A stretch of DNA of 64,000 nucleotides from Pontiellaceae bacterium B12219 (GTDB lineage: Bacteria; Verrucomicrobiota; Kiritimatiellia; Kiritimatiellales; Pontiellaceae). The notes beneath the pieces are model-generated. The model made no database searches and was not told the origin of the DNA. It was given only the letters and a program-made list of their open reading frames with translations. Location of the stretch: NCBI GenBank assembly GCA_029432795.1, contig JARNMJ010000008.1, positions 1-64,000 of the forward strand. Direction: 5' to 3'. Numbering within the stretch: position 1 is the stretch's first letter; each line of letters begins with the position of its first letter. Positions 1 through 64,000 of this stretch are shown in pieces. The position numbers were made by a program, and so were the translations under genes.

Positions 1-525
1 GGCCTCGCCCCCATCTGGCAGCGGAATTATTATGAGATGATTGTGCGTTCGGCGGAGGCGGCGGAGAAGATTGCCGGGTATATCCGGATGAATCCGTGGA
101 AATGCGTTACGCCGTTTGGGAATGGATTGCGGGGGATTGGAAATCCGGCGCTGTGGAATGGCGAAAAGCTAGGCGTGTTGTGCAGTCGCAATGCGCCGCA
201 CATTGGGCGTATTCCGGATGCGGATGTGTATTTTGGCGGTTGGCATTCGCCAAAGGAGAAGGAAATATTCGATTGGTTATTGGAGCAGAACAAACGGGTG
301 ATTGCCTGTCCGGCGTGGGGTATTGACGGGGCGGTTGGAGCCAAAACTATTCCGTCCCTTCAGGAAAACCGGTTGTTGATTTTAGAGATGAGAAACCGGG
401 ACGGGGATCTGGCGGCGGCGGAGCAACGGAACCGGTTTGTGATTGAGCATGCGAACAATGTCTTTGTGCCGCACACCACCCCCGGCGGCATGCTGGAAAG
501 GCTTCTGAAGGAATGTCGAAAATGA
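1..525 (+). CDS. Y1/RAYT-like transposase with DprA-like C-terminal part (5' truncated by window)
   Basis: The reading frame is open from base 1, so the start lies outside the window. The first visible residues (PIWQRNYYE, then a stretch ending RMNPWKC) match the end of the IS200-like Y1 transposase domain of REP-associated tyrosine transposases, which usually read WQRxYYxHxI...YIxxNPxxW. The catalytic HUH and Tyr region is not visible. The remaining ~130 residues look like the Rossmann-like fold of DprA/Smf proteins: GNPALW, LCSRNAP, a 'GGWHSPKEK' turn, 'VIACPAWGI' and 'RNRFVIEHANNVFVPHT'. Family knowledge: RAYTs mobilise or maintain REP palindromes, and DprA loads RecA on single-stranded DNA. 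The fusion is what I see; its function is inference. It is convergent with topB. Confidence 0.6.
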   Translation, partial: GLAPIWQRNYYEMIVRSAEAAEKIAGYIRMNPWKCVTPFGNGLRGIGNPALWNGEKLGVLCSRNAPHIGRIPDADVYFGGWHSPKEKEIFDWLLEQNKRVIACPAWGIDGAVGAKTIPSLQENRLLILEMRNRDGDLAAAEQRNRFVIEHANNVFVPHTTPGGMLERLLKECRK

Positions 526-590
526 AATTAAGGAAATCTTTGAGCAGGCTGAGAATTTTAAAAAATACAAGGGGTAGAAGGTGAGGGCGC

Positions 591-2708
591 TTACTTTTTC
601 GTGGGTTTCTTCGCGGGGCGTCCTTCTTCTTTGGCGCTTTTCTGGCGGTCGGCGGAGGGGAGGGCAATATCCATGAGGTCGCCCTGGGTGCTGAGCAGCA
701 GGAGACGCAGTTCGTCTTCAATGTGAATGGCGTAGGGCAGGACGCGCATCTGCAGGAGGACCTGAACCTGATTGCGGGTCAGCTTGATGCCTTTGTATTC
801 CATCGGCAGGACAAATTTACAGCCCTCTTTCCAGCCGGAGCACCCGTAGGCGGTTTTTCCGCGGATGACTTTTTTTCCACAGGTTGGACAATTGCCGAGT
901 TCGTCGAGGTTCAGTTTGGTGGAGGTGCCGCTTTCAATCAGGCCGCGGGTGTAGTCGAAAATGCCGCCCATAAAGTCGTCGGCCTGCGCTTCACCGCGTT
1001 CGATCTGTTTGAGTTTCTCTTCCCATTCACCGGTCATTTCGGGGGACTTTAAAAGCGGGTCCTGAATGAGGGCGATCAGGCAACGGCCCATATCGGTGGC
1101 GCGTATCTGTTTCTTTTCGCGGCGGATATAATTTCGGCGCAGCAGCGTTTCTATGATGGCCGCGCGGGTGGCCGGGGTGCCGATGCCGCGTTCTTTGAGG
1201 GCTTCGCGCAGCGTGTCGTCGTCGACCCATTTTCCGGCGGCTTCCATGGCACCGAGCAGCGAGTTTTCGTTGAAAGCCTGCGGCGGTTTGGTTTTGCCTT
1301 CCCGCGTTGCGGGTTCGTGCGGGCCGTTTTCGCCTTTTTCAAAGGTTGGAAGGGTTTGCTCGTCGTCTTCTCCGGCGTCCGGATTCTTTTTCTTCTTTTT
1401 CTTTTTCGGGAACAGGACGGACCAGCCGGGCTCGACAATGACGGTGCCTTTGGCCTGGAATTTGACTTCGACCGATTCGCCGTTGACGGTGGTTATTTTT
1501 TTGAGGCAGACGGGATAAAACGCGGCGATAAACTGGGTGACGATGGCGTTGTAGACCATTTGTTCGTTCGGGCCGATAGAACCGGGGATGATTCCGGTGG
1601 GGATGATGGCATGGTGATCGGTGACTTTCTTATCGTCGACGATGCGTTTGGTGAACGGCAGTTTGGAAAGGTCCAGAGGTTGGATCTGTTCCGGGCGCAG
1701 TCTTTCCAGGGCCTGGAAAATTTTCGGGATGCGCGGTTTCATGTCGGCGCTGAGGTAGCGCGAGTCGGTACGCGGATAGGTGACGAGTTTGGATTCGTAG
1801 AGATTCTGGGTGGCGGCGAGGGTGTCGGCGGCGGAGAGTCCGTGGCTTTTGTTGATTTCGCGCTGCAGGGTGGTGAGGTCGAACAGCTGGGGGGGCTGTT
1901 CTTTTTTCTGTTTGCCGGAAACGCCGGTGATGGTGAAGGGGTTTCCGGTTATTTTATCGAGCAGCTCCTGGGCTCGTTCGAGTTTTTCGAAGCGGTCGCC
2001 GGTGTATTTAAATACGACGTCGCGGTATTTGGTGGTCAGCTCCCAGAAGGGCTTGGGGCGGAACTTCATGATTTCGTCATCGCGCTGAACAATCATGGCG
2101 AGAACGGGGGTTTGCACGCGGCCGATGCTCCAGAGTACGCGGTCGTCGCCGGACGCGAGGCGGCCGTGGCGAACGGTGAAAAAACGGGTGGCGTTCAGGC
2201 CGACAATCCAGTCGGATTCGGAACGGCATTTGGCGGCGGCGTAGAGCGGGTCGTAGTCGTGGCCGTCTTTCAAATCTTTGAACGCTTCCTGAATGGCATC
2301 TGTTGTCATGGAACTGAGCCAGAGGCGTTTGATCGGTTTGTCTTCGCATTCGCTGAGCGCGAGAATGTAGCGGAAAATGAGTTCGCCTTCGCGGCCGGCA
2401 TCGGTGGCGCAGACGATTTCATCGGCTTCCTGGCAGAGGCGTTTGATGGTTTCGAACTGTTCGGAGACGCCGGGGTTTTCAATGATCTTGAGTTTGAACT
2501 CCTGCGGAATAAAGGGGAGGGAGTCGAGCCGCCATTTGCGCAGCTCGGGATCGTATTCGCCGGGTTCGAGCAGAGTGACCAAATGGCCGAAGGCCCAGGT
2601 GATGGCACAGCCGCGGCCTTCAATATATCCGTTTTTCTTTTCAGTAATTTTGAGAACGCTTGCAATATCGCGGGCTACGGACGGTTTTTCTGTGATGACG
2701 ACTTTCAT
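591..2708 (-). CDS. topB: DNA topoisomerase III (type IA)
   Basis: Type IA topoisomerase of 705 residues. It cuts one strand through a 5'-phosphotyrosine and decatenates or relaxes negatively supercoiled DNA. Visible signs are the N-terminal TOPRIM domain with ITEKPSVARDIA and the metal-binding DAGREGELIFR near residue 103, the 'GRVQTPVLAMIV' segment, and the catalytic Tyr near 311 in LVTYPRTDSRY. A C-terminal zinc-ribbon-like segment (CPTCGKK...YGCSGWKEGC) and a Lys-rich tail ending PAKKPTKK suit DNA binding. A run of seven Lys near 435-441 starts a charged insert that is not part of the core fold. The start ATG at 2708 has no clear Shine-Dalgarno; instead a heptad repeat lies 12 bp upstream. 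The length is usual for TopB. Confidence 0.95.
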   Translation of the reverse strand: MKVVITEKPSVARDIASVLKITEKKNGYIEGRGCAITWAFGHLVTLLEPGEYDPELRKWRLDSLPFIPQEFKLKIIENPGVSEQFETIKRLCQEADEIVCATDAGREGELIFRYILALSECEDKPIKRLWLSSMTTDAIQEAFKDLKDGHDYDPLYAAAKCRSESDWIVGLNATRFFTVRHGRLASGDDRVLWSIGRVQTPVLAMIVQRDDEIMKFRPKPFWELTTKYRDVVFKYTGDRFEKLERAQELLDKITGNPFTITGVSGKQKKEQPPQLFDLTTLQREINKSHGLSAADTLAATQNLYESKLVTYPRTDSRYLSADMKPRIPKIFQALERLRPEQIQPLDLSKLPFTKRIVDDKKVTDHHAIIPTGIIPGSIGPNEQMVYNAIVTQFIAAFYPVCLKKITTVNGESVEVKFQAKGTVIVEPGWSVLFPKKKKKKKNPDAGEDDEQTLPTFEKGENGPHEPATREGKTKPPQAFNENSLLGAMEAAGKWVDDDTLREALKERGIGTPATRAAIIETLLRRNYIRREKKQIRATDMGRCLIALIQDPLLKSPEMTGEWEEKLKQIERGEAQADDFMGGIFDYTRGLIESGTSTKLNLDELGNCPTCGKKVIRGKTAYGCSGWKEGCKFVLPMEYKGIKLTRNQVQVLLQMRVLPYAIHIEDELRLLLLSTQGDLMDIALPSADRQKSAKEEGRPAKKPTKK

Positions 2709-2720
2709 AAATGGGTACTT

Positions 2721-2741
2721 CGTAATTCGGAATGCGTAATT
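2721..2741 (-). repeat. CGTAATN heptad array in the topB leader
   Basis: Three exact 7-bp units (CGTAATT, CGGAATG, CGTAATT on the + strand) end 12 bp upstream of the topB start. In the sense direction of topB they read AATTACGCATTCCGAATTACG. The same arrangement precedes glnS (38458-38478), and related arms precede lepB and ccoI. Confidence 0.7.
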
Positions 2742-2803
2742 GGACTTAAAGCGGAGATATTGTACGTTGATTGCTGTCTATTCAATCACTAATGGAGACC
2801 GGC

Positions 2804-4189
2804 ATGTTTAATCGATTTTTTCTGAGTGTTTTCCTGATGGGAGCTTTGTTCTCCGGGATGTTGGCCAAGGGCGAAGTTGTGGTGCTGGGAGAAACGCCGG
2901 TGGCTGAGTTTACGTTGCCCGACGGGGCTGTGCTGAAAAATGCGTTTGTCTGGCGGCGCAGCTCGGAGGGCCTGATGATTGTGCATGACGACGGGCAGGT
3001 TTTTCTCAATTTCTCGCTGCTTCCTGATGATTGGAAGGCGGCATATCTGGGTGATGTTCCGGTTGTGGAGGATGTGGCGCCTCAGCAGGTTTATGAGTTG
3101 TATGATCCCTATGCGTTGAAGCCGATTCTGGATACCGTTCCGAACCTGATTCCGCAGGGCAGCGACTATGTGCTGCGTAAGGATGCGGACCCGGAATCGT
3201 CGCAATATGCTTTGGCGCTGGGCGCGCTGCAGAGTCTGCTGAGTGGCGATCTTGATAATGCAAAGCGGCTGATTCTGATTGTGGAAGAGAAAGGCGTTGA
3301 AGTTCAGGGCATTGATCGGGATTCGCTTTTTGTGGAGTGTGGAACGTGCGGTGGTGAGGGACGCGTTGAGCTGGACTGCGTGGCGTGCAAAGGCACGGGG
3401 AGGTGCCCTAAGTGCGGAGGGGCCGGGCAGCGGGACAGCAGTATTGGAAAGGGCAGTGTGCATTGCACGACCTGTCGGGGAACCGGTGACTGTTCCGAGT
3501 GTGCCGGAGCGGGGAGTTCTGTGTCGGCGTGCAAGGTGTGCCGGGGCCGGGGAAAACTGCTGCAGAAACAATACTGCGAAGTAAAACGCGACTATTTTGT
3601 GTATCAAATTAACGCATTGGCGAATCCGGCTGAGGCTGGTTCGGTGCTGCTGTCGGATCGGGAGCGGGTTTTGAAGGTGCTGAACGTATTGCCGGGGATT
3701 GACCGCGATGCTGCGGCTTATTATTCATCGGATGCGTATGCCGGAGGAATGGACAGTAATATTCTTGTGGCCTGTATTATGGATGCACTGCTGCACAAAG
3801 ACCTTGATGATGCGAAGCGTTTTCTTTTAATTCTCGAAGAGCATTTCGGCGATGAGATCCTGGTGATTGATAATTATCTTCAACGCTGTGAAAGATGCGA
3901 TGCCACGGGATATGTTGAGCGCGACTGCAACGCCTGCGGCGGTTCCGGAAAATGCGTTCGGTGCGGCGGAGACGGGAAGCGGGATACCGACTTCAGAGAT
4001 CGGACGATTCCCTGCACGACGTGCCGTGGAACGGGGGTGTGTGTGAAGTGCGGAGGGGAGGGCACGCTCCGGGCCCGCTGCGCCGTCTGTGAAGGAATGG
4101 GGCGGACAATGGAAAAAGATCGGGCCAAGGTGCGCCTGCAGTTGATGGTTGAGGAGCTGAATCGATATTATCAATCGGTTGAGCAATGA
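2804..4189 (+). CDS. Secreted protein with two DnaJ-type CxxCxGxG zinc clusters
   Basis: The start is placed at 2804 because GGAG lies 6 bp upstream and the protein then opens with a signal peptide (MFNRFFLSVFLMGALFSGMLA). A short module follows with 'LPDGAVLKNAFV' and 'LMIVHDDG', also found in the gene at 53961. The rest is an internal duplication. Each half has a helical segment (SGDLDNAKRLILIVEE / HKDLDDAKRFLLILEE), then about six CxxC pairs with Gly-rich spacing (CGTCGGEGR...CRGRGK and CERCDATGY...CEGMGR). This cysteine pattern is that of the DnaJ zinc-finger region, but there is no J domain or HPD motif. It probably binds zinc in the periplasm or at the surface; the function is unknown. 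It is divergent from topB. Confidence 0.8.
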   Translation: MFNRFFLSVFLMGALFSGMLAKGEVVVLGETPVAEFTLPDGAVLKNAFVWRRSSEGLMIVHDDGQVFLNFSLLPDDWKAAYLGDVPVVEDVAPQQVYELYDPYALKPILDTVPNLIPQGSDYVLRKDADPESSQYALALGALQSLLSGDLDNAKRLILIVEEKGVEVQGIDRDSLFVECGTCGGEGRVELDCVACKGTGRCPKCGGAGQRDSSIGKGSVHCTTCRGTGDCSECAGAGSSVSACKVCRGRGKLLQKQYCEVKRDYFVYQINALANPAEAGSVLLSDRERVLKVLNVLPGIDRDAAAYYSSDAYAGGMDSNILVACIMDALLHKDLDDAKRFLLILEEHFGDEILVIDNYLQRCERCDATGYVERDCNACGGSGKCVRCGGDGKRDTDFRDRTIPCTTCRGTGVCVKCGGEGTLRARCAVCEGMGRTMEKDRAKVRLQLMVEELNRYYQSVEQ

Positions 4190-4194
4190 CCGTG

Positions 4195-4209
4195 TTCCAA
4201 TGGCTGGAA
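4195..4209. repeat. TTCCA-N5-TGGAA palindrome (core ATGGC)
   Basis: Exact copy filling the 20-bp gap between the stop codons of two convergent genes, so it could act as a small shared hairpin. See the family entry at 1704. Confidence 0.75.
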
Positions 4210-4581
4210 CTATTTTTTCAGCTGCCGGTGCATGTTTCCGATGCTGCCGGCATCGATCACGTTCGTATATCCGGTTGAAATCAAGGATTGTTTCGCGTGG
4301 GCGGAGCGATTGCCGCTTCGGCAGTACACGATAATGGTTTTTGTTTTATTGGTTTCATACTGACTGATCGACCGGGCAATGCTGTCGTAGGGAATGTTCA
4401 GAGCACCCTGAACATGACCATTTGAAAATTCGCCCGGTGTGCGTGTGTCGATAATCAGCGCACCGTCTTTAACCTGAGCGGCAACGTCGGCATTGTTGTC
4501 GCCGCCGCCCCCGAAAAGAAGATTGGTGAAGAGCAGGGCCACAACAACGGCTAATGCGATTTTTCCAATAGTTTTAACCAT
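4210..4581 (-). CDS. Membrane-anchored rhodanese-like protein
   Basis: Single-domain rhodanese of about 123 residues with an N-terminal membrane segment (IGKIALAVVVALLFTNLLF) followed by a Gly/Asn linker, so the domain probably faces the periplasm. The active-site loop CRSGNRS carries the catalytic Cys; 'LIIDTRTPGEFSNGHVQGAL' is the typical first half of the fold. Rhodaneses move sulfane sulfur through a Cys persulfide. The start is taken at MVKTIGK because this ATG overlaps the stop region of the upstream rhodanese by 8 bp, a sign of translational coupling. A longer upstream frame exists but lacks a signal. Confidence 0.85.
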   Translation of the reverse strand: MVKTIGKIALAVVVALLFTNLLFGGGGDNNADVAAQVKDGALIIDTRTPGEFSNGHVQGALNIPYDSIARSISQYETNKTKTIIVYCRSGNRSAHAKQSLISTGYTNVIDAGSIGNMHRQLKK

Positions 4582-4909
4582 GCGACGGGTTTCCCAGTTG
4601 ACGGCGGAGCGCATCAATGGTACCGCCGTTTTCAGCGAGTGCATAGCCGGCGCGCTTCAGTGCTGTAACCGCCATTGCGGAACGCCCTCCGCTTTGGCAA
4701 TACACGACAATGGCTCTTTTTTTATCCGATGTTTTTGTATGAATGATCCGGGCAATCACATTATGGGGAATGTTGACGGCTCCCTCGATGTGCCCGCCCG
4801 AAAATTCCTGCGGGGATCGGGCATCGATCAGCAGAGCACCGTCTTTAATGAGCTTACCCGCATCGACGTTGTTTGCGCCGCCGCCGAATAATTTAGAAAG
4901 AAAGCCCAT
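4574..4909 (-). CDS. Cytoplasmic rhodanese-like protein
   Basis: Single-domain rhodanese of 111 residues. The opening 'MGFLSKLFGGGANN' has no clear membrane helix. Domain signs are LLIDARSPQEFSGGHIEGAV, the active loop CQSGGRS with catalytic Cys, and the closing segment 'LKRAGYALAENGGTIDALRR'. It is a close paralogue of the gene it overlaps (4210-4581), so the pair looks like a tandem duplication in which one copy gained a membrane anchor. Together they could pass sulfane sulfur across or along the inner membrane (inference). It lies 15 bp downstream of the transglutaminase-like gene on the same strand, so the three may be co-transcribed. Confidence 0.85.
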   Translation of the reverse strand: MGFLSKLFGGGANNVDAGKLIKDGALLIDARSPQEFSGGHIEGAVNIPHNVIARIIHTKTSDKKRAIVVYCQSGGRSAMAVTALKRAGYALAENGGTIDALRRQLGNPSHG

Positions 4910-4924
4910 TCCGTTTTCCCCGGA

Positions 4925-6661
4925 TCAAATGGTGATGGACTGGGTCAGTTCTTTCGTGGATGTGAATTCAACGGAGCGGGAGCCCAGCGAAAGCACAACA
5001 GTTTTTCCGGCTGCTTCCAGTTGAATGGATGCTTCCGGATGGCGCGCTTTCCAGGCATTGGAAAGGGCGAAGGCTTTTTCAAGGCCGTCGCCGCGCTGAA
5101 AATTCCAGACTTCGTCGGGCTGAGCCACGCGGGTTCCATCGTAGATGGACTCGTTTTCGAGGTTTTCCAGTGCCTGGATCAATTCGTCGTCCGATAGATT
5201 TTTTGTGGCTTCAATAACCACCGGATTCCGTTCCATTCCGGCTTTCAGGAAGGGGCCCCAATTGGTTGCGGCAAGGTCGCGGCTGGCATAAAAAGCGAGG
5301 TCGGCAATGGTGTGGGTTTCGCGGAGTTCGGTGAGATAGGCCCGGATTTCGTCGCGGGTGGCACCGGGTTTGATTGCAATCGGGCCCGGGCCGGTGAAGG
5401 TTTTGCCTTCAACGTCTGGAAGTTCCGGTTCGAGGTGCACGAAATCGACCAGTGCTTCAATAACCGACATCTTGCGCTGCATATCGCCGGTGCAGTCAAT
5501 TTTCCCTGCCAGTTCGCGCATGCTCACCTCATCAAAATGAGAGATGGGGTTGTTTTTAAGATAATCGGAAAGCTTGTTCAGCTGAATCCGGTTTTCGATG
5601 GGCTCGGTGTAGAAGTCATATTCGTCGATCTGGTCGAGCAGCTTATCGCGCGTGGCGTTGTCGGACACTTTGTAGGGCGATCCGTGTTCGTAGCTGTAGG
5701 CCCGTTCGATCGGCAGGTATTGCTCTTTGCCGTGGCGAAGGTATTTGATTTGAAAACATTTCTGGAACTCGGAGCGGTCGCGCAGGAAATTGGCAATCAT
5801 CTCAAAGGTGATCTCCGTTGTGGTGAACGCATCGAGTTGTTTGCGGAACAGCTCAAAGCTTTCGGGGTCGATGGTGGCTTCGGGATAGACCGTATGAATG
5901 AATCCGGTGTTGTTGGCGACGATGGTGACCTGCTCGTTCCGCAATGCGCGCTGTGCGCGAGCGGTGAGATCGGTTCCGTTGAACCACATATTTTTTGTTA
6001 CGAGCCGGCGGTTATTGGTGAGCACTCCGTCGTTCACATTAATGAAGTTCTGCGAATGCAGCGGTGTGGCGATCAGAAAGATGTCTTCCAGCGGGATGTC
6101 GCAGATAATAAACAGGGCCGCGGCATAGAGCGTGGAAAGGGAGACGCATTCTCCGGCGCCAACCCGGTAGTTGTCTTTATAGCGAAACGCATCCATGGCC
6201 TCGAGCGTTTCTGTTTTCCAGAAGGGGATGACATTGCTGGTATATTTGTCCAGGCCGAAGTGTTTGCGGATATCGAGCGAGAAGTAGTGCCGGTCGCCTT
6301 CGTAGCCGAACAGCGCATTGGACTGGCTGATCAGCTTTTCATCCATGAAGGGTTTAAACCGTTCAATTTCCGATTCTTTGGTTGTCAGGCCCCAGGTGTC
6401 CAGATCGAGATTGAACTCATAGTTGTCGATGATGAACTGCTTCAGCCGTTGAATCTTTTTATACGGTTTCATGGAATCGAGCTTGGCAAACCAAGGGTCG
6501 TTTTTCCATTCCCAGATCCGGGGCGACATAATGTTGGCCAGCACGAGGCTGTACAACAGCTCCGGAAAAACAAAAATTTCCATATCCGAAAGAGATATGG
6601 CTGATGAATATTTCTCAAGTTGGTCTGCGGGGATTTCTGGATTTTTCTTCATGGCGGGCAT
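4925..6661 (-). CDS. Transglutaminase-like (Cys-His) protein of unknown role
   Basis: About 578 residues, cytoplasmic by appearance, with no signal peptide or membrane helix. The middle carries 'GAGECVSLSTLYAAALFI' followed about 30 residues later by 'ATPLHSQNFINVNDG', resembling the Cys and His of transglutaminase-core folds, where Cys heads a helix and His plus Asp/Asn follow on strands. The N-terminal 150 residues are rich in aromatic and acidic residues with no motif I know; the C-terminal ~200 residues are helical and acidic. Start choice is uncertain: ATG at 6661 or 6652, neither with a good ribosome site. It is divergent from the autotransporter and upstream of two rhodaneses. The substrate is unknown; it could also be a non-catalytic scaffold. 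Confidence 0.6.
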   Translation of the reverse strand: MPAMKKNPEIPADQLEKYSSAISLSDMEIFVFPELLYSLVLANIMSPRIWEWKNDPWFAKLDSMKPYKKIQRLKQFIIDNYEFNLDLDTWGLTTKESEIERFKPFMDEKLISQSNALFGYEGDRHYFSLDIRKHFGLDKYTSNVIPFWKTETLEAMDAFRYKDNYRVGAGECVSLSTLYAAALFIICDIPLEDIFLIATPLHSQNFINVNDGVLTNNRRLVTKNMWFNGTDLTARAQRALRNEQVTIVANNTGFIHTVYPEATIDPESFELFRKQLDAFTTTEITFEMIANFLRDRSEFQKCFQIKYLRHGKEQYLPIERAYSYEHGSPYKVSDNATRDKLLDQIDEYDFYTEPIENRIQLNKLSDYLKNNPISHFDEVSMRELAGKIDCTGDMQRKMSVIEALVDFVHLEPELPDVEGKTFTGPGPIAIKPGATRDEIRAYLTELRETHTIADLAFYASRDLAATNWGPFLKAGMERNPVVIEATKNLSDDELIQALENLENESIYDGTRVAQPDEVWNFQRGDGLEKAFALSNAWKARHPEASIQLEAAGKTVVLSLGSRSVEFTSTKELTQSITI

Positions 6662-6842
6662 TCTAAGGGTCGTAATCCGGTTTAAAAGCAAACAATGGTA
6701 CGAAATCGATCCGAATGATCGGCTGCGGGTGGGGGTGGTGTGAGAGGGACGTCATAAATGAAATGACAGGAAAGGTTTTCAGAAATCCGGTACTTCTGGC
6801 AGAATTCATCGTTTAATTGAGAATTTTGAGTCCGGAGTGAAT

Positions 6843-9800
6843 ATGAAATTAATGAAGTGGTTGATTCTATCGATTGGTATTGTTTGTTCGGGAACGGTTT
6901 TGGGGGCCTTCCCGGTGGTGGATGACGGGGATGCAGAGACGATTAGCGGAACCAGAGATATCAGTGGGACGGATGTTTATGTGGGCATCAGCACGAGCGG
7001 GAACGGATTAATACAGAGTGCCAATGCTGGTCTGATCGCAAATAACGGTTACATCGGCTCTTCAGCCTCAACGTCGAATAACTGGATGCGTTTGGATCAG
7101 GGTGCTGCGACCGTTTTTAATAATTTTCTCATTGCCGGAGCTGCCGGAGGTTCCAGCAATGCAGTGTATATCGGTGCTAATTCATCCGTGGGTTCGGCGA
7201 ACGGCAGTTTGGGGCATGGAAGCGGAGCTGACAATAATTTCGTTTCTGTGAGCGGAAGCGATGCGCGCTGGGATGTGCAATACGATCTGTATGCCGGGCA
7301 GGACGGATCCGGAAACCGTTTTGAAATTAAAAATGGCGGAGCGGCTTCTGCGGCTCAGGTTTTGATCGGGGTTTCATCCACGGCCAATAACAATTCGGTC
7401 GATCTTTCCGGCGGGACTCTTGAAGCCGGGGCCATTGCTGTCGGAAACGACGGATCTTCAAATACCATGGATGTTGCCAGCGGATCTACCGTCAGCGCGG
7501 TTGACGCCTGGGTCGGCTTTGCTGATACGGCCAATGGAAACGTGTTGACCGTCAGTGATTCAGAATTGGAGCTGTCCGGAACGCTCACGGTGGGGTCCAG
7601 CCTGAACTCCGGTAATCAGGTGAATGCTGATTCCGGCGCAGAAGTTTCGTTGAATGAATTGCTTATTCTGGGCTCAGGAAATGCGTTCAATCTGAATTCG
7701 GGAGCTCAATTGACTGTGGCCTCTGATCTTGATGCTTCGATGACCGGTTTTAATTTCAATGACGGAAGCTCGCTCTATGTTGAGGGCGATCTGACCGGGC
7801 TGTCTGAATTGGAAGGTGGAAAAACGCTGGGTGTTTACGGAACCTGGAATGAGGCAGGGAGTACACTTTCTGTCGGGAATTCAAGTTCAGGAAATGAGTT
7901 GCTGATTGCGCAGGGTGGTCAGGTGACGGCGCTCGATTTCAATCTGGGAACGGGCAGTAATTCAACGGATAATACGGTGAATGTTTCCGGATCGGGCTCG
8001 CTGTTGACGGTTCAGGATCGGCTGACGATTGGTTCCCTGCTTTCTTCAAACCAATCGATAACGGTTGAAAGCGGCGGAAAAATGGTGGTGGGCGGAGATC
8101 TTCAGATTTATGCGGGAAGTTCGCTGGACCTGGGGTCGGAGGGCTGGCTGACCGTGAGCAATGATTTTGATGCTTCGGTTGCCGGCTTCGATTTCCAGTC
8201 GGGAGCCAGCCTCGAAGCGATGGGCGAATTGACGGGGATGTCCGGCTTGGTGGAGAGCAACCGCTCCGTTTATCTGACCGGGCCTTCAGCGGTTTGGGAT
8301 GTCAGTTCTGGAGCATTTGAAGTTACCGACAGTTTGGTGGCGCTTACCAACGGGGCGCAGTTGGTGAGTTCTTCGAGCGAACTGGTGTCCGGTACCCGGG
8401 TTGAAGTTGACAGTGCGATGTGGAATAACAGCGGGACGCTGGTGGTTGGCAGTTCGGATGGCAACCTGGTGGTGGCCACAAACGGGGGAATGGTCGTTTC
8501 GGATAATACCCGATTGGGCATCGGCAATAACAACCGGATTATTGTCTCCGGCTCGGGAACGATCTGGAGCACTGTAAATGATTTTGAGATCGGAGCCGGC
8601 GGCTCCGGAAATGTACTGCAGATTGAAGACGGGGGCGCGCTCGGTGTTGGCGGGCATCTCTCGCTTAACGATGATTCGGTGCTGGATTTCAAGACCGGAG
8701 GATCGGCGTCGGCGGCTTCCTATTATCAGGATGCCGATGCCGTGTTTCAGTTTGATTCGGTGACCAATGTTGCCGTGGATCCGGGAGCCGCATTGCTGAG
8801 TGTCAGCGGTACGGCGGATGTGGAGGATGGAGCGAACTTTGTTTACACCGGGTCGATCGGAGCGGTGGATGTCGGGGTCACGAACAGTCGTCAGTTGATT
8901 GCTTCCGGTACGCTGAATGTTGATACAAACACTCTTAACGGAGCGTTGACGGGAGGGCTGTTGTCGGTTGGGTTCCTTTCGCAAAACGATGCCCTTTATT
9001 TTCAGGTCTACCGCCAGATGCTGGCGGAAAGTGCCGGCTTCGGTTCCAATTCCCAGATGTATGCTGTCAGCGAGGAAATTGATGCTTTGGCGAACGGCGG
9101 AAATAGCGCGGCGGTTAATCAGCTTCGCATTTTGGATTCGATGAGCGGAGCGCAGCAGAATGCGCAATTAACCCAGCTTTATGATCAGGGGGCGCCGACA
9201 TTCATGCATATGGCCGGCCTGTTTGATGGTATGCGGCAGGTGCAGAATCGCGGGGTTATGCCGGACAAATTCTGGCCGATCGGTGCTTTCGGGCCGCATT
9301 TGTATGGTAGTCAGGTACAGGGCTGGATTAAGGGATACGGCAGTTGGGCAACGCAGGATGGCAGTGCTGGTTTTTCCGGATACGATCAGTCGGTGTATGG
9401 CGTCATGATCGGGTTTGATAAAGCCTATGGCGATTATCTGTTTGGCGGCGCAGGGGGCTATGCATCGTCCGATATCAGTCAGGATGATGGCGACAGCAGT
9501 AAATCAGGAACCGGTTTCGGGATGCTCTACAGTTCCTGGGGAACATCGGACTGGTTTGCAAATGCAAGTCTGGCCTATGGATTGGGGTCGGTTAAAAATA
9601 ATTCCGGAACGGCGTTTGACAGCTCTGCAGAATTTGATTCCAGCCAGTTCGGCTATTATCTGGGCGGCGGAAAAGAAATGGTCTTTAAGGAGGATCGATT
9701 GTTTGTGACCCCTTCAGCCGGTTTTCTGGGCGGATGGTATATGCAGGACGGTTATACGGAACGTTCCACTACGGCCGTTGCAAAAAAAGTCGATGCGTAC

Positions 9801-10136
9801 AATCGCTGGAGTTTAAACTCGGAGATCGGCGCGAAAGTGGTGTTTCACCAGGATTTCAGGCGTTCGGTTCTAATGCCCGAAGTGCATGCGAACTGGATTC
9901 ATCAGTTTAATGCAGACGAAGAGCAGGTGGGCTATTCGCTGGTCAACGGAACGGGCGATTACAGCTTTGGGATGGCGGCTCCGGTTTCGGATCTCTTGGA
10001 GTTCGGTCTTGGGCTTTCGTTATGGACGGGCAGCAAAGACGGTGCGGTGTATGAGTGGGGGCTGGGGTTCGATTCCCGGTTCGGCGACGGCTACAGCGCC
10101 AGTGCACTGAATGCACGTCTGGTGGTGGAGTTTTAA
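6843..10136 (+). CDS. Autotransporter with beta-helical passenger and C-terminal barrel
   Basis: About 1,097 residues. The start at 6843 follows GGAG by 5 bp; a GTG six bases earlier is in frame but less well placed. A signal peptide (MKLMKWLILSIGIVCSGTVLG) leads into a ~750-residue passenger of short Gly/Ser/Asn/Val-rich beta repeats such as 'SGNRFEIKNGG', 'SSNTMDVASGS' and 'TANGNVLTVSDS', typical of right-handed beta-helices. From about residue 820 the pattern changes to alternating aromatic strands (GWIKGYGSWATQDG...) ending ALNARLVVEF, with a terminal Phe as expected for an autotransporter barrel recognised by the BAM complex. No protease or adhesin motif is evident. The 180-bp region shared with the divergent neighbour must hold the promoter; I see no strong boxes there. 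Confidence 0.88.
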   Translation: MKLMKWLILSIGIVCSGTVLGAFPVVDDGDAETISGTRDISGTDVYVGISTSGNGLIQSANAGLIANNGYIGSSASTSNNWMRLDQGAATVFNNFLIAGAAGGSSNAVYIGANSSVGSANGSLGHGSGADNNFVSVSGSDARWDVQYDLYAGQDGSGNRFEIKNGGAASAAQVLIGVSSTANNNSVDLSGGTLEAGAIAVGNDGSSNTMDVASGSTVSAVDAWVGFADTANGNVLTVSDSELELSGTLTVGSSLNSGNQVNADSGAEVSLNELLILGSGNAFNLNSGAQLTVASDLDASMTGFNFNDGSSLYVEGDLTGLSELEGGKTLGVYGTWNEAGSTLSVGNSSSGNELLIAQGGQVTALDFNLGTGSNSTDNTVNVSGSGSLLTVQDRLTIGSLLSSNQSITVESGGKMVVGGDLQIYAGSSLDLGSEGWLTVSNDFDASVAGFDFQSGASLEAMGELTGMSGLVESNRSVYLTGPSAVWDVSSGAFEVTDSLVALTNGAQLVSSSSELVSGTRVEVDSAMWNNSGTLVVGSSDGNLVVATNGGMVVSDNTRLGIGNNNRIIVSGSGTIWSTVNDFEIGAGGSGNVLQIEDGGALGVGGHLSLNDDSVLDFKTGGSASAASYYQDADAVFQFDSVTNVAVDPGAALLSVSGTADVEDGANFVYTGSIGAVDVGVTNSRQLIASGTLNVDTNTLNGALTGGLLSVGFLSQNDALYFQVYRQMLAESAGFGSNSQMYAVSEEIDALANGGNSAAVNQLRILDSMSGAQQNAQLTQLYDQGAPTFMHMAGLFDGMRQVQNRGVMPDKFWPIGAFGPHLYGSQVQGWIKGYGSWATQDGSAGFSGYDQSVYGVMIGFDKAYGDYLFGGAGGYASSDISQDDGDSSKSGTGFGMLYSSWGTSDWFANASLAYGLGSVKNNSGTAFDSSAEFDSSQFGYYLGGGKEMVFKEDRLFVTPSAGFLGGWYMQDGYTERSTTAVAKKVDAYNRWSLNSEIGAKVVFHQDFRRSVLMPEVHANWIHQFNADEEQVGYSLVNGTGDYSFGMAAPVSDLLEFGLGLSLWTGSKDGAVYEWGLGFDSRFGDGYSASALNARLVVEF

Positions 10137-10157
10137 GTCTAAACCTGCGGGGTTTGC

Positions 10158-10172
10158 TTCCAATGCTTGGAA
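10158..10172. repeat. TTCCA-N5-TGGAA palindrome (core ATGCT)
   Basis: Exact copy 22 bp after the autotransporter stop, in the gap before lepA. Confidence 0.75.
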
Positions 10173-10252
10173 GTTGACCTTGAGACGGGGGTCGGGTAGC
10201 TTGTGCCCTCATTTTTTAGAGGCGTATTTCGCCTGAAGCTTTTTGTATATTT

Positions 10253-12058
10253 ATGAATGATCTTAGTTTAATCCGAAATTTCTCAATTATCGCGCATATC
10301 GATCACGGTAAGTCGACACTTGCCGACCGTATGATGGAGCTTACGCACACAGTTGAAGATCGTAAGATGAAGGAGCAGTTGCTCGATTCAATGGATCTTG
10401 AACGCGAGCGCGGCATTACCATCAAGGCACATCCGGTGACGATGAAGTACAAGGCGAAGGATGGGAATATCTATACTTTCAATCTGATCGACACGCCCGG
10501 TCACGTGGATTTTTCTTACGAAGTGTCCCGCAGCCTGCAGGCCTGCGAAGGGGCCATTCTGGTGGTTGATGCCTCCCAGGGCGTGGAAGCGCAGACCGTT
10601 TCCAATACCTATTTGGCAACAGAAAACGGGCTCACAATCCTTCCGGTGCTCAATAAAATTGAGATGCCGAATGCGGATGTGGATGAAGTCTGTCAGCAGA
10701 TTGAGGATATTCTGGCCATCGAGGCGCATGAAGCTCTGCAGGTGAGTGCGAAAAAAGGCATTGGGATTGAGGCGGTGCTCGAGGCCGTTGTGGAACGGTT
10801 CCCTCCGCCGACTCCGGCCAAAGATAAGTTTACCCGCGCCTTGGTTTTTGATTCCAAATACGATGCTTTCCGCGGCGTGGTGGTTTATATGCGCTTGTTT
10901 TCGGGAACTTTGCAGGCGGGCGATAAGGTTCGCGTGATGAGTTCCGGAGAGGATTATGAAATTAAGGAAGTCGGCGTTTTCACGCCGGAAATGGAAAAAT
11001 GTAAAATCCTGGCCGAAGGTTCTGTGGGCTATGTGATTGCCAACATTAAGGATGCTTCCGAGATTCAGATCGGCGATACGCTGACGCTGACGAAGATGCC
11101 GGCCGAAGATGCGCTGCCGGGCTTTAAGGAAATTCATCCGATGGTGTTCTCCGGTATTTATCCGGTGGAAACGTCGGATTATGAAAAACTCGGCGCAAGT
11201 ATGGATAAGCTGCGTCTGAACGATGCATCCTTTACTTTTCAGGCAGAATCTTCGATTGCGCTGGGCTTCGGGTTCCGTTGCGGCTTCCTCGGGTTGCTGC
11301 ACATGGAAATAATCATGGAGCGCCTGCGCCGCGAATATAACCTCGATATCATTTCCTCCTACCCGAACGTGGTGTATCGCGTGGTAATGAAAAACGGAGA
11401 GGTGCTGGAAGTCGACAACCCGATGTATCTGCCGGATCAAACTCTGATCGAACATATTGAAGAGCCGATGATTACGGCCACGATTATTGTTCCGACCGAT
11501 TATCTGGGCGATATGATGAAGCTGATCATGGACCGCCGGGGCGATATCACCAAAACGGATTCAATTGATGGGCATCGTGTGATGCTGACCTGTTTTATGC
11601 CGCTGAATGAAGTACTGATCGATTTCTACGACAAGCTGAAGACGATCAGTCGGGGTTATGCTTCGATGGATTATGAATATGCCGGCTATCAGCCTTCGGA
11701 GCTGGTGCGCATGGATATTATGATTCACAGCGAGGTGGTGGATGCCTTTTCGAGCATTCTGCACCGCAGCAAGGCGGAGTTTCGCGGACGGCAGATGTGT
11801 AAATCCCTGCTGGATGTTATTCCGCGTCAGGCTTTTGCGGTGGCGCTGCAGGCGGCTGTGAATGGGAAAATTATTGCCCGCGAAACGATTCGGGCTTACC
11901 GGAAAGATGTGACGGCCAAGTGTTATGGCGGCGATATTTCCCGAAAACGCAAGCTGCTTGAGCGTCAGAAGGAAGGTAAGAAAAAACTGAAGGCCATCGG
12001 TAAAGTGAGTATTCCGCAGGAGGCCTTTATTGCCGTCCTGAAAACGAACAATAAATAA
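10253..12058 (+). CDS. lepA: Elongation factor 4 (LepA), ribosome-associated GTPase
   Basis: 601 residues, the usual LepA length. G1 is AHIDHGKSTLADRM, the switch I region contains 'ERERGITIKAHPV', G3 is DTPGHVDFSYE and G4 is NKIEMPNA. The C-terminal LepA-specific domain is complete (KDVTAKCYGGDISRKRKLLE...GKVSIPQEAF). The protein remodels stalled or mis-translocated ribosomes and helps translation initiation. lepB follows on the same strand, as in many bacteria, separated here by a heptad-repeat hairpin. Confidence 0.97.
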   Translation: MNDLSLIRNFSIIAHIDHGKSTLADRMMELTHTVEDRKMKEQLLDSMDLERERGITIKAHPVTMKYKAKDGNIYTFNLIDTPGHVDFSYEVSRSLQACEGAILVVDASQGVEAQTVSNTYLATENGLTILPVLNKIEMPNADVDEVCQQIEDILAIEAHEALQVSAKKGIGIEAVLEAVVERFPPPTPAKDKFTRALVFDSKYDAFRGVVVYMRLFSGTLQAGDKVRVMSSGEDYEIKEVGVFTPEMEKCKILAEGSVGYVIANIKDASEIQIGDTLTLTKMPAEDALPGFKEIHPMVFSGIYPVETSDYEKLGASMDKLRLNDASFTFQAESSIALGFGFRCGFLGLLHMEIIMERLRREYNLDIISSYPNVVYRVVMKNGEVLEVDNPMYLPDQTLIEHIEEPMITATIIVPTDYLGDMMKLIMDRRGDITKTDSIDGHRVMLTCFMPLNEVLIDFYDKLKTISRGYASMDYEYAGYQPSELVRMDIMIHSEVVDAFSSILHRSKAEFRGRQMCKSLLDVIPRQAFAVALQAAVNGKIIARETIRAYRKDVTAKCYGGDISRKRKLLERQKEGKKKLKAIGKVSIPQEAFIAVLKTNNK

Positions 12059-12060
12059 TA

Positions 12061-12116
12061 CGTAAATCGTAATGCGTAAGAATGAGTGGTTTACGCATTA
12101 CGGATTACTCGTTACG
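12061..12116. repeat. CGTAATN heptad inverted repeat between lepA and lepB
   Basis: The left arm starts right after the lepA stop and contains CGTAAAT and CGTAATG units. The right arm (12091-12116) contains the complement. Twelve bases pair perfectly (CGTAATGCGTAA at 12068-12079 with 12091-12102) across an 11-nt loop. The right arm lies in the lepB leader. There is no T-run, so it is not a classical terminator. Confidence 0.7.
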
Positions 12117-12124
12117 CAAAGGTT

Positions 12125-12139
12125 TTCCAATGATTGGAA
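12125..12139. repeat. TTCCA-N5-TGGAA palindrome over the lepB start codon
   Basis: Exact copy, core ATGAT. The ATG at 12130 is the likely lepB start, so the palindrome would overlap translation initiation. Confidence 0.75.
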
Positions 12140-13248
12140 TGTTGAAAAAACGGAAGCTGAAGAAGCAGCTCAAGGAATATCTGCAAATGGCCCGCCACGC
12201 GCGGCACATGCGCGAAGATATTGCCGAGCCGGCTGCGCTTGAAGCGTTGAAAGCTGCCGAGGCGGATTTGCTCAAACTGATCCAGACGGGTGAAGGGGAT
12301 GTTGAAAAAACGGTCCAGTCCCTGGAGGCCGCTGCGAACCGGGTTTATCCCATGGCCCGTAAATCAGTCATGATGGAATGGACGGAAACCCTGATTGTTG
12401 CGCTGGGTGCTGCCATGGCGATTCGGGCCTTTTTCTTCCAGCCGTTTAAAATTCCGACCGGTTCCATGCAACCGACGCTGAACGGAATCACTGCCGAGGC
12501 GCAGGCGGAGCCCGGTGTGTTTGATAATCCATTGCTGAAGTTTCCGAAATGGCTGATCACGGGCACTTCCTATAAGGAAATTCGGGCGAAAGTCAGTGGC
12601 TCGTTGGTGAGTATAAAACCTGAGCGGGATCATTACATTGTTGTGATTGGTGGCGTTGAGCACAAAGTGCCCTCTTATATGGGTGAGTTTCTGGCGGATT
12701 ACATGTTTGAGGATGCGGGCGGATATCCGCATTTGAAGAGTGTAACCTTCAATAAGGGCGATGTGATTGTGTCTGCCAAGATTGTGGCGGGGGACCATAT
12801 TCTGGTCAACAAGATGAAGTATAATTTCATGAAGCCGGAGCGTGGCGATATTTCCGTTTTTGATACGCGGAGTATTTCGCACCCTTTGGTGCGCGCAGAT
12901 ACGTTTTATATTAAGCGCATGGTGGGGTTGCCCGGTGAAAAGATTCAGATTCAGAACCGGCGTCTGGTGGCGGATGGGGAAATTGTGTCGGATCCGCCGA
13001 TGTTTGAAACCATTGCCACCGATCCGAAGTACAGCGGCGGTCATGATGTGGCTGCTGGGTCGCTGCTGGTGCAAGAGGATGATTTTATTCAGCTCGGTGA
13101 TGATGAATACCTGATGATGGGTGATAATACCCGGCCGAGTATGAGTTTGGACGGCCGGTTTTTCGGGGGCGTACCGCGTAAAGATTTTCAGGGTCCGGCT
13201 GTTTTTGTCTACTGGCCTTTTCGTAATCATTGGGGCCCGGTGCATTAG
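12130..13248 (+). CDS. lepB: Signal peptidase I
   Basis: About 372 residues, longer than most. An ~85-residue Lys/Ala-rich helical N-terminus precedes one membrane span (LIVALGAAMAIRAFFF). The catalytic Ser is near 112 in IPTGSMQPTL and the catalytic Lys near 262 in FYIKRMVGLPGEKI. The closing box is 'MMGDNTRPSMSLDGRFFGG'. Roughly 110 residues are inserted between the Ser box and the strand 'VNKMKYNFMKPERGDISVF', the main oddity. It removes signal peptides from exported proteins on the outer face of the inner membrane. The start is 12130 or 12139, both inside or next to the palindrome at 12125. Confidence 0.93.
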   Translation: MIGMLKKRKLKKQLKEYLQMARHARHMREDIAEPAALEALKAAEADLLKLIQTGEGDVEKTVQSLEAAANRVYPMARKSVMMEWTETLIVALGAAMAIRAFFFQPFKIPTGSMQPTLNGITAEAQAEPGVFDNPLLKFPKWLITGTSYKEIRAKVSGSLVSIKPERDHYIVVIGGVEHKVPSYMGEFLADYMFEDAGGYPHLKSVTFNKGDVIVSAKIVAGDHILVNKMKYNFMKPERGDISVFDTRSISHPLVRADTFYIKRMVGLPGEKIQIQNRRLVADGEIVSDPPMFETIATDPKYSGGHDVAAGSLLVQEDDFIQLGDDEYLMMGDNTRPSMSLDGRFFGGVPRKDFQGPAVFVYWPFRNHWGPVH

Positions 13249-13274
13249 ATCTGAAAAAATGAAAGAATTGCGGG

Positions 13275-13302
13275 TTGACTTCGCAAGCGCCTGCGCTACT
13301 AT
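13275..13302 (+). promoter_or_regulatory. rpsT promoter
   Basis: TTGACT (13275-13280), a 16-bp spacer, then TACTAT (13297-13302), about 55 bp before rpsT. The rplM promoter has a similar look (GGGTTGAC and CTACTAT). Confidence 0.6.
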
Positions 13303-13314
13303 CTCGACCTTCTT

Positions 13315-13329
13315 TTCCAGAAAATGGAA
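13315..13329. repeat. TTCCA-N5-TGGAA palindrome in the rpsT leader
   Basis: Exact copy (core GAAAA) just after the predicted transcription start of rpsT, where a bound protein or RNA hairpin could affect S20 expression. Confidence 0.7.
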
Positions 13330-13356
13330 CGAATTTGTTAAAACGGAGTATTTGAA

Positions 13357-13620
13357 ATGCCGAATCTTAAGAGTGCAAAAAAGAGAATGCGTCAGAATGT
13401 GGTGCGCCATGACCGTAATGTTCAGGTCCGTACCCGTGTAAAAACTGCGCGTCGCAGCATGATGGAAGCACTGGAAGCTAAGGATGCTGAAGCAGGTCAG
13501 ACTGCATTACGCACCTACAGCTCGGTTCTTGATAAAGCTGCAAAGCTGGGTGTTATTAAGAAAAACACCGCTATTCGTCGCAAAACCAATGCGGCTAATG
13601 GACTGCGCAAGATTGCCTAG
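13357..13620 (+). CDS. rpsT: 30S ribosomal protein S20
   Basis: 87 residues, highly basic and helical. It begins MPNLKSAKKRMRQN and has the S20 hallmark 'NAANGLRKIA' at its end. S20 binds 16S rRNA early in 30S assembly. It is a stand-alone gene with its own promoter and a strong terminator. Confidence 0.97.
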   Translation: MPNLKSAKKRMRQNVVRHDRNVQVRTRVKTARRSMMEALEAKDAEAGQTALRTYSSVLDKAAKLGVIKKNTAIRRKTNAANGLRKIA

Positions 13621-13641
13621 TTTTATTCAGGCAACCTGCTG

Positions 13642-13670
13642 AAAAAACCCGCCAATGAGCGGGTTTTTTT
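13642..13670 (+). terminator. rpsT rho-independent terminator (bidirectional)
   Basis: Stem AACCCGC/GCGGGTT around a CAATGA loop, with seven T after it and six A before it. It can therefore also end transcription of the opposing lptE. Confidence 0.9.
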
Positions 13671-13744
13671 GTGTCTTGAAGCAATGGGGTAAATTTTAGG
13701 GTTTGGTTTGAGACGGCCTCACTGGTTCGGTTACAGGGGCTGGA

Positions 13745-13775
13745 ACTTAAATCCTAAAACTTAATGCTTAAAACT
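13745..13775. repeat. ACTTAAA-type heptad array downstream of lptE
   Basis: Phase-locked 7-bp units ACTTAAA, TCCTAAA, ACTTAAT, GCTTAAA and a partial sixth. The theme is the one seen between argB and argD. Confidence 0.55.
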
Positions 13776-13782
13776 GTTTCTC

Positions 13783-14292
13783 TCACCATTGGTCAATGAG
13801 ATCTTCCAGCATGTAGGTGGCAATTTCCTGAGCGGCTCGCGGCAGGGCATCACGCTTGGAAGTTGTCAGATCGTTCAGAAATTCGAAGGTCGCTTCGCCA
13901 AAGGTCTGCGAGGTGGAGATGACTTCTCCGGTTGAAATCTTGCGGAGTTCGGCCACGCCGGTAATGCGCAGGCGATACAGATCCGGTGTGGTGCGGAGTT
14001 CGGAGCGGTAGGCGATCGGCATTAACCGGTAGTCTGTTAGTGTCAGTTCTATGACGGCATCCGCATTTTTTCGTTCGTTGACCAGTTTCAGCCGTCCGTC
14101 GAATTGAATTTGCTGACGCATTGCGTGGGTAATCTGGATCTCAATGGCAGGCTCTGCGGTCTCGTTAATGACCGGAGCCATGGCTACGGTGTTAATGCCG
14201 GCCGGTTTTCCGCCGCCCAGTTTATAGCCCATACAGCCGGTGAAGAAGAGCGAGGCTGCCATGCAATTCAGTAGAAGAAGTCGTTTTTTCAT
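13783..14292 (-). CDS. lptE: LptE-like outer-membrane LPS assembly lipoprotein
   Basis: 169 residues with a lipoprotein signal (MKKRLLLLNCMAASLFFTGC) whose Cys would be lipidated. The mature part 'INTVAMAPVINETAEP...AMRQQI' and 'ADAVIELTLTDYRL' follows the LptE pattern of an early 'vp...N.T' strand and a long helix. LptE plugs the LptD barrel and helps insert lipopolysaccharide. It is alone on the minus strand between rpsT and serA, so the assignment rests on the sequence itself. Another small lipoprotein of the same general fold is possible. Confidence 0.75.
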   Translation of the reverse strand: MKKRLLLLNCMAASLFFTGCMGYKLGGGKPAGINTVAMAPVINETAEPAIEIQITHAMRQQIQFDGRLKLVNERKNADAVIELTLTDYRLMPIAYRSELRTTPDLYRLRITGVAELRKISTGEVISTSQTFGEATFEFLNDLTTSKRDALPRAAQEIATYMLEDLIDQW

Positions 14293-14415
14293 AATTGTCG
14301 CGTCCGATTGGAACGCAAAACTCTCCCAGAAAAATGAAAATTGTCAAAGCTTGATTCCTGACGGGAGCCTGCTTAGTGTGTGCGCTCGTTTTTCAACCCC
14401 AACCGAGAGGAAATA

Positions 14416-15993
14416 ATGAAAAAGGTACTGATACCGACCAAACTGAATGCGGTAGCCCGCGAGACCCTGAATGCCCACGGCGGATATGATGTTGTGCAGG
14501 ATGAATCCACTGAGCTCAGTACACTTGCCTCTCAGAACCCGGATACCCATGCTCTGATTGTCCGGTCTGAAAAAGTAACTGCCGAAATTATCGATGCGTT
14601 GCCTTCGCTGAAAGTTGTGATCCGTGCAGGTGCCGGCTATAACACCATCGATATCAAGCACGCCCGTGCTAAAGGGGTGGATGTTATGAATACGCCGGGG
14701 GCCAATGCCAATGCGGTGGCCGAAGAGGTGGTTGCGCTGATGCTGGCTGATGCCCGCCATGTGGTTCCTGCCGATGCGTCGACGCGTTCCGGCCTTTGGG
14801 AAAAAAGTAAATTCATGGGTAAAGAGATCACCGGGAAAACCGTCGGTATTGTCGGTTTTGGTGCGATTGGTCAGTTGACTGCAAAGCGGCTGTCCGGTTT
14901 TGATGTGAAAATTCTGGCCTTCGATCCCTTCCTCTCCGCTGAGCGCGCTCGCGATATGGGGGCAACGTCCGCCGAGCTCGGCGAAATTTTTGAAAAGTGC
15001 GACTATATTTCCCTGCATATGCCGGAGAATGATGAAACCCGCGGTATTATTAATAAGTCGCTGATCGCCCGTATGAAAAACGGAGCCACGCTCATCAACT
15101 GCGCACGGGCCGGCATTCTGAACGAAGACGACTTCCGTGCAATGAAGGCCGATAAAGGGCTTCGTTTGCTGAACGATGTGTATCCGAAAGATGAAGCGGG
15201 CGAAAAGCCGATTGCCGATATTTCCGATATCATGCTTCCGCACCTTGGCGCCAGCACCGTTGAGGCAAACTGGAATGCGGCTCACCGTTCGGCCACGCAG
15301 CTGATCGGCTACGATGACAAGGGCATTGCTTCCTATGTGGTAAACCGCGATGTGCCGGAAGGTCTCGACCGCGCTTACTCCGAGCTGGCCTATGCGCTGG
15401 CGCACACCTGCCGCGGCATTGCTGGCGGAAACAAACAGATGAAGCTGATCGAAACCAGCTTCTACGGCGATCTGAAAAAGTATGCCGACTGGTTGCTGGT
15501 TCAGATTGTGGCGGCGCTCAGCGACGACTTTGATCGCACGCTCGGGTTTGATGCCGCGCTGGAATATCTCAAGGAAATGGGTGTGGAATATTTCAACCGC
15601 GAAACCGATATGTCAAAAGGCTACGGCGATTCTATTACGGTGGATGTGACCACATCGCTGGACGCGGCAAACTTCAGACGCATCAGTGTTCGCGGAACGG
15701 TTGCGGAAGGCAATATGATGATTTCCCGCATCAACGATTTCGATAAACTCTATTTCGAGCCGGTCGGAGCTGCGGTGTTCTTTATCTATAAAGATCGTCC
15801 TGGTGTGATTGGGCAGATTGGTAAGGCTCTGGCGGAAGCGGGGGTTAATATCGACGATATGCGCAACCCGCATGATCCGTCCGGCGAAAATTCGCTGGCC
15901 ATTCTGCGTACGAGTGCGCCGGTGGATTGCGATATTATGGATGCGATTGCTGCAGAGATTGATGCGCTGCACGCTTCCTGCGTTAAATACTAA
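14416..15993 (+). CDS. serA: D-3-phosphoglycerate dehydrogenase
   Basis: 525 residues, starting at the ATG after GAGAGG. It oxidises 3-phosphoglycerate with NAD as the first step of serine synthesis. The NAD motif is 'VGIVGFGAIGQLTAKRL' with Asp (LAFDPF) at the end of the second strand. Catalytic Arg (NCARAGILNE), Glu (PENDETRG) and His (LPHLGASTVEANW) are in place. A long intermediate domain leads to a C-terminal ACT domain (FFIYKDRPGVIGQIGKALAE), which usually gives serine feedback or oligomerisation. It is monocistronic, 34 bp ahead of the chromate transporter genes. Confidence 0.95.
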   Translation: MKKVLIPTKLNAVARETLNAHGGYDVVQDESTELSTLASQNPDTHALIVRSEKVTAEIIDALPSLKVVIRAGAGYNTIDIKHARAKGVDVMNTPGANANAVAEEVVALMLADARHVVPADASTRSGLWEKSKFMGKEITGKTVGIVGFGAIGQLTAKRLSGFDVKILAFDPFLSAERARDMGATSAELGEIFEKCDYISLHMPENDETRGIINKSLIARMKNGATLINCARAGILNEDDFRAMKADKGLRLLNDVYPKDEAGEKPIADISDIMLPHLGASTVEANWNAAHRSATQLIGYDDKGIASYVVNRDVPEGLDRAYSELAYALAHTCRGIAGGNKQMKLIETSFYGDLKKYADWLLVQIVAALSDDFDRTLGFDAALEYLKEMGVEYFNRETDMSKGYGDSITVDVTTSLDAANFRRISVRGTVAEGNMMISRINDFDKLYFEPVGAAVFFIYKDRPGVIGQIGKALAEAGVNIDDMRNPHDPSGENSLAILRTSAPVDCDIMDAIAAEIDALHASCVKY

Positions 15994-16022
15994 TTGTATT
16001 TTCGCAGATAAAAACAGAAGGG

Positions 16023-16037
16023 CTCCAATGGCTGGAA
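16023..16037. repeat. Palindrome with one mismatch over the start of the first chromate transporter gene
   Basis: CTCCA-ATGGC-TGGAA; the ATG at 16028 is the start codon. Confidence 0.55.
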
Positions 16038-16585
16038 AAACGGAATCTCCGAAGCTGCTGGAGCTTTTTTGTGTCTTTGTGCGCGTCAGCGCCCTGACCA
16101 TTGGGGGCGGATACGTCATGTTTCCGCTCATGAAATCCGAGGTTGTCGATTCCTGGGATTGGATTACGGACGAGGAGATGGTCGATTATTATGCGCTCGG
16201 CCAGGCGATTCCCGGAATTATTGCCATGAATACCTCCACGCTTATCGGCTATCGAAAGCGCGGCATTACGGGGGCGGTTGTGGCGGCGCTCGGAATGGCC
16301 GCGCCGGCTGTAGTGGTTATTCTATTGATCGCGGCATTTTTAACGCCGTATTTTGAGCTACCCTGGGTACAAAAGGCGTTTGCCGGAATTCGGGCGGCCG
16401 TGGTGGCCATGATAGTTATGGCAGTTTGGCAGGTGGGGCGGAAATCGGTGACCTCGGTTGTGAAGGCTGTGATGGCGCTCGGTTCTTTTTTGGCGATTGT
16501 TGCTCTGGGGTTGCATCCTGTTTTGATGATTGTTGCCGGCGGATTTCTGGGTGCGCTTCTTTTCCGAAAGGAGGCCGGCGCATGA
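16028..16585 (+). CDS. chrA: Chromate transporter, N-terminal-type half protein
   Basis: 185 residues. It has the ChrA signature near the start ('FVRVSALTIGGGYVMFPLMK') and 'GQAIPGIIAMNTSTLIGYRKRG', followed by about five membrane segments ending in a Gly-rich helix. In the short-chain CHR family two half-size proteins assemble into one transporter; some export chromate, others have unknown anion substrates. It overlaps the second half gene by 4 bp (ATGA). The start codon lies inside a one-mismatch copy of the palindrome family. It sits 34 bp after serA with no visible terminator between. Confidence 0.88.
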   Translation: MAGKTESPKLLELFCVFVRVSALTIGGGYVMFPLMKSEVVDSWDWITDEEMVDYYALGQAIPGIIAMNTSTLIGYRKRGITGAVVAALGMAAPAVVVILLIAAFLTPYFELPWVQKAFAGIRAAVVAMIVMAVWQVGRKSVTSVVKAVMALGSFLAIVALGLHPVLMIVAGGFLGALLFRKEAGA

Positions 16586-17100
16586 ATATGCTGATTCAGT
16601 TGTTCACCTCTTTCTTTACGATCGGTCTTTTTTCGTTCGGCGGCGGGTATGCCATTTTGTCGTTCCTGCAGCAGGAGGTGGAACGGCGCGGCTGGATGAC
16701 CACGGAGCGTTTTGTGGATTTTATTGCGATTTCGCAGAGTACACCCGGTCCGATTGCGATCAATATTGCGACTTTTGTCGGTTATGAAACCGGCGGGATT
16801 CCCGGGGCGTTGGTGGCAACATCGGCTGTGGCTTTGCCGGGAATGATTATGGTTTCTCTGTTTTCGCTGTTTTTCTTCCATTTTTATGAGCGCCCCGGTA
16901 TGCAGGCTCTGTTTCGTGGGCTCCGGCCGGCGACGGTCGGGTTGGTTGCGGCGGCGGCCTGGCAGATCGGAAAAGTGGCGGTTGTGAGCTGGCCGGCGCT
17001 CGCGATAACCGGAATCAGCATCCTGCTGATTGCCAAATGGAAGATCAGCCCGGTGGTGCTGGTGATCGGCTCCGCGATTGCCGGGATATTACTTTTTTAA
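16582..17100 (+). CDS. chrA: Chromate transporter, C-terminal-type half protein
   Basis: 172 residues, partner of the preceding gene. It has the equivalent signature 'FFTIGLFSFGGGYAILSFL' and 'ISQSTPGPIAINIATFVGYETGG', with roughly five further hydrophobic segments. The upstream AAGGAGG inside the first gene is a good ribosome site for this start. The two halves were probably produced by duplication and work as a heterodimer in the inner membrane. Its end overlaps the convergent GGDEF gene by 12 bp. Confidence 0.88.
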   Translation: MNMLIQLFTSFFTIGLFSFGGGYAILSFLQQEVERRGWMTTERFVDFIAISQSTPGPIAINIATFVGYETGGIPGALVATSAVALPGMIMVSLFSLFFFHFYERPGMQALFRGLRPATVGLVAAAAWQIGKVAVVSWPALAITGISILLIAKWKISPVVLVIGSAIAGILLF

Positions 17101-17598
17101 AAAATATGTAGTCCCGCCTTCTCTTTCCCTCTTCCTCTTCATTAAATCCGCGTCGGCTTCTTTAAACAGATCCGCGGCGGGCAGGGCGGCGACGCCGGCC
17201 GTGACGGTTGGGGATTTTTGGTTGGTCTGCACCCGTTCCACAAATTTCCAGGCATTGGAGTTTTCGGTTTCCGGAAGCAGGACTGCAAATTCATCGCCGC
17301 CGATCCGGCAGATAATGTCGGCCGAGCGGGCGGTGGAGCGAAGGAGTTCTGAAAAGCGGCGCAGTGCCGAATCGCCTTCTTTATGTCCGCCGGCATCATT
17401 GATCGCCTTAAAGTCATTCAGGTCGAAAATCACAAGGCTGAGTTTTCGATCGTAGCGTTTGGCGGTTTCGATGTGGTCGGCCAGCGTTTCTTCAAAGTAG
17501 CGGCGATTATATAATCCGGTGAGCCAGTCGCGAGTGGCTTGTTCAGAAAGCAGCAGCAGGGTCAGCCAGAGGGGCAGGTTGGGGTCCGGTTTGTTCAT
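17089..17598 (-). CDS. GGDEF protein, probable diguanylate cyclase
   Basis: 169 residues, essentially a bare GGDEF domain. DWLTGLYNRRYF is the usual entry motif, 'VIFDLNDFKAINDAGGHKEGD' holds metal-binding Asp residues, and the active GGDEF is intact in CRIGGDEFAVLL. No sensor domain, only a short hydrophobic N-terminal stretch. An Arg-x-x-Asp inhibitory site five residues before GGDEF is not obvious. It would make cyclic di-GMP from GTP. The start at 17598 shares one base with the stop of the upstream YdcF-like gene, so the two are coupled. The 3' end runs into the convergent chromate transporter gene. Confidence 0.87.
   Translation of the reverse strand: MNKPDPNLPLWLTLLLLSEQATRDWLTGLYNRRYFEETLADHIETAKRYDRKLSLVIFDLNDFKAINDAGGHKEGDSALRRFSELLRSTARSADIICRIGGDEFAVLLPETENSNAWKFVERVQTNQKSPTVTAGVAALPAADLFKEADADLMKRKREREGGTTYFLKK
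17246..17260. repeat. Palindrome copy with one mismatch inside the GGDEF gene
   Basis: TTCCA-GGCAT-TGGAG, a one-mismatch family member in coding sequence. Confidence 0.45.
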
Positions 17599-18254
17599 CA
17601 GGGATAGAAAAACAGTTTGGCATATACATAAGCAAGCCATTCGCTCATGACGTAGCGCACACCTTCGCTTCCTTTGTACCAGTCTTCGGGGGTATACGAG
17701 GCCGGAGCCAGGCAGGTGATGCCGATGTTGTATTTATCCCCGAGCGCTTTTTGGAAAAGCATCCGGCTGCGACGGCCGTGCGGGCCGGTGGTGATCAGGT
17801 GCAGCTCGGTTTCGTCTATATTGTATGCCATAAAAGCTTCGCGCAGGGCCACGGCCGCCATGTAGGTGCGGTCCTTTTTGGCTTCATCCGCCACGGAAAC
17901 AATGATTTTTTCGGGAGGGATTCCCATTTTCTTGAGCCGGGCGGCAGTCATTTCGGGGTAGGATTTAAATTGCTGGATATAACTTCCGGTTTCAATCGGT
18001 ACGCCGGTGCAGACTATTTTTGAATAGTTCCCGGTCTTGAACAGGATGATGGCTTCGTCGAGTGCGAAGTCGTGGATCCACCCTTCAACCACCATAAGGC
18101 CTTTGTGCGGCGGTTTTTCCGGCGCGAGGAACGGGTATAGAGATGCGATGAAGCCCAGAAAAAGACCACAGAGCAGGGTTGCAATCAGCAACCATCCCAG
18201 CCATGTTGGTCTCTTGCGCGGGCGAACATTGGTAAGCTCAAATCTCATGCGCAT
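17598..18254 (-). CDS. YdcF/SanA-like DUF218 membrane protein
   Basis: About 218 residues from the ATG at 18254; an in-frame upstream extension has no support. One N-terminal membrane helix (WLLIATLLCGLFLGFIASLY) is followed by a DUF218 domain: 'GLMVVEGWIHDFALDEAI', 'SKIVCTGVPIETGS', 'RLKKMGIPPEKIIV' and 'LHLITTGPHGRRSRMLFQKA'. DUF218 proteins sit in the cell envelope and are linked to barrier function or S-adenosylmethionine binding, without a settled reaction. It is coupled to the downstream GGDEF gene and divergent from rplM. Confidence 0.75.
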   Translation of the reverse strand: MRMRFELTNVRPRKRPTWLGWLLIATLLCGLFLGFIASLYPFLAPEKPPHKGLMVVEGWIHDFALDEAIILFKTGNYSKIVCTGVPIETGSYIQQFKSYPEMTAARLKKMGIPPEKIIVSVADEAKKDRTYMAAVALREAFMAYNIDETELHLITTGPHGRRSRMLFQKALGDKYNIGITCLAPASYTPEDWYKGSEGVRYVMSEWLAYVYAKLFFYP

Positions 18255-18308
18255 TTTGTAGCACGGAACTGCCGGTTGTAAAAACCAGAAACTTCTTGCG
18301 TACAGGGG

Positions 18309-18335
18309 TTGACATGCCATGGCGTCTACTATAGC
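18309..18335 (+). promoter_or_regulatory. rplM-rpsI promoter
   Basis: A perfect TTGACA (18309-18314) is followed by CTACTATAGC. A -10 at TATAGC (18330-18335) gives a 15-bp spacer; TACTAT (18327) would give only 12. It resembles the rpsT promoter. Confidence 0.5.
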
Positions 18336-18382
18336 TTCCCCCACCTTGTGTTTTTACTGAACAGAGCTAGAGGACTTACTTA

Positions 18383-18817
18383 ATGAAAACTTTTATGCCC
18401 AATGAGGCTGATATTAAACGCGACTGGTATGTTGTTGATGCAACGGATAAACCAGCCGGCCGTCTGGCTGTTGCAATTGCAGATGCACTGCGCGGTCGTG
18501 ACAAGCCTACCTACACCCCGCACGTCGACGTCGGCGCTTTTGTTGTTGTAATCAACTGTGAAAAAATCAAGCTGAGCGGCAATAAAGAAGAACAGAAAAT
18601 CTATCAGGACTTTTCCGGATACAACAGCGGCCTGACCGAAACGAAGGCTAAGGATATTCGCGAGAAACATCCGGAGCGCATCATCACCCAGGCTGTTAAA
18701 GGAATGCTGCCGACGAATCGTCAGTCCCGTCAGACGCTCACCCGTCTTAAGGTCTATGCCGGCAGCAAGCATCCGCATGCTGCACAGCAGGTGCAGGAAC
18801 TGGCCCTTAACATCTAA
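18383..18817 (+). CDS. rplM: 50S ribosomal protein L13
   Basis: 144 residues with the L13 pattern: WYVVDATDKPAGRLAVAIAD, 'GDFVVVINCEKIKLSGNK'-type core (here GAFVVVINCEKIKLSG), and 'AVKGMLPTNRQSRQTLTRLKVYAG'. L13 is an early 50S assembly protein. It forms the conserved rplM-rpsI operon with the next gene, 15 bp apart. Confidence 0.97.
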   Translation: MKTFMPNEADIKRDWYVVDATDKPAGRLAVAIADALRGRDKPTYTPHVDVGAFVVVINCEKIKLSGNKEEQKIYQDFSGYNSGLTETKAKDIREKHPERIITQAVKGMLPTNRQSRQTLTRLKVYAGSKHPHAAQQVQELALNI

Positions 18818-18832
18818 GCAGGATAAATTATC

Positions 18833-19231
18833 ATGGCAAAAGATACTTTGACACTCCAGGCAACCGGCCGTCGTAAGACTTCCGTTGCACGTGTTCGCAT
18901 GACTGAAGGAACCGGAAAAATTACGGTTAACGGTCTTGAGTCCGACGCATATTTTAACACCGCTCTCCAGCAGGAACTGCTGAAGAAGCCTTTCGAATGC
19001 GCTGGTGTTGACGGCAAATTCGATGTGATCGCCACCGTTAAGGGCGGCGGAAAATCAGGGCAGTGCGGCGCTGTGGTTCACGCCGTGGCCCGTTCACTTG
19101 CAGGTTCTGACGATGAATTGAAAGACGTCCTGAAAAAGGGTGGCTTCCTGACTCGTGATGCCCGTATGAAAGAGCGTAAAAAACCGGGTCAGCCGGGTGC
19201 GCGTAAACACTTCCAGTTCTCCAAACGTTAA
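18833..19231 (+). CDS. rpsI: 30S ribosomal protein S9
   Basis: 132 residues with the S9 opening 'QATGRRKTSVARVRM' and the strongly conserved C-terminus RKKPGQPGARKHFQFSKR, whose last Arg reaches the P-site tRNA in the ribosome (family knowledge). It ends in a terminator just downstream. Confidence 0.97.
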   Translation: MAKDTLTLQATGRRKTSVARVRMTEGTGKITVNGLESDAYFNTALQQELLKKPFECAGVDGKFDVIATVKGGGKSGQCGAVVHAVARSLAGSDDELKDVLKKGGFLTRDARMKERKKPGQPGARKHFQFSKR

Positions 19232-19253
19232 TCGTTTCGAGCTGCAAGTTGCA

Positions 19254-19281
19254 AAGCCTCCCATTCCGGGGGGCTTTTTTT
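19254..19281 (+). terminator. rpsI rho-independent terminator
   Basis: AAGCCTCC / GGGGGGCTT stem with a short CATTCC loop, followed by seven T. Confidence 0.85.
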
Positions 19282-19347
19282 GTTTTCCAATGTTTGTAAA
19301 ATCACTTTAATCCGGCTTCCGATCATTGGAACCGAGGAGCGATAATC

Positions 19348-20529
19348 ATGTTTTCAGAAATTCATCTGCCGAAAGGCTTCAAATGTGCAGGCATTTCCGC
19401 CGGAATCAAGGCTTCGGGCGTAAAGGATATGGCGTTGATCCTTTCTGATGCGCCCGCCGCCGCGGCAGGCGTTTTTACTACCAATCAGGTTTGTGCCGCA
19501 CCGGTTAAGCTATGTCGGGCGCATCTGGAGCACGGTGTGGCCCGGGCGATTGTGATGAATAGCGGAATTGCCAATGCCTGCACGGGGGCCGAAGGCCTGG
19601 TGATGGCAAAAAATATGGCCGCCGAAACCGCGAAGATGATCGACTGCGAAGTGCAGGAGATCTTTGTGTGCTCCACCGGGAAAATCGGCCCGCAGCTTCC
19701 GCTGGCTAAAATTATTCCGGGCATTGGAAAACTTTTTGAATCGGCGCTCATTGAAAATGTGCAGCAGACCGCTGAAGCCATGATGACCACCGATACCCGC
19801 CCGAAGGTGGCGATGGCCGAATTGCAGATTGACGGGCGGCAGGTTAAAATTGTGGGCTTTGCGAAAGGGGCCGGCATGATTGAGCCGAATATGGCCACCA
19901 TGCTTTCGTACATCACCACCGATGCTGCGGTGGATCGGCGCACTTGGCAGGCTGCACTGAAGAGCGCGGTTGATCGGAGTTTTAACCGGATTTCCGTTGA
20001 TGGCGATCAAAGCACGAACGATACGGTGTTGGCGCTGGCAAACGGCGAGTCGGGCATTCATGTGCTGGATGAAAATTCCAAAGATTGGAATGCTTTTTAC
20101 CGGGCGCTGGAAAAGGTCTGTTTTGAGTTGGCGATGATGATTGTGCACGATGGCGAGGGGGCTGATAAATTTGTGACGGTGCAGGTGAAGGGCGCGGTTT
20201 CGGATGAAGAGGCTGATCTGGCTGCGCGGGCCGTGGCGAATTCCCTGTTGAATAAAACCGCCTGGGCCGGAACATATCCCGACTGGGGCCGGATCATGGA
20301 TTCCATCGGCTATTCCAAAGCGAAGGTGACTGAAGAGTTGGTGGATATTTTTTACGACGAAACGCAGGCAGTCGCAGGCGGTTGCCGCTCGGGGGTTCCA
20401 CAAGAGGATTTGATTAAGGTGGTCTCACAAACTGATTTTGCTATAAACATCGATCTGAATATCGCAAACGGTGAGGCCGTTGTTTACACCTGCAATTGCA
20501 CAGAAGAATACGTGCGGATTAATTACTAG
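19348..20529 (+). CDS. argJ: Glutamate N-acetyltransferase / ornithine acetyltransferase
   Basis: 393 residues. It transfers acetyl from N-acetylornithine to glutamate, recycling the acetyl group in arginine synthesis. The self-cleavage site and nucleophilic Thr are in KGAGMIEPNMATML, before which the precursor splits into alpha and beta chains. 'STNDTVLALANG' and 'GTYPDWGRIMDSIGYS' are further family blocks. No separate argA or argE is seen here, in keeping with the cyclic pathway. First gene of the arginine cluster, 35 bp ahead of argB. A palindrome copy lies inside at 20076. Confidence 0.95.
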   Translation: MFSEIHLPKGFKCAGISAGIKASGVKDMALILSDAPAAAAGVFTTNQVCAAPVKLCRAHLEHGVARAIVMNSGIANACTGAEGLVMAKNMAAETAKMIDCEVQEIFVCSTGKIGPQLPLAKIIPGIGKLFESALIENVQQTAEAMMTTDTRPKVAMAELQIDGRQVKIVGFAKGAGMIEPNMATMLSYITTDAAVDRRTWQAALKSAVDRSFNRISVDGDQSTNDTVLALANGESGIHVLDENSKDWNAFYRALEKVCFELAMMIVHDGEGADKFVTVQVKGAVSDEEADLAARAVANSLLNKTAWAGTYPDWGRIMDSIGYSKAKVTEELVDIFYDETQAVAGGCRSGVPQEDLIKVVSQTDFAINIDLNIANGEAVVYTCNCTEEYVRINY

Positions 20530-20564
20530 TTCCTTATTCAAAAGGAGCAGGGAGAACGTTTTTA

Positions 20565-21440
20565 ATGATGGATAAGTATATTGAAAAGGCTGCTGCGCTG
20601 ACTGAGGCACTTCCATTTATTCAGCAGTTCCGTGGTGAAACTGTTGTCGTCAAACTGGGCGGCAGTATTATGGAAAGCGAAGAGGGCTACAGCCGTATTA
20701 TGCAGGATATCGCTTTTATGGAATGTGTTGGTTTGTGCCCGGTAGTGGTGCACGGCGGCGGAAAAGCGATTTCGCGTTCCATGAAGGAGGCGAACATTTC
20801 TCCGAATTTTGTGCATGGACTTCGGGTTACGGATGCGGCGACGATTGGTGTGGTGGAAAAGGTGCTCAATCAGGAAGTGAATCCGCATTTGGTGGAAATT
20901 ATCCAGCAGTTTCAAGGAAAGGCCCGGGGAATTCACGGGGAGGATATCCTGCGTGTTGAAAAAATGACGGGTACGGATTCAGAAACCAATGCGGTGCTGG
21001 ATTGGGGATTTGTCGGGAAAGTGACTGCAGTTGATACAGAGCCGATCTGTGCTTATTTAAAATCCGAAATTGTGCCGGTGATCACACCCTTGGGCAAAGG
21101 GGCGGATGGGCAGCTCTATAACATTAATGCAGACGATGCGGCCACGGCCATTGCCTGTGCGCTGAAGGCGCGTAAGCTGGTATTTTTAACGGATGTTCCC
21201 GGGTTGTTGCTGGATCCGGAGGATAAATCCACGCGGATTTCTTCGCTTCATTTGAGTGAAGTGGATGAGCTGATTGAACGGGGCGTGATTGCCGGCGGTA
21301 TGCTGCCGAAAATCAAGGGAATGGCGGGGGCGGTTAAATCGGGCATTAAAAAGGCCCATATTATCGATGCATCGATGCCGCATTCGCTCCTGCTGGAGTT
21401 GTTTACGAGTGAGGGTGTGGGAACCGAAATAACTGAATAG
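20565..21440 (+). CDS. argB: Acetylglutamate kinase
   Basis: 291 residues of the amino-acid kinase fold. 'VVKLGGSIM' binds phosphate, 'PVVVHGGGKAIS' binds acetylglutamate, and the C-terminal 'AGGMLPKIKGMAGAVKSG' closes the nucleotide site. It phosphorylates N-acetylglutamate, often the arginine-regulated step; an N-terminal helix (EKAAALTEALPFIQQF) like that of arginine-sensitive hexameric enzymes is present, which suggests feedback control (inference). The start may be either of two adjacent ATGs (20565 or 20568); AAAGGAG lies upstream. argC, needed for the next step, is not in the window. Confidence 0.95.
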   Translation: MMDKYIEKAAALTEALPFIQQFRGETVVVKLGGSIMESEEGYSRIMQDIAFMECVGLCPVVVHGGGKAISRSMKEANISPNFVHGLRVTDAATIGVVEKVLNQEVNPHLVEIIQQFQGKARGIHGEDILRVEKMTGTDSETNAVLDWGFVGKVTAVDTEPICAYLKSEIVPVITPLGKGADGQLYNINADDAATAIACALKARKLVFLTDVPGLLLDPEDKSTRISSLHLSEVDELIERGVIAGGMLPKIKGMAGAVKSGIKKAHIIDASMPHSLLLELFTSEGVGTEITE

Positions 21441-21552
21441 TGTTAAGTTTTAAGTATTATGTGCTGATCATTCGATGAGCTGATTGAAATCTCTAAAATG
21501 CGTTTTGGATGGGCGGGGTTACATAAAACTTAACCACTTAATAACTTAAAAC
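21441..21552. repeat. TTAAGT-type heptad inverted arms between argB and argD
   Basis: The left arm (21441-21461, TTAAGTTTTAAGTATTATG) follows the argB stop. The right arm (21521-21552, with ACTTAAC, ACTTAAT and ACTTAAA units) ends 12 bp before argD. The arms are roughly complementary with about 60 bases between them. Confidence 0.5.
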
Positions 21553-21564
21553 TGGGTGATTACT

Positions 21565-22806
21565 ATGAACACAGGGGAAATTGCTTCATTACAAAACGAG
21601 TATCTGATGCCGACTTATGCACCGGGAATTGCGCTGGTGGAGGGGACCGGGTCGTTTGTGTGGGATGCCGAAGGAAATGAATATCTGGATTTCGTATCGG
21701 GTATTGCGGTCACAAATATCGGGCACTGCCATCCGAAAATGGTGAGGGCGGTGCAGGACCAGGTGGAAACGCTGGTTCATGTTTCAAATCTGTTTTACAA
21801 CGAAAAACAGCCGGTGTTGGCGAAAGCGCTGGTGGAGCGGTCCGGGCTTCCCGGTGCAAAATGTTTTTTCTGTAACTCGGGGGCGGAGGCCAACGAGGGG
21901 CTGATTAAGCTGGCCCGGTTGTGGGGCAGTGCACACGGAAAGTATGAAGTCGTCACCATGCGTCAGTCGTTCCATGGACGGACACTGGCAACGCTCACCG
22001 CCACCGGGCAGGATAAGGTGCAGATCGGATTCGGTCCGTTGCCTGAAGGTTTTAAATACGCGAACTTCAATGATATCGAGTCGGTGAAAGAGGCCATTAC
22101 GCCGCAAACCGCGGCTGTGCTGGTTGAAGCGCTTCAGGGCGAAGGCGGCGTGATTCCGGCCGATCCTCAATTTCTTTCCGATCTTCGGAAGCTGTGCGAT
22201 GAGCAGGATGTGCTGCTGTTGTGCGATGAGGTGCAGGCGGGCGTGGGGCGGACCGGAAAATGGTTTGGTTTTCAGAATTACGAGGTGCAGCCGGATGCCT
22301 TTTCGCTGGCCAAAGGTCTGGGCAATGGGATTCCGATCGGTGCAATTGTGGCCGGCGCAAAACTGGCTGATGTATTTCAGCCGGGACATCATGCCACAAC
22401 CTTTGGCGGCACGCCGTTGGCCTGTTCGGCGGCAAAGGCGGTCATCGAGGTTATTGAAGAAGAAGATCTGCTTTCAAACACGATGATGATGGGGGCCTAT
22501 TTTGTGGAAGGGCTGTGCGAGATTGCGCAGAAACACAAAAAATGGATTTCCGGTGTGCGCGGTCTCGGTCTGCTGCTCGGTCTGGTGCTGGATGTTCCTG
22601 CGGCTCCGTTGCAGAAAAAATTGATGGAAAAAGGCATGCTTGCGCTGGCAACAGCAGGTAATGTCCTGCGCTTATTACCCCCGCTGAATGTTTCTCAGGC
22701 GGAAATTGATCAGGCGCTTAAGCTGATCGCTGAATCGTGCGTTGAACTGCATGAAGAAATGGCGGCTCTGTCGCCGAACCCCTGCAAATGCGGGATGGGT
22801 CAATAA
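21565..22806 (+). CDS. argD: Acetylornithine aminotransferase
   Basis: 413 residues, class III PLP aminotransferase. It makes N-acetylornithine from the semialdehyde and glutamate, and in many bacteria also serves as diaminopimelate-pathway transaminase. 'FCNSGAEANEGLIKLAR' binds PLP phosphate, 'LLCDEVQAGVGRTGKWFG' holds the Asp facing the pyridine nitrogen, and the Schiff-base Lys is in SLAKGLGNGIPIGA. The C-terminus ends in an unusual Cys pair (NPCKCGMGQ), recalling a partial SEC-C zinc motif. The start ATG at 21565 is preferred over an in-frame GTG nine bases earlier. A lysine biosynthesis cluster lies downstream. Confidence 0.93.
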   Translation: MNTGEIASLQNEYLMPTYAPGIALVEGTGSFVWDAEGNEYLDFVSGIAVTNIGHCHPKMVRAVQDQVETLVHVSNLFYNEKQPVLAKALVERSGLPGAKCFFCNSGAEANEGLIKLARLWGSAHGKYEVVTMRQSFHGRTLATLTATGQDKVQIGFGPLPEGFKYANFNDIESVKEAITPQTAAVLVEALQGEGGVIPADPQFLSDLRKLCDEQDVLLLCDEVQAGVGRTGKWFGFQNYEVQPDAFSLAKGLGNGIPIGAIVAGAKLADVFQPGHHATTFGGTPLACSAAKAVIEVIEEEDLLSNTMMMGAYFVEGLCEIAQKHKKWISGVRGLGLLLGLVLDVPAAPLQKKLMEKGMLALATAGNVLRLLPPLNVSQAEIDQALKLIAESCVELHEEMAALSPNPCKCGMGQ

Positions 22807-22829
22807 ATTTATATAAAGGAGATCAAGAC

Positions 22830-23186
22830 ATGGCATATGAGTTAACCGGAAAAGTTAAACTGATCCAGGATGCGCAAACCTTCGGTAGCGGGTTCACCAA
22901 GCGTGAAATGGTTGTTACGGTTGAGGATGGAAAATATCCGCAGGAAATTAATCTCGAATTTGTTCAGGATAAAGTGAGTCTGCTCGACACCGTTCAGGCA
23001 GGGCAGGAAGTAACGGTTACCTTTGATATCCGTGGACGTGAATATAACGGGCGCTATTTCAATAATCTTCAGGGCTGGAAGATTCAGACCAGTGCCGCGG
23101 CTCCTGAAGCCGACGACAAGCCGCCTGTTTCGGACAAAGATGTCCCGGCCGACTTCGACGAATACGAAGACGATATCCCGTTTTAA
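22830..23186 (+). CDS. DUF3127 protein with SSB-type acidic C-terminal tip
   Basis: 118 residues, start fixed by AAAGGAG eight bases upstream. The body ('YELTGKVKLIQDAQTFGSGF', 'KREMVVTVEDG', 'VTVTFDIRGREYNGRYF', 'NNLQGWKI') is an OB-fold-like strand pattern known as DUF3127. The tail is Pro/Asp-rich and ends DEYEDDIPF, the same kind of tip by which single-stranded DNA-binding protein recruits partners. I infer an SSB-like nucleic-acid-binding role. It sits between argD and argG, 24 bp after argD, with no clear link to arginine. Confidence 0.8.
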   Translation: MAYELTGKVKLIQDAQTFGSGFTKREMVVTVEDGKYPQEINLEFVQDKVSLLDTVQAGQEVTVTFDIRGREYNGRYFNNLQGWKIQTSAAAPEADDKPPVSDKDVPADFDEYEDDIPF

Positions 23187-23275
23187 TAGACCTGGATGGA
23201 ATGTCGGATGTCTGGATTGATGGCTTTATTGCAGCAATCCAATACTCCAAGAATGCAGTAATCCAAAAGTTACAG
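23187..23275. repeat. Degenerate inverted short repeats before argG
   Basis: GGATGGAATGTCGGATGTCTGGATTG on the left against CAATCCAATACTCCAA...AATCCAA on the right: poorly ordered arms resembling a decayed heptad element. Weak. Confidence 0.3.
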
Positions 23276-23291
23276 AGAAGGATCAATCATT

Positions 23292-24500
23292 ATGAAAGTG
23301 GTACTCGCTTATTCCGGTGGTCTCGACACCACCGTACTGTTGACCTGGTTGCAGGAAAAATATAACGCGGAAGTAATTTGCTACTGTTCCAATGTGGGGC
23401 AGGAAGATGAGCTCGACGGGCTCGAAGCAAAAGCGCTGAAGCATGGTGCGGTTAAGTGCTATGTGGATGATGTGCAGGAAGAATTTGCAGCCGATTACAT
23501 CTATCCAATCATGCAGGCCAACGCGATCTACGAAGGCACCTATCTGCTGGGAACTTCCATTGCGCGTCCGCTGATTGCAAAACGCATGATCGATATCGCC
23601 AATCTTGAAGGCGCTGAAGCCATTTGCCACGGCGCAACCGGCAAAGGTAACGATCAGGTTCGTTTTGAGCTGACAGCTTATGCTCTGAAGCCGGACATTA
23701 AAGTCATCGCTCCGTGGCGTATGCCGGAAGACTTCCCGTTTGAGGGACGTACCGACATGATCAAATATCTGGAAGAAAAGGGAATTCCGACCGCCGTTTC
23801 CGCGGCCAAGCCCTATTCGATGGACCGCAATATGCTGCACATCAGTTTTGAAGGCGGCATTCTGGAAGATCCGTGGAATGAGCCCGATGAAAATATGTGG
23901 TGCATGACCAAGCCGCTGAGTCAGGCTGCTGACGAAGCTGAGTATGTTGAAATCAGTTTTGAAAAAGGCATCCCGGTTGCTGTGAATGGCGAAAAACTCA
24001 GTGCTGCAGCCTTGTTGAAAAAGTTGAATGCCATCGGTTGTGAGCATGCTGTTGGCCGTATCGACATCGTGGAAAACCGCTTCACCGGCATGAAAGATCG
24101 CGGCGTGTATGAAACACCCGGCGGAACCATTCTGCAACACGCACATCGTGCGCTGGAGTCGATCTGTATGGACCGCGAAGTGATGCACCTGCGCGATTCC
24201 TTCATTCCGAAATATGCCACACTGGTCTATAACGGCTTCTGGTTTGCTCCTGAACGCGAAATGCTTCAGTCGGCAATTACCCAGAGTCAGGAAACAGTGA
24301 CCGGCGATGTTCGCGTGAAGCTTTACAAAGGCGGCGTGCATGTTTGCGGCCGTCGTTCCGACTATTCGCTCTACAGCCCGGAACTCGTGAGTTTCGACGA
24401 AGCGGGCGGATATGATCAGTCCGATGCAACCGGATTCATCAAGCTCAACGCACTGCGCCTGCGCGTCGGTGCAACGATGAAGGCCAAACAGAACGGATAG
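23292..24500 (+). CDS. argG: Argininosuccinate synthase
   Basis: 402 residues. It joins citrulline and aspartate using ATP. The N-type ATP pyrophosphatase loop is [17 protein letters not shown]. Further blocks are '[18 protein letters not shown]', '[16 protein letters not shown]' and '[25 protein letters not shown]'. The start has a GAAGGA site. It ends in a terminator built around a member of the palindrome family. argF and argH are not in the window. Confidence 0.96.
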
Positions 24501-24507
24501 ATAACGG

Positions 24508-24522
24508 TTCCATGCATTGGAA
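24508..24522. repeat. TTCCA-N5-TGGAA palindrome (core TGCAT)
   Basis: Exact copy, eight bases after the argG stop. First of three within 70 bp. Confidence 0.75.
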
Positions 24523-24556
24523 AGGGTTTTTCCAAGCATTGGAAAAACCCTTTTTT
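24521..24556 (+). terminator. argG terminator built on a TTCCA-N5-TGGAA palindrome
   Basis: AAAGGGTTTTTCCAA / TTGGAAAAACCCTTT stem with a GCA loop and six T. The exact 15-bp family palindrome occupies 24530-24544 as the top of the stem. Confidence 0.88.
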
Positions 24557-24561
24557 GTGTC

Positions 24562-24576
24562 TTCCAATCATTGGAA
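24562..24576. repeat. TTCCA-N5-TGGAA palindrome (core ATCAT) upstream of lysA
   Basis: Exact copy between the argG terminator and lysA, close to where a lysA promoter would lie. Confidence 0.75.
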
Positions 24577-24625
24577 AAACAGAACGTTCGTGTATAGTCC
24601 GCCCCATTATTTTTTAGGAGAAACC

Positions 24626-25891
24626 ATGGCAGAAAAGAAAATTCCATTGAGCAAAGAGCGGTTGGAGGAGATCACACAGCAATTTCCAACTCCTTTCCAC
24701 ATTTATGACGAAAAGGGCATTCGCGAAAACGCAAAACGCCTGAAGGCTGCTTTTGCCTGGAATCCGGGGTTTAAGGAATACTTCGCGGTCAAAGCCGCTC
24801 CTAACCCTTATCTGATGACCATTCTGAAAGCAGAAGGGTTCGGCTCGGACTGCTCATCCTACGGCGAACTGATCCTTTCGGAAAAAGTCGGAGTGGTTGG
24901 CGAAAATATTATTTTCACTTCCAACGACACTCCGGCTTACGAATTTAAGAAAGCCAAGGAATTGGGGGCGATCATCAATCTGGATGACATTTCGCACATC
25001 CAATATCTGGAAGATCATGTCGGCCTGCCGGAGCTGGTTTGCTGCCGCTATAATCCGGGACCGCTGAAAGCGGGCAATGCGATTATCGGGCATCCGGAAG
25101 AAGCGAAATATGGATTTACCCGCGAGCAGCTTTTTGAAGGTTACCGCATTTTGCGCGACAAAGGAGTGAAGCGTTTCGGCCTGCATACCATGGTGGCTTC
25201 GAACGAGCTGGAGGTCAGCTATTTCATTGAAACCGCCCAGATGCTGTTTGAGCTGGTGGGGGAACTGACCGCTGAACTGGGCGTTGAATTTGAATTTGTG
25301 AATCTTGGTGGCGGCATTGGTATTCCCTATAAGCCGGAAGAGCAGGCGGTGGATCTCGCCGCACTCGGTGAAGGGGTTGAAAAACTGTATGAGGAATTGA
25401 TTGTCGGCAAAGGGCTGAAAGGTTTGGATATCCGTCTGGAATGCGGCCGCATGATCACCGGACCGTACGGTTATCTGGTCGGCCGGGTGCTGCATAAAAA
25501 AAATACCTATAAGCAGTACGTCGGGCTCGATGCCTGTATGGCCAACCTGATGCGGCCGGGTATGTATGGCGCCTATCACCACGTCAATGTGGCGGGAAAA
25601 GAAGATCAGCCTGCTGATTTTATTTGCGATGTGACCGGCTCGCTCTGCGAGAATAACGACAAGTTCACGATCGATCGCCCGCTTCAACAGGTGGATGTCG
25701 GTGATCTGGTGGTGATTCACGATGCCGGAGCGCACGGGCATTCCATGGGCTTCAACTACAACGCGAAGCTGCGCTCCGCAGAGCTGTTGCTGCGCGAAAA
25801 CGGTGAAGTTGTTCAGATCCGCCGTGCAGAAACGCTTGAAGACCATTTCGCCACATTGGATTTAGAAGGACTGACGTCGTTTGAGGCATAA
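24626..25891 (+). CDS. lysA: Diaminopimelate decarboxylase
   Basis: 421 residues of the alanine-racemase-like PLP family. It decarboxylates meso-diaminopimelate to lysine. The PLP Lys is in EYFAVKAAPNP, the phosphate-binding Gly loop in LGGGIGIPY, the substrate Arg in RLECGRMI, and the active-site Cys in GSLCENNDKF (the CESxD-type motif). TTTAGGAG precedes the ATG at 24626; longer in-frame starts cross the argG terminator and are rejected. The order lysA-dapA-dapB suggests one lysine operon. Two related decarboxylases, for arginine or carboxynorspermidine, use different active-site motifs. Confidence 0.93.
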   Translation: MAEKKIPLSKERLEEITQQFPTPFHIYDEKGIRENAKRLKAAFAWNPGFKEYFAVKAAPNPYLMTILKAEGFGSDCSSYGELILSEKVGVVGENIIFTSNDTPAYEFKKAKELGAIINLDDISHIQYLEDHVGLPELVCCRYNPGPLKAGNAIIGHPEEAKYGFTREQLFEGYRILRDKGVKRFGLHTMVASNELEVSYFIETAQMLFELVGELTAELGVEFEFVNLGGGIGIPYKPEEQAVDLAALGEGVEKLYEELIVGKGLKGLDIRLECGRMITGPYGYLVGRVLHKKNTYKQYVGLDACMANLMRPGMYGAYHHVNVAGKEDQPADFICDVTGSLCENNDKFTIDRPLQQVDVGDLVVIHDAGAHGHSMGFNYNAKLRSAELLLRENGEVVQIRRAETLEDHFATLDLEGLTSFEA

Positions 25892-25930
25892 GGTCAGGAG
25901 CCTATTGCCGCCAACTTTTGGAGAGGAAAT

Positions 25931-26800
25931 ATGTATTTTACAGGTGTTTATACCGCCCTGGTAACTCCGTTCACTGCAACGGGCGAAGTCGATTGGCAGA
26001 AGCTGGAAGAACTGGTTGAATTTCAAATTGCCGGAGGAGTTGCCGGGATTGTTCCGGTTGGAACCACCGGCGAATCGCCGACATTGCGTACGAACGAGCA
26101 TTTGAAGGTGATCGAGACCGTTGCGATGACGGCCGCTGGACGGGTTAAAATTATGGCGGGAACCGGGGCAAACTCGACGGCCGAGGCCATTGAGCTGACT
26201 GCTGCGGCAAAGGAATATGGAGTGGATGGCACACTGCAGGTGACGCCGTATTACAACAAGCCGAACAAATCGGGGCTGATTCAGCATTTTTCCGCGGTTG
26301 CGGATATCGGGCTTCCGGTCGTGCTGTATAATGTTCCCGGCCGTTCGGCCTGTGAGATTCCGTTGGATGTTGTCGCCGAGCTGGCAAAACACGAACATAT
26401 TGTTTCGATCAAAGAAGCGGCGGGTTCGGTTCAGCGCGTTATTGATATCAAAGCCCTTTGCGATATTGAAGTGTTGTCGGGCGACGACTCGTTGGCTTTG
26501 CCGATGATTCGGGAAGGAGCCCTGGGGGTTATTTCCGTGGCATCGAACCTTATTCCGGCCGAAGTGGTTGCGTTGATCTCCGCGGCATTGAAGGGTGAAT
26601 TCGAAACGGCTCAGGCATTGCACGATAAATATGCGCAGCTGTTTGATGATATCTTCATCGACACGAACCCGATTCCGATCAAGGCGGCTATGGCAATGAA
26701 GGGGCTGATTGAGGAAACCTATCGTCTGCCTATGTGTTCAACTACCGATGAAAATAAAGCGGTGCTGCGTACGTCGCTTGAAAATGTAGGAGTGCTCTAA
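25931..26800 (+). CDS. dapA: 4-hydroxy-tetrahydrodipicolinate synthase
   Basis: 289 residues, a TIM barrel of the DapA/NAL family. It condenses pyruvate with aspartate semialdehyde. 'PVGTTGESPTL' is the entry motif, the catalytic Tyr is in VVLYNVPGRS, and the Schiff-base Lys in HIVSIKEAAGSV. GAGAGGAAAT precedes the start. It is 1 bp from dapB, so the two are tightly coupled. Confidence 0.96.
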   Translation: MYFTGVYTALVTPFTATGEVDWQKLEELVEFQIAGGVAGIVPVGTTGESPTLRTNEHLKVIETVAMTAAGRVKIMAGTGANSTAEAIELTAAAKEYGVDGTLQVTPYYNKPNKSGLIQHFSAVADIGLPVVLYNVPGRSACEIPLDVVAELAKHEHIVSIKEAAGSVQRVIDIKALCDIEVLSGDDSLALPMIREGALGVISVASNLIPAEVVALISAALKGEFETAQALHDKYAQLFDDIFIDTNPIPIKAAMAMKGLIEETYRLPMCSTTDENKAVLRTSLENVGVL

Positions 26801-26801
26801 A

Positions 26802-27626
26802 ATGGCTGCAAAGGTGGTAATTCAGGGCGCATGCGGCCGCATGGGCAAAGCATTGATCCGCTGTATTCTGGAAGAAAAAGTCCCGGGGTTGGAACTGGTC
26901 GGCGCGGTTGATGTGCCGGAAGTTCCAGGCATTGGAACAGATGCCGGAGTTATGGCCGGTTGTGCCGCTGCCGGAATTAACGTGATTTCGGATTTGGCCG
27001 AAGTCGGTCCGGGTGCGGATGTCATTATTGAATTTTCAGCACCGGTTGCTACAGCGGCGAATGCTTCGCGTATTGCCGAGTGGGGCACCGCCTGGGTGAT
27101 CGGAACCACCGGACTCAATGAAGAGCAGATTGCTGCGGTTGAGGCGACCTCTGAAAAAACAGCTGTTGTGCTTTCCGGAAATATGAGCCTGGGCATTAAT
27201 CTGCTTTGCCATCTCGTTGAAATCGGGGCCCGGTCGCTGAAGGGCAAGGGCTATGATATTGAAGTGCTTGAGAGCCATCACAATCTGAAGAAGGATTCGC
27301 CGAGCGGAACCGCGCTGATGCTCGGGCAGGCGGCGGCGGATGGCTATGGCTGGAACCTGAAAGAAGTGCAGGTTGATGGGCGCACCGGTTTGCCGGGCGA
27401 GCGTCCGGAAAAAGAAATTGGTTTTCACGCGATTCGCGGTGGCGATATTGTGGGCGATCATACGGTTATGATGGCGGGCGTGGGTGAATTGCTGGAGCTG
27501 TCGCACCGCGCAACCAGCCGCGATGTGTTTGCCATCGGAGCATTGCAGGCCGCACTCTGGGTTGCCGAAAAAGAACCGAAACTCTACACGATGAAAGATG
27601 CCATGAAGCATGTTCTTGGATTGTAG
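26802..27626 (+). CDS. dapB: 4-hydroxy-tetrahydrodipicolinate reductase
   Basis: 274 residues. The nucleotide-binding loop is VVIQGACGRMGKALI and the catalytic/substrate block is 'LESHHNLKKDSPSGTAL' with the HH and K residues of the family. It reduces the DapA product with NAD(P)H toward diaminopimelate, needed for lysine and peptidoglycan. Last gene of the cluster; the stop is followed directly by a CGTGACT heptad array. Later steps (an aminotransferase such as DapL, and dapF) are not in the window. A palindrome copy is inside at 26923. Confidence 0.96.
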   Translation: MAAKVVIQGACGRMGKALIRCILEEKVPGLELVGAVDVPEVPGIGTDAGVMAGCAAAGINVISDLAEVGPGADVIIEFSAPVATAANASRIAEWGTAWVIGTTGLNEEQIAAVEATSEKTAVVLSGNMSLGINLLCHLVEIGARSLKGKGYDIEVLESHHNLKKDSPSGTALMLGQAAADGYGWNLKEVQVDGRTGLPGERPEKEIGFHAIRGGDIVGDHTVMMAGVGELLELSHRATSRDVFAIGALQAALWVAEKEPKLYTMKDAMKHVLGL

Positions 27627-27654
27627 CGTGACTCGTGACGATTGAAGTGTGATT
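27627..27654. repeat. CGTGACN heptad arm after dapB
   Basis: Units CGTGACT, CGTGACG, ATTGAAG, TGTGATT in phase, starting at the base after the dapB stop. They pair with the tandem array at 27688. Confidence 0.65.
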
Positions 27655-27687
27655 TAAGTTGATGGACTTCCACAGCCTGTAAAAATT

Positions 27688-27737
27688 TTTCACGTTTCAC
27701 GTTTCACGTTTCACGTTTCACGTTTCACGTTTCACGT
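27688..27737. repeat. Tandem CACGTTT 7-bp repeat
   Basis: Six perfect CACGTTT units and a partial seventh. Read on the minus strand they are CGTGAAA units. The stop codon (TGA) of the opposing sulfatase-activating gene lies inside the array, so the last residues of that protein are repeat-encoded. Confidence 0.9.
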
Positions 27738-28689
27738 CTAAAGCGCACCGGAAACCGAGGTTTCCGGTGGAGGAATCCGGCGTGTTGGAGGTGCGGGCCG
27801 CCACGCGGTAGCGGTTGCAGTAGGAATCGTGGCAGAGGTAGGAGCCGCCGCGGTTCACTCTGCGGTCGCCGGTTGCCGGGCCCACCGGATTTTCGCGCGG
27901 TCCGGTCAGATGGAAATCGGTGCTCCACCAGTCGAACACCCATTCCCAGACATTGCCGGCCATGTTGTAGAGGCCGTACCCGTTCGGCTCAAAGGCATCA
28001 ACCGGGGCCGTGCCGATGAAGCCGTCTTCCGCCGCATTGTATTCCGGAAACTTTCCCTGGAAAATATTGCATTGGTGCCGGCCGTTCGGCAGCAGTTCAT
28101 CGCCCCAGACATAGCGTTTCCCAACGAGGCCGCCGCGGGCCGCGTATTCCATTTCCGCTTCGGTCGGCAGACGTTTGCCTGCCCATTCGCAATAAGCGAG
28201 GGCATCGCGGTAGGAGACATGGGTGACAGGATGATTTTCCAATCCCTGGAAATCGGATTCCGGCCCGAAAGGGTGCGCCCAGTTTGCACCTTCTACGTGA
28301 TACCACCATTCCAGCCCCACAACCGTGCGGCCCAACAGATCGAGCGTGCGCTTCTGGCTGGGGGAGAGCAGAAGATGGAAAACGTAGGAGTAACCGAATT
28401 TTTCGGCGTCGGTTTCATAGCCGGTTGCTTCGGTGAATTTTGCAAAGTCGGCGTTCGAAACGGTATATTGATCCATATAAAACGGGTTGAGGTTTACCGC
28501 CCGAACCGGGCCTTCTCCATCGTCCGGGTAGCCGATGGCATCGTCGGTGCCCATAAGAAAGGTGCCGCCCTCCAGCCGAACCATACGGTCGGTTGAACCG
28601 GTGGAAATGCGCTCAAACGGTTTGCCCTCGCGGGAGGTATCGCATCCGCATCTTTTTTTGCCCGGAGTACAGCAGCTTCCTTTTCCCAT
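27718..28689 (-). CDS. Formylglycine-generating enzyme (sulfatase-activating)
   Basis: 323 residues of the FGE-sulfatase fold. It converts the active-site Cys of sulfatases to formylglycine. Both redox Cys of true, copper-dependent FGE are present near 286 and 291 in GGSYLCHDSYCNRYR, followed by 'NTPDSSTGNLGFRC', very close to eukaryotic FGE. 'GNVWEWVFDWW' and 'RLPTEAEMEYAARGG' are family blocks. The N-terminus is Cys-rich (GSCCTPGKKRCGC) and has no export signal, so it probably acts in the cytosol before sulfatase export. Its C-terminal residues VKRET and stop fall in the 7-bp tandem repeat. The likely client in the window is the sulfatase at 60446. Confidence 0.93.
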   Translation of the reverse strand: MGKGSCCTPGKKRCGCDTSREGKPFERISTGSTDRMVRLEGGTFLMGTDDAIGYPDDGEGPVRAVNLNPFYMDQYTVSNADFAKFTEATGYETDAEKFGYSYVFHLLLSPSQKRTLDLLGRTVVGLEWWYHVEGANWAHPFGPESDFQGLENHPVTHVSYRDALAYCEWAGKRLPTEAEMEYAARGGLVGKRYVWGDELLPNGRHQCNIFQGKFPEYNAAEDGFIGTAPVDAFEPNGYGLYNMAGNVWEWVFDWWSTDFHLTGPRENPVGPATGDRRVNRGGSYLCHDSYCNRYRVAARTSNTPDSSTGNLGFRCALDVKRET

Positions 28690-28806
28690 AACTCAATTTC
28701 CTTACCTGAAACCGAAACAGTCATATCGCCGTCGAGTCGGATTTTAAACCGTAAACAATGACTATTTAAGATCTGAAGTTGTCTGACCTGCGTCCATGAC
28801 CTATGG

Positions 28807-28821
28807 TTCCAGCCTATGGAA
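28807..28821. repeat. TTCCA-N5-TGGAA palindrome (core GCCTA)
   Basis: Exact copy in the divergent gap, 20 bp before the NERD gene start. Confidence 0.7.
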
Positions 28822-28840
28822 ACTTCGACTGAATCCTTAA

Positions 28841-29551
28841 GTGCTCGTTTTGCAAAAGTATACGGCAGCCCCGGAGAAGCACCCCGTGTTCTGGGATTGC
28901 TTCGTGGCCTTCTGGCCACTGCTGGTGATTTGTTTTGTGACGGGCTATCTCCTGCGCGCCGCATTCCCCAAACCGGGCCTGAGCATTTCGCAGGTGGGTA
29001 TTTTTTTCTTCCTGGTGGCTGTGGCGGCGGCCATTTTACTGGCGTGGGGCGACCGGCGATTGGGGAACTATCTGAAAGGCGCCAAAGGCGAGGAGTGGGT
29101 CGCCCATGAGCTGGCCTTTTTAAACGCGGAATATACCGTCTTTAACGGATTGCGTTTCGGAGGCGGAAAAGAAAATTTCGACCATATCATTGTGGGGCCG
29201 GCCGGCCTTTTTGTGGTGGAAACCAAAAACTGGAAGGGATCCGTTGAATTTCGGGAGGGCAGGCTTTATGCCGGAGGTATAGAGCCTTCGCGCCCTCCGC
29301 TCAAGCAGGTGAAAGCCGCAACAGCGGAATTGATGGCGTTTATGGATGATGCCGGATGCGGCGCCATTCCGCTCCATTCCGTGCTCTGTTTCCTCGGCAC
29401 GCAACTTCCACAGGACATCATGAATGTAAACGGAGTGGTGGTTTGCAAAGGGGAAAAGTTGATTGAGGTTTTGCAGGAAACATTTGATGAACCGATTTCT
29501 GATGCCCTGCGCAATCAGGTGGTTGATGAATTAAGAACAGTGATTGAGTGA
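28841..29551 (+). CDS. NERD-domain membrane protein (nuclease-related)
   Basis: 236 residues, GTG start. Two N-terminal membrane helices (FWPLLVICFVTGYLL and 'VGIFFFLVAVAAAILLAW') precede a NERD domain: 'GAKGEEWVAHELAFL', 'FDHIIVGPAGLFVVETKNW', 'GRLYAGGIE', 'PLHSVLCFLG'. The D...ExK pattern (FDHIIV, VVETKNW) matches the PD-(D/E)XK nuclease-like core. The biological role of membrane NERD proteins is not established; DNA processing is the usual guess. The start is uncertain: no strong ribosome site, and a different-frame ATG at 28816 lies upstream. Confidence 0.78.
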   Translation: MLVLQKYTAAPEKHPVFWDCFVAFWPLLVICFVTGYLLRAAFPKPGLSISQVGIFFFLVAVAAAILLAWGDRRLGNYLKGAKGEEWVAHELAFLNAEYTVFNGLRFGGGKENFDHIIVGPAGLFVVETKNWKGSVEFREGRLYAGGIEPSRPPLKQVKAATAELMAFMDDAGCGAIPLHSVLCFLGTQLPQDIMNVNGVVVCKGEKLIEVLQETFDEPISDALRNQVVDELRTVIE

Positions 29552-29625
29552 AGAATCGAAAGAGTGCCGAGAATATTGGGCTCGCGATTCAATAGTCGCG
29601 TATCACGAAAACCAGGAGAGTGAAT

Positions 29626-30168
29626 ATGAAAATATTAGTACCGATTGCCGAAGGCACGGAAGAAATGGAAGCCGTCATTATTGTTGATACCCTGCGCCGC
29701 GCGGAACTTGATGTTACCGTGGCAAGTTTAACTCCGGGAATCATTGAGGCGTCACGAGGGGTTAAGCTGGCAGGAGATACCACATGGGATGAAGTTGATC
29801 CCGCTGCATATGACGTTCTGATTCTTCCGGGGGGATTCGGGGGAACTGAAGCGTTTATCGTGCATGAGGGCATTCAGCAGGCGATTAAGGATTTCAGTGC
29901 TGCAGGAAAATGGTTGGGCTGCATTTGTGCCGCCGCTGTGGCGCTGAACAAAGCGGGGGTCCTGGAGAATAAAAAATTCACCTGCTATCCGGGGGTTGAA
30001 TCCCTGCTTCCAGAGGATATTCAGCCGGTCAATGAAAAGGTCGTGGTGGATGGAAAGCTCATCACCAGCCAGGGCCCGGGTACCGCATTTGAGTTTGCGC
30101 TTCGTGTTATTGCTGAATGCGGTAAGCCGGACCTCGCCGACGAAGTCCGGGCCGGTTTACTGCTGTGA
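29626..30168 (+). CDS. DJ-1/PfpI family protein
   Basis: 180 residues, very similar in pattern to DJ-1: 'IAEGTEEMEAVIIVDTLRRA' carries the conserved Glu, 'DVLILPGGFGG' follows, and the nucleophile-elbow Cys is in GCICAAAVAL. Members are Cys-based glyoxalase/deglycase-like or redox-stress proteins; the Cys and Glu are both present here, so activity is plausible. The start ATG at 29626 is preferred over a GTG two codons earlier; AGGAGAG precedes both. It is monocistronic. Confidence 0.87.
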   Translation: MKILVPIAEGTEEMEAVIIVDTLRRAELDVTVASLTPGIIEASRGVKLAGDTTWDEVDPAAYDVLILPGGFGGTEAFIVHEGIQQAIKDFSAAGKWLGCICAAAVALNKAGVLENKKFTCYPGVESLLPEDIQPVNEKVVVDGKLITSQGPGTAFEFALRVIAECGKPDLADEVRAGLLL

Positions 30169-30224
30169 TGTAGGTGGCGGTTTACGGTCGGATGTCTTTG
30201 GATGAATAGGGCTCGCACCCAATC

Positions 30225-30253
30225 TTGACACAATCCCGGCCTTGCAGTAGACC
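30225..30253 (+). promoter_or_regulatory. Candidate ClC promoter
   Basis: Perfect TTGACA (30225-30230), 17-bp spacer, then TAGACC (30248-30253), a weak -10. It lies about 140 bp before the gene. Confidence 0.4.
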
Positions 30254-30267
30254 TTTCGCCACGAAAC

Positions 30268-30316
30268 CGCTTTTCAGTCCGATTTCCGGGACGTTTGCCC
30301 CATCGCCTGAAAAGCG
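30268..30316 (+). other. Structured leader element upstream of the ClC channel
   Basis: A 49-base imperfect palindrome: CGCTTTTCAG pairs with CTGAAAAGCG (10 bp). Inside, CGAT pairs with ATCG, and GGG with CCC around ACGTTTG. No T-run follows. It may be a cis-acting RNA or a REP-like element. Confidence 0.5.
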
Positions 30317-30392
30317 TGTTATTCATTAAAAGGTGCATTGAACAAAGGCCGTGTTAGCGCCCCCGCACCGTAGACAGAAAAAGGTCGACGCC

Positions 30393-32207
30393 GTGGCAGC
30401 AATCAAACAGAGAGTTCATATTTTTTTTTCACGTAAGCTGCATCAGAACACCCGTGCCGCACTGAATCGGTTTAATATCAGCGACAACACTTTCGCCACT
30501 CTGCTCGCCGTCATCATCGGGGTGCTCGGAGGTCTCGGCAACTATCTGTTCCGTAAAACCATCGAGCTGTTTCACTGGCTGGTGGTCGAGCAGTCCACGA
30601 CATTTTTTGACATTAATTTGGAGGAATGGAATTTCAGGCGGCTGCTGGTGGTTTTTATGCCGGCGATAGGCGGCCTGCTGATGATTCCCATGTGGATCTT
30701 TTTCGGAAAAGATCTTAAAGGCGGCTTTGCCGGATTTCTGGTTACAGTGAATCTTAAAGGGGCCAAACTGCCGTTCAGACCGTTGTTCACCCGTGGTTTG
30801 GCGGCGGCCATCACGCTGGGCACCGGTGGAAGTGCCGGTCAGGAGGGGCCGATTGCCGTCATCTGCGGCACCATTGGCAGCCAGCTCGGCCGACTGTTTA
30901 AAATCCGCGGATCCCAGCTTAAAGTTCTGGTGGCCTGCGGCGCGGCAGCGGGAGTCGCCGCCACCTTCAATGCGCCGATTGCCGGTGTCTTCTTCGCGAC
31001 AGAGATTGTTTTGCTCTCCTCATTTGAGGTTGCCAGTTTTACGCAGATCGTGATTGCCAGCGGTATCGCCACGGTACTCTCGCGGGCCATGCTGGGCAAC
31101 GGATCGGAGCTGGTGGCACCAGTCTATGCGATGGACAGTTACTGGGAGCTGGGACTGTATCTGCTGCTCGGCATCATTATCGGCGGACTGGCGGCTGTAT
31201 TTATTAATGTCTATTACCGGATCAAAGATGTCATCGACGCCACCAAGCTCCCGAAGCTGGCCAAACCGGTGATGGGCGGACTGACGGTCGGTTTGATCGG
31301 GCTCTTTCTGCCGCAGATCTTCGGGAACGGTTATGAGTTTATGAGCGAGGTTCTCAATGGTCATTATGCCTGGAACCTGCTGCTTTTATTGGTCGTGGCC
31401 AAGATGGTTGCAACGGGGGTCACCATCGGCTCGGGGCTGCCTGGAGGGCTGTTTGCGCCGTGTCTGTTTATCGGCGCGGTTGCCGGCGGTGCCTTCGGCC
31501 ATCTGATGGCAACGCTGATGCCGGGTGCGGCCCTTTCTCCGGGAGCCTACGCCTTGGTGGGGATGGGGGCTTTTCTCGCCGCCACAACACATGCGCCGAT
31601 GACGGCCATCTTCCTGCTTTTCGAGATTACCGACAGCTATGAGGTTATCATTCCGATCATGCTGACCTGCGTGATCGGCACCGCCATCGCCCGGCATCTG
31701 AAGAAAGAGAGTCTGGAAACGGTGGAGCTGACCCGTATAGGCATCGATTTAGAGGCGGGCAAAGAGCGCAATATTATGAAGAATCTGACGGTCGGGGAAG
31801 TGATGCGGACCGCCGTTGAAACTATTCCCGAAGACATGACCCTGCGCGAGTTTGCCGACTTTATCCAGCGTACACAGCACACTAATTTCCCGTTGGTTAA
31901 CGCGGCCGGCGAGCTGACCGGCATTATTTCGGTACAGGATTTTATGGATGTTGTGTTCGAGAAGAACCTGATGGATCTGGTTGTAGTCAAGGAATTGGCG
32001 ACCACGGATGTGATCACTGTTTTTGCCGAGGAAAATCTGGATACAGCAATGCGCAGGATTGGTTATCGCAACATTGAACAGCTGCCGGTTGTTGACCGCG
32101 AAACCCGGTGTAAGCTGCATGGAATTGTCTCGCGGCACGATATGATCTCCGCCTACAACCGCGCTTTGATGAACCGGACCCGGGCTTTGGAAGAAGCGGA
32201 TGCCTGA
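30393..32207 (+). CDS. ClC-family chloride channel/transporter with CBS pair
   Basis: About 604 residues from the GTG at 30393; an in-frame GTG at 30351 is possible. The ClC membrane domain is clear: 'GSAGQEGPIA' carries the gating Glu, 'NAPIAGVFFATE' follows, and 'GSGLPGGLFAPCLFIGA' is the second filter loop. The first filter motif has Gln where many ClCs have Arg (GREGP). It does not look like the fluoride-specific ClC type, which has a different Glu/Asn arrangement. The C-terminal ~150 residues hold two CBS motifs ('VGEVMRTAVETIPEDMTLRE', 'VVKELATTDVITVFAEENL') that may bind adenine nucleotides. Convergent with tex. Confidence 0.9.
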   Translation: MAAIKQRVHIFFSRKLHQNTRAALNRFNISDNTFATLLAVIIGVLGGLGNYLFRKTIELFHWLVVEQSTTFFDINLEEWNFRRLLVVFMPAIGGLLMIPMWIFFGKDLKGGFAGFLVTVNLKGAKLPFRPLFTRGLAAAITLGTGGSAGQEGPIAVICGTIGSQLGRLFKIRGSQLKVLVACGAAAGVAATFNAPIAGVFFATEIVLLSSFEVASFTQIVIASGIATVLSRAMLGNGSELVAPVYAMDSYWELGLYLLLGIIIGGLAAVFINVYYRIKDVIDATKLPKLAKPVMGGLTVGLIGLFLPQIFGNGYEFMSEVLNGHYAWNLLLLLVVAKMVATGVTIGSGLPGGLFAPCLFIGAVAGGAFGHLMATLMPGAALSPGAYALVGMGAFLAATTHAPMTAIFLLFEITDSYEVIIPIMLTCVIGTAIARHLKKESLETVELTRIGIDLEAGKERNIMKNLTVGEVMRTAVETIPEDMTLREFADFIQRTQHTNFPLVNAAGELTGIISVQDFMDVVFEKNLMDLVVVKELATTDVITVFAEENLDTAMRRIGYRNIEQLPVVDRETRCKLHGIVSRHDMISAYNRALMNRTRALEEADA

Positions 32208-32288
32208 TTGGCATTGATACCGCTTCTCCCGTTTCAGACCTCCAGTCTCCTGTCCAAGGGAGGGGCGGTCTCGACCGGATGTACTGTC

Positions 32289-32337
32289 CAGAGCGTCCTG
32301 TTCCCGATTCCCGCCTGTTTTCCCACAGGAAGCTCTG
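32289..32337. terminator. Hairpin between convergent ClC and tex genes
   Basis: Arms CAGAGCGTCCTGT and ACAGGAAGCTCTG pair over 13 bp with one mismatch and a 23-base loop. No long T-run, so termination is only inferred from the position. Confidence 0.45.
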
Positions 32338-32344
32338 TTCTGAT

Positions 32345-34657
32345 TTAGAGATCGGCAAAAGGATTGTTGGTGAAACCGCGCGGGCGGTTGTCGCGGCCCT
32401 GGCTGTTCGTGCCACGCTGCTGGGTATTCGTGCGCCGCTGATTCTTTTTCGGGTTGCCTTGCGGTTTTTTCCGACCACTGGACGGTTTGGCGGTCTGTTT
32501 CTTTTTCGCGGAAAGGGAAATGCGTTTCCGGTTGAGATCGACTTCCAGGACGCGGACATCGATGCGGTCGCCCGCCTGCACGACGTCGGCAGGATCTTTA
32601 ATGAAGGTGTCGGACAATTGGGAAATGTGGACAAGGCCATCCTGATGAACGCCAATGTCGACGAAAGCCCCGAAGGCAGTGACATTGGTGACGATGCCTT
32701 TCAGTTCCATGCCTTCTTTGAGGTCCTTCATGGTCATGACATCTTCGCGGAAGCCGACTTCTTCGAACTGTTCGCGCGGGTCGCGGCCGGGTTTTTTCAG
32801 TTCCTCGATAATATCCTTCAGTGTCAGTTCGCCGACTTCGTCGCTGATGTAGGTGCTGAGTTTGATCTTGCTGACGACTTCAACATTCCCGATCAGTTTA
32901 TTCAGCGGCTCACCGAGATCGGCCGCAATCTGTTCGACCAGTTTATAACGTTCCGGGTGAACAGCCGATGCATCAAGAGGTTGGTCTCCACCGCGTACGC
33001 GTAAGAATCCGGCGGCCTGCTGGAAGGCGCGCGGTCCGAGTCCCGCAACCTTGAGGACTTCCTCCCGGCTTTTGAAGGCACCGTGTTCATTGCGGTACGC
33101 TACGATTTTTTTGGCAAGGCTGTCGCCGATGCCCGCCACTCGCGAGAGCAGGGGGGCGCTGGCCGTATTCAGTTCAACGCCGACTTTGTTTACGCAGCTG
33201 ACGACCACTTCGTCGAGTTTATCCTTGAGCAACTGCTGATAAACATCGTGCTGGTATTGACCGACGCCGATCGATTTCGGGTCGACCTTCACCAATTCGG
33301 CCAACGGATCCTGCAGACGGCGGGCAATGGAAATGGCGCCGCGGATGGTCAGATCGAGATCCGGAAACTCTTCGCGGGCGATGGGGGAGGCACTATAGAC
33401 AGAGGCCCCGGCTTCGCTCACAGAGACTACGCTGATGTTGGATTTCATATCCTGGAGCAGCGATTTCGTGAATGCCTCGGTTTCGCGTCCGGCGGTTCCG
33501 TTGCCGACGGCGATGGCCATTGGCCGGTGTTTTTCGATAAAGGAAGAGAGCGCAATTTTGGCCTGCTTTTCTTTGTCGGCTCCCTGACCCAGATAGATGG
33601 TCAGGGTATCGAGATACTTGCCGGTGGCATCGAGCGCCACGCATTTACAGCCGGTGCGCAGACCGGGGTCGATTCCAATTACCGCCTTTTCCCCATAGGG
33701 TGCGGCGAGCAACAGACTGCGCAGGTTTTTGGCAAAAATTTCGACGGCCGAGCGATCGGCTTTCATTTTCATTTCGACGGAAACATCGATTTCAACGCTG
33801 GTGGTGAGCAGGCGTTTGTAGGCATCGAGAATGGCTTTTTCCAATTCCTGGAAAAACGGCGATGCCGGGTTGGCTTCCGCAATCTGTTTCATGCGTTCAA
33901 TCTGCGGGTCTGCATCGATGGCCAGTTTGCGTCGGAGTACGCCTTCGGTTTCGCCGCGGCGGATTGCGAGATAGCGGTGCGATGGAATGGCATCGATCGG
34001 CTGTGAAAAGTCGAAGTAGTCTTTATATTTCGATTCTTCATCCGTCTTTGCTGATGCGGCCGGAGAGGACGTGATGGTGCCGGTCTTAAAATAGGCTTCG
34101 CGAATGAGGGCGCGTACTTCGGCTTTTTCCGCAATCTGTTCGGCGATGATATCGCGGGCGCCGGCCAGTGCATCTTCCCGTGTCTGGACTTCCTTTTCGG
34201 CGTTGATGTATTTAGCGGCTTCCGCTTCGACATCGCCGGTTGCGGCCTGACTTGAAATAAGATCGGCCAGCGGCTCCAGACCCTTTTCGCGGGCAATCAT
34301 GGCGCGGGTACGGCGTTTGGGTTTATAGGGCAGGTAGAGGTCTTCAAGCGTGGTCTTCGACAGGCACTCTTCAATCTTGAGGCGAAGCTCATCGGTCAGC
34401 TTTCCCTGTTCGTCGATGGAATTGAGAATCGTTTGGCGGCGGGATTCGAGCGAGTTGTAATAGGCCAGCTTTTCCTGAATATCGGTGATTTGTACTTCAT
34501 CCAAATTTCCATGTGCTTCTTTGCGATAGCGCGCGATGAAGGGAACTGTGTTGCCTTCAGCAAACAGTGCGGCAACAGCGGCGACCTGCCGGGAAGAAAT
34601 ATTGAGATCGTTGGATACAAACGGAACGGGATCAAATGGGGCGGCTTCTGTTGTCAT
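32345..34657 (-). CDS. tex: Tex-family S1 RNA-binding protein
   Basis: 770 residues. The order is that of Tex/YhgF: N-terminal helical part (ARYRKEAHGNLDEVQI), YqgF-like RNase-H-fold domain (VIGIDPGLRTGCKCVALD), helix-hairpin-helix repeats ('AGIGDSLAKKIVAYRNEHG', 'VAGLGPRAFQQAAGFLRV') and a C-terminal S1 domain ('VTNVTAFGAFVDIGVHQDGL'). An Arg/Gln/Asn-rich tail ends NPFADL. Tex binds nucleic acids and contacts the transcription/translation machinery; its exact role is unsettled. ATG start at 34657 with weak upstream signals. A palindrome copy lies inside at 33839. Confidence 0.95.
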   Translation of the reverse strand: MTTEAAPFDPVPFVSNDLNISSRQVAAVAALFAEGNTVPFIARYRKEAHGNLDEVQITDIQEKLAYYNSLESRRQTILNSIDEQGKLTDELRLKIEECLSKTTLEDLYLPYKPKRRTRAMIAREKGLEPLADLISSQAATGDVEAEAAKYINAEKEVQTREDALAGARDIIAEQIAEKAEVRALIREAYFKTGTITSSPAASAKTDEESKYKDYFDFSQPIDAIPSHRYLAIRRGETEGVLRRKLAIDADPQIERMKQIAEANPASPFFQELEKAILDAYKRLLTTSVEIDVSVEMKMKADRSAVEIFAKNLRSLLLAAPYGEKAVIGIDPGLRTGCKCVALDATGKYLDTLTIYLGQGADKEKQAKIALSSFIEKHRPMAIAVGNGTAGRETEAFTKSLLQDMKSNISVVSVSEAGASVYSASPIAREEFPDLDLTIRGAISIARRLQDPLAELVKVDPKSIGVGQYQHDVYQQLLKDKLDEVVVSCVNKVGVELNTASAPLLSRVAGIGDSLAKKIVAYRNEHGAFKSREEVLKVAGLGPRAFQQAAGFLRVRGGDQPLDASAVHPERYKLVEQIAADLGEPLNKLIGNVEVVSKIKLSTYISDEVGELTLKDIIEELKKPGRDPREQFEEVGFREDVMTMKDLKEGMELKGIVTNVTAFGAFVDIGVHQDGLVHISQLSDTFIKDPADVVQAGDRIDVRVLEVDLNRKRISLSAKKKQTAKPSSGRKKPQGNPKKNQRRTNTQQRGTNSQGRDNRPRGFTNNPFADL

Positions 34658-34838
34658 GGTATTGTTATTTCCTGTTTGTGATTGAAGGGGGAAAGCCTCT
34701 TAAAACCCAGTGGATGCGTCAAGCCTCGGGGCTGCGATTTTGAAATGAAGAGAAAACTTTTCGTATTGAGGAGGCTGTGTGTAATATGGGTGCTTTTGAG
34801 CGGGTTTCGAAAAACCGCATAATTATCAGGGGGTAAAT

Positions 34839-36050
34839 GTGAACGAAATGGGTGGGGCTAAAAAACTGTTGCTGGGCATTCAGCACGTATTTGCAATGTT
34901 TGGTGCGACGGTTCTGATGCCGACGTTGACGGGGATGGATCCGAGTGTGGCCTTGCTGGCTGCGGGTATCGGAACCTTTATTTTTCATGGTGTAACGGGC
35001 GGAATGGTTCCTGTTTTTCTGGGGTCGAGTTTTGCATTCATCGGTGCCATTAAAATGGTGGCCGGAGAAGATGGGGCCGGATTGCCGCAGGCACTGGGGG
35101 GTGTGATTTGTGCCGGACTGGTCTATCTGATCATGTCGCTGATTGTGAAACTGGGCGGTGTGAAGATTATGAAACGGCTGTTTCCTGCTGTGGTGACCGG
35201 GCCGGTGATTATGGTGATCGGACTTTCGCTTGCGCCGATCGGCGTGAACATGGCTTCGTCGGATTGGCTGCTTTCGTCGGTGGCGATCCTGACCATTATT
35301 GCGGTGTCCTGTTTTATGAAAGGCTTCTTTAAGCTGGTGCCGATTCTAATCGGTATTTTTGCGGGATATGCTGTGGCGGCGGCGATGGGGAAAGTGGATT
35401 ACAGTGCGATGCAGAACACCGGCGGTTTATTTATCGGTGCGGACAATTTCACATTTCCGAAGTTTGAGTGGGCGGCGATTCTGGCGATTATGCCGATTGC
35501 AATTGTTTCGGTGATGGAGCACATCGGGGATATCACCACCAACGGCGCGGTGGTTGGAAAAGATTTCTTTGAAAAGCCCGGTCTGCACCGCACACTGTTG
35601 GGCGATGGACTTGCGACGATGTTTTCCGGGTTGATCGGCGGTCCGCCGAACACAACCTATTCTGAAAATACGGGGGTGTTGGCGGTAACTAAAAATTACA
35701 GCCCGTCGGTCATCCGTATTGCTGCAGTGTTTGCAATTATTCTGGGTATTTTCAGTCCGGTCGGCGCATTTCTGCGTACGATACCGGTGGCGGTTATGGG
35801 CGGGGTGAGTTTCATCCTGTTCGGTATGATTGCTTCTGTGGGGATTCGTACGATTGCCAACGCAGAGCTCAACTTTAACCACAGCCGCAATCTGATGATT
35901 GTGGCGCTGATTCTGGTATGCGGTTTGGGCGGGGTTAAAATTTCGATCGGTGCCGTTGCGATCGAAGGCATCGGACTGGCGGCTTTGGTCGGCATGCTGG
36001 CAAATCTTGTGTTGCACATATTAATTCCGGATGATCCGGATAACGATTAA
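34839..36050 (+). CDS. uraA: Uracil permease (NCS2 family)
   Basis: 403 residues, about 12-14 membrane segments. GTG start with AGGGGG five bases upstream. NCS2 signs are 'GIQHVFAMFGATVLMPTLTG' at the start (QH motif), 'SVMEHIGDITTNGAVVGKDF' with the conserved His and Glu, and 'GLIGGPPNTTYSENTGVLAVTK'. It imports uracil with protons. It is 16 bp ahead of upp, so the pair forms a uracil salvage operon. Confidence 0.95.
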   Translation: MNEMGGAKKLLLGIQHVFAMFGATVLMPTLTGMDPSVALLAAGIGTFIFHGVTGGMVPVFLGSSFAFIGAIKMVAGEDGAGLPQALGGVICAGLVYLIMSLIVKLGGVKIMKRLFPAVVTGPVIMVIGLSLAPIGVNMASSDWLLSSVAILTIIAVSCFMKGFFKLVPILIGIFAGYAVAAAMGKVDYSAMQNTGGLFIGADNFTFPKFEWAAILAIMPIAIVSVMEHIGDITTNGAVVGKDFFEKPGLHRTLLGDGLATMFSGLIGGPPNTTYSENTGVLAVTKNYSPSVIRIAAVFAIILGIFSPVGAFLRTIPVAVMGGVSFILFGMIASVGIRTIANAELNFNHSRNLMIVALILVCGLGGVKISIGAVAIEGIGLAALVGMLANLVLHILIPDDPDND

Positions 36051-36066
36051 TTGAGAGGCTTTTAGT

Positions 36067-36705
36067 ATGAAACGTTTTCCAACTTTGACCGTATCAAACC
36101 ATCCTTTGATCCAGCATAAGCTGACGTATATCCGCGATAAGAATACCCCGAAAAAAGTATTCAAGGAATTGGTGGATGAAGTCGGAACATTGCTGGCGTA
36201 TGAGATTACAAAAAACCTGCCGGTGAGTGCCGTGCAGGTGGAAACCCCTTTGCAGACGACGACCTGCCATGTGATTGCCGGAAAAAATGTGGTGCTGGTT
36301 CCTTTACTGCGCGCCGGACTGGGTATGGTGGACGGGGTGCTGAATCTGATTCCAAATTGCGCCATCAGTCATGTGGGACTTTATCGCGATCATGAAACGC
36401 ATCAGCCGGTGACCTATTATTTTAAGCCCATGCCGGAGCCGACGGAACGCATGTTTATTATGGTGGATCCGATGCTGGCCACCGGCGGTTCGGCAATTGC
36501 TTCGGCAAATCTGCTGAAAGAGAACGGTGCAGAAAATATTAAGTTTATGTGTCTGGTTGCCGCTCCGGAAGGGGTGGAAGCTTTCCAGCATGCACATCCG
36601 GATATTGAAATTTTTGCGGCGGCATTGGATGACGGGCTGACGGAGGATGCGTATATCCTGCCGGGGCTCGGCGATGCCGGTGACCGTCTTTTCGGAACGA
36701 AATAA
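36067..36705 (+). CDS. upp: Uracil phosphoribosyltransferase
   Basis: 212 residues. It turns uracil and PRPP into UMP. '[20 protein letters not shown]' opens the protein, the PRPP loop is [19 protein letters not shown], and the uracil-binding end is '[17 protein letters not shown]'. Co-transcribed with uraA and followed by a strong terminator. Confidence 0.97.
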
Positions 36706-36723
36706 GACTGTTGTTCGGAAAAT

Positions 36724-36763
36724 AAAAAACGCGGCCGTTTGAATAAACGGGCCGCGTTTTTTT
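36724..36763 (+). terminator. upp terminator (bidirectional with glnS)
   Basis: AAAACGCGGCCGTTT / AAACGGGCCGCGTTTT stem with one bulged G, six A before and seven T after. It can serve the opposing glnS too. Confidence 0.88.
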
Positions 36764-36788
36764 ATGTATGCTTTGTCTGCCTGCCGGT

Positions 36789-38447
36789 TTACTGAACCTT
36801 TCGCGGAGCGCGGAGGGTGAGTGTGCGGTTGAAGACGGGTTTTTCCGCCGTATGCTCTTTGTCTGCACAAAAGTAGCCGACGCGTTCGAACTGATAGCGT
36901 GTGCCGGGTTCGGTGCTGGCGAGGCCGGGTTCGATTTTTGCGGTGATGACTTCAAGTGAATTCGGGTTGATGAAGTCCTTGAAATCCTTCTCCTTGTCGC
37001 CCAGCGGATTTTCGACCGTGTAGAGGCGGTCGTAGAGGCGGACTTCGGCATCGACCGCATGTTTGGCCGAGACCCAGTGAATGGTACTTCTGACCTTGCG
37101 GCCATCGGGGGCATTGCCGCCTTTGGTTTCCGGGTCGTAGGTGCAGGACAGGGAAATCACATTGCCGTCGGCATCCTTCTCGACGGAATTGCAGGTGACG
37201 AGATAGGCGCCGCGAATGCGCACTTCGCGGCCAATGGTGAAGCCTTTGAATTTGTTCGGGGCGTCGTCCATGTAGTCCGTGCGCTCGATCCAAAGTTCGC
37301 GGCTGAATGGAACGGTGCGTTTGCCTTCTTCTTCCTTCTGCGGGTGGTTGGCCACTTCAAATTCTTCTTCGAGATCTTCGGGGTAATTTTCGATGATGAC
37401 CTTAATCGGATCAACGACGGCCATGGCGCGCAGTGAGTTTTCGTTCAGATCGTCGCGGATAATGCTTTCGAACTGTTCGATTTCGGTGATGCCCTCAAAT
37501 TTAGTGCAGCCGACAATGGCGCAGAGTTTTTTGATGGCGTTGGCGGTGAAGCCGCGGCGGCGCATTCCGCAGAGGGTCGGCATGCGGGGATCGTCCCAAC
37601 CGGAGACGAGCCCTTCGTTGACGAGCTGCAGGAGACGGCGTTTGCTGAGAACAACGTAGGTGAGGTTCAGCTTGGAGAATTCGTACTGCTGGGACTGGAA
37701 GATTTCGAGTTCTGCGAGAATCCAGTCGTAGAGCGGGCGGTGCACCGCAAATTCGAGGGTGCACATGGAGTGGGTGACGCCCTCGATGGAGTCTTCGATG
37801 CAGTGGGCAAAGTCGTACATCGGATAGATGCACCATTTATCGCCCGTGTTGTGGTGGTGGGCGCGTTTAATGCGGTAGATTGCCGGGTCGCGCAGGTGAA
37901 GGTTGGGGGAGGTCATATCGATCCGGGCGCGCAAAACATAGCTTCCATCGGGAAAGTCGCCGTTTTTCATCTGTTCAAACAGGGCCAGGTTTTCCTCAAT
38001 CGAACGCTCGCGGCCGGGCGGTTCTTTACCGGGTTCGGTGGGAACGCCGCGATAGTCTTTGAATTCTTCCGAGGAAAGGTCGCAGACGTAGGCTTTGCCC
38101 TTTTTGATCAGGCGGACGGCGTACTCGTACATGGTGTCAAAATAGTTGGAGGCCCAGAACAGGTTTTCGCCCCAGTCGAAACCGAGCCATTTGATATCTT
38201 CCTGAATGGCTTTTACATATTCTTCGTCTTCGGCTTCGGGATTGGTGTCGTCGAAGCGCAGGTGGCATTTTCCGTTGTATTTCTGGGCGGTGCCGAAATC
38301 GAGCGTGATGGCTTTGGCATGGCCGATGTGCAGGTAACCGTTGGGCTCGGGCGGAAAGCGGGTGACGATTTCTGTGCGCTTTCCGGATGCCAGATCGGCA
38401 TCGATGATGTCGTGAATAAAATTAGTGGTCTTGATTGTTTCGCTCAT
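36789..38447 (-). CDS. glnS: Glutaminyl-tRNA synthetase
   Basis: 552 residues, class I synthetase. '[17 protein letters not shown]' is the HIGH region and '[11 protein letters not shown]' the KMSKS-like loop. '[21 protein letters not shown]' and '[22 protein letters not shown]' are GlnRS blocks; the C-terminal beta-barrel anticodon domain is complete. Having GlnRS means the cell can charge tRNA-Gln directly; whether GatCAB also exists cannot be seen here. The start is at 38447: the open frame extends 29 codons upstream but through a palindrome and heptads, with no support. The leader carries an AATTACG heptad array. Confidence 0.96.
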
Positions 38448-38457
38448 GGGAGTTGTC

Positions 38458-38478
38458 CGTAATTCATAATGCGTAATT
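38458..38478 (-). repeat. CGTAATN heptad array in the glnS leader
   Basis: Units CGTAATT, CATAATG, CGTAATT in exact phase, ending 10 bp before the glnS start; same layout and orientation as before topB. Confidence 0.7.
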
Positions 38479-38479
38479 T

Positions 38480-38494
38480 TTCCAACCATTGGAA
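38480..38494. repeat. TTCCA-N5-TGGAA palindrome (core ACCAT)
   Basis: Exact copy abutting the glnS heptad array. Confidence 0.75.
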
Positions 38495-38539
38495 AAACCG
38501 CGCCTTTTATCCCTGATTCATGCAGGGGAGGCAATCCAT

Positions 38540-38571
38540 AAAAAAAGCCGGTCTGTTTTCGCGGACCGGCT
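38540..38571 (-). terminator. Terminator of the exported redox genes
   Basis: On the minus strand: AGCCGGTC, loop, GACCGGCT, then seven T. Confidence 0.87.
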
Positions 38572-38575
38572 CATT

Positions 38576-38590
38576 TTCCAGGGAGTGGAA
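38576..38590. repeat. TTCCA-N5-TGGAA palindrome (core GGGAG)
   Basis: Exact copy between the stop of the redoxin gene and its terminator. Confidence 0.7.
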
Positions 38591-38592
38591 TT

Positions 38593-39174
38593 TTATCGGA
38601 ATTTAATGCTGCAACCGACGGCTTTTGTTTCCTGGGGGTTGATATCTTTGCCGGCCAGAAGAGCTTCGAGTGCATCGGCCAGCCATACGTCGTCGGTCGG
38701 GGAGGTTCCGCCATCGCCGACCGCGCCTTTGTAGACGAGTTTGTTGTCGGCATCAAACAGGAAAACATCGGGTGTTTTGGTTGCGCCGAAATGGCGGGCC
38801 ACTTCGGATGTGGAATCCTGCAGGTACGGGAATTGATAGCCTTCTTTCTGGGCCATTTTTTTCATGTTCTCAAGTGTGTCGCCTTTGGCTGCGGGATCGT
38901 TGGAGTTGATGAATACCACTTTGACGCCTTTTTTCATGTAGGTATTCCCGAGTTCCACCATGGTGCTTTGCCAGGCTTGGACAAAGGGGCATTTGTTGCA
39001 GGTGAAAATGATTAAGGTTCCTTTTTCACCTTTCAGTTCTGCGAGGGTGAGAGAGGCGTTATCGACACTGGTCATTTTTACATGGGTGTCGATCATTTCA
39101 TCGCCGATTTTAAGGCCGGCGGTTGCGCTGAGAGCAGTGAGGCTCAATGCGGTTATCAGGGTATAGAATTTCAT
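38593..39174 (-). CDS. Exported thioredoxin-fold redoxin
   Basis: 193 residues with a signal peptide (MKFYTLITALSLTALSATA). A peroxiredoxin/thioredoxin-like fold follows: 'LIIFTCNKCPFVQAWQSTM' with two Cys at the active site, 'KVVFINSNDP' and 'HFGATKTPDVFLFDADNKLV' with the cis-Pro. The CNKCPF motif is that of the AhpC/TSA-like 'HCPFV' family of periplasmic proteins. The reaction is probably thiol-disulfide or peroxide chemistry; the partner is unknown. It lies 4 bp after the TlpA-like gene, so they share an operon with a terminator at 38540. Confidence 0.82.
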   Translation of the reverse strand: MKFYTLITALSLTALSATAGLKIGDEMIDTHVKMTSVDNASLTLAELKGEKGTLIIFTCNKCPFVQAWQSTMVELGNTYMKKGVKVVFINSNDPAAKGDTLENMKKMAQKEGYQFPYLQDSTSEVARHFGATKTPDVFLFDADNKLVYKGAVGDGGTSPTDDVWLADALEALLAGKDINPQETKAVGCSIKFR

Positions 39175-39178
39175 AACA

Positions 39179-39682
39179 TTACTCCTTATTTGTGGGGTTC
39201 AGTTTTTCGATGAGTTCGGTGTACTCTTCCAACGTTCGTTTCCCTTCCCACTCACTTACGCATTTTCCACCTTTGAAAATGAACGTGGAGGGAAGGGTGC
39301 CGTTCCAGTTCGGGGAGAGGCTTTCAATAAATTTCTGACTGAGCTCGGTGGAGATCAGACTGCCGACGGGACTTTTATATTTCTCCAGAAATTCTTCAAC
39401 CGATTTTTTTTCAGCGGGGTTGTCGGCGGAAATCAAAATGAATTTCACGGACGGGAAGGTATTTATGACCTGGACGAGTTCCGGAAACTCTTCGCGGCAG
39501 GGATCGCACCACGTGGCCCAGACGTGCACGAGCGTTAACGGTGCAGTGGATTTCCCGATCTGCTGTTGAATTTCATCCGGCGTTGCGGGGGTTGCTGTCG
39601 GCGCTGCGCCCGACGTTCCGACCAGAGAAAAGACGGCAATGAGTATTCCAAGGGTTGGAAAATAGGCTGATTTTAATTTCAT
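39179..39682 (-). CDS. TlpA/ResA-like exported thioredoxin
   Basis: 167 residues, start at the ATG after CAGGAAAA. The signal peptide is 'YFPTLGILIAVFSLVGTSGA'. The thioredoxin fold has the active site ATWCDPCREEFPEL and the cis-Pro segment 'LPSTFIFKGGKC'. TlpA/ResA proteins reduce periplasmic Cys, for example in apocytochrome c maturation or Cu delivery to oxidase, which would fit the c-type cytochromes at 45-55 kb, though the link is inference. Operon with the redoxin. A palindrome copy lies in the signal-peptide coding region at 39646. Confidence 0.85.
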   Translation of the reverse strand: MKLKSAYFPTLGILIAVFSLVGTSGAAPTATPATPDEIQQQIGKSTAPLTLVHVWATWCDPCREEFPELVQVINTFPSVKFILISADNPAEKKSVEEFLEKYKSPVGSLISTELSQKFIESLSPNWNGTLPSTFIFKGGKCVSEWEGKRTLEEYTELIEKLNPTNKE

Positions 39683-39767
39683 AGTATGGTTTTCCTGCTC
39701 TCGCTTGACAGAGGGAAGTCTATCCGTCTTCATTCGGCTTACAATTTATAATAACGGAAAAGACACC

Positions 39768-40541
39768 ATGAAAATTGCAACGTTCAATGCTAATTCAATT
39801 CGTTCGCGCCTGCCGATTCTTCTCCAATGGCTGGAAGATCGCGAGCCGGATATTCTGGGGATTCAGGAAACCAAGGCGCAGGATGAGGATTTTCCGCGGG
39901 AGGCGATTGAGGCGGCGGGGTATCATGTGGTTTTTAAAGGGGAGAAGTCCTACAACGGCGTGGCATTGATCTGCAAAAGCGAGCCGACGGAAGTGAAGTT
40001 CGGGTTTGATGACGGTGGCCCGGCGGATGAAACGCGCCTGGTTCGGGCGATGGTGGACGGGGTTGCCGTGGTGAATACGTATGTTCCGCAGGGCCGGGCG
40101 ATTGATCATGTGATGTATAAATACAAGCTGGGCTGGTATGCCCGGTTGAAACGACTTTTTGAAGCGGAATATGCTGCCGACCAGCCGCTGGCCTGGATTG
40201 GCGATATGAATATTGCCGTCGAACCGATTGATGTGAACAACCCGGCGGGAAAGAAGAATGATCCGTGTTATCACATCGATGCCCACAATGCATTTCTGGA
40301 TGTCTGCTCCTTCGGCTTTTCCGATCTGCTCCGCAAGCATCATCCGGAAGACGAGGTGTACTCGTTCTTTGATTACCGGGTAAAAAATGCGATTGAGAAA
40401 AACCTCGGATGGCGCATCGATTATGTGCTGACCACCGACCCGCTAACGCAGCAATGCATTTCGTGTGATGTGGATCTGGAGCCGCGCAAAAGGGAAAAAC
40501 CGTCGGACCACACGTTTGTGGTGGCGGAGTTCAGGGCGTGA
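39768..40541 (+). CDS. xth: Exodeoxyribonuclease III
   Basis: 257 residues of the endonuclease/exonuclease/phosphatase fold. 'MKIATFNANSIRSRLP' carries the first metal Asn, 'DILGIQETKAQDEDFP' the catalytic Glu, 'WIGDMNIAVEPIDV' the Asp/Asn pair, and 'KPSDHTFVVAEF' the final Asp-His. It acts as AP endonuclease and 3'-5' exonuclease in base-excision repair. The stop codon falls inside the first CGTGAGG unit of a heptad array. It is divergent from the thioredoxin gene. Confidence 0.95.
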   Translation: MKIATFNANSIRSRLPILLQWLEDREPDILGIQETKAQDEDFPREAIEAAGYHVVFKGEKSYNGVALICKSEPTEVKFGFDDGGPADETRLVRAMVDGVAVVNTYVPQGRAIDHVMYKYKLGWYARLKRLFEAEYAADQPLAWIGDMNIAVEPIDVNNPAGKKNDPCYHIDAHNAFLDVCSFGFSDLLRKHHPEDEVYSFFDYRVKNAIEKNLGWRIDYVLTTDPLTQQCISCDVDLEPRKREKPSDHTFVVAEFRA

Positions 40542-40624
40542 GGCGTGACGAATGAATCGTGACTAATACTTGTGCTTCCTGTTGACGGAACTTCCTGGGG
40601 GTTAAAATTTCACGTTTCACGTTA
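40537..40624. repeat. CGTGANN heptad inverted arms between convergent xth and TraB/GumN genes
   Basis: Left arm 40537-40564: CGTGAGG, CGTGACG, AATGAAT, CGTGACT in exact phase. Right arm 40611-40624: CACGTTT, CACGTTA. The TGA of xth lies in the first unit and the TAA of the opposing gene in the last. Same design as 27627-27737. Confidence 0.75.
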
Positions 40625-41497
40625 TAGCTGCTCGACGGAAAATCCCTTTTTCTTGAGCAGGTTGATTACGCCTTCGTCGCCCGGCAGGTGTCCGGCTCCG
40701 ACAACAACCATATAGACCTGATCGTCTTTGATCATTTTCCCGAGTTGTTTCACCCAGTTTCTGTTGCGGGCGGTGATAAATTTTTCGTAGAGCTCCGGGT
40801 AGCCCGCAAAGCTTTCCGCCATTAATTTTCCGAGAGTTTCCAGATCGCCGTTTTCCCATGCTGTCAGCAGTTCTTCAATTTCACTGCCGAGAAGGTCGAG
40901 ATCTTTCAGGGCCCGGTTAACGAAATCATCAGGATTCTGGCGGGCAAGGGAATCGAACAGGCCGATCTGGAAATCAATGGTTTCCAATCCCTGGACCGGT
41001 TTGTTGTCGCGCACCGCTTTTTCAAAGAAATAGGTGTCGAGCCCGTGTTTTGTATTCAGCCCGAGTTGCTGCATTTTAACCAGCGTAAGTGTCATGGTGG
41101 CAAACCAGGGCTTGAATTGCTGAATAACGCCCATGGGAAGACCGGCATTGCTACAGGCGGCTTCGAGCGATTGATAGGTGGCCGGACTGAGAGCCGATTG
41201 TAAAGAATCCGGCGGGGTGAGCATTCCCTTTTTGAGAATGAGCTGCTGGGTTTGCGGGGAGGTCATTTGCGCCATATCGACCTCCAGCACGAGGGCTGTT
41301 GCGTTGGAATACGCATTTTCAATGGCGGGTGCGAGCGGATAATTATCCGCTTTCAGCACATGGGATGAGCCTTGAATGTATAGCGTGTTTTCTCCTGAGC
41401 TGACCGTCCAGAGTGTGCTCTTCCCCTGTGTGATGGGAACTAAGGCTGCGATGGTAATAAGGGTGAGGGTTTTCAGGGCTGTTCGTTTATTCATCAT
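40622..41497 (-). CDS. TraB/GumN-family exported protein
   Basis: 291 residues. Start at 41497 (TGGAGAAG eight bases upstream), followed by a hydrophobic export signal (TLTLITIAALVPITQG). TraB/GumN family signs are 'LYIQGSSHVLKADNYPL' with the GxxH motif near the start, a central 'GLDTYFFEKAVRDNKPVQGLE' block, and a closing 'VVVGAGHLPGDEGVINLLKK' with the second GxH. The paired His motifs suggest a metalloprotease-like (Tiki-type) fold; no bacterial substrate is established. Confidence 0.85.
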   Translation of the reverse strand: MMNKRTALKTLTLITIAALVPITQGKSTLWTVSSGENTLYIQGSSHVLKADNYPLAPAIENAYSNATALVLEVDMAQMTSPQTQQLILKKGMLTPPDSLQSALSPATYQSLEAACSNAGLPMGVIQQFKPWFATMTLTLVKMQQLGLNTKHGLDTYFFEKAVRDNKPVQGLETIDFQIGLFDSLARQNPDDFVNRALKDLDLLGSEIEELLTAWENGDLETLGKLMAESFAGYPELYEKFITARNRNWVKQLGKMIKDDQVYMVVVGAGHLPGDEGVINLLKKKGFSVEQL

Positions 41498-41594
41498 ATC
41501 GGCTTCTCCAATTACAAAACCATACACGTTATTGAATACTGACAAAGGAATATTGAAATGCTTGAAGGGCTTTTCAAGCTCTCAAATATTGTAC

Positions 41595-41622
41595 TTGTGC
41601 AACTTTGTCATCTTTCTATAAT
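41595..41622 (+). promoter_or_regulatory. Promoter of the first mscS gene
   Basis: Perfect TATAAT (41617-41622) with a weak -35 TTGTGC 16 bp upstream, about 57 bp before the ATG. Confidence 0.5.
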
Positions 41623-41678
41623 CAACGCCTATACCGAAACAGTACTATTTACAGTATAAAATTAGCCGGGAGGGCAAA

Positions 41679-42533
41679 ATGGATACAAATGCAGTTGTTA
41701 TTGCAGGCAGTGAAGAGATCACTCCGATTCTGGATAAGGTCCAGGATATTGTGGTCGTGTTTGGCGTGAAGATTGTGGCAGCACTACTCGTTCTGATTAT
41801 CGGGTTATGGCTTGCCAAGCTCATCACAGGAGGAGTTGCTAAACTGATGGCGAAGCGGGGGGTCGATGTTACTCTCGCCAAGTTTTGCTGCAGTCTTGTA
41901 TCAGTCGGTTTGAAAGCATTCGTATTTATTGCCGCTCTTGAAAAGCTGGAAGTAAAGACGGCCTCGTTTATTGCTATTCTGGGTGCGGCCGGTTTGGCAA
42001 TCGGTTTGGCGTTGCAGGGATCTTTGGCGAACTTTGCGGCCGGTGTTTTGATGCTGATCTTCAAGCCCTTCAAAGTGGGCGACTTCATCGATGCCGGGGG
42101 TACAGCCGGTTCTGTGCTGGAAATCGGCATCTTCACCACCATTCTGAAATCGCCGGACAATAAGAAAATCATTGTTCCGAACGCGCAGGTAACCGGAGGT
42201 GCAATTACCAATGTGAATACATTCGGAACTCGCAGACTCGATCTGGTTGCGGGCATTGGTTATGGCGATGATATTGATAAGGCCAGACAGGTTCTGAATG
42301 ATATCATTGCATCTGATGAACGGATTCTGAAAGATCCGGCACCGACAGTTGCTGTGGTTGAACTGGCCGACAGCAGCGTAAACTTCGTGGTGCGCCCATG
42401 GTGTAATTCGGCGGATTATTGGGGCCTGCATTTCGACCTCACGGAAGCCATCAAGAAAAAATTCGACGAAGCTGGAATTTCAATTCCGTTCCCGCAGCGC
42501 GATGTGCACGTCTACGAACACAAAAACGACTGA
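41679..42533 (+). CDS. mscS: MscS-type mechanosensitive channel (copy 1)
   Basis: 284 residues with three membrane helices. The pore-lining helix is 'ILGAAGLAIGLALQGSLANFAAGVLMLIFKPF', with the Gly/Ala packing of MscS TM3, then the beta domain ('KKIIVPNAQVTGGAITN', 'RRLDLVAGIGYGDDIDKAR'). It opens at high membrane tension to release solutes on hypo-osmotic shock. Length and layout are those of E. coli-type MscS. Strong TATAAT upstream and GGGAGGG ribosome site; it ends in its own terminator before the second copy. Confidence 0.95.
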   Translation: MDTNAVVIAGSEEITPILDKVQDIVVVFGVKIVAALLVLIIGLWLAKLITGGVAKLMAKRGVDVTLAKFCCSLVSVGLKAFVFIAALEKLEVKTASFIAILGAAGLAIGLALQGSLANFAAGVLMLIFKPFKVGDFIDAGGTAGSVLEIGIFTTILKSPDNKKIIVPNAQVTGGAITNVNTFGTRRLDLVAGIGYGDDIDKARQVLNDIIASDERILKDPAPTVAVVELADSSVNFVVRPWCNSADYWGLHFDLTEAIKKKFDEAGISIPFPQRDVHVYEHKND

Positions 42534-42535
42534 TT

Positions 42536-42550
42536 TTCCAAACCTTGGAA
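42536..42550. repeat. TTCCA-N5-TGGAA palindrome (core AACCT)
   Basis: Exact copy two bases after the stop of the first mscS gene. Confidence 0.75.
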
Positions 42551-42560
42551 AACCATGTGA

Positions 42561-42592
42561 AAAAAGCCGGGGCAGTTTTGCTCCGGCTTTTT
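42561..42592 (+). terminator. Terminator of the first mscS gene
   Basis: AGCCGGGGC, loop AGTTTT, GCTCCGGCT (one G-T pair), then five T. Confidence 0.87.
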
Positions 42593-42664
42593 CTATGTCC
42601 GGAACGTCTTGGTTGTTGCTAATTCTTTGGCTGCGAAATACAGTACTAAAATAGTAGCATTAAA

Positions 42665-42670
42665 TATAAT
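42665..42670 (+). promoter_or_regulatory. -10 box of the second mscS gene
   Basis: TATAAT 22 bp before the start; no good -35 at 16-18 bp. The preceding ACAGTACTA is also found before the first copy (41638-41646). Confidence 0.4.
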
Positions 42671-42691
42671 TCAAATCACAGGGAGGGAAAC

Positions 42692-43555
42692 ATGGAAACA
42701 AACGAAGTGGTCGAGACGGTTGAATCAGCAGTCCAAAGTTCGGGAGATATTTTGGAGACGGTTCAAACCATCGGGGTGGAGTGGGGGATGAAAATCATCG
42801 CCGCTGTGCTGGTGCTGGTGATTGGTATGTTTGTTGTGAAGCTCATCAAAAAGGGCATCGTTAAACTGATGGAGCGTTCCAAGGTTGATCATACCCTGAT
42901 TTCATTTGTCAGCAGTCTGATTCATGTGGGGTTGCAGGCGTTTGTTGTTATTGCTGCACTGGAAAAGCTGAACGTGAAAACGGCCTCTTTTATCGCGGTG
43001 CTCGGTGCGGCCGGTCTGGCCGTGGGATTGGCTTTGCAGGGCTCGCTTTCCAACTTTGCTTCCGGTGTGTTGATGATTATCTTCAAGCCGTTCAAAGTGG
43101 GCGATGTGGTGGATGCCGGCGGAGTGGTGGGAACCGTGAGAGATATCGGAATTTTTACGACTCATGTGGATACGCTGGATAACAAAAAAACCATTGTTCC
43201 GAATGCCAAACTGATGTCGGACAACATCACAAACTATTCTGCGAACAAAACCCGCCGTGTCGACCTGGCCGCCGGCATCAGTTACAGTTGTGACATCGAT
43301 AAGGCCCGTACCGCCATCCAGTCCGTACTGAAGGAGATACCCGGCATTCTTGATACGCCGGCTCCGACCATTAAAGTTTCCGAAATGGCCGACAGCAGTG
43401 TGAACTTTGCGGTACGCCCGTGGTGTGCGCCGGCCGACTATTGGGATGTCTATTTCGGTGTGACGGAAGGCATCAAAAAGAAATTCGATGCCGAAGGGAT
43501 CACCATTCCATTCCCGCAGCGCGATGTGCACATCTATGAGCACAAAGAGGGCTGA
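42692..43555 (+). CDS. mscS: MscS-type mechanosensitive channel (copy 2)
   Basis: 287 residues, close paralogue of the preceding gene. Shared blocks include 'AALEKL.VKTASFIA.LGAAGLA.GLALQGSL' in TM2-TM3, 'IFKPFKVGD', 'DSSVNF.VRPWC..ADYW' and the ending 'FPQRDVH.YEHK'. The N-terminal 25 residues are acidic and differ (NEVVETVESAVQSSGDIL). Upstream sequence is partly conserved, so the duplication probably included the promoter. It has its own terminator, so each copy can be regulated separately. Confidence 0.95.
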   Translation: METNEVVETVESAVQSSGDILETVQTIGVEWGMKIIAAVLVLVIGMFVVKLIKKGIVKLMERSKVDHTLISFVSSLIHVGLQAFVVIAALEKLNVKTASFIAVLGAAGLAVGLALQGSLSNFASGVLMIIFKPFKVGDVVDAGGVVGTVRDIGIFTTHVDTLDNKKTIVPNAKLMSDNITNYSANKTRRVDLAAGISYSCDIDKARTAIQSVLKEIPGILDTPAPTIKVSEMADSSVNFAVRPWCAPADYWDVYFGVTEGIKKKFDAEGITIPFPQRDVHIYEHKEG

Positions 43556-43574
43556 TTATTCAGGGATTGGAGAT

Positions 43575-43589
43575 TTCCAATCGTTGGAA
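43575..43589. repeat. TTCCA-N5-TGGAA palindrome (core ATCGT)
   Basis: Exact copy between the second mscS stop and its terminator, the same position as after the first copy. Confidence 0.75.
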
Positions 43590-43597
43590 ACTTGTTT

Positions 43598-43634
43598 CAA
43601 GCTGCCGCGCCGTTCAGACTGCGCGGCAGTTTTT
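43598..43634 (+). terminator. Terminator of the second mscS gene
   Basis: CTGCCGCGC, ten-base loop, GCGCGGCAG, then five T. Confidence 0.88.
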
Positions 43635-43657
43635 CAGTATATATTGGAGCGTATTGA

Positions 43658-44149
43658 ATGTTTAAAACCGTGAATGATGTGGATTGGGAAAACTGGGAGC
43701 CGGTAACCGTGGCGACCCTGATGTTTGTGATTAAAGATGGAAAAATCCTGCTGATTCATAAAAAACGCGGATTCGGGAAGGGTAAAATTAACGGTCCGGG
43801 CGGTAAGCTGGAGCCCGGCGAAACCACCGAACAGTGTGCCATCCGCGAAACGCAGGAAGAATTGTGCATTACCCCGACCGGCGTCGAATTCGCCGGTGAA
43901 CTGCATTTTCAGTTTACAGATGATAATTCCATTCATGGCTACGTTTACACGGCCACTGATTACGAAGGGGAGCCGACGGAGACCGATGAAGCCGTTCCGC
44001 TCTGGTACTCGATCGATAATCTTCCGTTTGAGCGCATGTGGCAGGACGACCATATCTGGTTCCCGTATATGCTGGAAGGGCGGCAATTTTCCGGACGCTT
44101 CATTTTTGATGACGACCGTATGCTCGATCATGTTATCGATCTCGTTTAA
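43658..44149 (+). CDS. NUDIX hydrolase, MTH1-like (oxidised purine NTP clean-up)
   Basis: 163 residues. The Nudix box is complete: GGKLEPGETTEQCAIRETQEEL. The C-terminal part 'LPFERMWQDDHIWFPYML' then 'FSGRFIFDDD' closely follows the animal MTH1/NUDT1 pattern (MWPDD..WFPLLL, F.G.F.F), whose WxxDD residues recognise oxidised purines. I therefore expect 8-oxo-dGTP or 2-OH-dATP hydrolysis (inference). The start ATG at 43658 has TTGGAG upstream. A terminator-like hairpin follows at 44190. Confidence 0.88.
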   Translation: MFKTVNDVDWENWEPVTVATLMFVIKDGKILLIHKKRGFGKGKINGPGGKLEPGETTEQCAIRETQEELCITPTGVEFAGELHFQFTDDNSIHGYVYTATDYEGEPTETDEAVPLWYSIDNLPFERMWQDDHIWFPYMLEGRQFSGRFIFDDDRMLDHVIDLV

Positions 44150-44189
44150 CTGCTTTGGCGCAGGAATTGCTCGTACAACAGGTGAAATG

Positions 44190-44219
44190 TGCTGTGCGTC
44201 ATATTTGCGCAGCAATTTT
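44190..44219 (+). terminator. Probable terminator of the NUDIX gene
   Basis: TGCTGTGCG / TGCGCAGCA stem (two G-T pairs), loop TCATATT, then ATTTTAG. Confidence 0.6.
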
Positions 44220-44276
44220 AGTTGCGTTGAACGGGGTTCCCGTTAGGGTGCGCATCTTTCTATTTAGGAGGCGGTT

Positions 44277-44702
44277 ATGAAAGTAATGCTTAAAATAACA
44301 AGTTTGTGTGTGAGTACCTCGCTGCTGGCGGGGTGTGCTTCGATGAATGGAGCACAGGGGCCGAGAGGGCCCGGACTTGTATCGCGCGGGTATGCCACGG
44401 AAAGCGGCAGTTATGCTGAAGTGGGAGTTTCTTTCTCAACCGTCGGGGATTTTACGGCGCTGGTGAATCCTTATCGCTGGAAAAATCCGGTGCAGACCGG
44501 CGGAAGCCTTTCCTGGCTGAATCCGGGTGCGTGGAGCGATGATGCCGGCCGTACAGGCCGCGTGTTGCTGGGTGAAGTTGTTGTGGTTGGCGGTGTTGCC
44601 ATTGCAGCGTCTGCAGGCGGCGGTGGCGGCGACGGTGGCGGAAGTTCCGGCCCAACTACGCCGGGTACGCCTCCGGATCCGCCCGGTGGTACTCCAGATT
44701 AA
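44277..44702 (+). CDS. Small lipoprotein with Gly-rich and Pro/Thr-rich tail
   Basis: 141 residues. Clear lipobox (CVSTSLLAGCASM), so the Cys near 20 is likely lipidated. The middle contains 'RGPGLVSRGYATESGSYAEV' and 'LVNPYRWKNPVQTGGSLSWLNPGAW'. A hydrophobic stretch 'LLGEVVVVGGVAIAASA' follows, then a Gly run (AGGGGGDGGGSSG) and a Pro/Thr tail ending PGGTPD. AGGAGG ribosome site seven bases upstream. No family recognised; it looks like an outer-membrane or surface lipoprotein with a disordered tail. Confidence 0.7.
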   Translation: MKVMLKITSLCVSTSLLAGCASMNGAQGPRGPGLVSRGYATESGSYAEVGVSFSTVGDFTALVNPYRWKNPVQTGGSLSWLNPGAWSDDAGRTGRVLLGEVVVVGGVAIAASAGGGGGDGGGSSGPTTPGTPPDPPGGTPD

Positions 44703-44723
44703 TCCGGGCACAAAAGAAACCAG

Positions 44724-44749
44724 AGGTTGGAAAACAGGTTTTCCAACCT
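44724..44749. terminator. Palindromic hairpin between convergent lipoprotein and cold-shock genes
   Basis: AGGTTGGAAAAC and GTTTTCCAACCT pair over 12 bp with only two bases between them. It contains a rearranged TTGGAA/TTCCAA motif and overlaps a one-mismatch palindrome family member at 44741. Confidence 0.55.
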
Positions 44750-44783
44750 TTGGATTATGTAAGGAAAATTCAGTCGGCAGGAA

Positions 44784-44999
44784 TTAGCCGGCTAAAGAGA
44801 CGTTGCTGGCCTGCGGGCCCTTTTGTCCGTTTTCGACGTTAAAGGTTACGCTTTGGCCTTCCTGCAGTGAGCGGCGGCCTTCCATGTTGATTGCGGTGAA
44901 GTGAACAAACACATCATCACCTGTTTCGCGGGCAATGAATCCAAAACCCTTTTCATCATTGAACCACTTAACGGTACCTGTTTCGATTTGGTCTGACAT
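44784..44999 (-). CDS. csp: Cold-shock domain protein
   Basis: 71 residues of the CspA family. RNP1 is KGFGFI and RNP2 is VFVHF; '[16 protein letters not shown]' opens the fold. It binds single-stranded nucleic acids and melts RNA secondary structure. TAGGAG lies nine bases upstream of the ATG. The leader is long, with a GGCCG-GAAA-CGGCC hairpin just before the ribosome site, as often found for cold-shock genes. Confidence 0.95.
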
Positions 45000-45018
45000 A
45001 TGACTATACTCCTAAACG

Positions 45019-45032
45019 GGCCGTTTCCGGCC
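45019..45032 (-). promoter_or_regulatory. Hairpin in the csp leader
   Basis: GGCCG, GAAA tetraloop, CGGCC on the mRNA strand, ending five bases before the TAGGAG ribosome site. Confidence 0.5.
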
Positions 45033-45268
45033 ATTCTTACTTGTTTTGACCAATCCCCCTTAAAGAACCGGCCGCTCAACACATTCCCCGAAGGGTAGAC
45101 TTCTAATAGTCCATGCTCAAAAGCTAAAGAGTTATAATAAGTATGGCGAGCATTGTTTTTATCAATTTAACAGTGCTGGCCGGTTGAAATGGTGTTTTTT
45201 CAGCGGTCGAAAAGGCGGTGCGGTCCGGTTCCGGAGAGCGGAGAAAATCGGATTATTTTAAAAGATGA

Positions 45269-45296
45269 CTAAATCGGTATTAAAATACCAATTTAG
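45269..45296. promoter_or_regulatory. 28-bp dyad upstream of the respiratory operon (operator candidate)
   Basis: CTAAATCGGTATTA faces AAATACCAATTTAG: 14-base arms with two mismatches and no gap. It ends two bases before the candidate -35, where an activator or repressor would bind. Confidence 0.5.
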
Positions 45297-45298
45297 GG

Positions 45299-45327
45299 TT
45301 GCAACTGGACCGATCCGGTGCGATAAA
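45299..45327 (+). promoter_or_regulatory. Candidate promoter of the respiratory operon
   Basis: TTGCAA (45299-45304), 17-bp spacer, GATAAA (45322-45327). The spacer contains the small palindrome ACCG-ATC-CGGT. About 70 bp before the first gene. Confidence 0.4.
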
Positions 45328-45400
45328 TTTTGGATTATTAAAGACGTGATAAAACTACGCACATTTTGTATTCTGTGGTTATTCACCGGGAGGCGCTGCG

Positions 45401-47188
45401 ATGGCGGTTGAAAAGATTAAAGTTGAATTACCTACGGATGCGTATTACGAAGCAGAGGTGGCGTGCCGTAATTCGTGTCCTGTGAAAACAGATGCGCGCG
45501 GATACCTGATGGCTACTGTTGCGGGCAAATATGAAGAAGCCTACGCCATTTCCCGTGCAACCAATCCATTTGCTTCCATTTGCGGTAAAGTCTGCGGGGC
45601 TCCCTGTGAAAAAGGGTGTCGCCGTTCAGATGTTGATGAGGCCGTTGTTATTCGTAACATCAAAGGCTTTCTGACGGATAAACACGGTCCGGAAAAAGGT
45701 GACCTGCGGAAACCGCTGACCTATTCGATTGCTCCGGGTTCAGTTGAACCGAAGTTGAATGGAAAGTCTGTCGGGATTATCGGAGGCGGTTGCGCCGGTT
45801 ATACGGCCGCACACGATCTCGCCCGTCTGGGTTACAGTGTGACCATTTATGAGCGTTGGGAAAAATCCGGCGGTCAGTTGGTGCAGGGTGTTCCGATTAA
45901 CCGCCTGTCGCGCAAAGTGGTGGCGGATGAACTGGCTTCGATTGAGCAGTTTTCCAATATCGAGGTGAAAAACGGCGTAGATGTCGGCACCGATATTACG
46001 TTCCAGGAATTGGAAAAGAAACATGATGCGGTTTATATCGCAGTAGGATTGGCAAAAGGAAAAAAAATTCCGCTTCCGAATGCCGACCATAAAGATGTCT
46101 TTATCGGACTGGCTTTCCTGTTTGATTTTAACCTGCGCGAAAAGTGGGATCTCTCCTCAACCCGTTCGATTGTAATCGGAGGCGGCGATGTGGCGTTCGA
46201 CGTGGCGCGTTCTGCACTGCGTTGCGGATCGCCCGATGTTCAGCTGGCTTGTCTGGAACGGGAGCATCTGAATGAAATGACGGGTTCCGTGGACGAACGT
46301 GAAGGCGGTCGGCGCGAAGGTGTTACCATTAACGACGGCTGGGGCCCCCGTGAAATTGTTGTTGAAAACGGTAAGATCAAGGGCTTGCTGGTCAGTAAAG
46401 TTATCCGTGTTTTCGACGAGGACGGAAAGTTTTCGCCGCAGCTGGAAGAGGAAACGCGCCTGATTGAGGGCGATGCGGTTTTCTTCGCGGTGGGGCAGGG
46501 GTCAGATCTGGACTTTCTGGAAGGTTCCGGGGTGGAAGTGACACCGCAGGGCTGGGTGAAAGTGGTGAATCAGGAAACGCTGCAGACCAGCAAACCGAAT
46601 GTGTTTGTGGGCGGCGATATTGCGCACGGACCGAAGCTGTTTATTGATGCGGTTGCATCGGGCAGCAAAGCGGCCCAGGGCATCCACGCTTTCATTACCG
46701 GCGGTGAACCGAAATCGCTGAAACGTAAAATCACCTTCACTGATCTTCCGGAGTATGAAAGAAAATCACTCTATGTGGATGAAGAGCGCGAAGAGCGCGA
46801 AGAACTTCCGGTGGATCCGGCCAAAGATCCTGAATTTAATACGACGGTCGAATATCCTGACTTTGATGCAAAGGAGCAGGCAAGTCGCTGTCTGGAATGT
46901 CATATTCACCCCACCTTCGAAGGGGACATCTGTATCCTTTGCGGTGGTTGCGTGGACGTTTGTCCTTCGTACTGCCTTTCGATGAAGACCGTGGATCGGG
47001 TGGATGGCGGCGAAGATTTGATGGTGTTGGCCGAAAAGGAATTCGGCAGCATGGAAGTGGCGGAGGCAGAAGGATCGGTGATGTTGTTCGATCCGCTTAA
47101 ATGTATCCGTTGTGGCATGTGTGCACAGAAGTGCCCGACGGGCGCGTGTAAGATGTCGGTGAATGAATTCGAGGATTGTTTCGCATAG
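45401..47188 (+). CDS. GltD-like flavin/iron-sulfur oxidoreductase with C-terminal ferredoxin domain
   Basis: 595 residues. The N-terminal Cys cluster ('CRNSCPV', CGKVCGAPCEKGCRR) binds 4Fe-4S clusters as in GltD. The FAD loop is VGIIGGGCAGYTAAHDL and the NAD(P)H loop is 'IVIGGGDVAFDVARSAL'. 'VFVGGDIAHGPKLFIDAVASG' closes the FAD site. The last ~130 residues add 'CLECH' and two ferredoxin motifs (CILCGGCVDVCPSYC, CIRCGMCAQKCPTGAC). There is no glutamate synthase large subunit nearby. As first gene of a bc/cbb3 operon, 10 bp before the ccoS-like gene, it may pass electrons between NAD(P)H, ferredoxin and the respiratory chain (inference). GGGAGG site upstream. Confidence 0.85.
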   Translation: MAVEKIKVELPTDAYYEAEVACRNSCPVKTDARGYLMATVAGKYEEAYAISRATNPFASICGKVCGAPCEKGCRRSDVDEAVVIRNIKGFLTDKHGPEKGDLRKPLTYSIAPGSVEPKLNGKSVGIIGGGCAGYTAAHDLARLGYSVTIYERWEKSGGQLVQGVPINRLSRKVVADELASIEQFSNIEVKNGVDVGTDITFQELEKKHDAVYIAVGLAKGKKIPLPNADHKDVFIGLAFLFDFNLREKWDLSSTRSIVIGGGDVAFDVARSALRCGSPDVQLACLEREHLNEMTGSVDEREGGRREGVTINDGWGPREIVVENGKIKGLLVSKVIRVFDEDGKFSPQLEEETRLIEGDAVFFAVGQGSDLDFLEGSGVEVTPQGWVKVVNQETLQTSKPNVFVGGDIAHGPKLFIDAVASGSKAAQGIHAFITGGEPKSLKRKITFTDLPEYERKSLYVDEEREEREELPVDPAKDPEFNTTVEYPDFDAKEQASRCLECHIHPTFEGDICILCGGCVDVCPSYCLSMKTVDRVDGGEDLMVLAEKEFGSMEVAEAEGSVMLFDPLKCIRCGMCAQKCPTGACKMSVNEFEDCFA

Positions 47189-47198
47189 GAGTAAAGCC

Positions 47199-47378
47199 AT
47201 GTTGATTCTGACCATTGTCCTTTTAATTGCCACAACGCTTCTCGGTACGATTTTTTTCGGCCTGTTTCGATGGGCGGTTAAGGATGGTCAGTTTGACGAT
47301 CCCGAAGAAGCAAAGTATGTAATTTTCCGCGAAGAAGAAAAGCACGCGAACGGTGCTGTTGACGGAGGAATAAAATAA
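47199..47378 (+). CDS. ccoS: CcoS-like cbb3 oxidase maturation protein
   Basis: 59 residues, start after AGGAGTAAAGCC. One membrane helix ([20 protein letters not shown]) is followed by '[19 protein letters not shown]', matching the CcoS pattern (W..K.GQFDDLE.PA). CcoS is needed for heme and copper insertion into cbb3 oxidase. It shares one base with the Rieske gene start. The tail after the motif is longer and more charged than usual. Confidence 0.78.
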
Positions 47379-47851
47379 TGCCGAAAGAAAAAAAAGAAGG
47401 TAAGAGCCGGCGTGAGCTGATCACGATGGGATCGGCTTTTGCGGTTATGGGAATTGCAGCAGCGGGGACCGGCGGTGCTCTGTTTAAATATATGTTTCCT
47501 GTTGTATCCTACGGGACGCCGCAGAAGTTTCTGGTTCCGGTGGCGGATCTTCCGGATGTGGGCGATGAGCTTATTTTCGAAGATATGAAGGTGGTTTTAC
47601 GCCGGCAGTCCGAATCCGAAATTGCCGCGATTTCTCTGGTCTGCACCCATCTGGGCTGCACCGTTAACCGCGTTGAAACCGGTTTCCAGTGCCCGTGCCA
47701 CGGCTCGCAATACGACACCGATGGTTTGGTGGTGGGTGGACCGGCTCCTAAAACGCTGGCCTGGCTTGAAATTAAATCCGTGCCCGGCGGACAGCTGGAA
47801 ATCGACACTGCGACCTCGTTGCCGGAAGGCACATTTTTCCCGGCTGCTTAA
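47378..47851 (+). CDS. Rieske iron-sulfur protein
   Basis: 157 residues. The N-terminus has a twin-arginine signal-anchor ([10 protein letters not shown] then AVMGIAAAG), as usual for Rieske proteins. The 2Fe-2S ligands are in CTHLGC (near 89-94) and CPCHGS (near 105-110); '[13 protein letters not shown]' is the Pro loop. It takes electrons from quinol at cytochrome b and hands them to a c-type cytochrome on the periplasmic side. Between ccoS and cytochrome b in the operon. Confidence 0.95.
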
Positions 47852-47884
47852 CGGCCCGCATATCCATTTTTTAGGGGATAACTA

Positions 47885-49225
47885 ATGAATGAAATGATTC
47901 AAAAGGCGAAAGAGTTCGGAGATAAGTTATATTACTCCTTCTTTCGTCATGGCTTCGATAATACAGGTTTGACCAAATCGAAGATTATGTTCAGCAACGT
48001 GCTGCTGCATATTCAACCGGTCAAAATTCACAAGCGCTCGGTAAAATTTAAGACAACGATGGGATTGGGACTGATCACGTTTTATCTGTTCCTGATTCTG
48101 TCGGTGACCGGGGTTCTGCTGATGTTTCACTATGTGCCGTCAACGGCCATCGGCCCTGACGGATTGCCGGATGCGTACAGCCGGATGCTGAACCTGCGCA
48201 GTAATGTCTTTTGGGGCGGTTTCCTGCGTAACATGCACCGGTGGGCGGCCCACGGCATGGTGGCTTTTGTGGCCTTGCACATGTTGCGGGTTTATCTTGC
48301 GGGCGCGCATCGAGGCGGGCGTGAATTCAACTGGGTGATCGGCTGTATTCTCGGCCTTTTGACCGTCTTTCTTTCCTATACCGGTTATCTGCTTCCCTGG
48401 GACCAGCTGGCATTCTGGGGCGTTAAAGTGGGAACGGAAATCGCGAAAATTGCACCGGGTGGTGCACTCATTCGCGGCATTCTGCTTGGCGACTCCGACG
48501 TGGGATCGGAAGCACTCATTCGTTTCTATGTTTTGCACGTGGCGGTATTGCCGGCCGTGATGGGCTTCCTGATTGCCGTTCACTTCTTCCGCATCCGCAA
48601 GGACGGCGGGCTGGCTCGTCCGGCGGATACGAGTAAAGAAAAGCAGATCCCGGATGAAGAATTCGGTGAAGTGAAAAACAACTCTGTTTTCAAATCTGCC
48701 CGCAGTTATAAGCTGGTTGAAATTGTTAAGGGCAATGAGCCCAAGGTGAATGAAGAAACCGACCAGATGATGTTTGCCTGGCCGAAACTGATCATTCGCG
48801 AACTGATCGTGCTGGTCGGTGTTGTGGCATTCCTGAGTTTGATTTCGGTCTTATTCGATGCGCCGCTGGAAGGTCCGGCCGATCCGAACCATCCGACAAA
48901 CCCGTCGAAGGCGCCCTGGTACTTCCTGGGGCTGCAGGAACTGGTTTCCTATCACGGGTTTATTGGCGGTATCGTAATTCCGGGCATTATGGCCGGTGGT
49001 GTGATGTTCCTGCCGTATATCGAAATTTTCATGGAAACCTTCACGAAGACCTACCGGAAAAATATTCCCGGCGTTTGGTTTGCCAGAGAGCGTAACCTTG
49101 AAAACGCTTTGTTTATCGGCATGTATCTCTTCATGCTGGCCTTAATTATTATCGGGGTTTATTTCCGCGGTGAAAACTGGGCGATTATCTATCCGTGGGA
49201 ACCGACTGTCGGGGGAGGGCACTAA
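47885..49225 (+). CDS. petB: Cytochrome b of a bc-type quinol-oxidising complex
   Basis: 446 residues, a single protein covering cytochrome b6- and subunit IV-like parts. Heme His pairs are in 'HRWAAHGMVAFVALH' (near 118 and 132) and 'HVAVLPAVMGFLIAVHF'. The quinol-site motif is PW(Y) of 'KAPWYFLGLQELVSY', close to the b6f subunit IV form rather than PEWY. A charged loop of about 60 residues separates the halves. About eight membrane helices. It works with the Rieske protein just upstream; no cytochrome c1 gene follows, its place being taken by the seven-heme cytochrome. Confidence 0.93.
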   Translation: MNEMIQKAKEFGDKLYYSFFRHGFDNTGLTKSKIMFSNVLLHIQPVKIHKRSVKFKTTMGLGLITFYLFLILSVTGVLLMFHYVPSTAIGPDGLPDAYSRMLNLRSNVFWGGFLRNMHRWAAHGMVAFVALHMLRVYLAGAHRGGREFNWVIGCILGLLTVFLSYTGYLLPWDQLAFWGVKVGTEIAKIAPGGALIRGILLGDSDVGSEALIRFYVLHVAVLPAVMGFLIAVHFFRIRKDGGLARPADTSKEKQIPDEEFGEVKNNSVFKSARSYKLVEIVKGNEPKVNEETDQMMFAWPKLIIRELIVLVGVVAFLSLISVLFDAPLEGPADPNHPTNPSKAPWYFLGLQELVSYHGFIGGIVIPGIMAGGVMFLPYIEIFMETFTKTYRKNIPGVWFARERNLENALFIGMYLFMLALIIIGVYFRGENWAIIYPWEPTVGGGH

Positions 49226-49226
49226 A

Positions 49227-50987
49227 ATGATTAAGGATTATCGTACACTCCTCATTCTGGCTTTGGCCGGGTTTGTATTCTTCGCATTGTCGATGAAGAA
49301 AGCCACCGACCAGGATTTTGTAAAATATCAGAAAGCATATTATGCAGAACTTGGCGCAGAATTTCCCGGGGCGGAAATCAAACAGGTCAATGTTCCCACT
49401 CCTGCGGGAGCCATCATCGACCGCTGTCAATCCTGTCACGTTGGCGTTTCGAATCCGGAGGCCGTCGATTTCGACCTGCCGCTGGCTACCCATCCGCCGA
49501 TCGTTCCCGGCCTGGCCGAAGACCCGCATGATTTCAATGAAATCGGATGTGTTGTCTGTCACGACGGGAATGGACGAGCCGTTGAAATGCACGATGCGCA
49601 TGGTGAGTTTCATGGATGGATCAAGCCGATGCTGACCGGTCCGATTGCTCAGGCCAGCTGCGTGCGCTGCCATGCGATGGAAAGCGGAAACCTGGCAGGA
49701 GCGGAACTCTACGAAAAGGGCCGCGAGCTCTTCCTTGAAAAAGCATGTTGGGGCTGCCATACGATTGCAGGAATTTCTTCCTCCTCGCAGGCTCCTGAGC
49801 TGACGGATGCCGGAGGAAAGTTCAAATTTGACTATCTGGTTGAATCGATTGTTCACCCGAAAGCCAACGATGAAAACTCCAAGATGCCGGAATTTGATTG
49901 GGTGGATGATGAAGAAACGGTTATGGCGCTGGCTACCTTCCTGAAAGGACAGCAGAAGAACCGCCTCCGTACCGAAAATTCAGCTCCGATTGGGTATATT
50001 AAACCTAAATCGGATATACTTCGCATTACCGAACCGAGCGTGGCTGCAGGTCGCGCCATGTTTGCCGGAGTTCCTTTTGAGGGAACCATCGCCAAGGGCG
50101 GCTGCATTAACTGTCATGCCTTCCGCAATGACGACGGCACGCTTTCCGGTGGTCATATCGGCCCGGAACTGACCTGGACGCTGCGCAACCGGGGGGCGGA
50201 ATTTGTGAAGGATCATATTGTGAATGCACGTGTGCATACACCGGATTCCATCATGCCGACGTTTAAGGATTACAACGATGCCGAATTGGACAGCCTCGTT
50301 AAATTCCTTGAAACCTTTGAGTATAAGCTCGATTCCTCCGCCGATGGACAACGGCTGTATGACACCTATTGTATTTCCTGCCACGGGCCGGAACTTAAGG
50401 GTGATGGTGTTGTTTCAGCGATGCTGGACCCGCTGCCGCGCGACCTGAGCAAATACCAGTTTGTGGCCTCCTATGATGAGCGCTTCAAAAATTCCATTCT
50501 TAACGGTGTGGGCGGAACGGCAATGCCGGCCTGGAAAAACGTGCTCAGCGAAGAAGAAGCGGAAACGCTGGTTGAGTTTATTAAGTCAAAGAGTCTGACC
50601 GAGGAGCAGTCCTTCAAACGTATGGAAGTGGAGCTTCCAATGGTTGGAGATCCGGAACGATTGGACTACAAGGGCAAGGGGACAGTGATTGTTGAAGCCA
50701 ATCCGGCCCACGGGCAGGAAGCTTTCCAGAAATTCTGTACCTCCTGCCACGGTAAACTGGCGAATGGAAAAGGTCCGAATGCATACGATCTGGTCCATCC
50801 GTTGCCGCGCAACTTGATCAATAAGGAATTCATCAGCCAGGCTGCTGTGACAGATGAGCGGTTGTATGAATCTATCCTGCTGGGGGTTGCCGGAACACCG
50901 ATGCCGGCCCATGACCACCTGAGCGATCAGACCATTCTGGATATCATTGCCTGGATCCGGATGAATACCACCGAGGAAGCGAAATAA
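49227..50987 (+). CDS. Membrane-anchored seven-heme cytochrome c
   Basis: 586 residues with one N-terminal helix (LLILALAGFVFFALS). Seven CxxCH sites are visible, with the first Cys near 67, 108, 145, 174, 293, 382 and 504. The first three form a closely spaced His-rich part. The other four each begin a class I cytochrome c domain with its own Met ligand ('SKMPEF', 'SIMPTF', 'TAMPAW', 'TPMPAH'). It sits between cytochrome b and oxidase subunit I, in the place of c1, and the last two domains resemble the diheme CcoP. I infer that it wires the Rieske centre to the oxidase. The start overlaps nothing; the stop shares one base with ccoN. Confidence 0.92.
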   Translation: MIKDYRTLLILALAGFVFFALSMKKATDQDFVKYQKAYYAELGAEFPGAEIKQVNVPTPAGAIIDRCQSCHVGVSNPEAVDFDLPLATHPPIVPGLAEDPHDFNEIGCVVCHDGNGRAVEMHDAHGEFHGWIKPMLTGPIAQASCVRCHAMESGNLAGAELYEKGRELFLEKACWGCHTIAGISSSSQAPELTDAGGKFKFDYLVESIVHPKANDENSKMPEFDWVDDEETVMALATFLKGQQKNRLRTENSAPIGYIKPKSDILRITEPSVAAGRAMFAGVPFEGTIAKGGCINCHAFRNDDGTLSGGHIGPELTWTLRNRGAEFVKDHIVNARVHTPDSIMPTFKDYNDAELDSLVKFLETFEYKLDSSADGQRLYDTYCISCHGPELKGDGVVSAMLDPLPRDLSKYQFVASYDERFKNSILNGVGGTAMPAWKNVLSEEEAETLVEFIKSKSLTEEQSFKRMEVELPMVGDPERLDYKGKGTVIVEANPAHGQEAFQKFCTSCHGKLANGKGPNAYDLVHPLPRNLINKEFISQAAVTDERLYESILLGVAGTPMPAHDHLSDQTILDIIAWIRMNTTEEAK

Positions 50988-52354
50988 TGAAACAAGATAC
51001 TGCTGCAAAAATGATGATCATCTCAGCGTGCGCCTTTTTTGGGCTTGCGCTCACGATGGGAATTCTGACGGCACTTAAATTTGTGGTGCCCACCGTCGGG
51101 GATATTGAATATCTGTCTATGCCGCGTTTGCGTATGCTGCACACGAACATTAACCTGTTCGGCTGGTTGCTTCAGGCAAACATGGGGATTCTTTTCTGGA
51201 TTCTTCCGCGCATCCTCCATACCAAGCTTTTCTCCGAAAAGTTGGGTGTTGCCATGGGGGTGCTTTATAATCTGGCCCTGCTCGGCGGTTTGATTGGTAT
51301 TGCGACGGGACATGTTAAAAATGTGGAATATGGTGAAATCGCATCGCCGTTCGATTATCTCGTGGCCGTTTGCTGGGTCATGTTTGCAATCAACGTATTT
51401 GGTACCGTGGCCACCCGTAAGGTGAAATATCTTTACGTGACAGTTTGGTATACGCTGGGTGCGGTCATTTGGACCACGTTCGTCTACATCACCGGAAATA
51501 TGCTCAGCCAGATGCCGATGGTGGCAGGGACCAATCAGGCCAATCTGATCTGGTTCTATGTGCATAATGCCGTGGGCCTCATTTTTACCCCGCTGGGTGT
51601 GGCGATTGCCTACTACCTGATTCCGAAACAGCTTAATACGCCGATTTATTCGCATAAGTTGAGCATGATCGGTTTCTGGGTGATCTCCTTCGTCTACGTT
51701 TGGACGGGGGCTCACCACATGATTCACGGCCCGAGCCCGCACTGGCTGCAGACCGTTTCGATTATTTTCTCGTTCAGCCTGATTATTCCGGTGATGGCGG
51801 TAATCACAAACTTCTTCGGAACGTTTGCGACGGCGCCGCGAGGCACCCGTATGGTCGGCCCGATTCCCAAACTGCTGATGATGGGAACCGTCTATTATAT
51901 TCTGACCTGTCTGCAGGGACCTTTTCAGGCGATCCGCTCGGTGAATGAAATCACGAGTAAAACGGACTGGGTGGTCGGGCATGCGCACATGGCTTTGTTC
52001 GGCGCATTCTCTTACTATGCGATGGCAGGGGTATATTACGTTGCTCCGAAACTGGCGGGTCGGAAGCTGTATTCCGAAAAAATGGGCGATCTGCATTTCT
52101 GGATTATGACGATTGCAAGTGTTCCGTTTTTTGCGGTGCTTTGGATCGGCGGAGTTATTCAGGGCTTTGCCTGGCTGAACCCGGAAATCACATTCGTGCA
52201 GACGCTGGAAGCTCTTAAACACGCTCATTGGATGCGCTTCTTCTCGGGTGCCTTTATCTTCGGGGCATACTGCCTGTTCTTTTATAATATTATGCAGACA
52301 TTTTTCGGGAAATACCGCGAGGAAGATGAAGCAGCTGCCGTGGTGGCTGAGTAG
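50987..52354 (+). CDS. ccoN: cbb3-type cytochrome c oxidase subunit I
   Basis: 455 residues, about 12 membrane helices. Metal ligands are all present: His near 52 (LHTNINLFGW) for heme b; CuB His near 193 (FYVHNAVGL) and the pair near 243/244 (GAHHMIHG); heme b3 and b His in VVGHAHMALFGAF. A Tyr six residues before the HH pair (FVYVWTGAHH) matches the cross-linked Tyr of cbb3 enzymes. It reduces oxygen to water and pumps protons; cbb3 oxidases usually have high oxygen affinity. The start ATG shares a base with the preceding stop. Confidence 0.95.
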   Translation: MKQDTAAKMMIISACAFFGLALTMGILTALKFVVPTVGDIEYLSMPRLRMLHTNINLFGWLLQANMGILFWILPRILHTKLFSEKLGVAMGVLYNLALLGGLIGIATGHVKNVEYGEIASPFDYLVAVCWVMFAINVFGTVATRKVKYLYVTVWYTLGAVIWTTFVYITGNMLSQMPMVAGTNQANLIWFYVHNAVGLIFTPLGVAIAYYLIPKQLNTPIYSHKLSMIGFWVISFVYVWTGAHHMIHGPSPHWLQTVSIIFSFSLIIPVMAVITNFFGTFATAPRGTRMVGPIPKLLMMGTVYYILTCLQGPFQAIRSVNEITSKTDWVVGHAHMALFGAFSYYAMAGVYYVAPKLAGRKLYSEKMGDLHFWIMTIASVPFFAVLWIGGVIQGFAWLNPEITFVQTLEALKHAHWMRFFSGAFIFGAYCLFFYNIMQTFFGKYREEDEAAAVVAE

Positions 52355-52366
52355 GGGAATTAGACC

Positions 52367-52951
52367 ATGAAAATTGATGTTGAAAAAAGCTTACTTTGGA
52401 CTGCCACCGGTGCATTCCTCATCTTCTCGATCGGCGCTGTGCTCACCACGATTGTGCCGCCGATGGTTAACCCGGAAATGTGGAAGACCGATCATCCCGT
52501 TCACGAATATACGGAACAGGAACTGCGCGGTATCGCAATCTATAAGAGCGAAGGGTGTGTCTACTGTCACACGCAGCAGATTCGTCATCTGGAGTCGGAT
52601 GAGCGCCGCTACGGCTGGCGTTTGGTTAATGCACCGCCATCCGATTCGTGGGAATATGTGAACGATCGCTATAATTTCCTCGGAACCAAACGCACCGGGC
52701 CGGACTTGGCGCGTGTCGGTGGTAAATACTCCTCCGAATGGCACTGGGCACATTTCAAAGATCCGCGGAACATGGGTGAAAAATTCCCGAACCGCAAAGG
52801 GATCTACGAAAAGGTATCCATTATGCCGTCGTTTGATTATCTGAGCGACGAGGAGATCAAAGATCTGACCGCCTACATCCAGACGCTTGGCCGCAATAAA
52901 AACTGGCGCGTTGACGCCGAAGGCCAACCGCTGAACGACTACGAAAAATAA
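52367..52951 (+). CDS. ccoO: cbb3-type oxidase subunit II, monoheme cytochrome c
   Basis: 194 residues. One N-terminal helix (LLWTATGAFLIFSIGAVL), then a cytochrome c domain with heme site 'EGCVYCHTQQIRHLESDE' and Met ligand in 'SIMPSFDYL'. 'LGTKRTGPDLARVGGKYSSEWH' is the CcoO block. It passes electrons to CcoN. 12 bp after ccoN. Confidence 0.95.
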   Translation: MKIDVEKSLLWTATGAFLIFSIGAVLTTIVPPMVNPEMWKTDHPVHEYTEQELRGIAIYKSEGCVYCHTQQIRHLESDERRYGWRLVNAPPSDSWEYVNDRYNFLGTKRTGPDLARVGGKYSSEWHWAHFKDPRNMGEKFPNRKGIYEKVSIMPSFDYLSDEEIKDLTAYIQTLGRNKNWRVDAEGQPLNDYEK

Positions 52952-52968
52952 TTTCAGGGAGGTTTCCA

Positions 52969-53109
52969 ATGGCTGAAAAAAATAAAGAGTACGAACTCGA
53001 AACAACGTCTGAAATCAAGCAAGGGCATGCCGATATTGGAAAGTTCAATATTGCCATAGAAATTGTGCTGACGATTGTGTGTATCGTCTACCTGATTCTG
53101 CAGTGGTAA
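52969..53109 (+). CDS. 46-residue membrane protein in the oxidase operon
   Basis: Translated directly from the sequence: a charged N-terminus beginning MAEKNKEYELETT, then one membrane helix (FNIAIEIVLTIVCIVYLIL) ending QW. AGGGAGG lies five bases before the ATG. It sits 17 bp after ccoO, where CcoQ or a small accessory subunit is often found, but the sequence does not match the CcoQ pattern I know. The start codon lies in a one-mismatch copy of the palindrome family (52963-52977). Confidence 0.75.
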   Translation: MAEKNKEYELETTSEIKQGHADIGKFNIAIEIVLTIVCIVYLILQW

Positions 53110-53125
53110 CGTTGCGCACTTAAGT

Positions 53126-53878
53126 ATGTCGAACTATTCGAAACGCCGGAGAATCATTCAGGGGATCAGCGTGGCTGTTCTTCTGAGTATTCCCCTGCGT
53201 TTTTTCTGTTTGGATGTGGAGCATGCAACGCTGCGGGTTTTTGGGGCTGACTTCGGGTTGAGCACCATGTTTTACCCGCTTTTTACAATTATCGGGCTCT
53301 TATTGTTTGTGGTGGCCATCGGTTTGAAAAAGGGGCGGTTATTTTGTTCGCACCTCTGCCCGATGCACATGTTCCTTGAAAAAGTGAACAACCCGAAAAC
53401 CGAAAAATCGAAATCACGTCCGCGCCGGGTCTGGCTGTGGTCGCTCCTTTTTTCCTTTCTGTTGACCGAGGTCATTCTTTCCTTTTTCCAACCATTGGAT
53501 TATCAGATTCGTTTAATGGCCGCAGGAAGCCTTCCGCTCATTGGAATATTTGCAGCGCTGTTTCTCGGGTTTCTGGGCCTCTTTGTTTATTATCAGGAAG
53601 GCTTCTGCAAAAAGGGATGTCCCTATGGCTTAATTCAAATGCTGCTTCAATCGGACGGCACCCGAATTATGCAATTTGCCAATCCGGCGAAAACCTGCAC
53701 CAACTGCCGGGGTTGCGATGAAATCTGTCCGATGAAGTTGCGCCCTCGTTTTGAAAGCAAGACTCCCGACTGCACCAACTGCAATCTCTGCACCGAAGCC
53801 TGCACCACAGAGCTCGGCGAAGGAAATACCCTTTTTCATCTGGTGGATCCGGTTGCATCGGAAACCCCGGTCGCGTAA
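53126..53878 (+). CDS. CcoG/NapH-like polyferredoxin
   Basis: 250 residues. Four membrane segments with Cys motifs between them: 'CSHLCPMHMF' and 'CKKGCPYGLIQMLLQSDGT' after helices, then two ferredoxin sites (CTNCRGCDEICPMK and CTNCNLCTEACTTEL). CcoG reduces copper for cbb3 assembly, and NapH passes electrons from quinol; this protein is shorter than CcoG and lacks its C-terminal domain. Given its position right after the oxidase genes, a CcoG-like maturation role is favoured. Confidence 0.8.
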   Translation: MSNYSKRRRIIQGISVAVLLSIPLRFFCLDVEHATLRVFGADFGLSTMFYPLFTIIGLLLFVVAIGLKKGRLFCSHLCPMHMFLEKVNNPKTEKSKSRPRRVWLWSLLFSFLLTEVILSFFQPLDYQIRLMAAGSLPLIGIFAALFLGFLGLFVYYQEGFCKKGCPYGLIQMLLQSDGTRIMQFANPAKTCTNCRGCDEICPMKLRPRFESKTPDCTNCNLCTEACTTELGEGNTLFHLVDPVASETPVA

Positions 53879-53960
53879 GACCGTTTTCAGAGAGTCTTGC
53901 CTGAGTTTGCTTTATATAAAATTCATGGTATAAAAAGCACCGTGCTTCGGAGGATTAACC

Positions 53961-54623
53961 ATGAAAAAATACATGTGCGTTTTTTTTATTCTTCTTATCG
54001 GGGGTTCCGTTGTGCATGCGGATAACCTTCAGTTGTCCAATGGTACGGTCTTTAAAAATGTAACCATCATTTCCGCCGATCCCGACCGCATGCTGATTGT
54101 GCACGATGGCGGCGGCTGCCAGGTGGATTTTAAAGACCTGAAACCGGATTCTTTAACTGCTGGGCAACGGGTTAAAGTGGAGGATGAACTCCGCTACTAT
54201 GCCCTCCGTACCAGGCGGATGGAGCTCATTCGTTTGCAGACGGAGGAGTTTGAGGCGGAGCAGCGTCGCAAAGGATTGCTACAGTTTGAGGATGGATGGG
54301 TCACGCCGGCACAGCGGGAAAATATCCTTCAAAAGCGGGAAGAGAGAAAACTGGAGCTCGAACGGCAGCGCGTTGCATTGGCCAAGGAGAGGGCTGCTCT
54401 GGAGAAAGAGCAACTGCAAACGGAAAAAGCCCGAGCCCTTCTGGAAGGGGAAACACAACGGGGAACAACGTATTTCACATATGGCTATACCAGCCGTTTG
54501 GATGATAATTGTTTTTATCCGGTTCCGTATCGATATGCTCGAGGCGGCGCATGGACTAAAAAATCACCCTACATTTCCACTAAAGGTGCCGATGCCTACA
54601 ATCGCGGACCGATGAATCGCTGA
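53961..54623 (+). CDS. Exported protein with coiled coil
   Basis: 220 residues with a signal peptide (MKKYMCVFFILLIGGSVVHA). A ~45-residue module follows: 'LQLSNGTVFKNVTIISADPD', 'MLIVHDGGGCQVDFKDLKPD'. The gene at 2804 has a related module ('LPDGAVLKNAFV', 'LMIVHDDG'). Residues ~75-160 form a Glu/Arg/Lys/Leu-rich coiled coil (ERKLELERQRVALAKERA). The end is Tyr/Arg-rich (YFTYGYTSRLDD). Function unknown; it interrupts the maturation genes, with GGAGG upstream. Confidence 0.65.
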   Translation: MKKYMCVFFILLIGGSVVHADNLQLSNGTVFKNVTIISADPDRMLIVHDGGGCQVDFKDLKPDSLTAGQRVKVEDELRYYALRTRRMELIRLQTEEFEAEQRRKGLLQFEDGWVTPAQRENILQKREERKLELERQRVALAKERAALEKEQLQTEKARALLEGETQRGTTYFTYGYTSRLDDNCFYPVPYRYARGGAWTKKSPYISTKGADAYNRGPMNR

Positions 54624-54633
54624 TGGCTTCTTT

Positions 54634-54648
54634 TTCCACTGCTTGGAA
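54634..54648. repeat. TTCCA-N5-TGGAA palindrome (core CTGCT)
   Basis: Exact copy 10 bp after the preceding stop, 40 bp before the next gene. Confidence 0.7.
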
Positions 54649-54687
54649 TTGTATTGGGTGGAAATGGTGATAGTCTAATCCGCAATT

Positions 54688-55365
54688 ATGAATGAACTTA
54701 TTGCTGCCATCATCGCCGGATCTGCTTTAGGGTGGGTCGCTATTCCGCATTGTTATGCCATGTGCGGACCGCTGCATGTTTCCGTGTGCGCGCTTCACCG
54801 TGAAAAAAGTCTGAAGGCGCTTTCGCTGTTTAATGTGGGGCGTATTTTCGGATACACCCTGGCCGGATTTCTTTTCGGTGCTTTTGGTGAATTCATCAAT
54901 ATCGGTCCGGCGCACTTCTGTTGCCAAATCGGAGAACATCCCCTGCGCGGTGCTCTGCTGTCGCTCTTATTTCCCGGCATTATGATGCTTTTTATTGCGC
55001 TCTACGCCTTCCGTCGGAAGGGGCTGAGTGCGCCTAAAAACAGCTGGCTCTCCCGTTTTTTCAGCGGTGGATTGGGCAAACTGACGGTGGGTGGCGTCTG
55101 CACCACCTTAATTCCCTGCGGGATGATTTATGCCGCATTCGCCATGGCGGTCGGCACGGGAAGCTGGTGGAAAGGCGGCGGTTTCATGTTTGCCTTTGTG
55201 CTCACCCAGACCTTTTTCATGCAGCTCGGAATTTCCCTCGGACGGCTGGTCGACAAAAAATGGGGCGCGCGCTTTGAGAAGGCGTTCCCATGGATCTGTG
55301 TGATTATCGGAGTGGTGTACTGCGTACTGTTTGTTTTGAAATTAACGCCAGGCGCGGAGGCCTAG
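54688..55365 (+). CDS. TauE/SafE- (UreH/DsbD-TM) like membrane protein, oxidase-linked
   Basis: 225 residues, six membrane helices. The opening 'WVAIPHCYAMCGPLHVSVCAL' has the HCxxMCGP motif of the family found beside cbb3 genes, thought to handle copper or thiols. 'NVGRIFGYTLAGFLFGAFG' and 'CTTLIPCGMIYAAFAMAVGTG' are inverted-repeat blocks (the Pro-Cys-Gly turn). It lies 85 bp before ccoI, separated by a heptad hairpin. Substrate not known. Confidence 0.83.
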   Translation: MNELIAAIIAGSALGWVAIPHCYAMCGPLHVSVCALHREKSLKALSLFNVGRIFGYTLAGFLFGAFGEFINIGPAHFCCQIGEHPLRGALLSLLFPGIMMLFIALYAFRRKGLSAPKNSWLSRFFSGGLGKLTVGGVCTTLIPCGMIYAAFAMAVGTGSWWKGGGFMFAFVLTQTFFMQLGISLGRLVDKKWGARFEKAFPWICVIIGVVYCVLFVLKLTPGAEA

Positions 55366-55366
55366 C

Positions 55367-55447
55367 GAATTAACGAGTAATTCGTAACGATTCACTCCGC
55401 AGGTTTTCTGACCGTTCGGGTTACGCAATACGAATTACGGATTAGGA
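55367..55447. repeat. CGTAATN heptad inverted arms before ccoI
   Basis: Left arm (55367-55389: GAATTAACGAGTAATTCGTAAC) follows the previous stop; right arm (55421-55447: TTACGCAATACGAATTACGG...) ends four bases before the ccoI ATG. About 30 bases separate them. Confidence 0.65.
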
Positions 55448-55450
55448 ATC

Positions 55451-57766
55451 ATGGCTGACCATTGCATTGTCTGTAATCGAACGGTACCCGGTGGCGAGGG
55501 CGACTTCTGTTGCCCGGGCTGCGCGGCGGTTCACGTCATTATTGGAAAAATGGGGTTGGAAGGCTCCGAGCGGGACGAACGTATTACGCAACTGCTTGAA
55601 GGGGTTTTCCCGGGAGGCGAAGAGGCCGGCGATTCGGAAACCGAAATTGAAAACGGGGAGGATCTGTGTTTTCTCGTTGGCGGTATGGTTTGCCCGGCCT
55701 GCTCCTGGCTGGTGCACAACAGCCTCGCGAAACTTCCAGGGGTTGGAAACGTGAACCTCAATTTCATTGCGGAAACCTGTACGCTGTCCTACGACCCGAT
55801 GATTATTGGAAAGGACACGATCCACTCCAACGTTGAAAAACTCGGATATAAATATTTTGAAGGCAACGATGCGCGGACTGACGGTTTTGATTATTTCCGA
55901 TTCGGAGCGGGGTGGTTTTTTGCGCTGAACAACATGATGATTTCGTTCGTGGTCATCTCTGCTGAACGTTGGGATGTCCCGTTTGCGATGCAGGTGGTCT
56001 GCTCCGTTCTGCTGGCACTGTTCGGCACGCTGGTTCCGTTGTACGCAGCAAAAACAACCATGATTGTCGGTTTCCGGCAGATCATGATGCGCCAGTTCCG
56101 GATGGAAAGCCTGGTGGTGCTGTCCACCACGGCGGCCTGGATTTATTCGGTCTACTCCATGATTACCGGCGATTTTGCGCACCTCTATTTTGATGTGGTG
56201 GCACTGCTGTTGATGCTGATTGAAACGGGTAATCTGATCTCCACTTCCTTTTATAAAAAGCTGAGCCGCCGCGTCAGCTCCCTTTCCTGGCAGCTGCCGA
56301 AAAAAGCGCGGGTTGAGCAGGACGGTATTGATGAGGATTATACGGCGGTTGAAGCGCTGGAACCCGGACAGGAATTCCTGGTCAAGCGCGATGAATTTGT
56401 TCCAACGGATGGAATTCTGATGGGGAACGCCGAGTTTGATTTCAGTCTGATTACCGGCGAATCACATGGCGTCTCGCTGGAGCGGGGGCACTACGTCGGT
56501 GCGGGGGCAAAACTGCTTTCCGATGGGGCCCGCCTCTCCGTCCCTGCCGGCGGGCAGAGCAACCTGATTCAGAAGATTGTCGAAAGCACCATCGAGGCCT
56601 TCAATACCCGTAAGGAACAGCTTTCGCTGGGAGACCGCATCAGTCAGGTGTTTGTGCCGATCGTTGTGGTGACAGCAGCGCTGGTCTATTTTGCCAATTT
56701 GTATTGGGGCGCTCCCGGCGATGCAATGATCCGGTTGCTCAGCGTCCTGATCATCGCCTGTCCCTGTGCATTCGGCATTGCGGAACCGCTGGTACTCACT
56801 GCGGCCATTGAGAGGGTGCGGGGGCTTGGTATCCAGATTTTTAATGGAAAGGTGCTGGCGCTCAAACCGGATGTTGTTGTGTTCGACAAAACCGGCACGC
56901 TGACGCGCGGTGCGCCGGAAGTGCATAAAATAGTTTGGCTGACCCCGAAAACTCAGACCGATCTCGATATGCTGGCCTCGTTGGAAAACGGGATTGAACA
57001 TCCCATCGCCCGGGCACTGGCAACCCTGGGAACACCGAGCCCTGTCGAAGATCGCACGATTGCACGAACCGTGGTTTCGGCAAAGGTGGCCGGAAAGCAT
57101 TGGTTGGCAGGAAGCGCGGAACTTTTTCCAAGCATTGGAATCCCTCCGGATCTGAAAGAATCGACCATTGTCATGTTCGGCGATGCAGAACAGTGCCATT
57201 GCATTGTCGGATTAAAGGACACCATTCGGGATGAGTCGAAACAGCTGATCGCGGACTTGAAAGCGAACGGAATCGAACCCTGTATTTTTTCCGGAGATCG
57301 GAAAGCGGTCGTGAAGCAGGTGGCCGAAGAACTCGATATTGCCGATTATTTCGGTGAAATGGGCAGCGGGGACAAGCAGAGTGAAATCGCGGAGCTCCAG
57401 AAGCAAGGCAAGACCGTGATGATGGTGGGGGACGGCATTAACGATGCTCAGGCGCTGGCGGTTGCCGATCTGGGACTGGCCGTCTTTTCCGGGCAGATTC
57501 CGGCCAAGATGAGTGCGGACGGAGTATTCATGGTCCCGGAAATTGGAAACCTGCGCGATCTGCCCTATATGCAGCGAAAAGTCCGTCGAAAGATTTTGGT
57601 CAACTATAGCTGGGCCTTCGTCTACAACACCGTGGGAATAATCATTGCTGCAATCGGCTGGCTTTCTCCTGCATTTTGCGCTGTTGGAATGGTCTTCTCC
57701 AGTTTGAGTGTAATCTTTAATTCCGTCTACGGTATGAACCTTCCTTCCACTAAAGGCCGGAAATAA
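55451..57766 (+). CDS. ccoI: Copper-translocating P-type ATPase (CcoI/FixI type)
   Basis: 771 residues. The N-terminus has the FixI-type Cys cluster (CIVCNRTV, 'CCPGCAAVHVII') and a metal-binding domain with 'GMVCPACSWLVHNSL'. The transport motif is CPCAFGIAEPLVL, the phosphorylated Asp is in FDKTGTLTRG, 'ENGIEHPIARAL' matches the HP locus, and 'MMVGDGINDAQALAVADLG' is the hinge. About eight membrane helices. It exports copper for the CuB centre of cbb3 oxidase. Exact palindrome copies lie inside at 55734, 56400 and 57126. Confidence 0.94.
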   Translation: MADHCIVCNRTVPGGEGDFCCPGCAAVHVIIGKMGLEGSERDERITQLLEGVFPGGEEAGDSETEIENGEDLCFLVGGMVCPACSWLVHNSLAKLPGVGNVNLNFIAETCTLSYDPMIIGKDTIHSNVEKLGYKYFEGNDARTDGFDYFRFGAGWFFALNNMMISFVVISAERWDVPFAMQVVCSVLLALFGTLVPLYAAKTTMIVGFRQIMMRQFRMESLVVLSTTAAWIYSVYSMITGDFAHLYFDVVALLLMLIETGNLISTSFYKKLSRRVSSLSWQLPKKARVEQDGIDEDYTAVEALEPGQEFLVKRDEFVPTDGILMGNAEFDFSLITGESHGVSLERGHYVGAGAKLLSDGARLSVPAGGQSNLIQKIVESTIEAFNTRKEQLSLGDRISQVFVPIVVVTAALVYFANLYWGAPGDAMIRLLSVLIIACPCAFGIAEPLVLTAAIERVRGLGIQIFNGKVLALKPDVVVFDKTGTLTRGAPEVHKIVWLTPKTQTDLDMLASLENGIEHPIARALATLGTPSPVEDRTIARTVVSAKVAGKHWLAGSAELFPSIGIPPDLKESTIVMFGDAEQCHCIVGLKDTIRDESKQLIADLKANGIEPCIFSGDRKAVVKQVAEELDIADYFGEMGSGDKQSEIAELQKQGKTVMMVGDGINDAQALAVADLGLAVFSGQIPAKMSADGVFMVPEIGNLRDLPYMQRKVRRKILVNYSWAFVYNTVGIIIAAIGWLSPAFCAVGMVFSSLSVIFNSVYGMNLPSTKGRK

Positions 57767-57767
57767 T

Positions 57768-58715
57768 TTACAGTTCAGTTTCCGGCGTGGGAGCTTCAAC
57801 TTCGACCGGAAGTGAATTGGTATCCAGTATCTCTTCCTGCCAGGTGAATTTCCGAATCAGGGAAGAGGGAGCCGTGTCTTCCCGCCATACCATATTTCCG
57901 TCGGGGTCTTTCATGCCGATGCGAAACCAAACCCCGTGAACGCGGCCTTTCCGGCGGCGACCGTGGTCGCCCCACTCTCCGAAACCCTCGATGGTTGCAT
58001 CTGTATCTGTCTCGCCTGAGGAAGATCGGTTTGGCAGTGCTGAACGTTCGATCTGCTGGTCGACAACGACCGCGCATTCGGACTGAATGAAGACGTCTTC
58101 CCGCGGAATAATGACCGGAATTGTTTCGGAAGAATACCGGACCTTATTGGTGAGCACCGTTTCATCGTAGTCCCGGTCATCGCTGTAATAAAAATCATCG
58201 GGGAGAATGTAGCGCTCCTGCTCATAAAAAATTTTACTTTCCACAATCAGGTTTTCGAGCGGGAATATATTCTGATTTCGGATTTTGAGTTCATACCCTT
58301 CCGCTTCCAGATAGATGGCATTATATTCCTTATAGCCGTCAACCATGATGATATGGTGATTGGGTGTCTTTTTGCCGGGAATCCCGATGGCATCCATGTA
58401 GTAGGGCGTAATGTTCTGCTCGTATTTCATCCTCGCCCAGGAGCCTTTTTTAATCTCGGTTTTGAAGCGCATGGAGGATTTAAACCCTTGAATCTGATTC
58501 CAGTGCAGAATGTAGGCCTGATCGGCTTCGCTGAAGGAATCGATGGGGTGTTTTCCTGCTTTTTCCAGTGTGACCTCTTTTTCTTCAAAATCATATTTCA
58601 CAATACGATCGCTGATGGTTTTCCCCTCTGCGTTGGAAAAAGTACGCAGTGCTTCCTGCGCCGGCAGGGTCCGGACCAGAGCGGCCACCAGTAGAAACAG
58701 TACGGTACGGTGCAT
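57768..58715 (-). CDS. Exported SHD1-like protein
   Basis: 315 residues with a signal peptide (MHRTVLFLLVAALVRTLPA). Residues ~22-70 ('RTFSNAEGKTISDRIVKYDF', 'EVTLEKAGKHPIDSFSEADQ') follow the SHD1-like module common in Planctomycetes/Verrucomicrobia (W/F-t...G..i.a....v...V.L......ipl..Ls..Dq). The remainder is beta-rich with 'YILPDDFYYSDDRDYDETVL' and a 'IVIPREDVFIQSECAVVVDQ'-like segment. Its start overlaps the stop of the VWA gene by one base, so the two are coupled. Convergent with ccoI, one base apart. Confidence 0.7.
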   Translation of the reverse strand: MHRTVLFLLVAALVRTLPAQEALRTFSNAEGKTISDRIVKYDFEEKEVTLEKAGKHPIDSFSEADQAYILHWNQIQGFKSSMRFKTEIKKGSWARMKYEQNITPYYMDAIGIPGKKTPNHHIIMVDGYKEYNAIYLEAEGYELKIRNQNIFPLENLIVESKIFYEQERYILPDDFYYSDDRDYDETVLTNKVRYSSETIPVIIPREDVFIQSECAVVVDQQIERSALPNRSSSGETDTDATIEGFGEWGDHGRRRKGRVHGVWFRIGMKDPDGNMVWREDTAPSSLIRKFTWQEEILDTNSLPVEVEAPTPETEL

Positions 58716-60193
58716 TAGAATTCCTCCTCACTCATATTTTGTTCATAGAGGAGGGACAGTGCGTCGTTCACCGTTTGATAAAGCAGGTTGTTTATTTTCG
58801 ACTGTCCTTTCAGATACCGGAAACGACCATCCACCATTTTCGCAAGGTTTTTGAATTTAATGTCGGAGGTCATCATTGAGGCGGTTGCCTCCCGGGAATT
58901 GGCGGTCGGTCCAGCTCCTTGAAGCATAACGAAGTTGATTTGCGGGAAGCCGCGGTTGCGGTAGTTGTCCATAACCATCACAAAGAGCGATTCCAGAACT
59001 TCATCGAGGGTATAGCGGGTTTCGGAGGGCAGCATACCGACCTCCAGAGGCTCTTCGGCCATGGGGGGCAGTGGCAGTTCAACGTTGTTGTCGTATAAGA
59101 TTTCATCCCAGTCCCGAACGAGTTTCGGCTGGAGTTCCGCCTCAAAGCGGGCTTGGTTTTCCAACTCAAGCATTTTGATGGCGGCATTACGAAGTTCATC
59201 GAACTCGGCCATATAGGCCTCCCAATCCGTTAAGAGATCGTCGTCTTGCTCCAGAAAATAGTTGAGGCGCTTAACCTGATATTCCTTCAGTCGGTCGGAT
59301 CGGCTGAAATAGGAGATGCCGTAGTTTACCGAGGTCACGTTGCCCCATTCCGCGCTCAGGACAAAAATAATCTCGGGCTTCTGTTCCACGGCAGCCTGGA
59401 ATCCTTTCAGCCATCCTGAAATATCGTTTTCAGCCATTGGAATATCGTAGTTTTTTTTGCTGCGGTAATTTGCCGTTCCTTCCGGAATTCCAACCAGATC
59501 GAGATTGGTGTTGATGCCGCTTATCCATTCAATGGCATTGGTTTTGGCTGTTGGTGTGGCCGGAAGCATCGCCGGGTTGAACAGGGCAACCTCCTCTTCA
59601 TCGAACAGCACAATATTGAACAGGGTGGCGGAGCGCATGTTGCCGATTACGGAGCGGAGGTCTTCGTGGACTTTCAGGTAGGATTCAATACCGCCCCGAT
59701 CGTCGTAAAGCATCGATTTGGAGGCATCGACAACCACCACCACTTTTTCAGCTTTTCCGCGGGTGCCGAAAAAATCGACCGAAGACAGGCCGAAGGATAC
59801 ATCACGGTATTTCGAGTTGAACTCAAGGGTACGGTCCATCTGGACGAAGTTGGTATAGCCCGCTTTGAACGTCGGCATGGGAGCCATTCGCACATATTCC
59901 CCTTGTTCCGGGATGTTCACCATCTGGGGTGCATTGGCCGTGATGCGGGAGGTGGTGACTGATTTCGGCTTGGACATCTGTTCCACAAAGGGCTGTGCCT
60001 TGACCGGCATCTGCAGCTTGCGTCGTTCCAGTTTGGGCTTCTGTTCTTCGACCTGAAAAACCGCATTTTGCTTTTTATAGTATTTCATGGCAACGAGCCC
60101 GCCCGCAACCATCAGCACCACAACATGGATGGCAATACTGATGACCGCAGCACTCGAATTGGCAATTCGCCTTTTCTTTTTCTGTACTTCCAT
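58715..60193 (-). CDS. Membrane-anchored VWA-domain protein
   Basis: 492 residues. A basic N-terminus (VQKKKRRIANSS) leads to one membrane helix (AAVISIAIHVVVLMVAGGLVA), then a TonB-like Lys/Pro-rich stretch (EEQKPKLERRKLQMPVKAQP). The VWA domain starts near residue 145 with the MIDAS motif DASKS in KVVVVVDASKSMLYDD; 'ATLFNIVLFDEEEVALFNP' and 'IIFVLSAEWGNV' are further VWA strands. Periplasmic, probably metal-binding and protein-binding. Coupled to the SHD1 gene by a one-base overlap; they may form one complex (inference). Confidence 0.78.
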   Translation of the reverse strand: MEVQKKKRRIANSSAAVISIAIHVVVLMVAGGLVAMKYYKKQNAVFQVEEQKPKLERRKLQMPVKAQPFVEQMSKPKSVTTSRITANAPQMVNIPEQGEYVRMAPMPTFKAGYTNFVQMDRTLEFNSKYRDVSFGLSSVDFFGTRGKAEKVVVVVDASKSMLYDDRGGIESYLKVHEDLRSVIGNMRSATLFNIVLFDEEEVALFNPAMLPATPTAKTNAIEWISGINTNLDLVGIPEGTANYRSKKNYDIPMAENDISGWLKGFQAAVEQKPEIIFVLSAEWGNVTSVNYGISYFSRSDRLKEYQVKRLNYFLEQDDDLLTDWEAYMAEFDELRNAAIKMLELENQARFEAELQPKLVRDWDEILYDNNVELPLPPMAEEPLEVGMLPSETRYTLDEVLESLFVMVMDNYRNRGFPQINFVMLQGAGPTANSREATASMMTSDIKFKNLAKMVDGRFRYLKGQSKINNLLYQTVNDALSLLYEQNMSEEEF

Positions 60194-60445
60194 CAGATTC
60201 TTTCGCGTCCTCGTTTGTTGAAATTCAGCATTTTTTCACCGGCCAACGGAAAAGTCATGATACGAACTTAATTTTTGCATACGAAACATTCGCCGCTTCA
60301 GATTTTCCAATGCATGGAGGAAGGAGCGTGATGGTAAATAGGATGAAGCTGCACTGTTTCATGGATTCTCCAGAGTGTGGAAAAGATAGTGCAACAGGGG
60401 GATGAATTAAAGCGGAATCATGAAAAGGAAACGGGTTCTGCGGGC
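60194..60445. other. Gap between the VWA gene and the sulfatase gene
   Basis: 252 bases between two minus-strand genes. It contains a one-mismatch palindrome at 60305-60319 and no clear promoter, terminator or ORF. Confidence 0.4.
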
Positions 60446-61807
60446 TTACCTCCGCCGCGTCGGGCGCGGCTGTTGCGCATCGGAATCGTAATTGGGATTT
60501 TCCGTTGGAAGCTGGGCTCCCACTTCGTCAAGCCGCCGATCCAGCAGCTTCGCGAGCTGTTCTGTTTTTTCCGGATTTTTTTTTGCAAGATTCGTGGATT
60601 CAGTCAGGTCCTTTTCGAGGTCGAAAAGCTGAAGGTCGCCTGTTTCCAGGTCCCGGATGAGCTTGAAATTTTCAACAATAATGGCCGACTGCGGTTTCTG
60701 CGCCGGTCCCTGCCCATAATGCGGATAGTGAAAGAGCAGGGCTTTTTCCGAACGTTGGAATGTGTCGGACGTTCCGGTAAGCAGGGGAACCAGGCTCGTT
60801 CCTTCGATATTTTCAGAGATTGGAAAGTCGGCCCATTCGCAGAAGGTGGGAAGCAGGTCGCAGCCGGTAACGTTTTCGCGACAGAATGTGCCCGCTTTAA
60901 TTCCGGGGCCGCGCACTATCAGCGGCACGCGGATACCGCCTTCGTAGAGGCTGCCTTTTCCGCCGGCAAGCGGCAGATTTTGCGATTGCCGCCGATTGCC
61001 CGGACCGCCGTTGTCCGACATCAGTACCACATAGGTGTTATTCGTCAGACCCAGCTCATCGATTTTTTCAAGCAGGATTCCGATGCTGGTGTCGAGATCC
61101 CACGTCATCGCGGCATATTCGGCGCTATCATGCCGCTCGCCGGGTTCCAGAGCCTGGAATTTATCTTTTGATTTTTCCAGTGCTTCAATCGGCACGTGAA
61201 CAGCGTAGTGCGAAAGCTGCAAATAGAACGGTTTCCCCGCCTTGGACTGTTTTTCCATGAAACCGATGGCCCGGTCGGTTATGCCGAAGACATCCTTGGG
61301 ATTGGTGTCGGTTCCATTGCTGGTATTTTCAGTGGAGCCGTCATGCACATCAAAACCGTGCTGACCGGGATTGCCGCGTCCTAAATGCCACTTTCCCAGA
61401 TGGGCCGTGGCATAGCCCTGTTTCTTCAGCGCTTCGGCAATCGTGGTTTCCGCCGTTGGAAGATCGCGGACGAAATCGGCTGAGGCCAGTTTATGATAGG
61501 CCTGCACCCGTCCGCCACCGGGGGTGGTCATATGCAATTCGGCCGGCGTTTTCCCGGTCAGAATACCGGCCCGGCTCGGTGTGCACATCGGTCCGGGGGC
61601 ATAGGCCGCCGAAAAGCACATGCCTTGATCCGCCAGCTTTTCAATATTCGGCGTCCGGTAAAAATCGCTTCTGGATTCCTCGATCTGTTCGTCGATTTGA
61701 ACCGAAGTGCCTGTCCAGCTCATATCATCGGTAAGAATAAAAACAATATTGGGCTGCGCGAAGGCGGTTGACGTGAAGAGGAGGGCAATAAGAATTCGAT
61801 TCAGCAT
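60446..61807 (-). CDS. Sulfatase (Cys type)
   Basis: 453 residues with a signal peptide (MLNRILIALLFTSTAFA). 'NIVFILTDDMSW' supplies the calcium Asp pair. The modified Cys is near 75 in MCTPSRAGILTG, the exact CxPSR motif recognised by FGE. 'TAHLGKWHLGRGNPGQHGFD' and 'TYVVLMSDNGGPG' are the Lys/His and Asp/Asn metal-site blocks. It hydrolyses sulfate esters, typically of algal or host polysaccharides in this phylum; the substrate cannot be told. It needs the FGE at 27718. The C-terminus is Arg-rich (QPRPTRRR). Palindrome copy inside at 61145. Confidence 0.93.
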   Translation of the reverse strand: MLNRILIALLFTSTAFAQPNIVFILTDDMSWTGTSVQIDEQIEESRSDFYRTPNIEKLADQGMCFSAAYAPGPMCTPSRAGILTGKTPAELHMTTPGGGRVQAYHKLASADFVRDLPTAETTIAEALKKQGYATAHLGKWHLGRGNPGQHGFDVHDGSTENTSNGTDTNPKDVFGITDRAIGFMEKQSKAGKPFYLQLSHYAVHVPIEALEKSKDKFQALEPGERHDSAEYAAMTWDLDTSIGILLEKIDELGLTNNTYVVLMSDNGGPGNRRQSQNLPLAGGKGSLYEGGIRVPLIVRGPGIKAGTFCRENVTGCDLLPTFCEWADFPISENIEGTSLVPLLTGTSDTFQRSEKALLFHYPHYGQGPAQKPQSAIIVENFKLIRDLETGDLQLFDLEKDLTESTNLAKKNPEKTEQLAKLLDRRLDEVGAQLPTENPNYDSDAQQPRPTRRR

Positions 61808-61822
61808 GACGGTTTCTCCGGT

Positions 61823-64000
61823 TTATTTACGTCCGCCAGCCGGTCGGCCGGAAGGGGCTTCATCTTCGGAGATATAGCCGTCTCCGTCTTTATCGAGGCG
61901 CTCGAAGCGGTCGGCCGGTCCCCGGAACTCATCCTTGGAAACTTTGCCATCGTTATTCTGATCGGCCCGGTTCATAAAGGATCCGCTCTGGCTTTTGCGC
62001 TGACTTTGGGCCTGGCTCGGCTGCTGTCCCTGTTTGCCGTGATCTCCTCCGGGGAAGTGACTTTGCCCGGACACCTTTCCGGCGGTTTCATCTTCTTCGA
62101 GCCACACGGTGAATTCCTGTTCAACCGCTTCGCACCAGCCTTTTTCTTTGTTGCAGGCGAAGTATTGAATCTCCACTTTGATCGGCTTTCCCGTTTTCCA
62201 GTTTTTTACATCCACGATGAACTCACGCGGTTCAGTATCGGATTCAACGCTGAGTTCCGGCGCTTCGGCCATCGCAGGCGTCACCTTTACACCGTTGGCG
62301 GTGATGCGATATCTCGGTGGTGCCGCCAGGTTATTCCAGGCCGCTCCCAGCACCGGATCCTGCCGAAAGCCGAGGTACAGCTGGCCGGTCCCGGTCTGGA
62401 TCAACTGCTGATCCGCTTCCGGCCGAAGTTTGACATAGCGATTGGATTCACCGTAATCGGGGGACTGGATATCGTTAATGTCTGCTTCTTCGCCCCCCGC
62501 CGCAACTCGCAGCGGAACAGCCACTCCGTCGAGGAGCTTGGGTTCGAGCAGCCTATTCGCTGTGGTCGATTTGTGTGATCCAAACTGCGACAGGTTCAGA
62601 TCGGCGACCGTTGTGATTGTGTCGGAAGGCCCGACCAGTTTTTTCAGCGATTCCCGCAGGCTGGAACCTCGTCCCCATGAATCGCAGTAAACGATCTTTC
62701 CGTCGCGGTTGAATATGAACTGCGCGTTTGGTGTCATCGCAAAATGCTGTTTCATCTCGTTGTCCATTGTATCCGTCAGCCATGGGATCGACGTCTGCAG
62801 CAGTTCTTTCGCATATTCAACCTGGGCAAACCGTTCCTGAATGGATGTCGGTTGAACAAAGCCCCAGTTTTCCGGGTGAGTGAGCGATTGGTACAGGAAG
62901 TAGAACTGCACGCCCTTGCTGCGGTAGTCTGCTGCCACGGCTTCGATTTCGGGATACGAATTGCGGTATTCCGGACACGTCAGACACCCGCTCACGATCA
63001 CCGTGTACGGCGCATCGAAGATGCTGTTGGCAGCGACCAGTTCGCCATCCGTATTATAAAGCTGCAGCGTGTCGGGCAACTCGGCCCCTTCCGGGAACTG
63101 CGCTTTGAATTCCGTGTCGCGAGGGCGAACTTTATCACGAGCCCGGGTGCGCTGATCTCCGCGAACCGCCTGCCCGCCACCACCGCGTTGTTCGGTGCTC
63201 ATGCCCTGAACACCCCGGCCCTGTTGCCGGTTTGAGGGCTGCTGTTCCTTTCTTCCGCGTTTCAGTTGTTTAGGTTCTTTGGCAATCGGGGCATCGACTT
63301 CTTCAACATTGCCACCGCGTACCAGACGCACCATATTCTCGATCCGGATCACATCACCCTGCGGTCCGCGACCATGCGGGAATTTTGAGGCATCGCCCAC
63401 TTTGGGGTCGGAGCGCTGCGAGCCCGCGCCGTGCACATCCAACAGTTGATATTCACCGGTGCGTCGATCCTGCATAAAGCCGAGGGAACGGCCGAAAGCA
63501 AAATAAACCGCCGTGTCGGTGCTGTTTGCGCCGATGTGTGTGCTGCTCGTCCAATAGTGCGCGAAATCTTTTTTTCCGCCTTCATTGATGATTTCCGAAC
63601 ATTGGAAGATCGGGGCGATGGCTGCGGAGTCGGTGGTGTCGGGCGAGCGGGTGTAGTCGATAATGCTCTGCAGCTCTTTGGCATTCGGCAGGCGCCAGTC
63701 GGAGTGACCGGCAAACTCAAACCCTTCGGCATATTCCAGTGCGGTCGGCCAGTCCATGCCTTCGCCGCTGTCGGCCTGCATCCAGGTCAGTCCGGTGGCT
63801 TCGTCGGTAACCGTTCCGTCGCCATTGTCTTTGAATTTATTTTTCCCATAGTCGGGATTGCCGCGAACATAGAGGACATAAAACGTTTTTTCACCGCGTC
63901 CGCGCGGGTCCTCAAGTCCGTAGCCTTTAATACGCCCGTCGGCAAAATTGACGCCGAACATGGTTTCAGCTCCGCGCATAGTGGTGCTTACATATTTGGT
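61823..64000 (-). CDS. DUF1566 - thioredoxin/deiodinase-like - EF-hand fusion (5' truncated by window)
   Basis: The frame is open to the window edge (T-K-Y-V-S-T-T precedes the first Met), so the true start is outside; at least 725 residues. Order: a Lcl/DUF1566 domain ('DNGDGTVTDEATGLTWMQAD', 'DWRLPNAKELQSIIDYTRSP', 'HYWTSSTHIG'), an Arg/Gln-rich linker, then a thioredoxin-fold domain with CLTCPEYRNSYPEI and 'FYFLYQSLTHPENWGFVQP', recalling deiodinase-like redoxins with a CxxC. A beta-rich domain follows. Two EF-hands close it (DQNNDGKVSKDE, DKDGDGYISEDE). Probably exported; 15 bp upstream of the sulfatase on the same strand, so they may be co-expressed. Confidence 0.8.
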   Translation of the reverse strand, partial: TKYVSTTMRGAETMFGVNFADGRIKGYGLEDPRGRGEKTFYVLYVRGNPDYGKNKFKDNGDGTVTDEATGLTWMQADSGEGMDWPTALEYAEGFEFAGHSDWRLPNAKELQSIIDYTRSPDTTDSAAIAPIFQCSEIINEGGKKDFAHYWTSSTHIGANSTDTAVYFAFGRSLGFMQDRRTGEYQLLDVHGAGSQRSDPKVGDASKFPHGRGPQGDVIRIENMVRLVRGGNVEEVDAPIAKEPKQLKRGRKEQQPSNRQQGRGVQGMSTEQRGGGGQAVRGDQRTRARDKVRPRDTEFKAQFPEGAELPDTLQLYNTDGELVAANSIFDAPYTVIVSGCLTCPEYRNSYPEIEAVAADYRSKGVQFYFLYQSLTHPENWGFVQPTSIQERFAQVEYAKELLQTSIPWLTDTMDNEMKQHFAMTPNAQFIFNRDGKIVYCDSWGRGSSLRESLKKLVGPSDTITTVADLNLSQFGSHKSTTANRLLEPKLLDGVAVPLRVAAGGEEADINDIQSPDYGESNRYVKLRPEADQQLIQTGTGQLYLGFRQDPVLGAAWNNLAAPPRYRITANGVKVTPAMAEAPELSVESDTEPREFIVDVKNWKTGKPIKVEIQYFACNKEKGWCEAVEQEFTVWLEEDETAGKVSGQSHFPGGDHGKQGQQPSQAQSQRKSQSGSFMNRADQNNDGKVSKDEFRGPADRFERLDKDGDGYISEDEAPSGRPAGGRK

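Follow-up and report, generated by a model that had tools for sequence, protein, structure and literature searches.

The first 525 bases of the analysed stretch (the window, 64,000 nucleotides starting at base 1 of contig C262) encode part of a protein in which a Y1/RAYT-like transposase domain is joined to a DprA-like domain. The fusion is supported by sequence, by structure prediction and by conservation across many species. With 53 distinct fused ORFs and a fold obtained by prediction, the fusion that a preliminary description had proposed for this interval proved to be real. We read the gene as a RAYT variant taken up time and again by defence operons as a translationally coupled accessory, a reading that we consider evenly balanced between right and wrong. 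No recognised defence operon contains the window copy itself, at least within its known surroundings. The following features were assigned to the window gene:

1..525, + strand: 3' part of a RAYT-DprA fusion gene (174 codons plus stop), from comparison with paralogues
1..105, + strand: C-terminal end of the Y1 (HUH) domain with the class-2 motif Y---NP, from an NF047646 match at residues 4-34
79..81 and 91..96, + strand: Tyr codon and Asn-Pro codons, respectively, of the Y---NP motif of the window copy
118..522, + strand: DprA-like Rossmann domain (GN..L, SR, GGxHSPxE, RNR, PGGM), from alignment, tail profile and the predicted fold of a relative
1..11, + strand: right half of a REP-like palindrome within the coding sequence, the left half of which, GTAGGGGCGAGGCC, is the end of contig C226

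The open frame is real, but the gene is truncated on its 5' side by the contig end, in a genome of 4.75 Mb divided into 273 contigs. The first ~35 residues of the fragment (IWQRNYYE...YIRMNP) are the end of the Y1 domain and the remainder is the DprA-like tail. The whole layout could be retrieved from two paralogues in the same genome, located in contigs C66 (314 aa, 78% identity to the window protein over the common part) and C267 (80% identity, 354 aa counted from the first ATG, with the true start probably downstream). Both consist of a Y1/RAYT domain of ~165 residues followed by a second domain of ~140 residues; the window gene itself supplies only the 3' part. The N-terminal half of a RAYT-DprA gene, including the HUH motif, was found on the reverse strand at the start of contig C226. 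This half ends in ...GTACGTAGGGGCGAGGCCG, while the window opens with GGCCTCGCCCC..., and the homologue L043 reads without interruption across the stretch that matches the C226/C262 break. Judging from L043 and the palindrome, the start of C226 is probably the missing 5' half of the window gene. Put together, the two contig ends form a palindrome, the probable site of the assembly break. There is no hsd gene alongside the window copy; its downstream neighbour is a topoisomerase and, if C226 is the other half, its upstream neighbours are genes of the DUF1501/DUF1553 type (all named by eye). A NucS_C identity for the window fragment was rejected, the E value of 0.07 being that of a chance match. 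No match was obtained in the window with Rfam at the gathering threshold, nor with the fragment in a PDB sequence search.

The Y1 domain of the C66 copy was matched by the REP_Tyr_transpos model NF047646 (E=2.9e-16, 59.7 bits) and that of the C267 copy scored 46.4 bits, against a curated cut-off of 80. With PF01797 the C66 copy reached 23.3 bits (E=7.6e-5; cut-off 23) and the C267 copy 20.9 bits. The catalytic tyrosine is present in its class-2 context, Y---NP, in 53/53 distinct fused ORFs, and the HUH motif in 46/53; the window copy directly shows only the tyrosine side. Among the seven ORFs lacking HUH, three are cut at a contig end (L039, L102 and L104), one starts near a contig end (L105), and in L058, L081 and L095 the motif region looks deleted. 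Structure was predicted with AlphaFold2 for the relative L072 (44 sequences, mean pLDDT 83, pTM 0.70), and the first half of this model matched the RAYT structure 4er8 (Foldseek E=1.8e-6; Z 10.8) and that of IS608, 2a6m (Z 12.7). To judge by its conserved motifs, the Y1/RAYT domain is apparently catalytic.

The tail is left unnamed by Pfam models, as no PF02481 match was found at E<=10 in the three proteins of the source genome. A profile built from nine tails and one stand-alone relative matched in the PDB the Streptococcus pneumoniae DprA 3uqz (E=2.4e-4), with the GN..LL, SR, SG and RNR motifs in register; the next matches were unrelated designed TIM barrels (E=1.3e-3). In the L072 model, residues ~170-319 had ShosA (8zva) as best fold match (Z 15.3, rmsd 2.6, 142 residues aligned), and were also similar to SpDprA 3uqz (Z 12.4, 141 residues) and HpDprA 4ljl (Z 12.3, 140 residues). 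The profile match and the predicted fold thus show that the label DprA-like, already used in the preliminary description, is right; since the PF02481 cut-off is not reached, the tail is not called DprA. Neither of the two outcomes named in that description as contradicting the proposal, a lack of Y1 catalytic residues in the family and a tail unrelated to DprA, was encountered; the fusion may, as suggested there, couple excision with strand handling. The Rossmann fold and the motifs are shared with DprA (3uqz, 4ljl, 3maj); unlike DprA, the tail has only ~140 residues, lacks the SAM and DML1 domains, falls below Pfam detection, has Cys in place of the Gly of GSR in most members, and is joined to a nuclease domain. 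The arginines of SR and RNR are kept in most of alignment A1. The HpDprA residues R52, K137 and R143 are reported, in the context of ssDNA binding, in passages of PMC4489622.

Beside one of the fusions lies a stand-alone DprA-like gene (L068:5134-5664), whose product matched PF02481 at E=1.1e-6 with 28.4 bits (cut-off 29.6), the tail HMM at 2.7e-25 and the PADLOC model PsyrA at 5.6e-10; a phmmer search of the PDB with this protein gave nothing useful. In this locus (L068:4089-5688) the stand-alone gene overlaps the start of the RAYT-DprA fusion, and the pair adjoins RhuM; it is a possible donor of the fusion tail. When ten proteins were run against PADLOC, DprA-type matches were obtained only in the distant members and the stand-alone relative, and the window protein had no match.

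The ShosA fold match and the PsyrA matches of the distant members and the stand-alone relative could alternatively mean that the DprA-like domain works as in ShosTA/PsyrTA, monitoring the state of the DNA and restraining a nuclease, either the Y1 domain or a neighbouring restriction enzyme. DprA homologues act as antitoxins in shosTA, syrTA and rqlHI, according to passages of PMC9122126. We regard such a sensor or antitoxin role as improbable, given that the Y1 catalytic residues are retained, that the window protein lacks a PADLOC match, and that no partner toxin was noticed among the neighbours of the fused genes, which were read by eye. In ShosTA and PsyrTA a free-standing DprA-like protein partners a toxin, whereas the present one is joined to an HUH nuclease domain. 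Reports of DprA relatives acting in defence (ShosTA, PsyrTA) are extended by this coupling of a DprA fold to a nuclease.

The fused family comprises 68 fused ORFs, 53 of them distinct, mostly from PVC-group bacteria. The set was gathered from 78 related loci of named genomes and from loci of relatives of the source genome; 15 duplicate ORFs, 47 Y1-only ORFs and 8 tail-only ORFs were left out before the 53 were counted. The fused loci come from the PVC group, Kiritimatiellae/Kiritimatiellales, Pontiella(ceae), Lentisphaerae and Verrucomicrobia, with one Deltaproteobacteria record (L083); the source genome and G028 belong to the same genus group. A tail profile match at E<=1e-6 was found in 86/387 genomes of the phylum, stand-alone and distant DprA-like matches included. 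Over 195 pairs, which are not independent and were limited to a tail dS below 1.3, median dN/dS was low in both halves (tail 0.23, Y1 part 0.29); in the closest pair, L038/L046, the Y1 part has a dN/dS of 0.62. The low values fit a RAYT-DprA gene that is kept functional.

Palindromes are encoded within the gene itself. Peptides that are translated palindromes (such as RRGDTHVAP or GATCVSPV; in DNA, for example, GTAGGGGCGACACGCATGTCGCCC) occur in the variable Y1 loops and, in some cases, in loops of the tail. Hairpins of the GGGC..GCCC type with a stem of at least 7 bp occur inside 45/53 fused ORFs, compared with 3.6 expected from codon shuffles, and in 6/100 flank pieces, each of 300 bases or about one third of the ORF length. 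Their stem sequence varies among copies while the pairing is preserved. A stricter GTAG-headed form was found at 17 places in 8/29 genomes, 9 of them inside copies of the fusion family and one in the source genome; it is so rare that it does not constitute a dispersed REP family, and it was rejected as a genome-wide REP. The preliminary description had proposed a search for REP-like hairpins flanking the gene and across the genome; in the flanks they are confined to those 6/100 pieces, the GTAG-headed form is not dispersed in the 29 genomes, and the family hairpins lie inside its own coding sequence.

This arrangement recalls TnpA-REP subclass 2.4, for which REP insertions inside the transposase gene have been reported (Quentin et al. 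2018, PMC6006769), and the HUH and Y---NP core is also shared. The fusion differs from that subclass in its C-terminal DprA-like domain and its recurrent location in type I restriction-modification (RM) and other defence loci; neither 'DprA' nor 'restriction' occurs in the main text of PMC6006769. According to the same study, some TnpA-REP subclasses have no flanking REPs. As these are not general, their absence bars the name 'REPtron' for our family, not the name RAYT. The family exemplifies a RAYT whose hairpins are housed within the gene.

The preliminary description had also suggested the fusion as a source of the palindromes of the window, which was not borne out. The hairpin cited there as an example, at 30268-30316, occurs only once in the sequence searched and was rejected as a REP. 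TTCCA-N-TGGAA occurs 26 times in the window, compared with 0.6 in 20 base shuffles. The longer TTTCCA-N-TGGAAA, mostly with a spacer of 5 (for example at 24508, 24530 and 24562 of the window), occurs 425 times in the source genome and 0 to 628 times per genome in 29 family genomes (control pattern, 0-3). It was rejected as a cognate REP because its counts do not track the fusion gene: G013 has 9 protein matches and 28 such palindromes, while G001 has 574 palindromes and only distant RAYT matches. Nor was it concentrated at RAYT genes in 20 stretches, a weak comparison since 11/20 lacked an ORF with the expected HUH pattern.

The genomic context links the family to defence operons. Hsd homology was detected by tblastn (E<=1e-3) within 1.5 kb of 16/53 fused loci, compared with 4/74 pieces located 4.5-6 kb away and 0/101 reversed flank pieces. 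The queries were drawn from these same loci, so the 16 include self-hits, and the independent test is that with PF01420. In 29 genomes, HsdS was found by this model within 1.5 kb of 11/36 fusion copies (merged by hand, fragments included, with same-genus copies non-independent), where 0.22 were expected by footprint. In the same genomes it was near 0/145 other Y1 genes, these controls being the Y1 genes among the matches listed minus those overlapping the fusion family (Fisher p=4.8e-9). The hsd genes are apparently intact or cut by a contig end in 14/16 of the tblastn-linked loci; only remnants are left in L050 and L071.

The fusion, in 14/53 members, the window copy not among them, is located between or beside hsd genes, in the orders (X = fusion) HsdR-X-HsdS-HsdM, HsdM-X-HsdS, HsdS-X-HsdM, HsdS-X-HsdR and HsdM-Schlafen-X-HsdS. 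It is co-directional with the hsd genes in 13/14 of these type I cases, often with an overlap of a few bases; the exception, L051, is on the opposite strand. R-linked ORFs of Campylobacter are accessory genes within type I RM operons, and the fusion resembles such genes in being an extra gene among hsd genes that differs between operons. Other accessory genes seen in the type I operons analysed here are RhuM, Bro-N and Schlafen AlbA_2. A RAYT or DprA-like accessory in type I RM operons was not found in our literature searches. A protein of ~195 aa was also seen repeatedly beside the fusion in type I operons (L052:792-1382, L054:7034-7612 and L098); the L052 protein had no match in Pfam or PADLOC.

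Other defence genes adjoin further copies: HNH, LmuB and a DpdF/GajB-like helicase in the Lamassu-like locus L043, a C5 methylase in L049, PDC-M26A with DUF2357-PDDEXK_7 in L057, Cmr1 upstream and Card1 downstream in L062, and RhuM in L068 and, within an RM locus, in L044. The Hsd matches and these defence neighbours were tested, and most remaining neighbours were named by eye from their ORFs. No recognised defence neighbour was present at 32/53 loci, the window copy included, or at 29 when three short RM remnants read by eye (L061, L076 and L081, outside the 16 Hsd-linked loci) are counted.

On a quick protein tree, made rough by the long branches of L061 and L062, the RM label, carried by 14 rows, requires 10 changes, of which well-supported branches force at least 8; it is only slightly more clustered than when shuffled (24/500 shuffles as low). 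With 10 changes on the tree, gain and loss of the association must have been repeated. Apparently intact fusion copies adjoin the decayed RM genes of L050 and L071, so the gene can outlast the restriction system.

The association extends to RAYTs of other kinds. Type I genes adjoin 8/40 loci with a Y1-only ORF. Four of these are set apart, L040 and L064 for their degenerate tail, L115 as a split copy and L137 as one truncated at the end of its contig; the other four hold unfused RAYTs from other phyla, namely L139 (a cyanobacterium with the order HsdM-RAYT-HsdS), L130 and L144 (two Bacteroidales-type records) and L131 (a Nitrospirae record, weak and fragmentary). Since unfused RAYTs also lie beside hsd genes, the RM link may predate the DprA domain or not depend on it. 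The loci L040, L060, L064, L065, L066, L069 and L070 have another type of RAYT (KKSMSQKLRMDGRDY...), the DprA-like tail of which is degenerate; L040 and L064 are in type I RM loci and L060 is beside a PDC-M26A match. For the degenerate-tail type 2/8 copies were near HsdS, and either type lay within 5 kb of 13/62 HsdS loci.

Restriction loci might simply be hotspots of gene gain that collect any mobile gene. RM loci are variable, and about two thirds of the copies are elsewhere, which would suit mere hitch-hiking. Other Y1 genes do not gather at HsdS (the 0/145 among the matches listed), and the fusion is often inside the operon, overlapping its neighbours, rather than merely beside it; we therefore give hitch-hiking very little credence.

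Evidence on how copies arrive comes from operons lacking the gene. In four relatives of the C66 HsdR (L205, L206, L210 and L226; ~50-60% identical) hsdR joins hsdS directly, with no fusion between them. In G000 and G020 the fusion ORF begins directly after the hsdR stop; in G000 its stop codon and the start of hsdS overlap, and in G020 ~200 bases lie between the fusion and hsdS. The hsdR|hsdS junction is compatible with a clean insertion, the empty relatives being distant ones. Similarity between copies mostly fades close to the start and stop codons, and no common end motif was seen among the copies by eye. Inverted repeats of at least 11 nt flank 1/48 copies with enough flanking sequence (L074), and direct repeats of the same minimum length 2/48, compared with 1/192 and 4/192 mismatched flank pairs, respectively. 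Terminal repeats or a fixed target site were rejected on these grounds, as similarity mostly ends near the limits of the gene and flank repeats are about as frequent as in mismatched flanks, except for L074. In that locus (flanks of 5983-7050) the gene is bordered by a 24-base inverted REP-like repeat, and in L047 (flanks of 2353-3282) the fusion has the hsdS start on either side, as though insertion had duplicated it. Carriage by plasmids or phages was rejected, since the 3 plasmid records and 1 phage record that matched did so in the Y1 part only; one viral contig matches as far as query residue 199.

These data also bear on the possibility of a selfish gene, for which defence operons are safe, transcribed and harmless landing places, and whose DprA domain serves its own single-strand transposition. 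Such a gene would be expected to carry REP-like hairpins within itself, to survive beside decayed RM genes and to be found, as many fusion copies are, at non-defence locations. The suitability of the hsdR|hsdS junction for insertion, the repeated hsdS start of L047 and the in-frame presence of another RAYT group within unrelated housekeeping proteins point the same way. It is less easily reconciled with the absence of HsdS near other Y1 genes of the same genomes (0/145 among the matches listed), the recurrence in several unrelated defence types, the close coupling and co-direction with operon genes, the tail dN/dS of 0.23 and the scarcity of flanking repeats. We hold this explanation to be possible but rather doubtful; sequence alone cannot tell a gene that helps defence from one that merely lodges there.

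A further-reaching reading, which we hold to be possible but less likely than not, is that RAYT-DprA represents an unrecognised, defence-associated class of HUH enzymes. It would be a domesticated hairpin-cutting transposase with a ShosA/DprA-like, ssDNA-capturing domain, repeatedly recruited to serve type I restriction systems, and also Lamassu-like, type III CRISPR-Cas and PDC-M26A-like loci, as an accessory that processes single strands or hairpins exposed by restriction translocases or by phage replication. In the reading that we prefer, the evenly balanced one given at the outset, the gene encodes a RAYT (TnpA-REP, a Y1/HUH single-strand DNA endonuclease) near the subclass 2.4 described by Quentin et al. 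Its C-terminus has turned into a DprA-like, probably ssDNA-binding Rossmann domain, and its REP-like hairpins are kept in variable loops within the coding region instead of as a dispersed REP family. We infer that this compact, gene-only unit moves between loci and that it was recruited repeatedly, into type I RM operons and less often into other defence loci, perhaps to their benefit. The DprA-like domain would most likely capture ssDNA, in the manner of DprA or perhaps of ShosA/PsyrA-like defence proteins, and offer hairpins to the HUH/Tyr site, where they would be cut or rejoined. RAYTs are common among bacteria, and what they do is still under debate. A DprA-fused lineage located in restriction operons offers a concrete functional hint, namely the handling of ssDNA in antiviral defence, and suggests that the fused HUH/DprA enzyme is an unrecognised accessory of bacterial defence.

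A different RAYT group was encountered inside host proteins. In the HsdR of two genomes there is an in-frame Y1 domain from this group, and one of them keeps nearly all of HsdR on both sides. A search with the HsdR-borne domain returned 30 loci, in 18 of which it lies within an ORF of more than 500 aa. Hosts confirmed with Pfam include PriA, the exonuclease VII large subunit, CarB, ValRS, LeuRS, HsdR, a diphosphomevalonate-decarboxylase-like protein and the two proteins of the source genome described below. Besides L182 of the source genome, the loci are L245, L216, L218, L228, L230, L234, L236, L242, L243, L251 and L252 (hosts of L228 and L245 named by eye). Three cases have HsdR as host, two of them at different positions of one HsdR type. 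Intragenic REPs are already known (PMC3733652); whole RAYT domains within host proteins were found neither in our literature searches nor in the passages of that paper.

Among the NF047646 matches listed (a list copied by hand), 34/150 are in ORFs of at least 530 aa. In the source genome, contig C240 encodes a B12/radical-SAM protein with an internal RAYT domain (L182:1559-3868), for which G017 has the same host by eye, and contig C33 encodes a CobQ-like protein with a C-terminal RAYT domain (L185), matched by NF047646 at E=1.9e-24 and by PF01797 below the cut-off.
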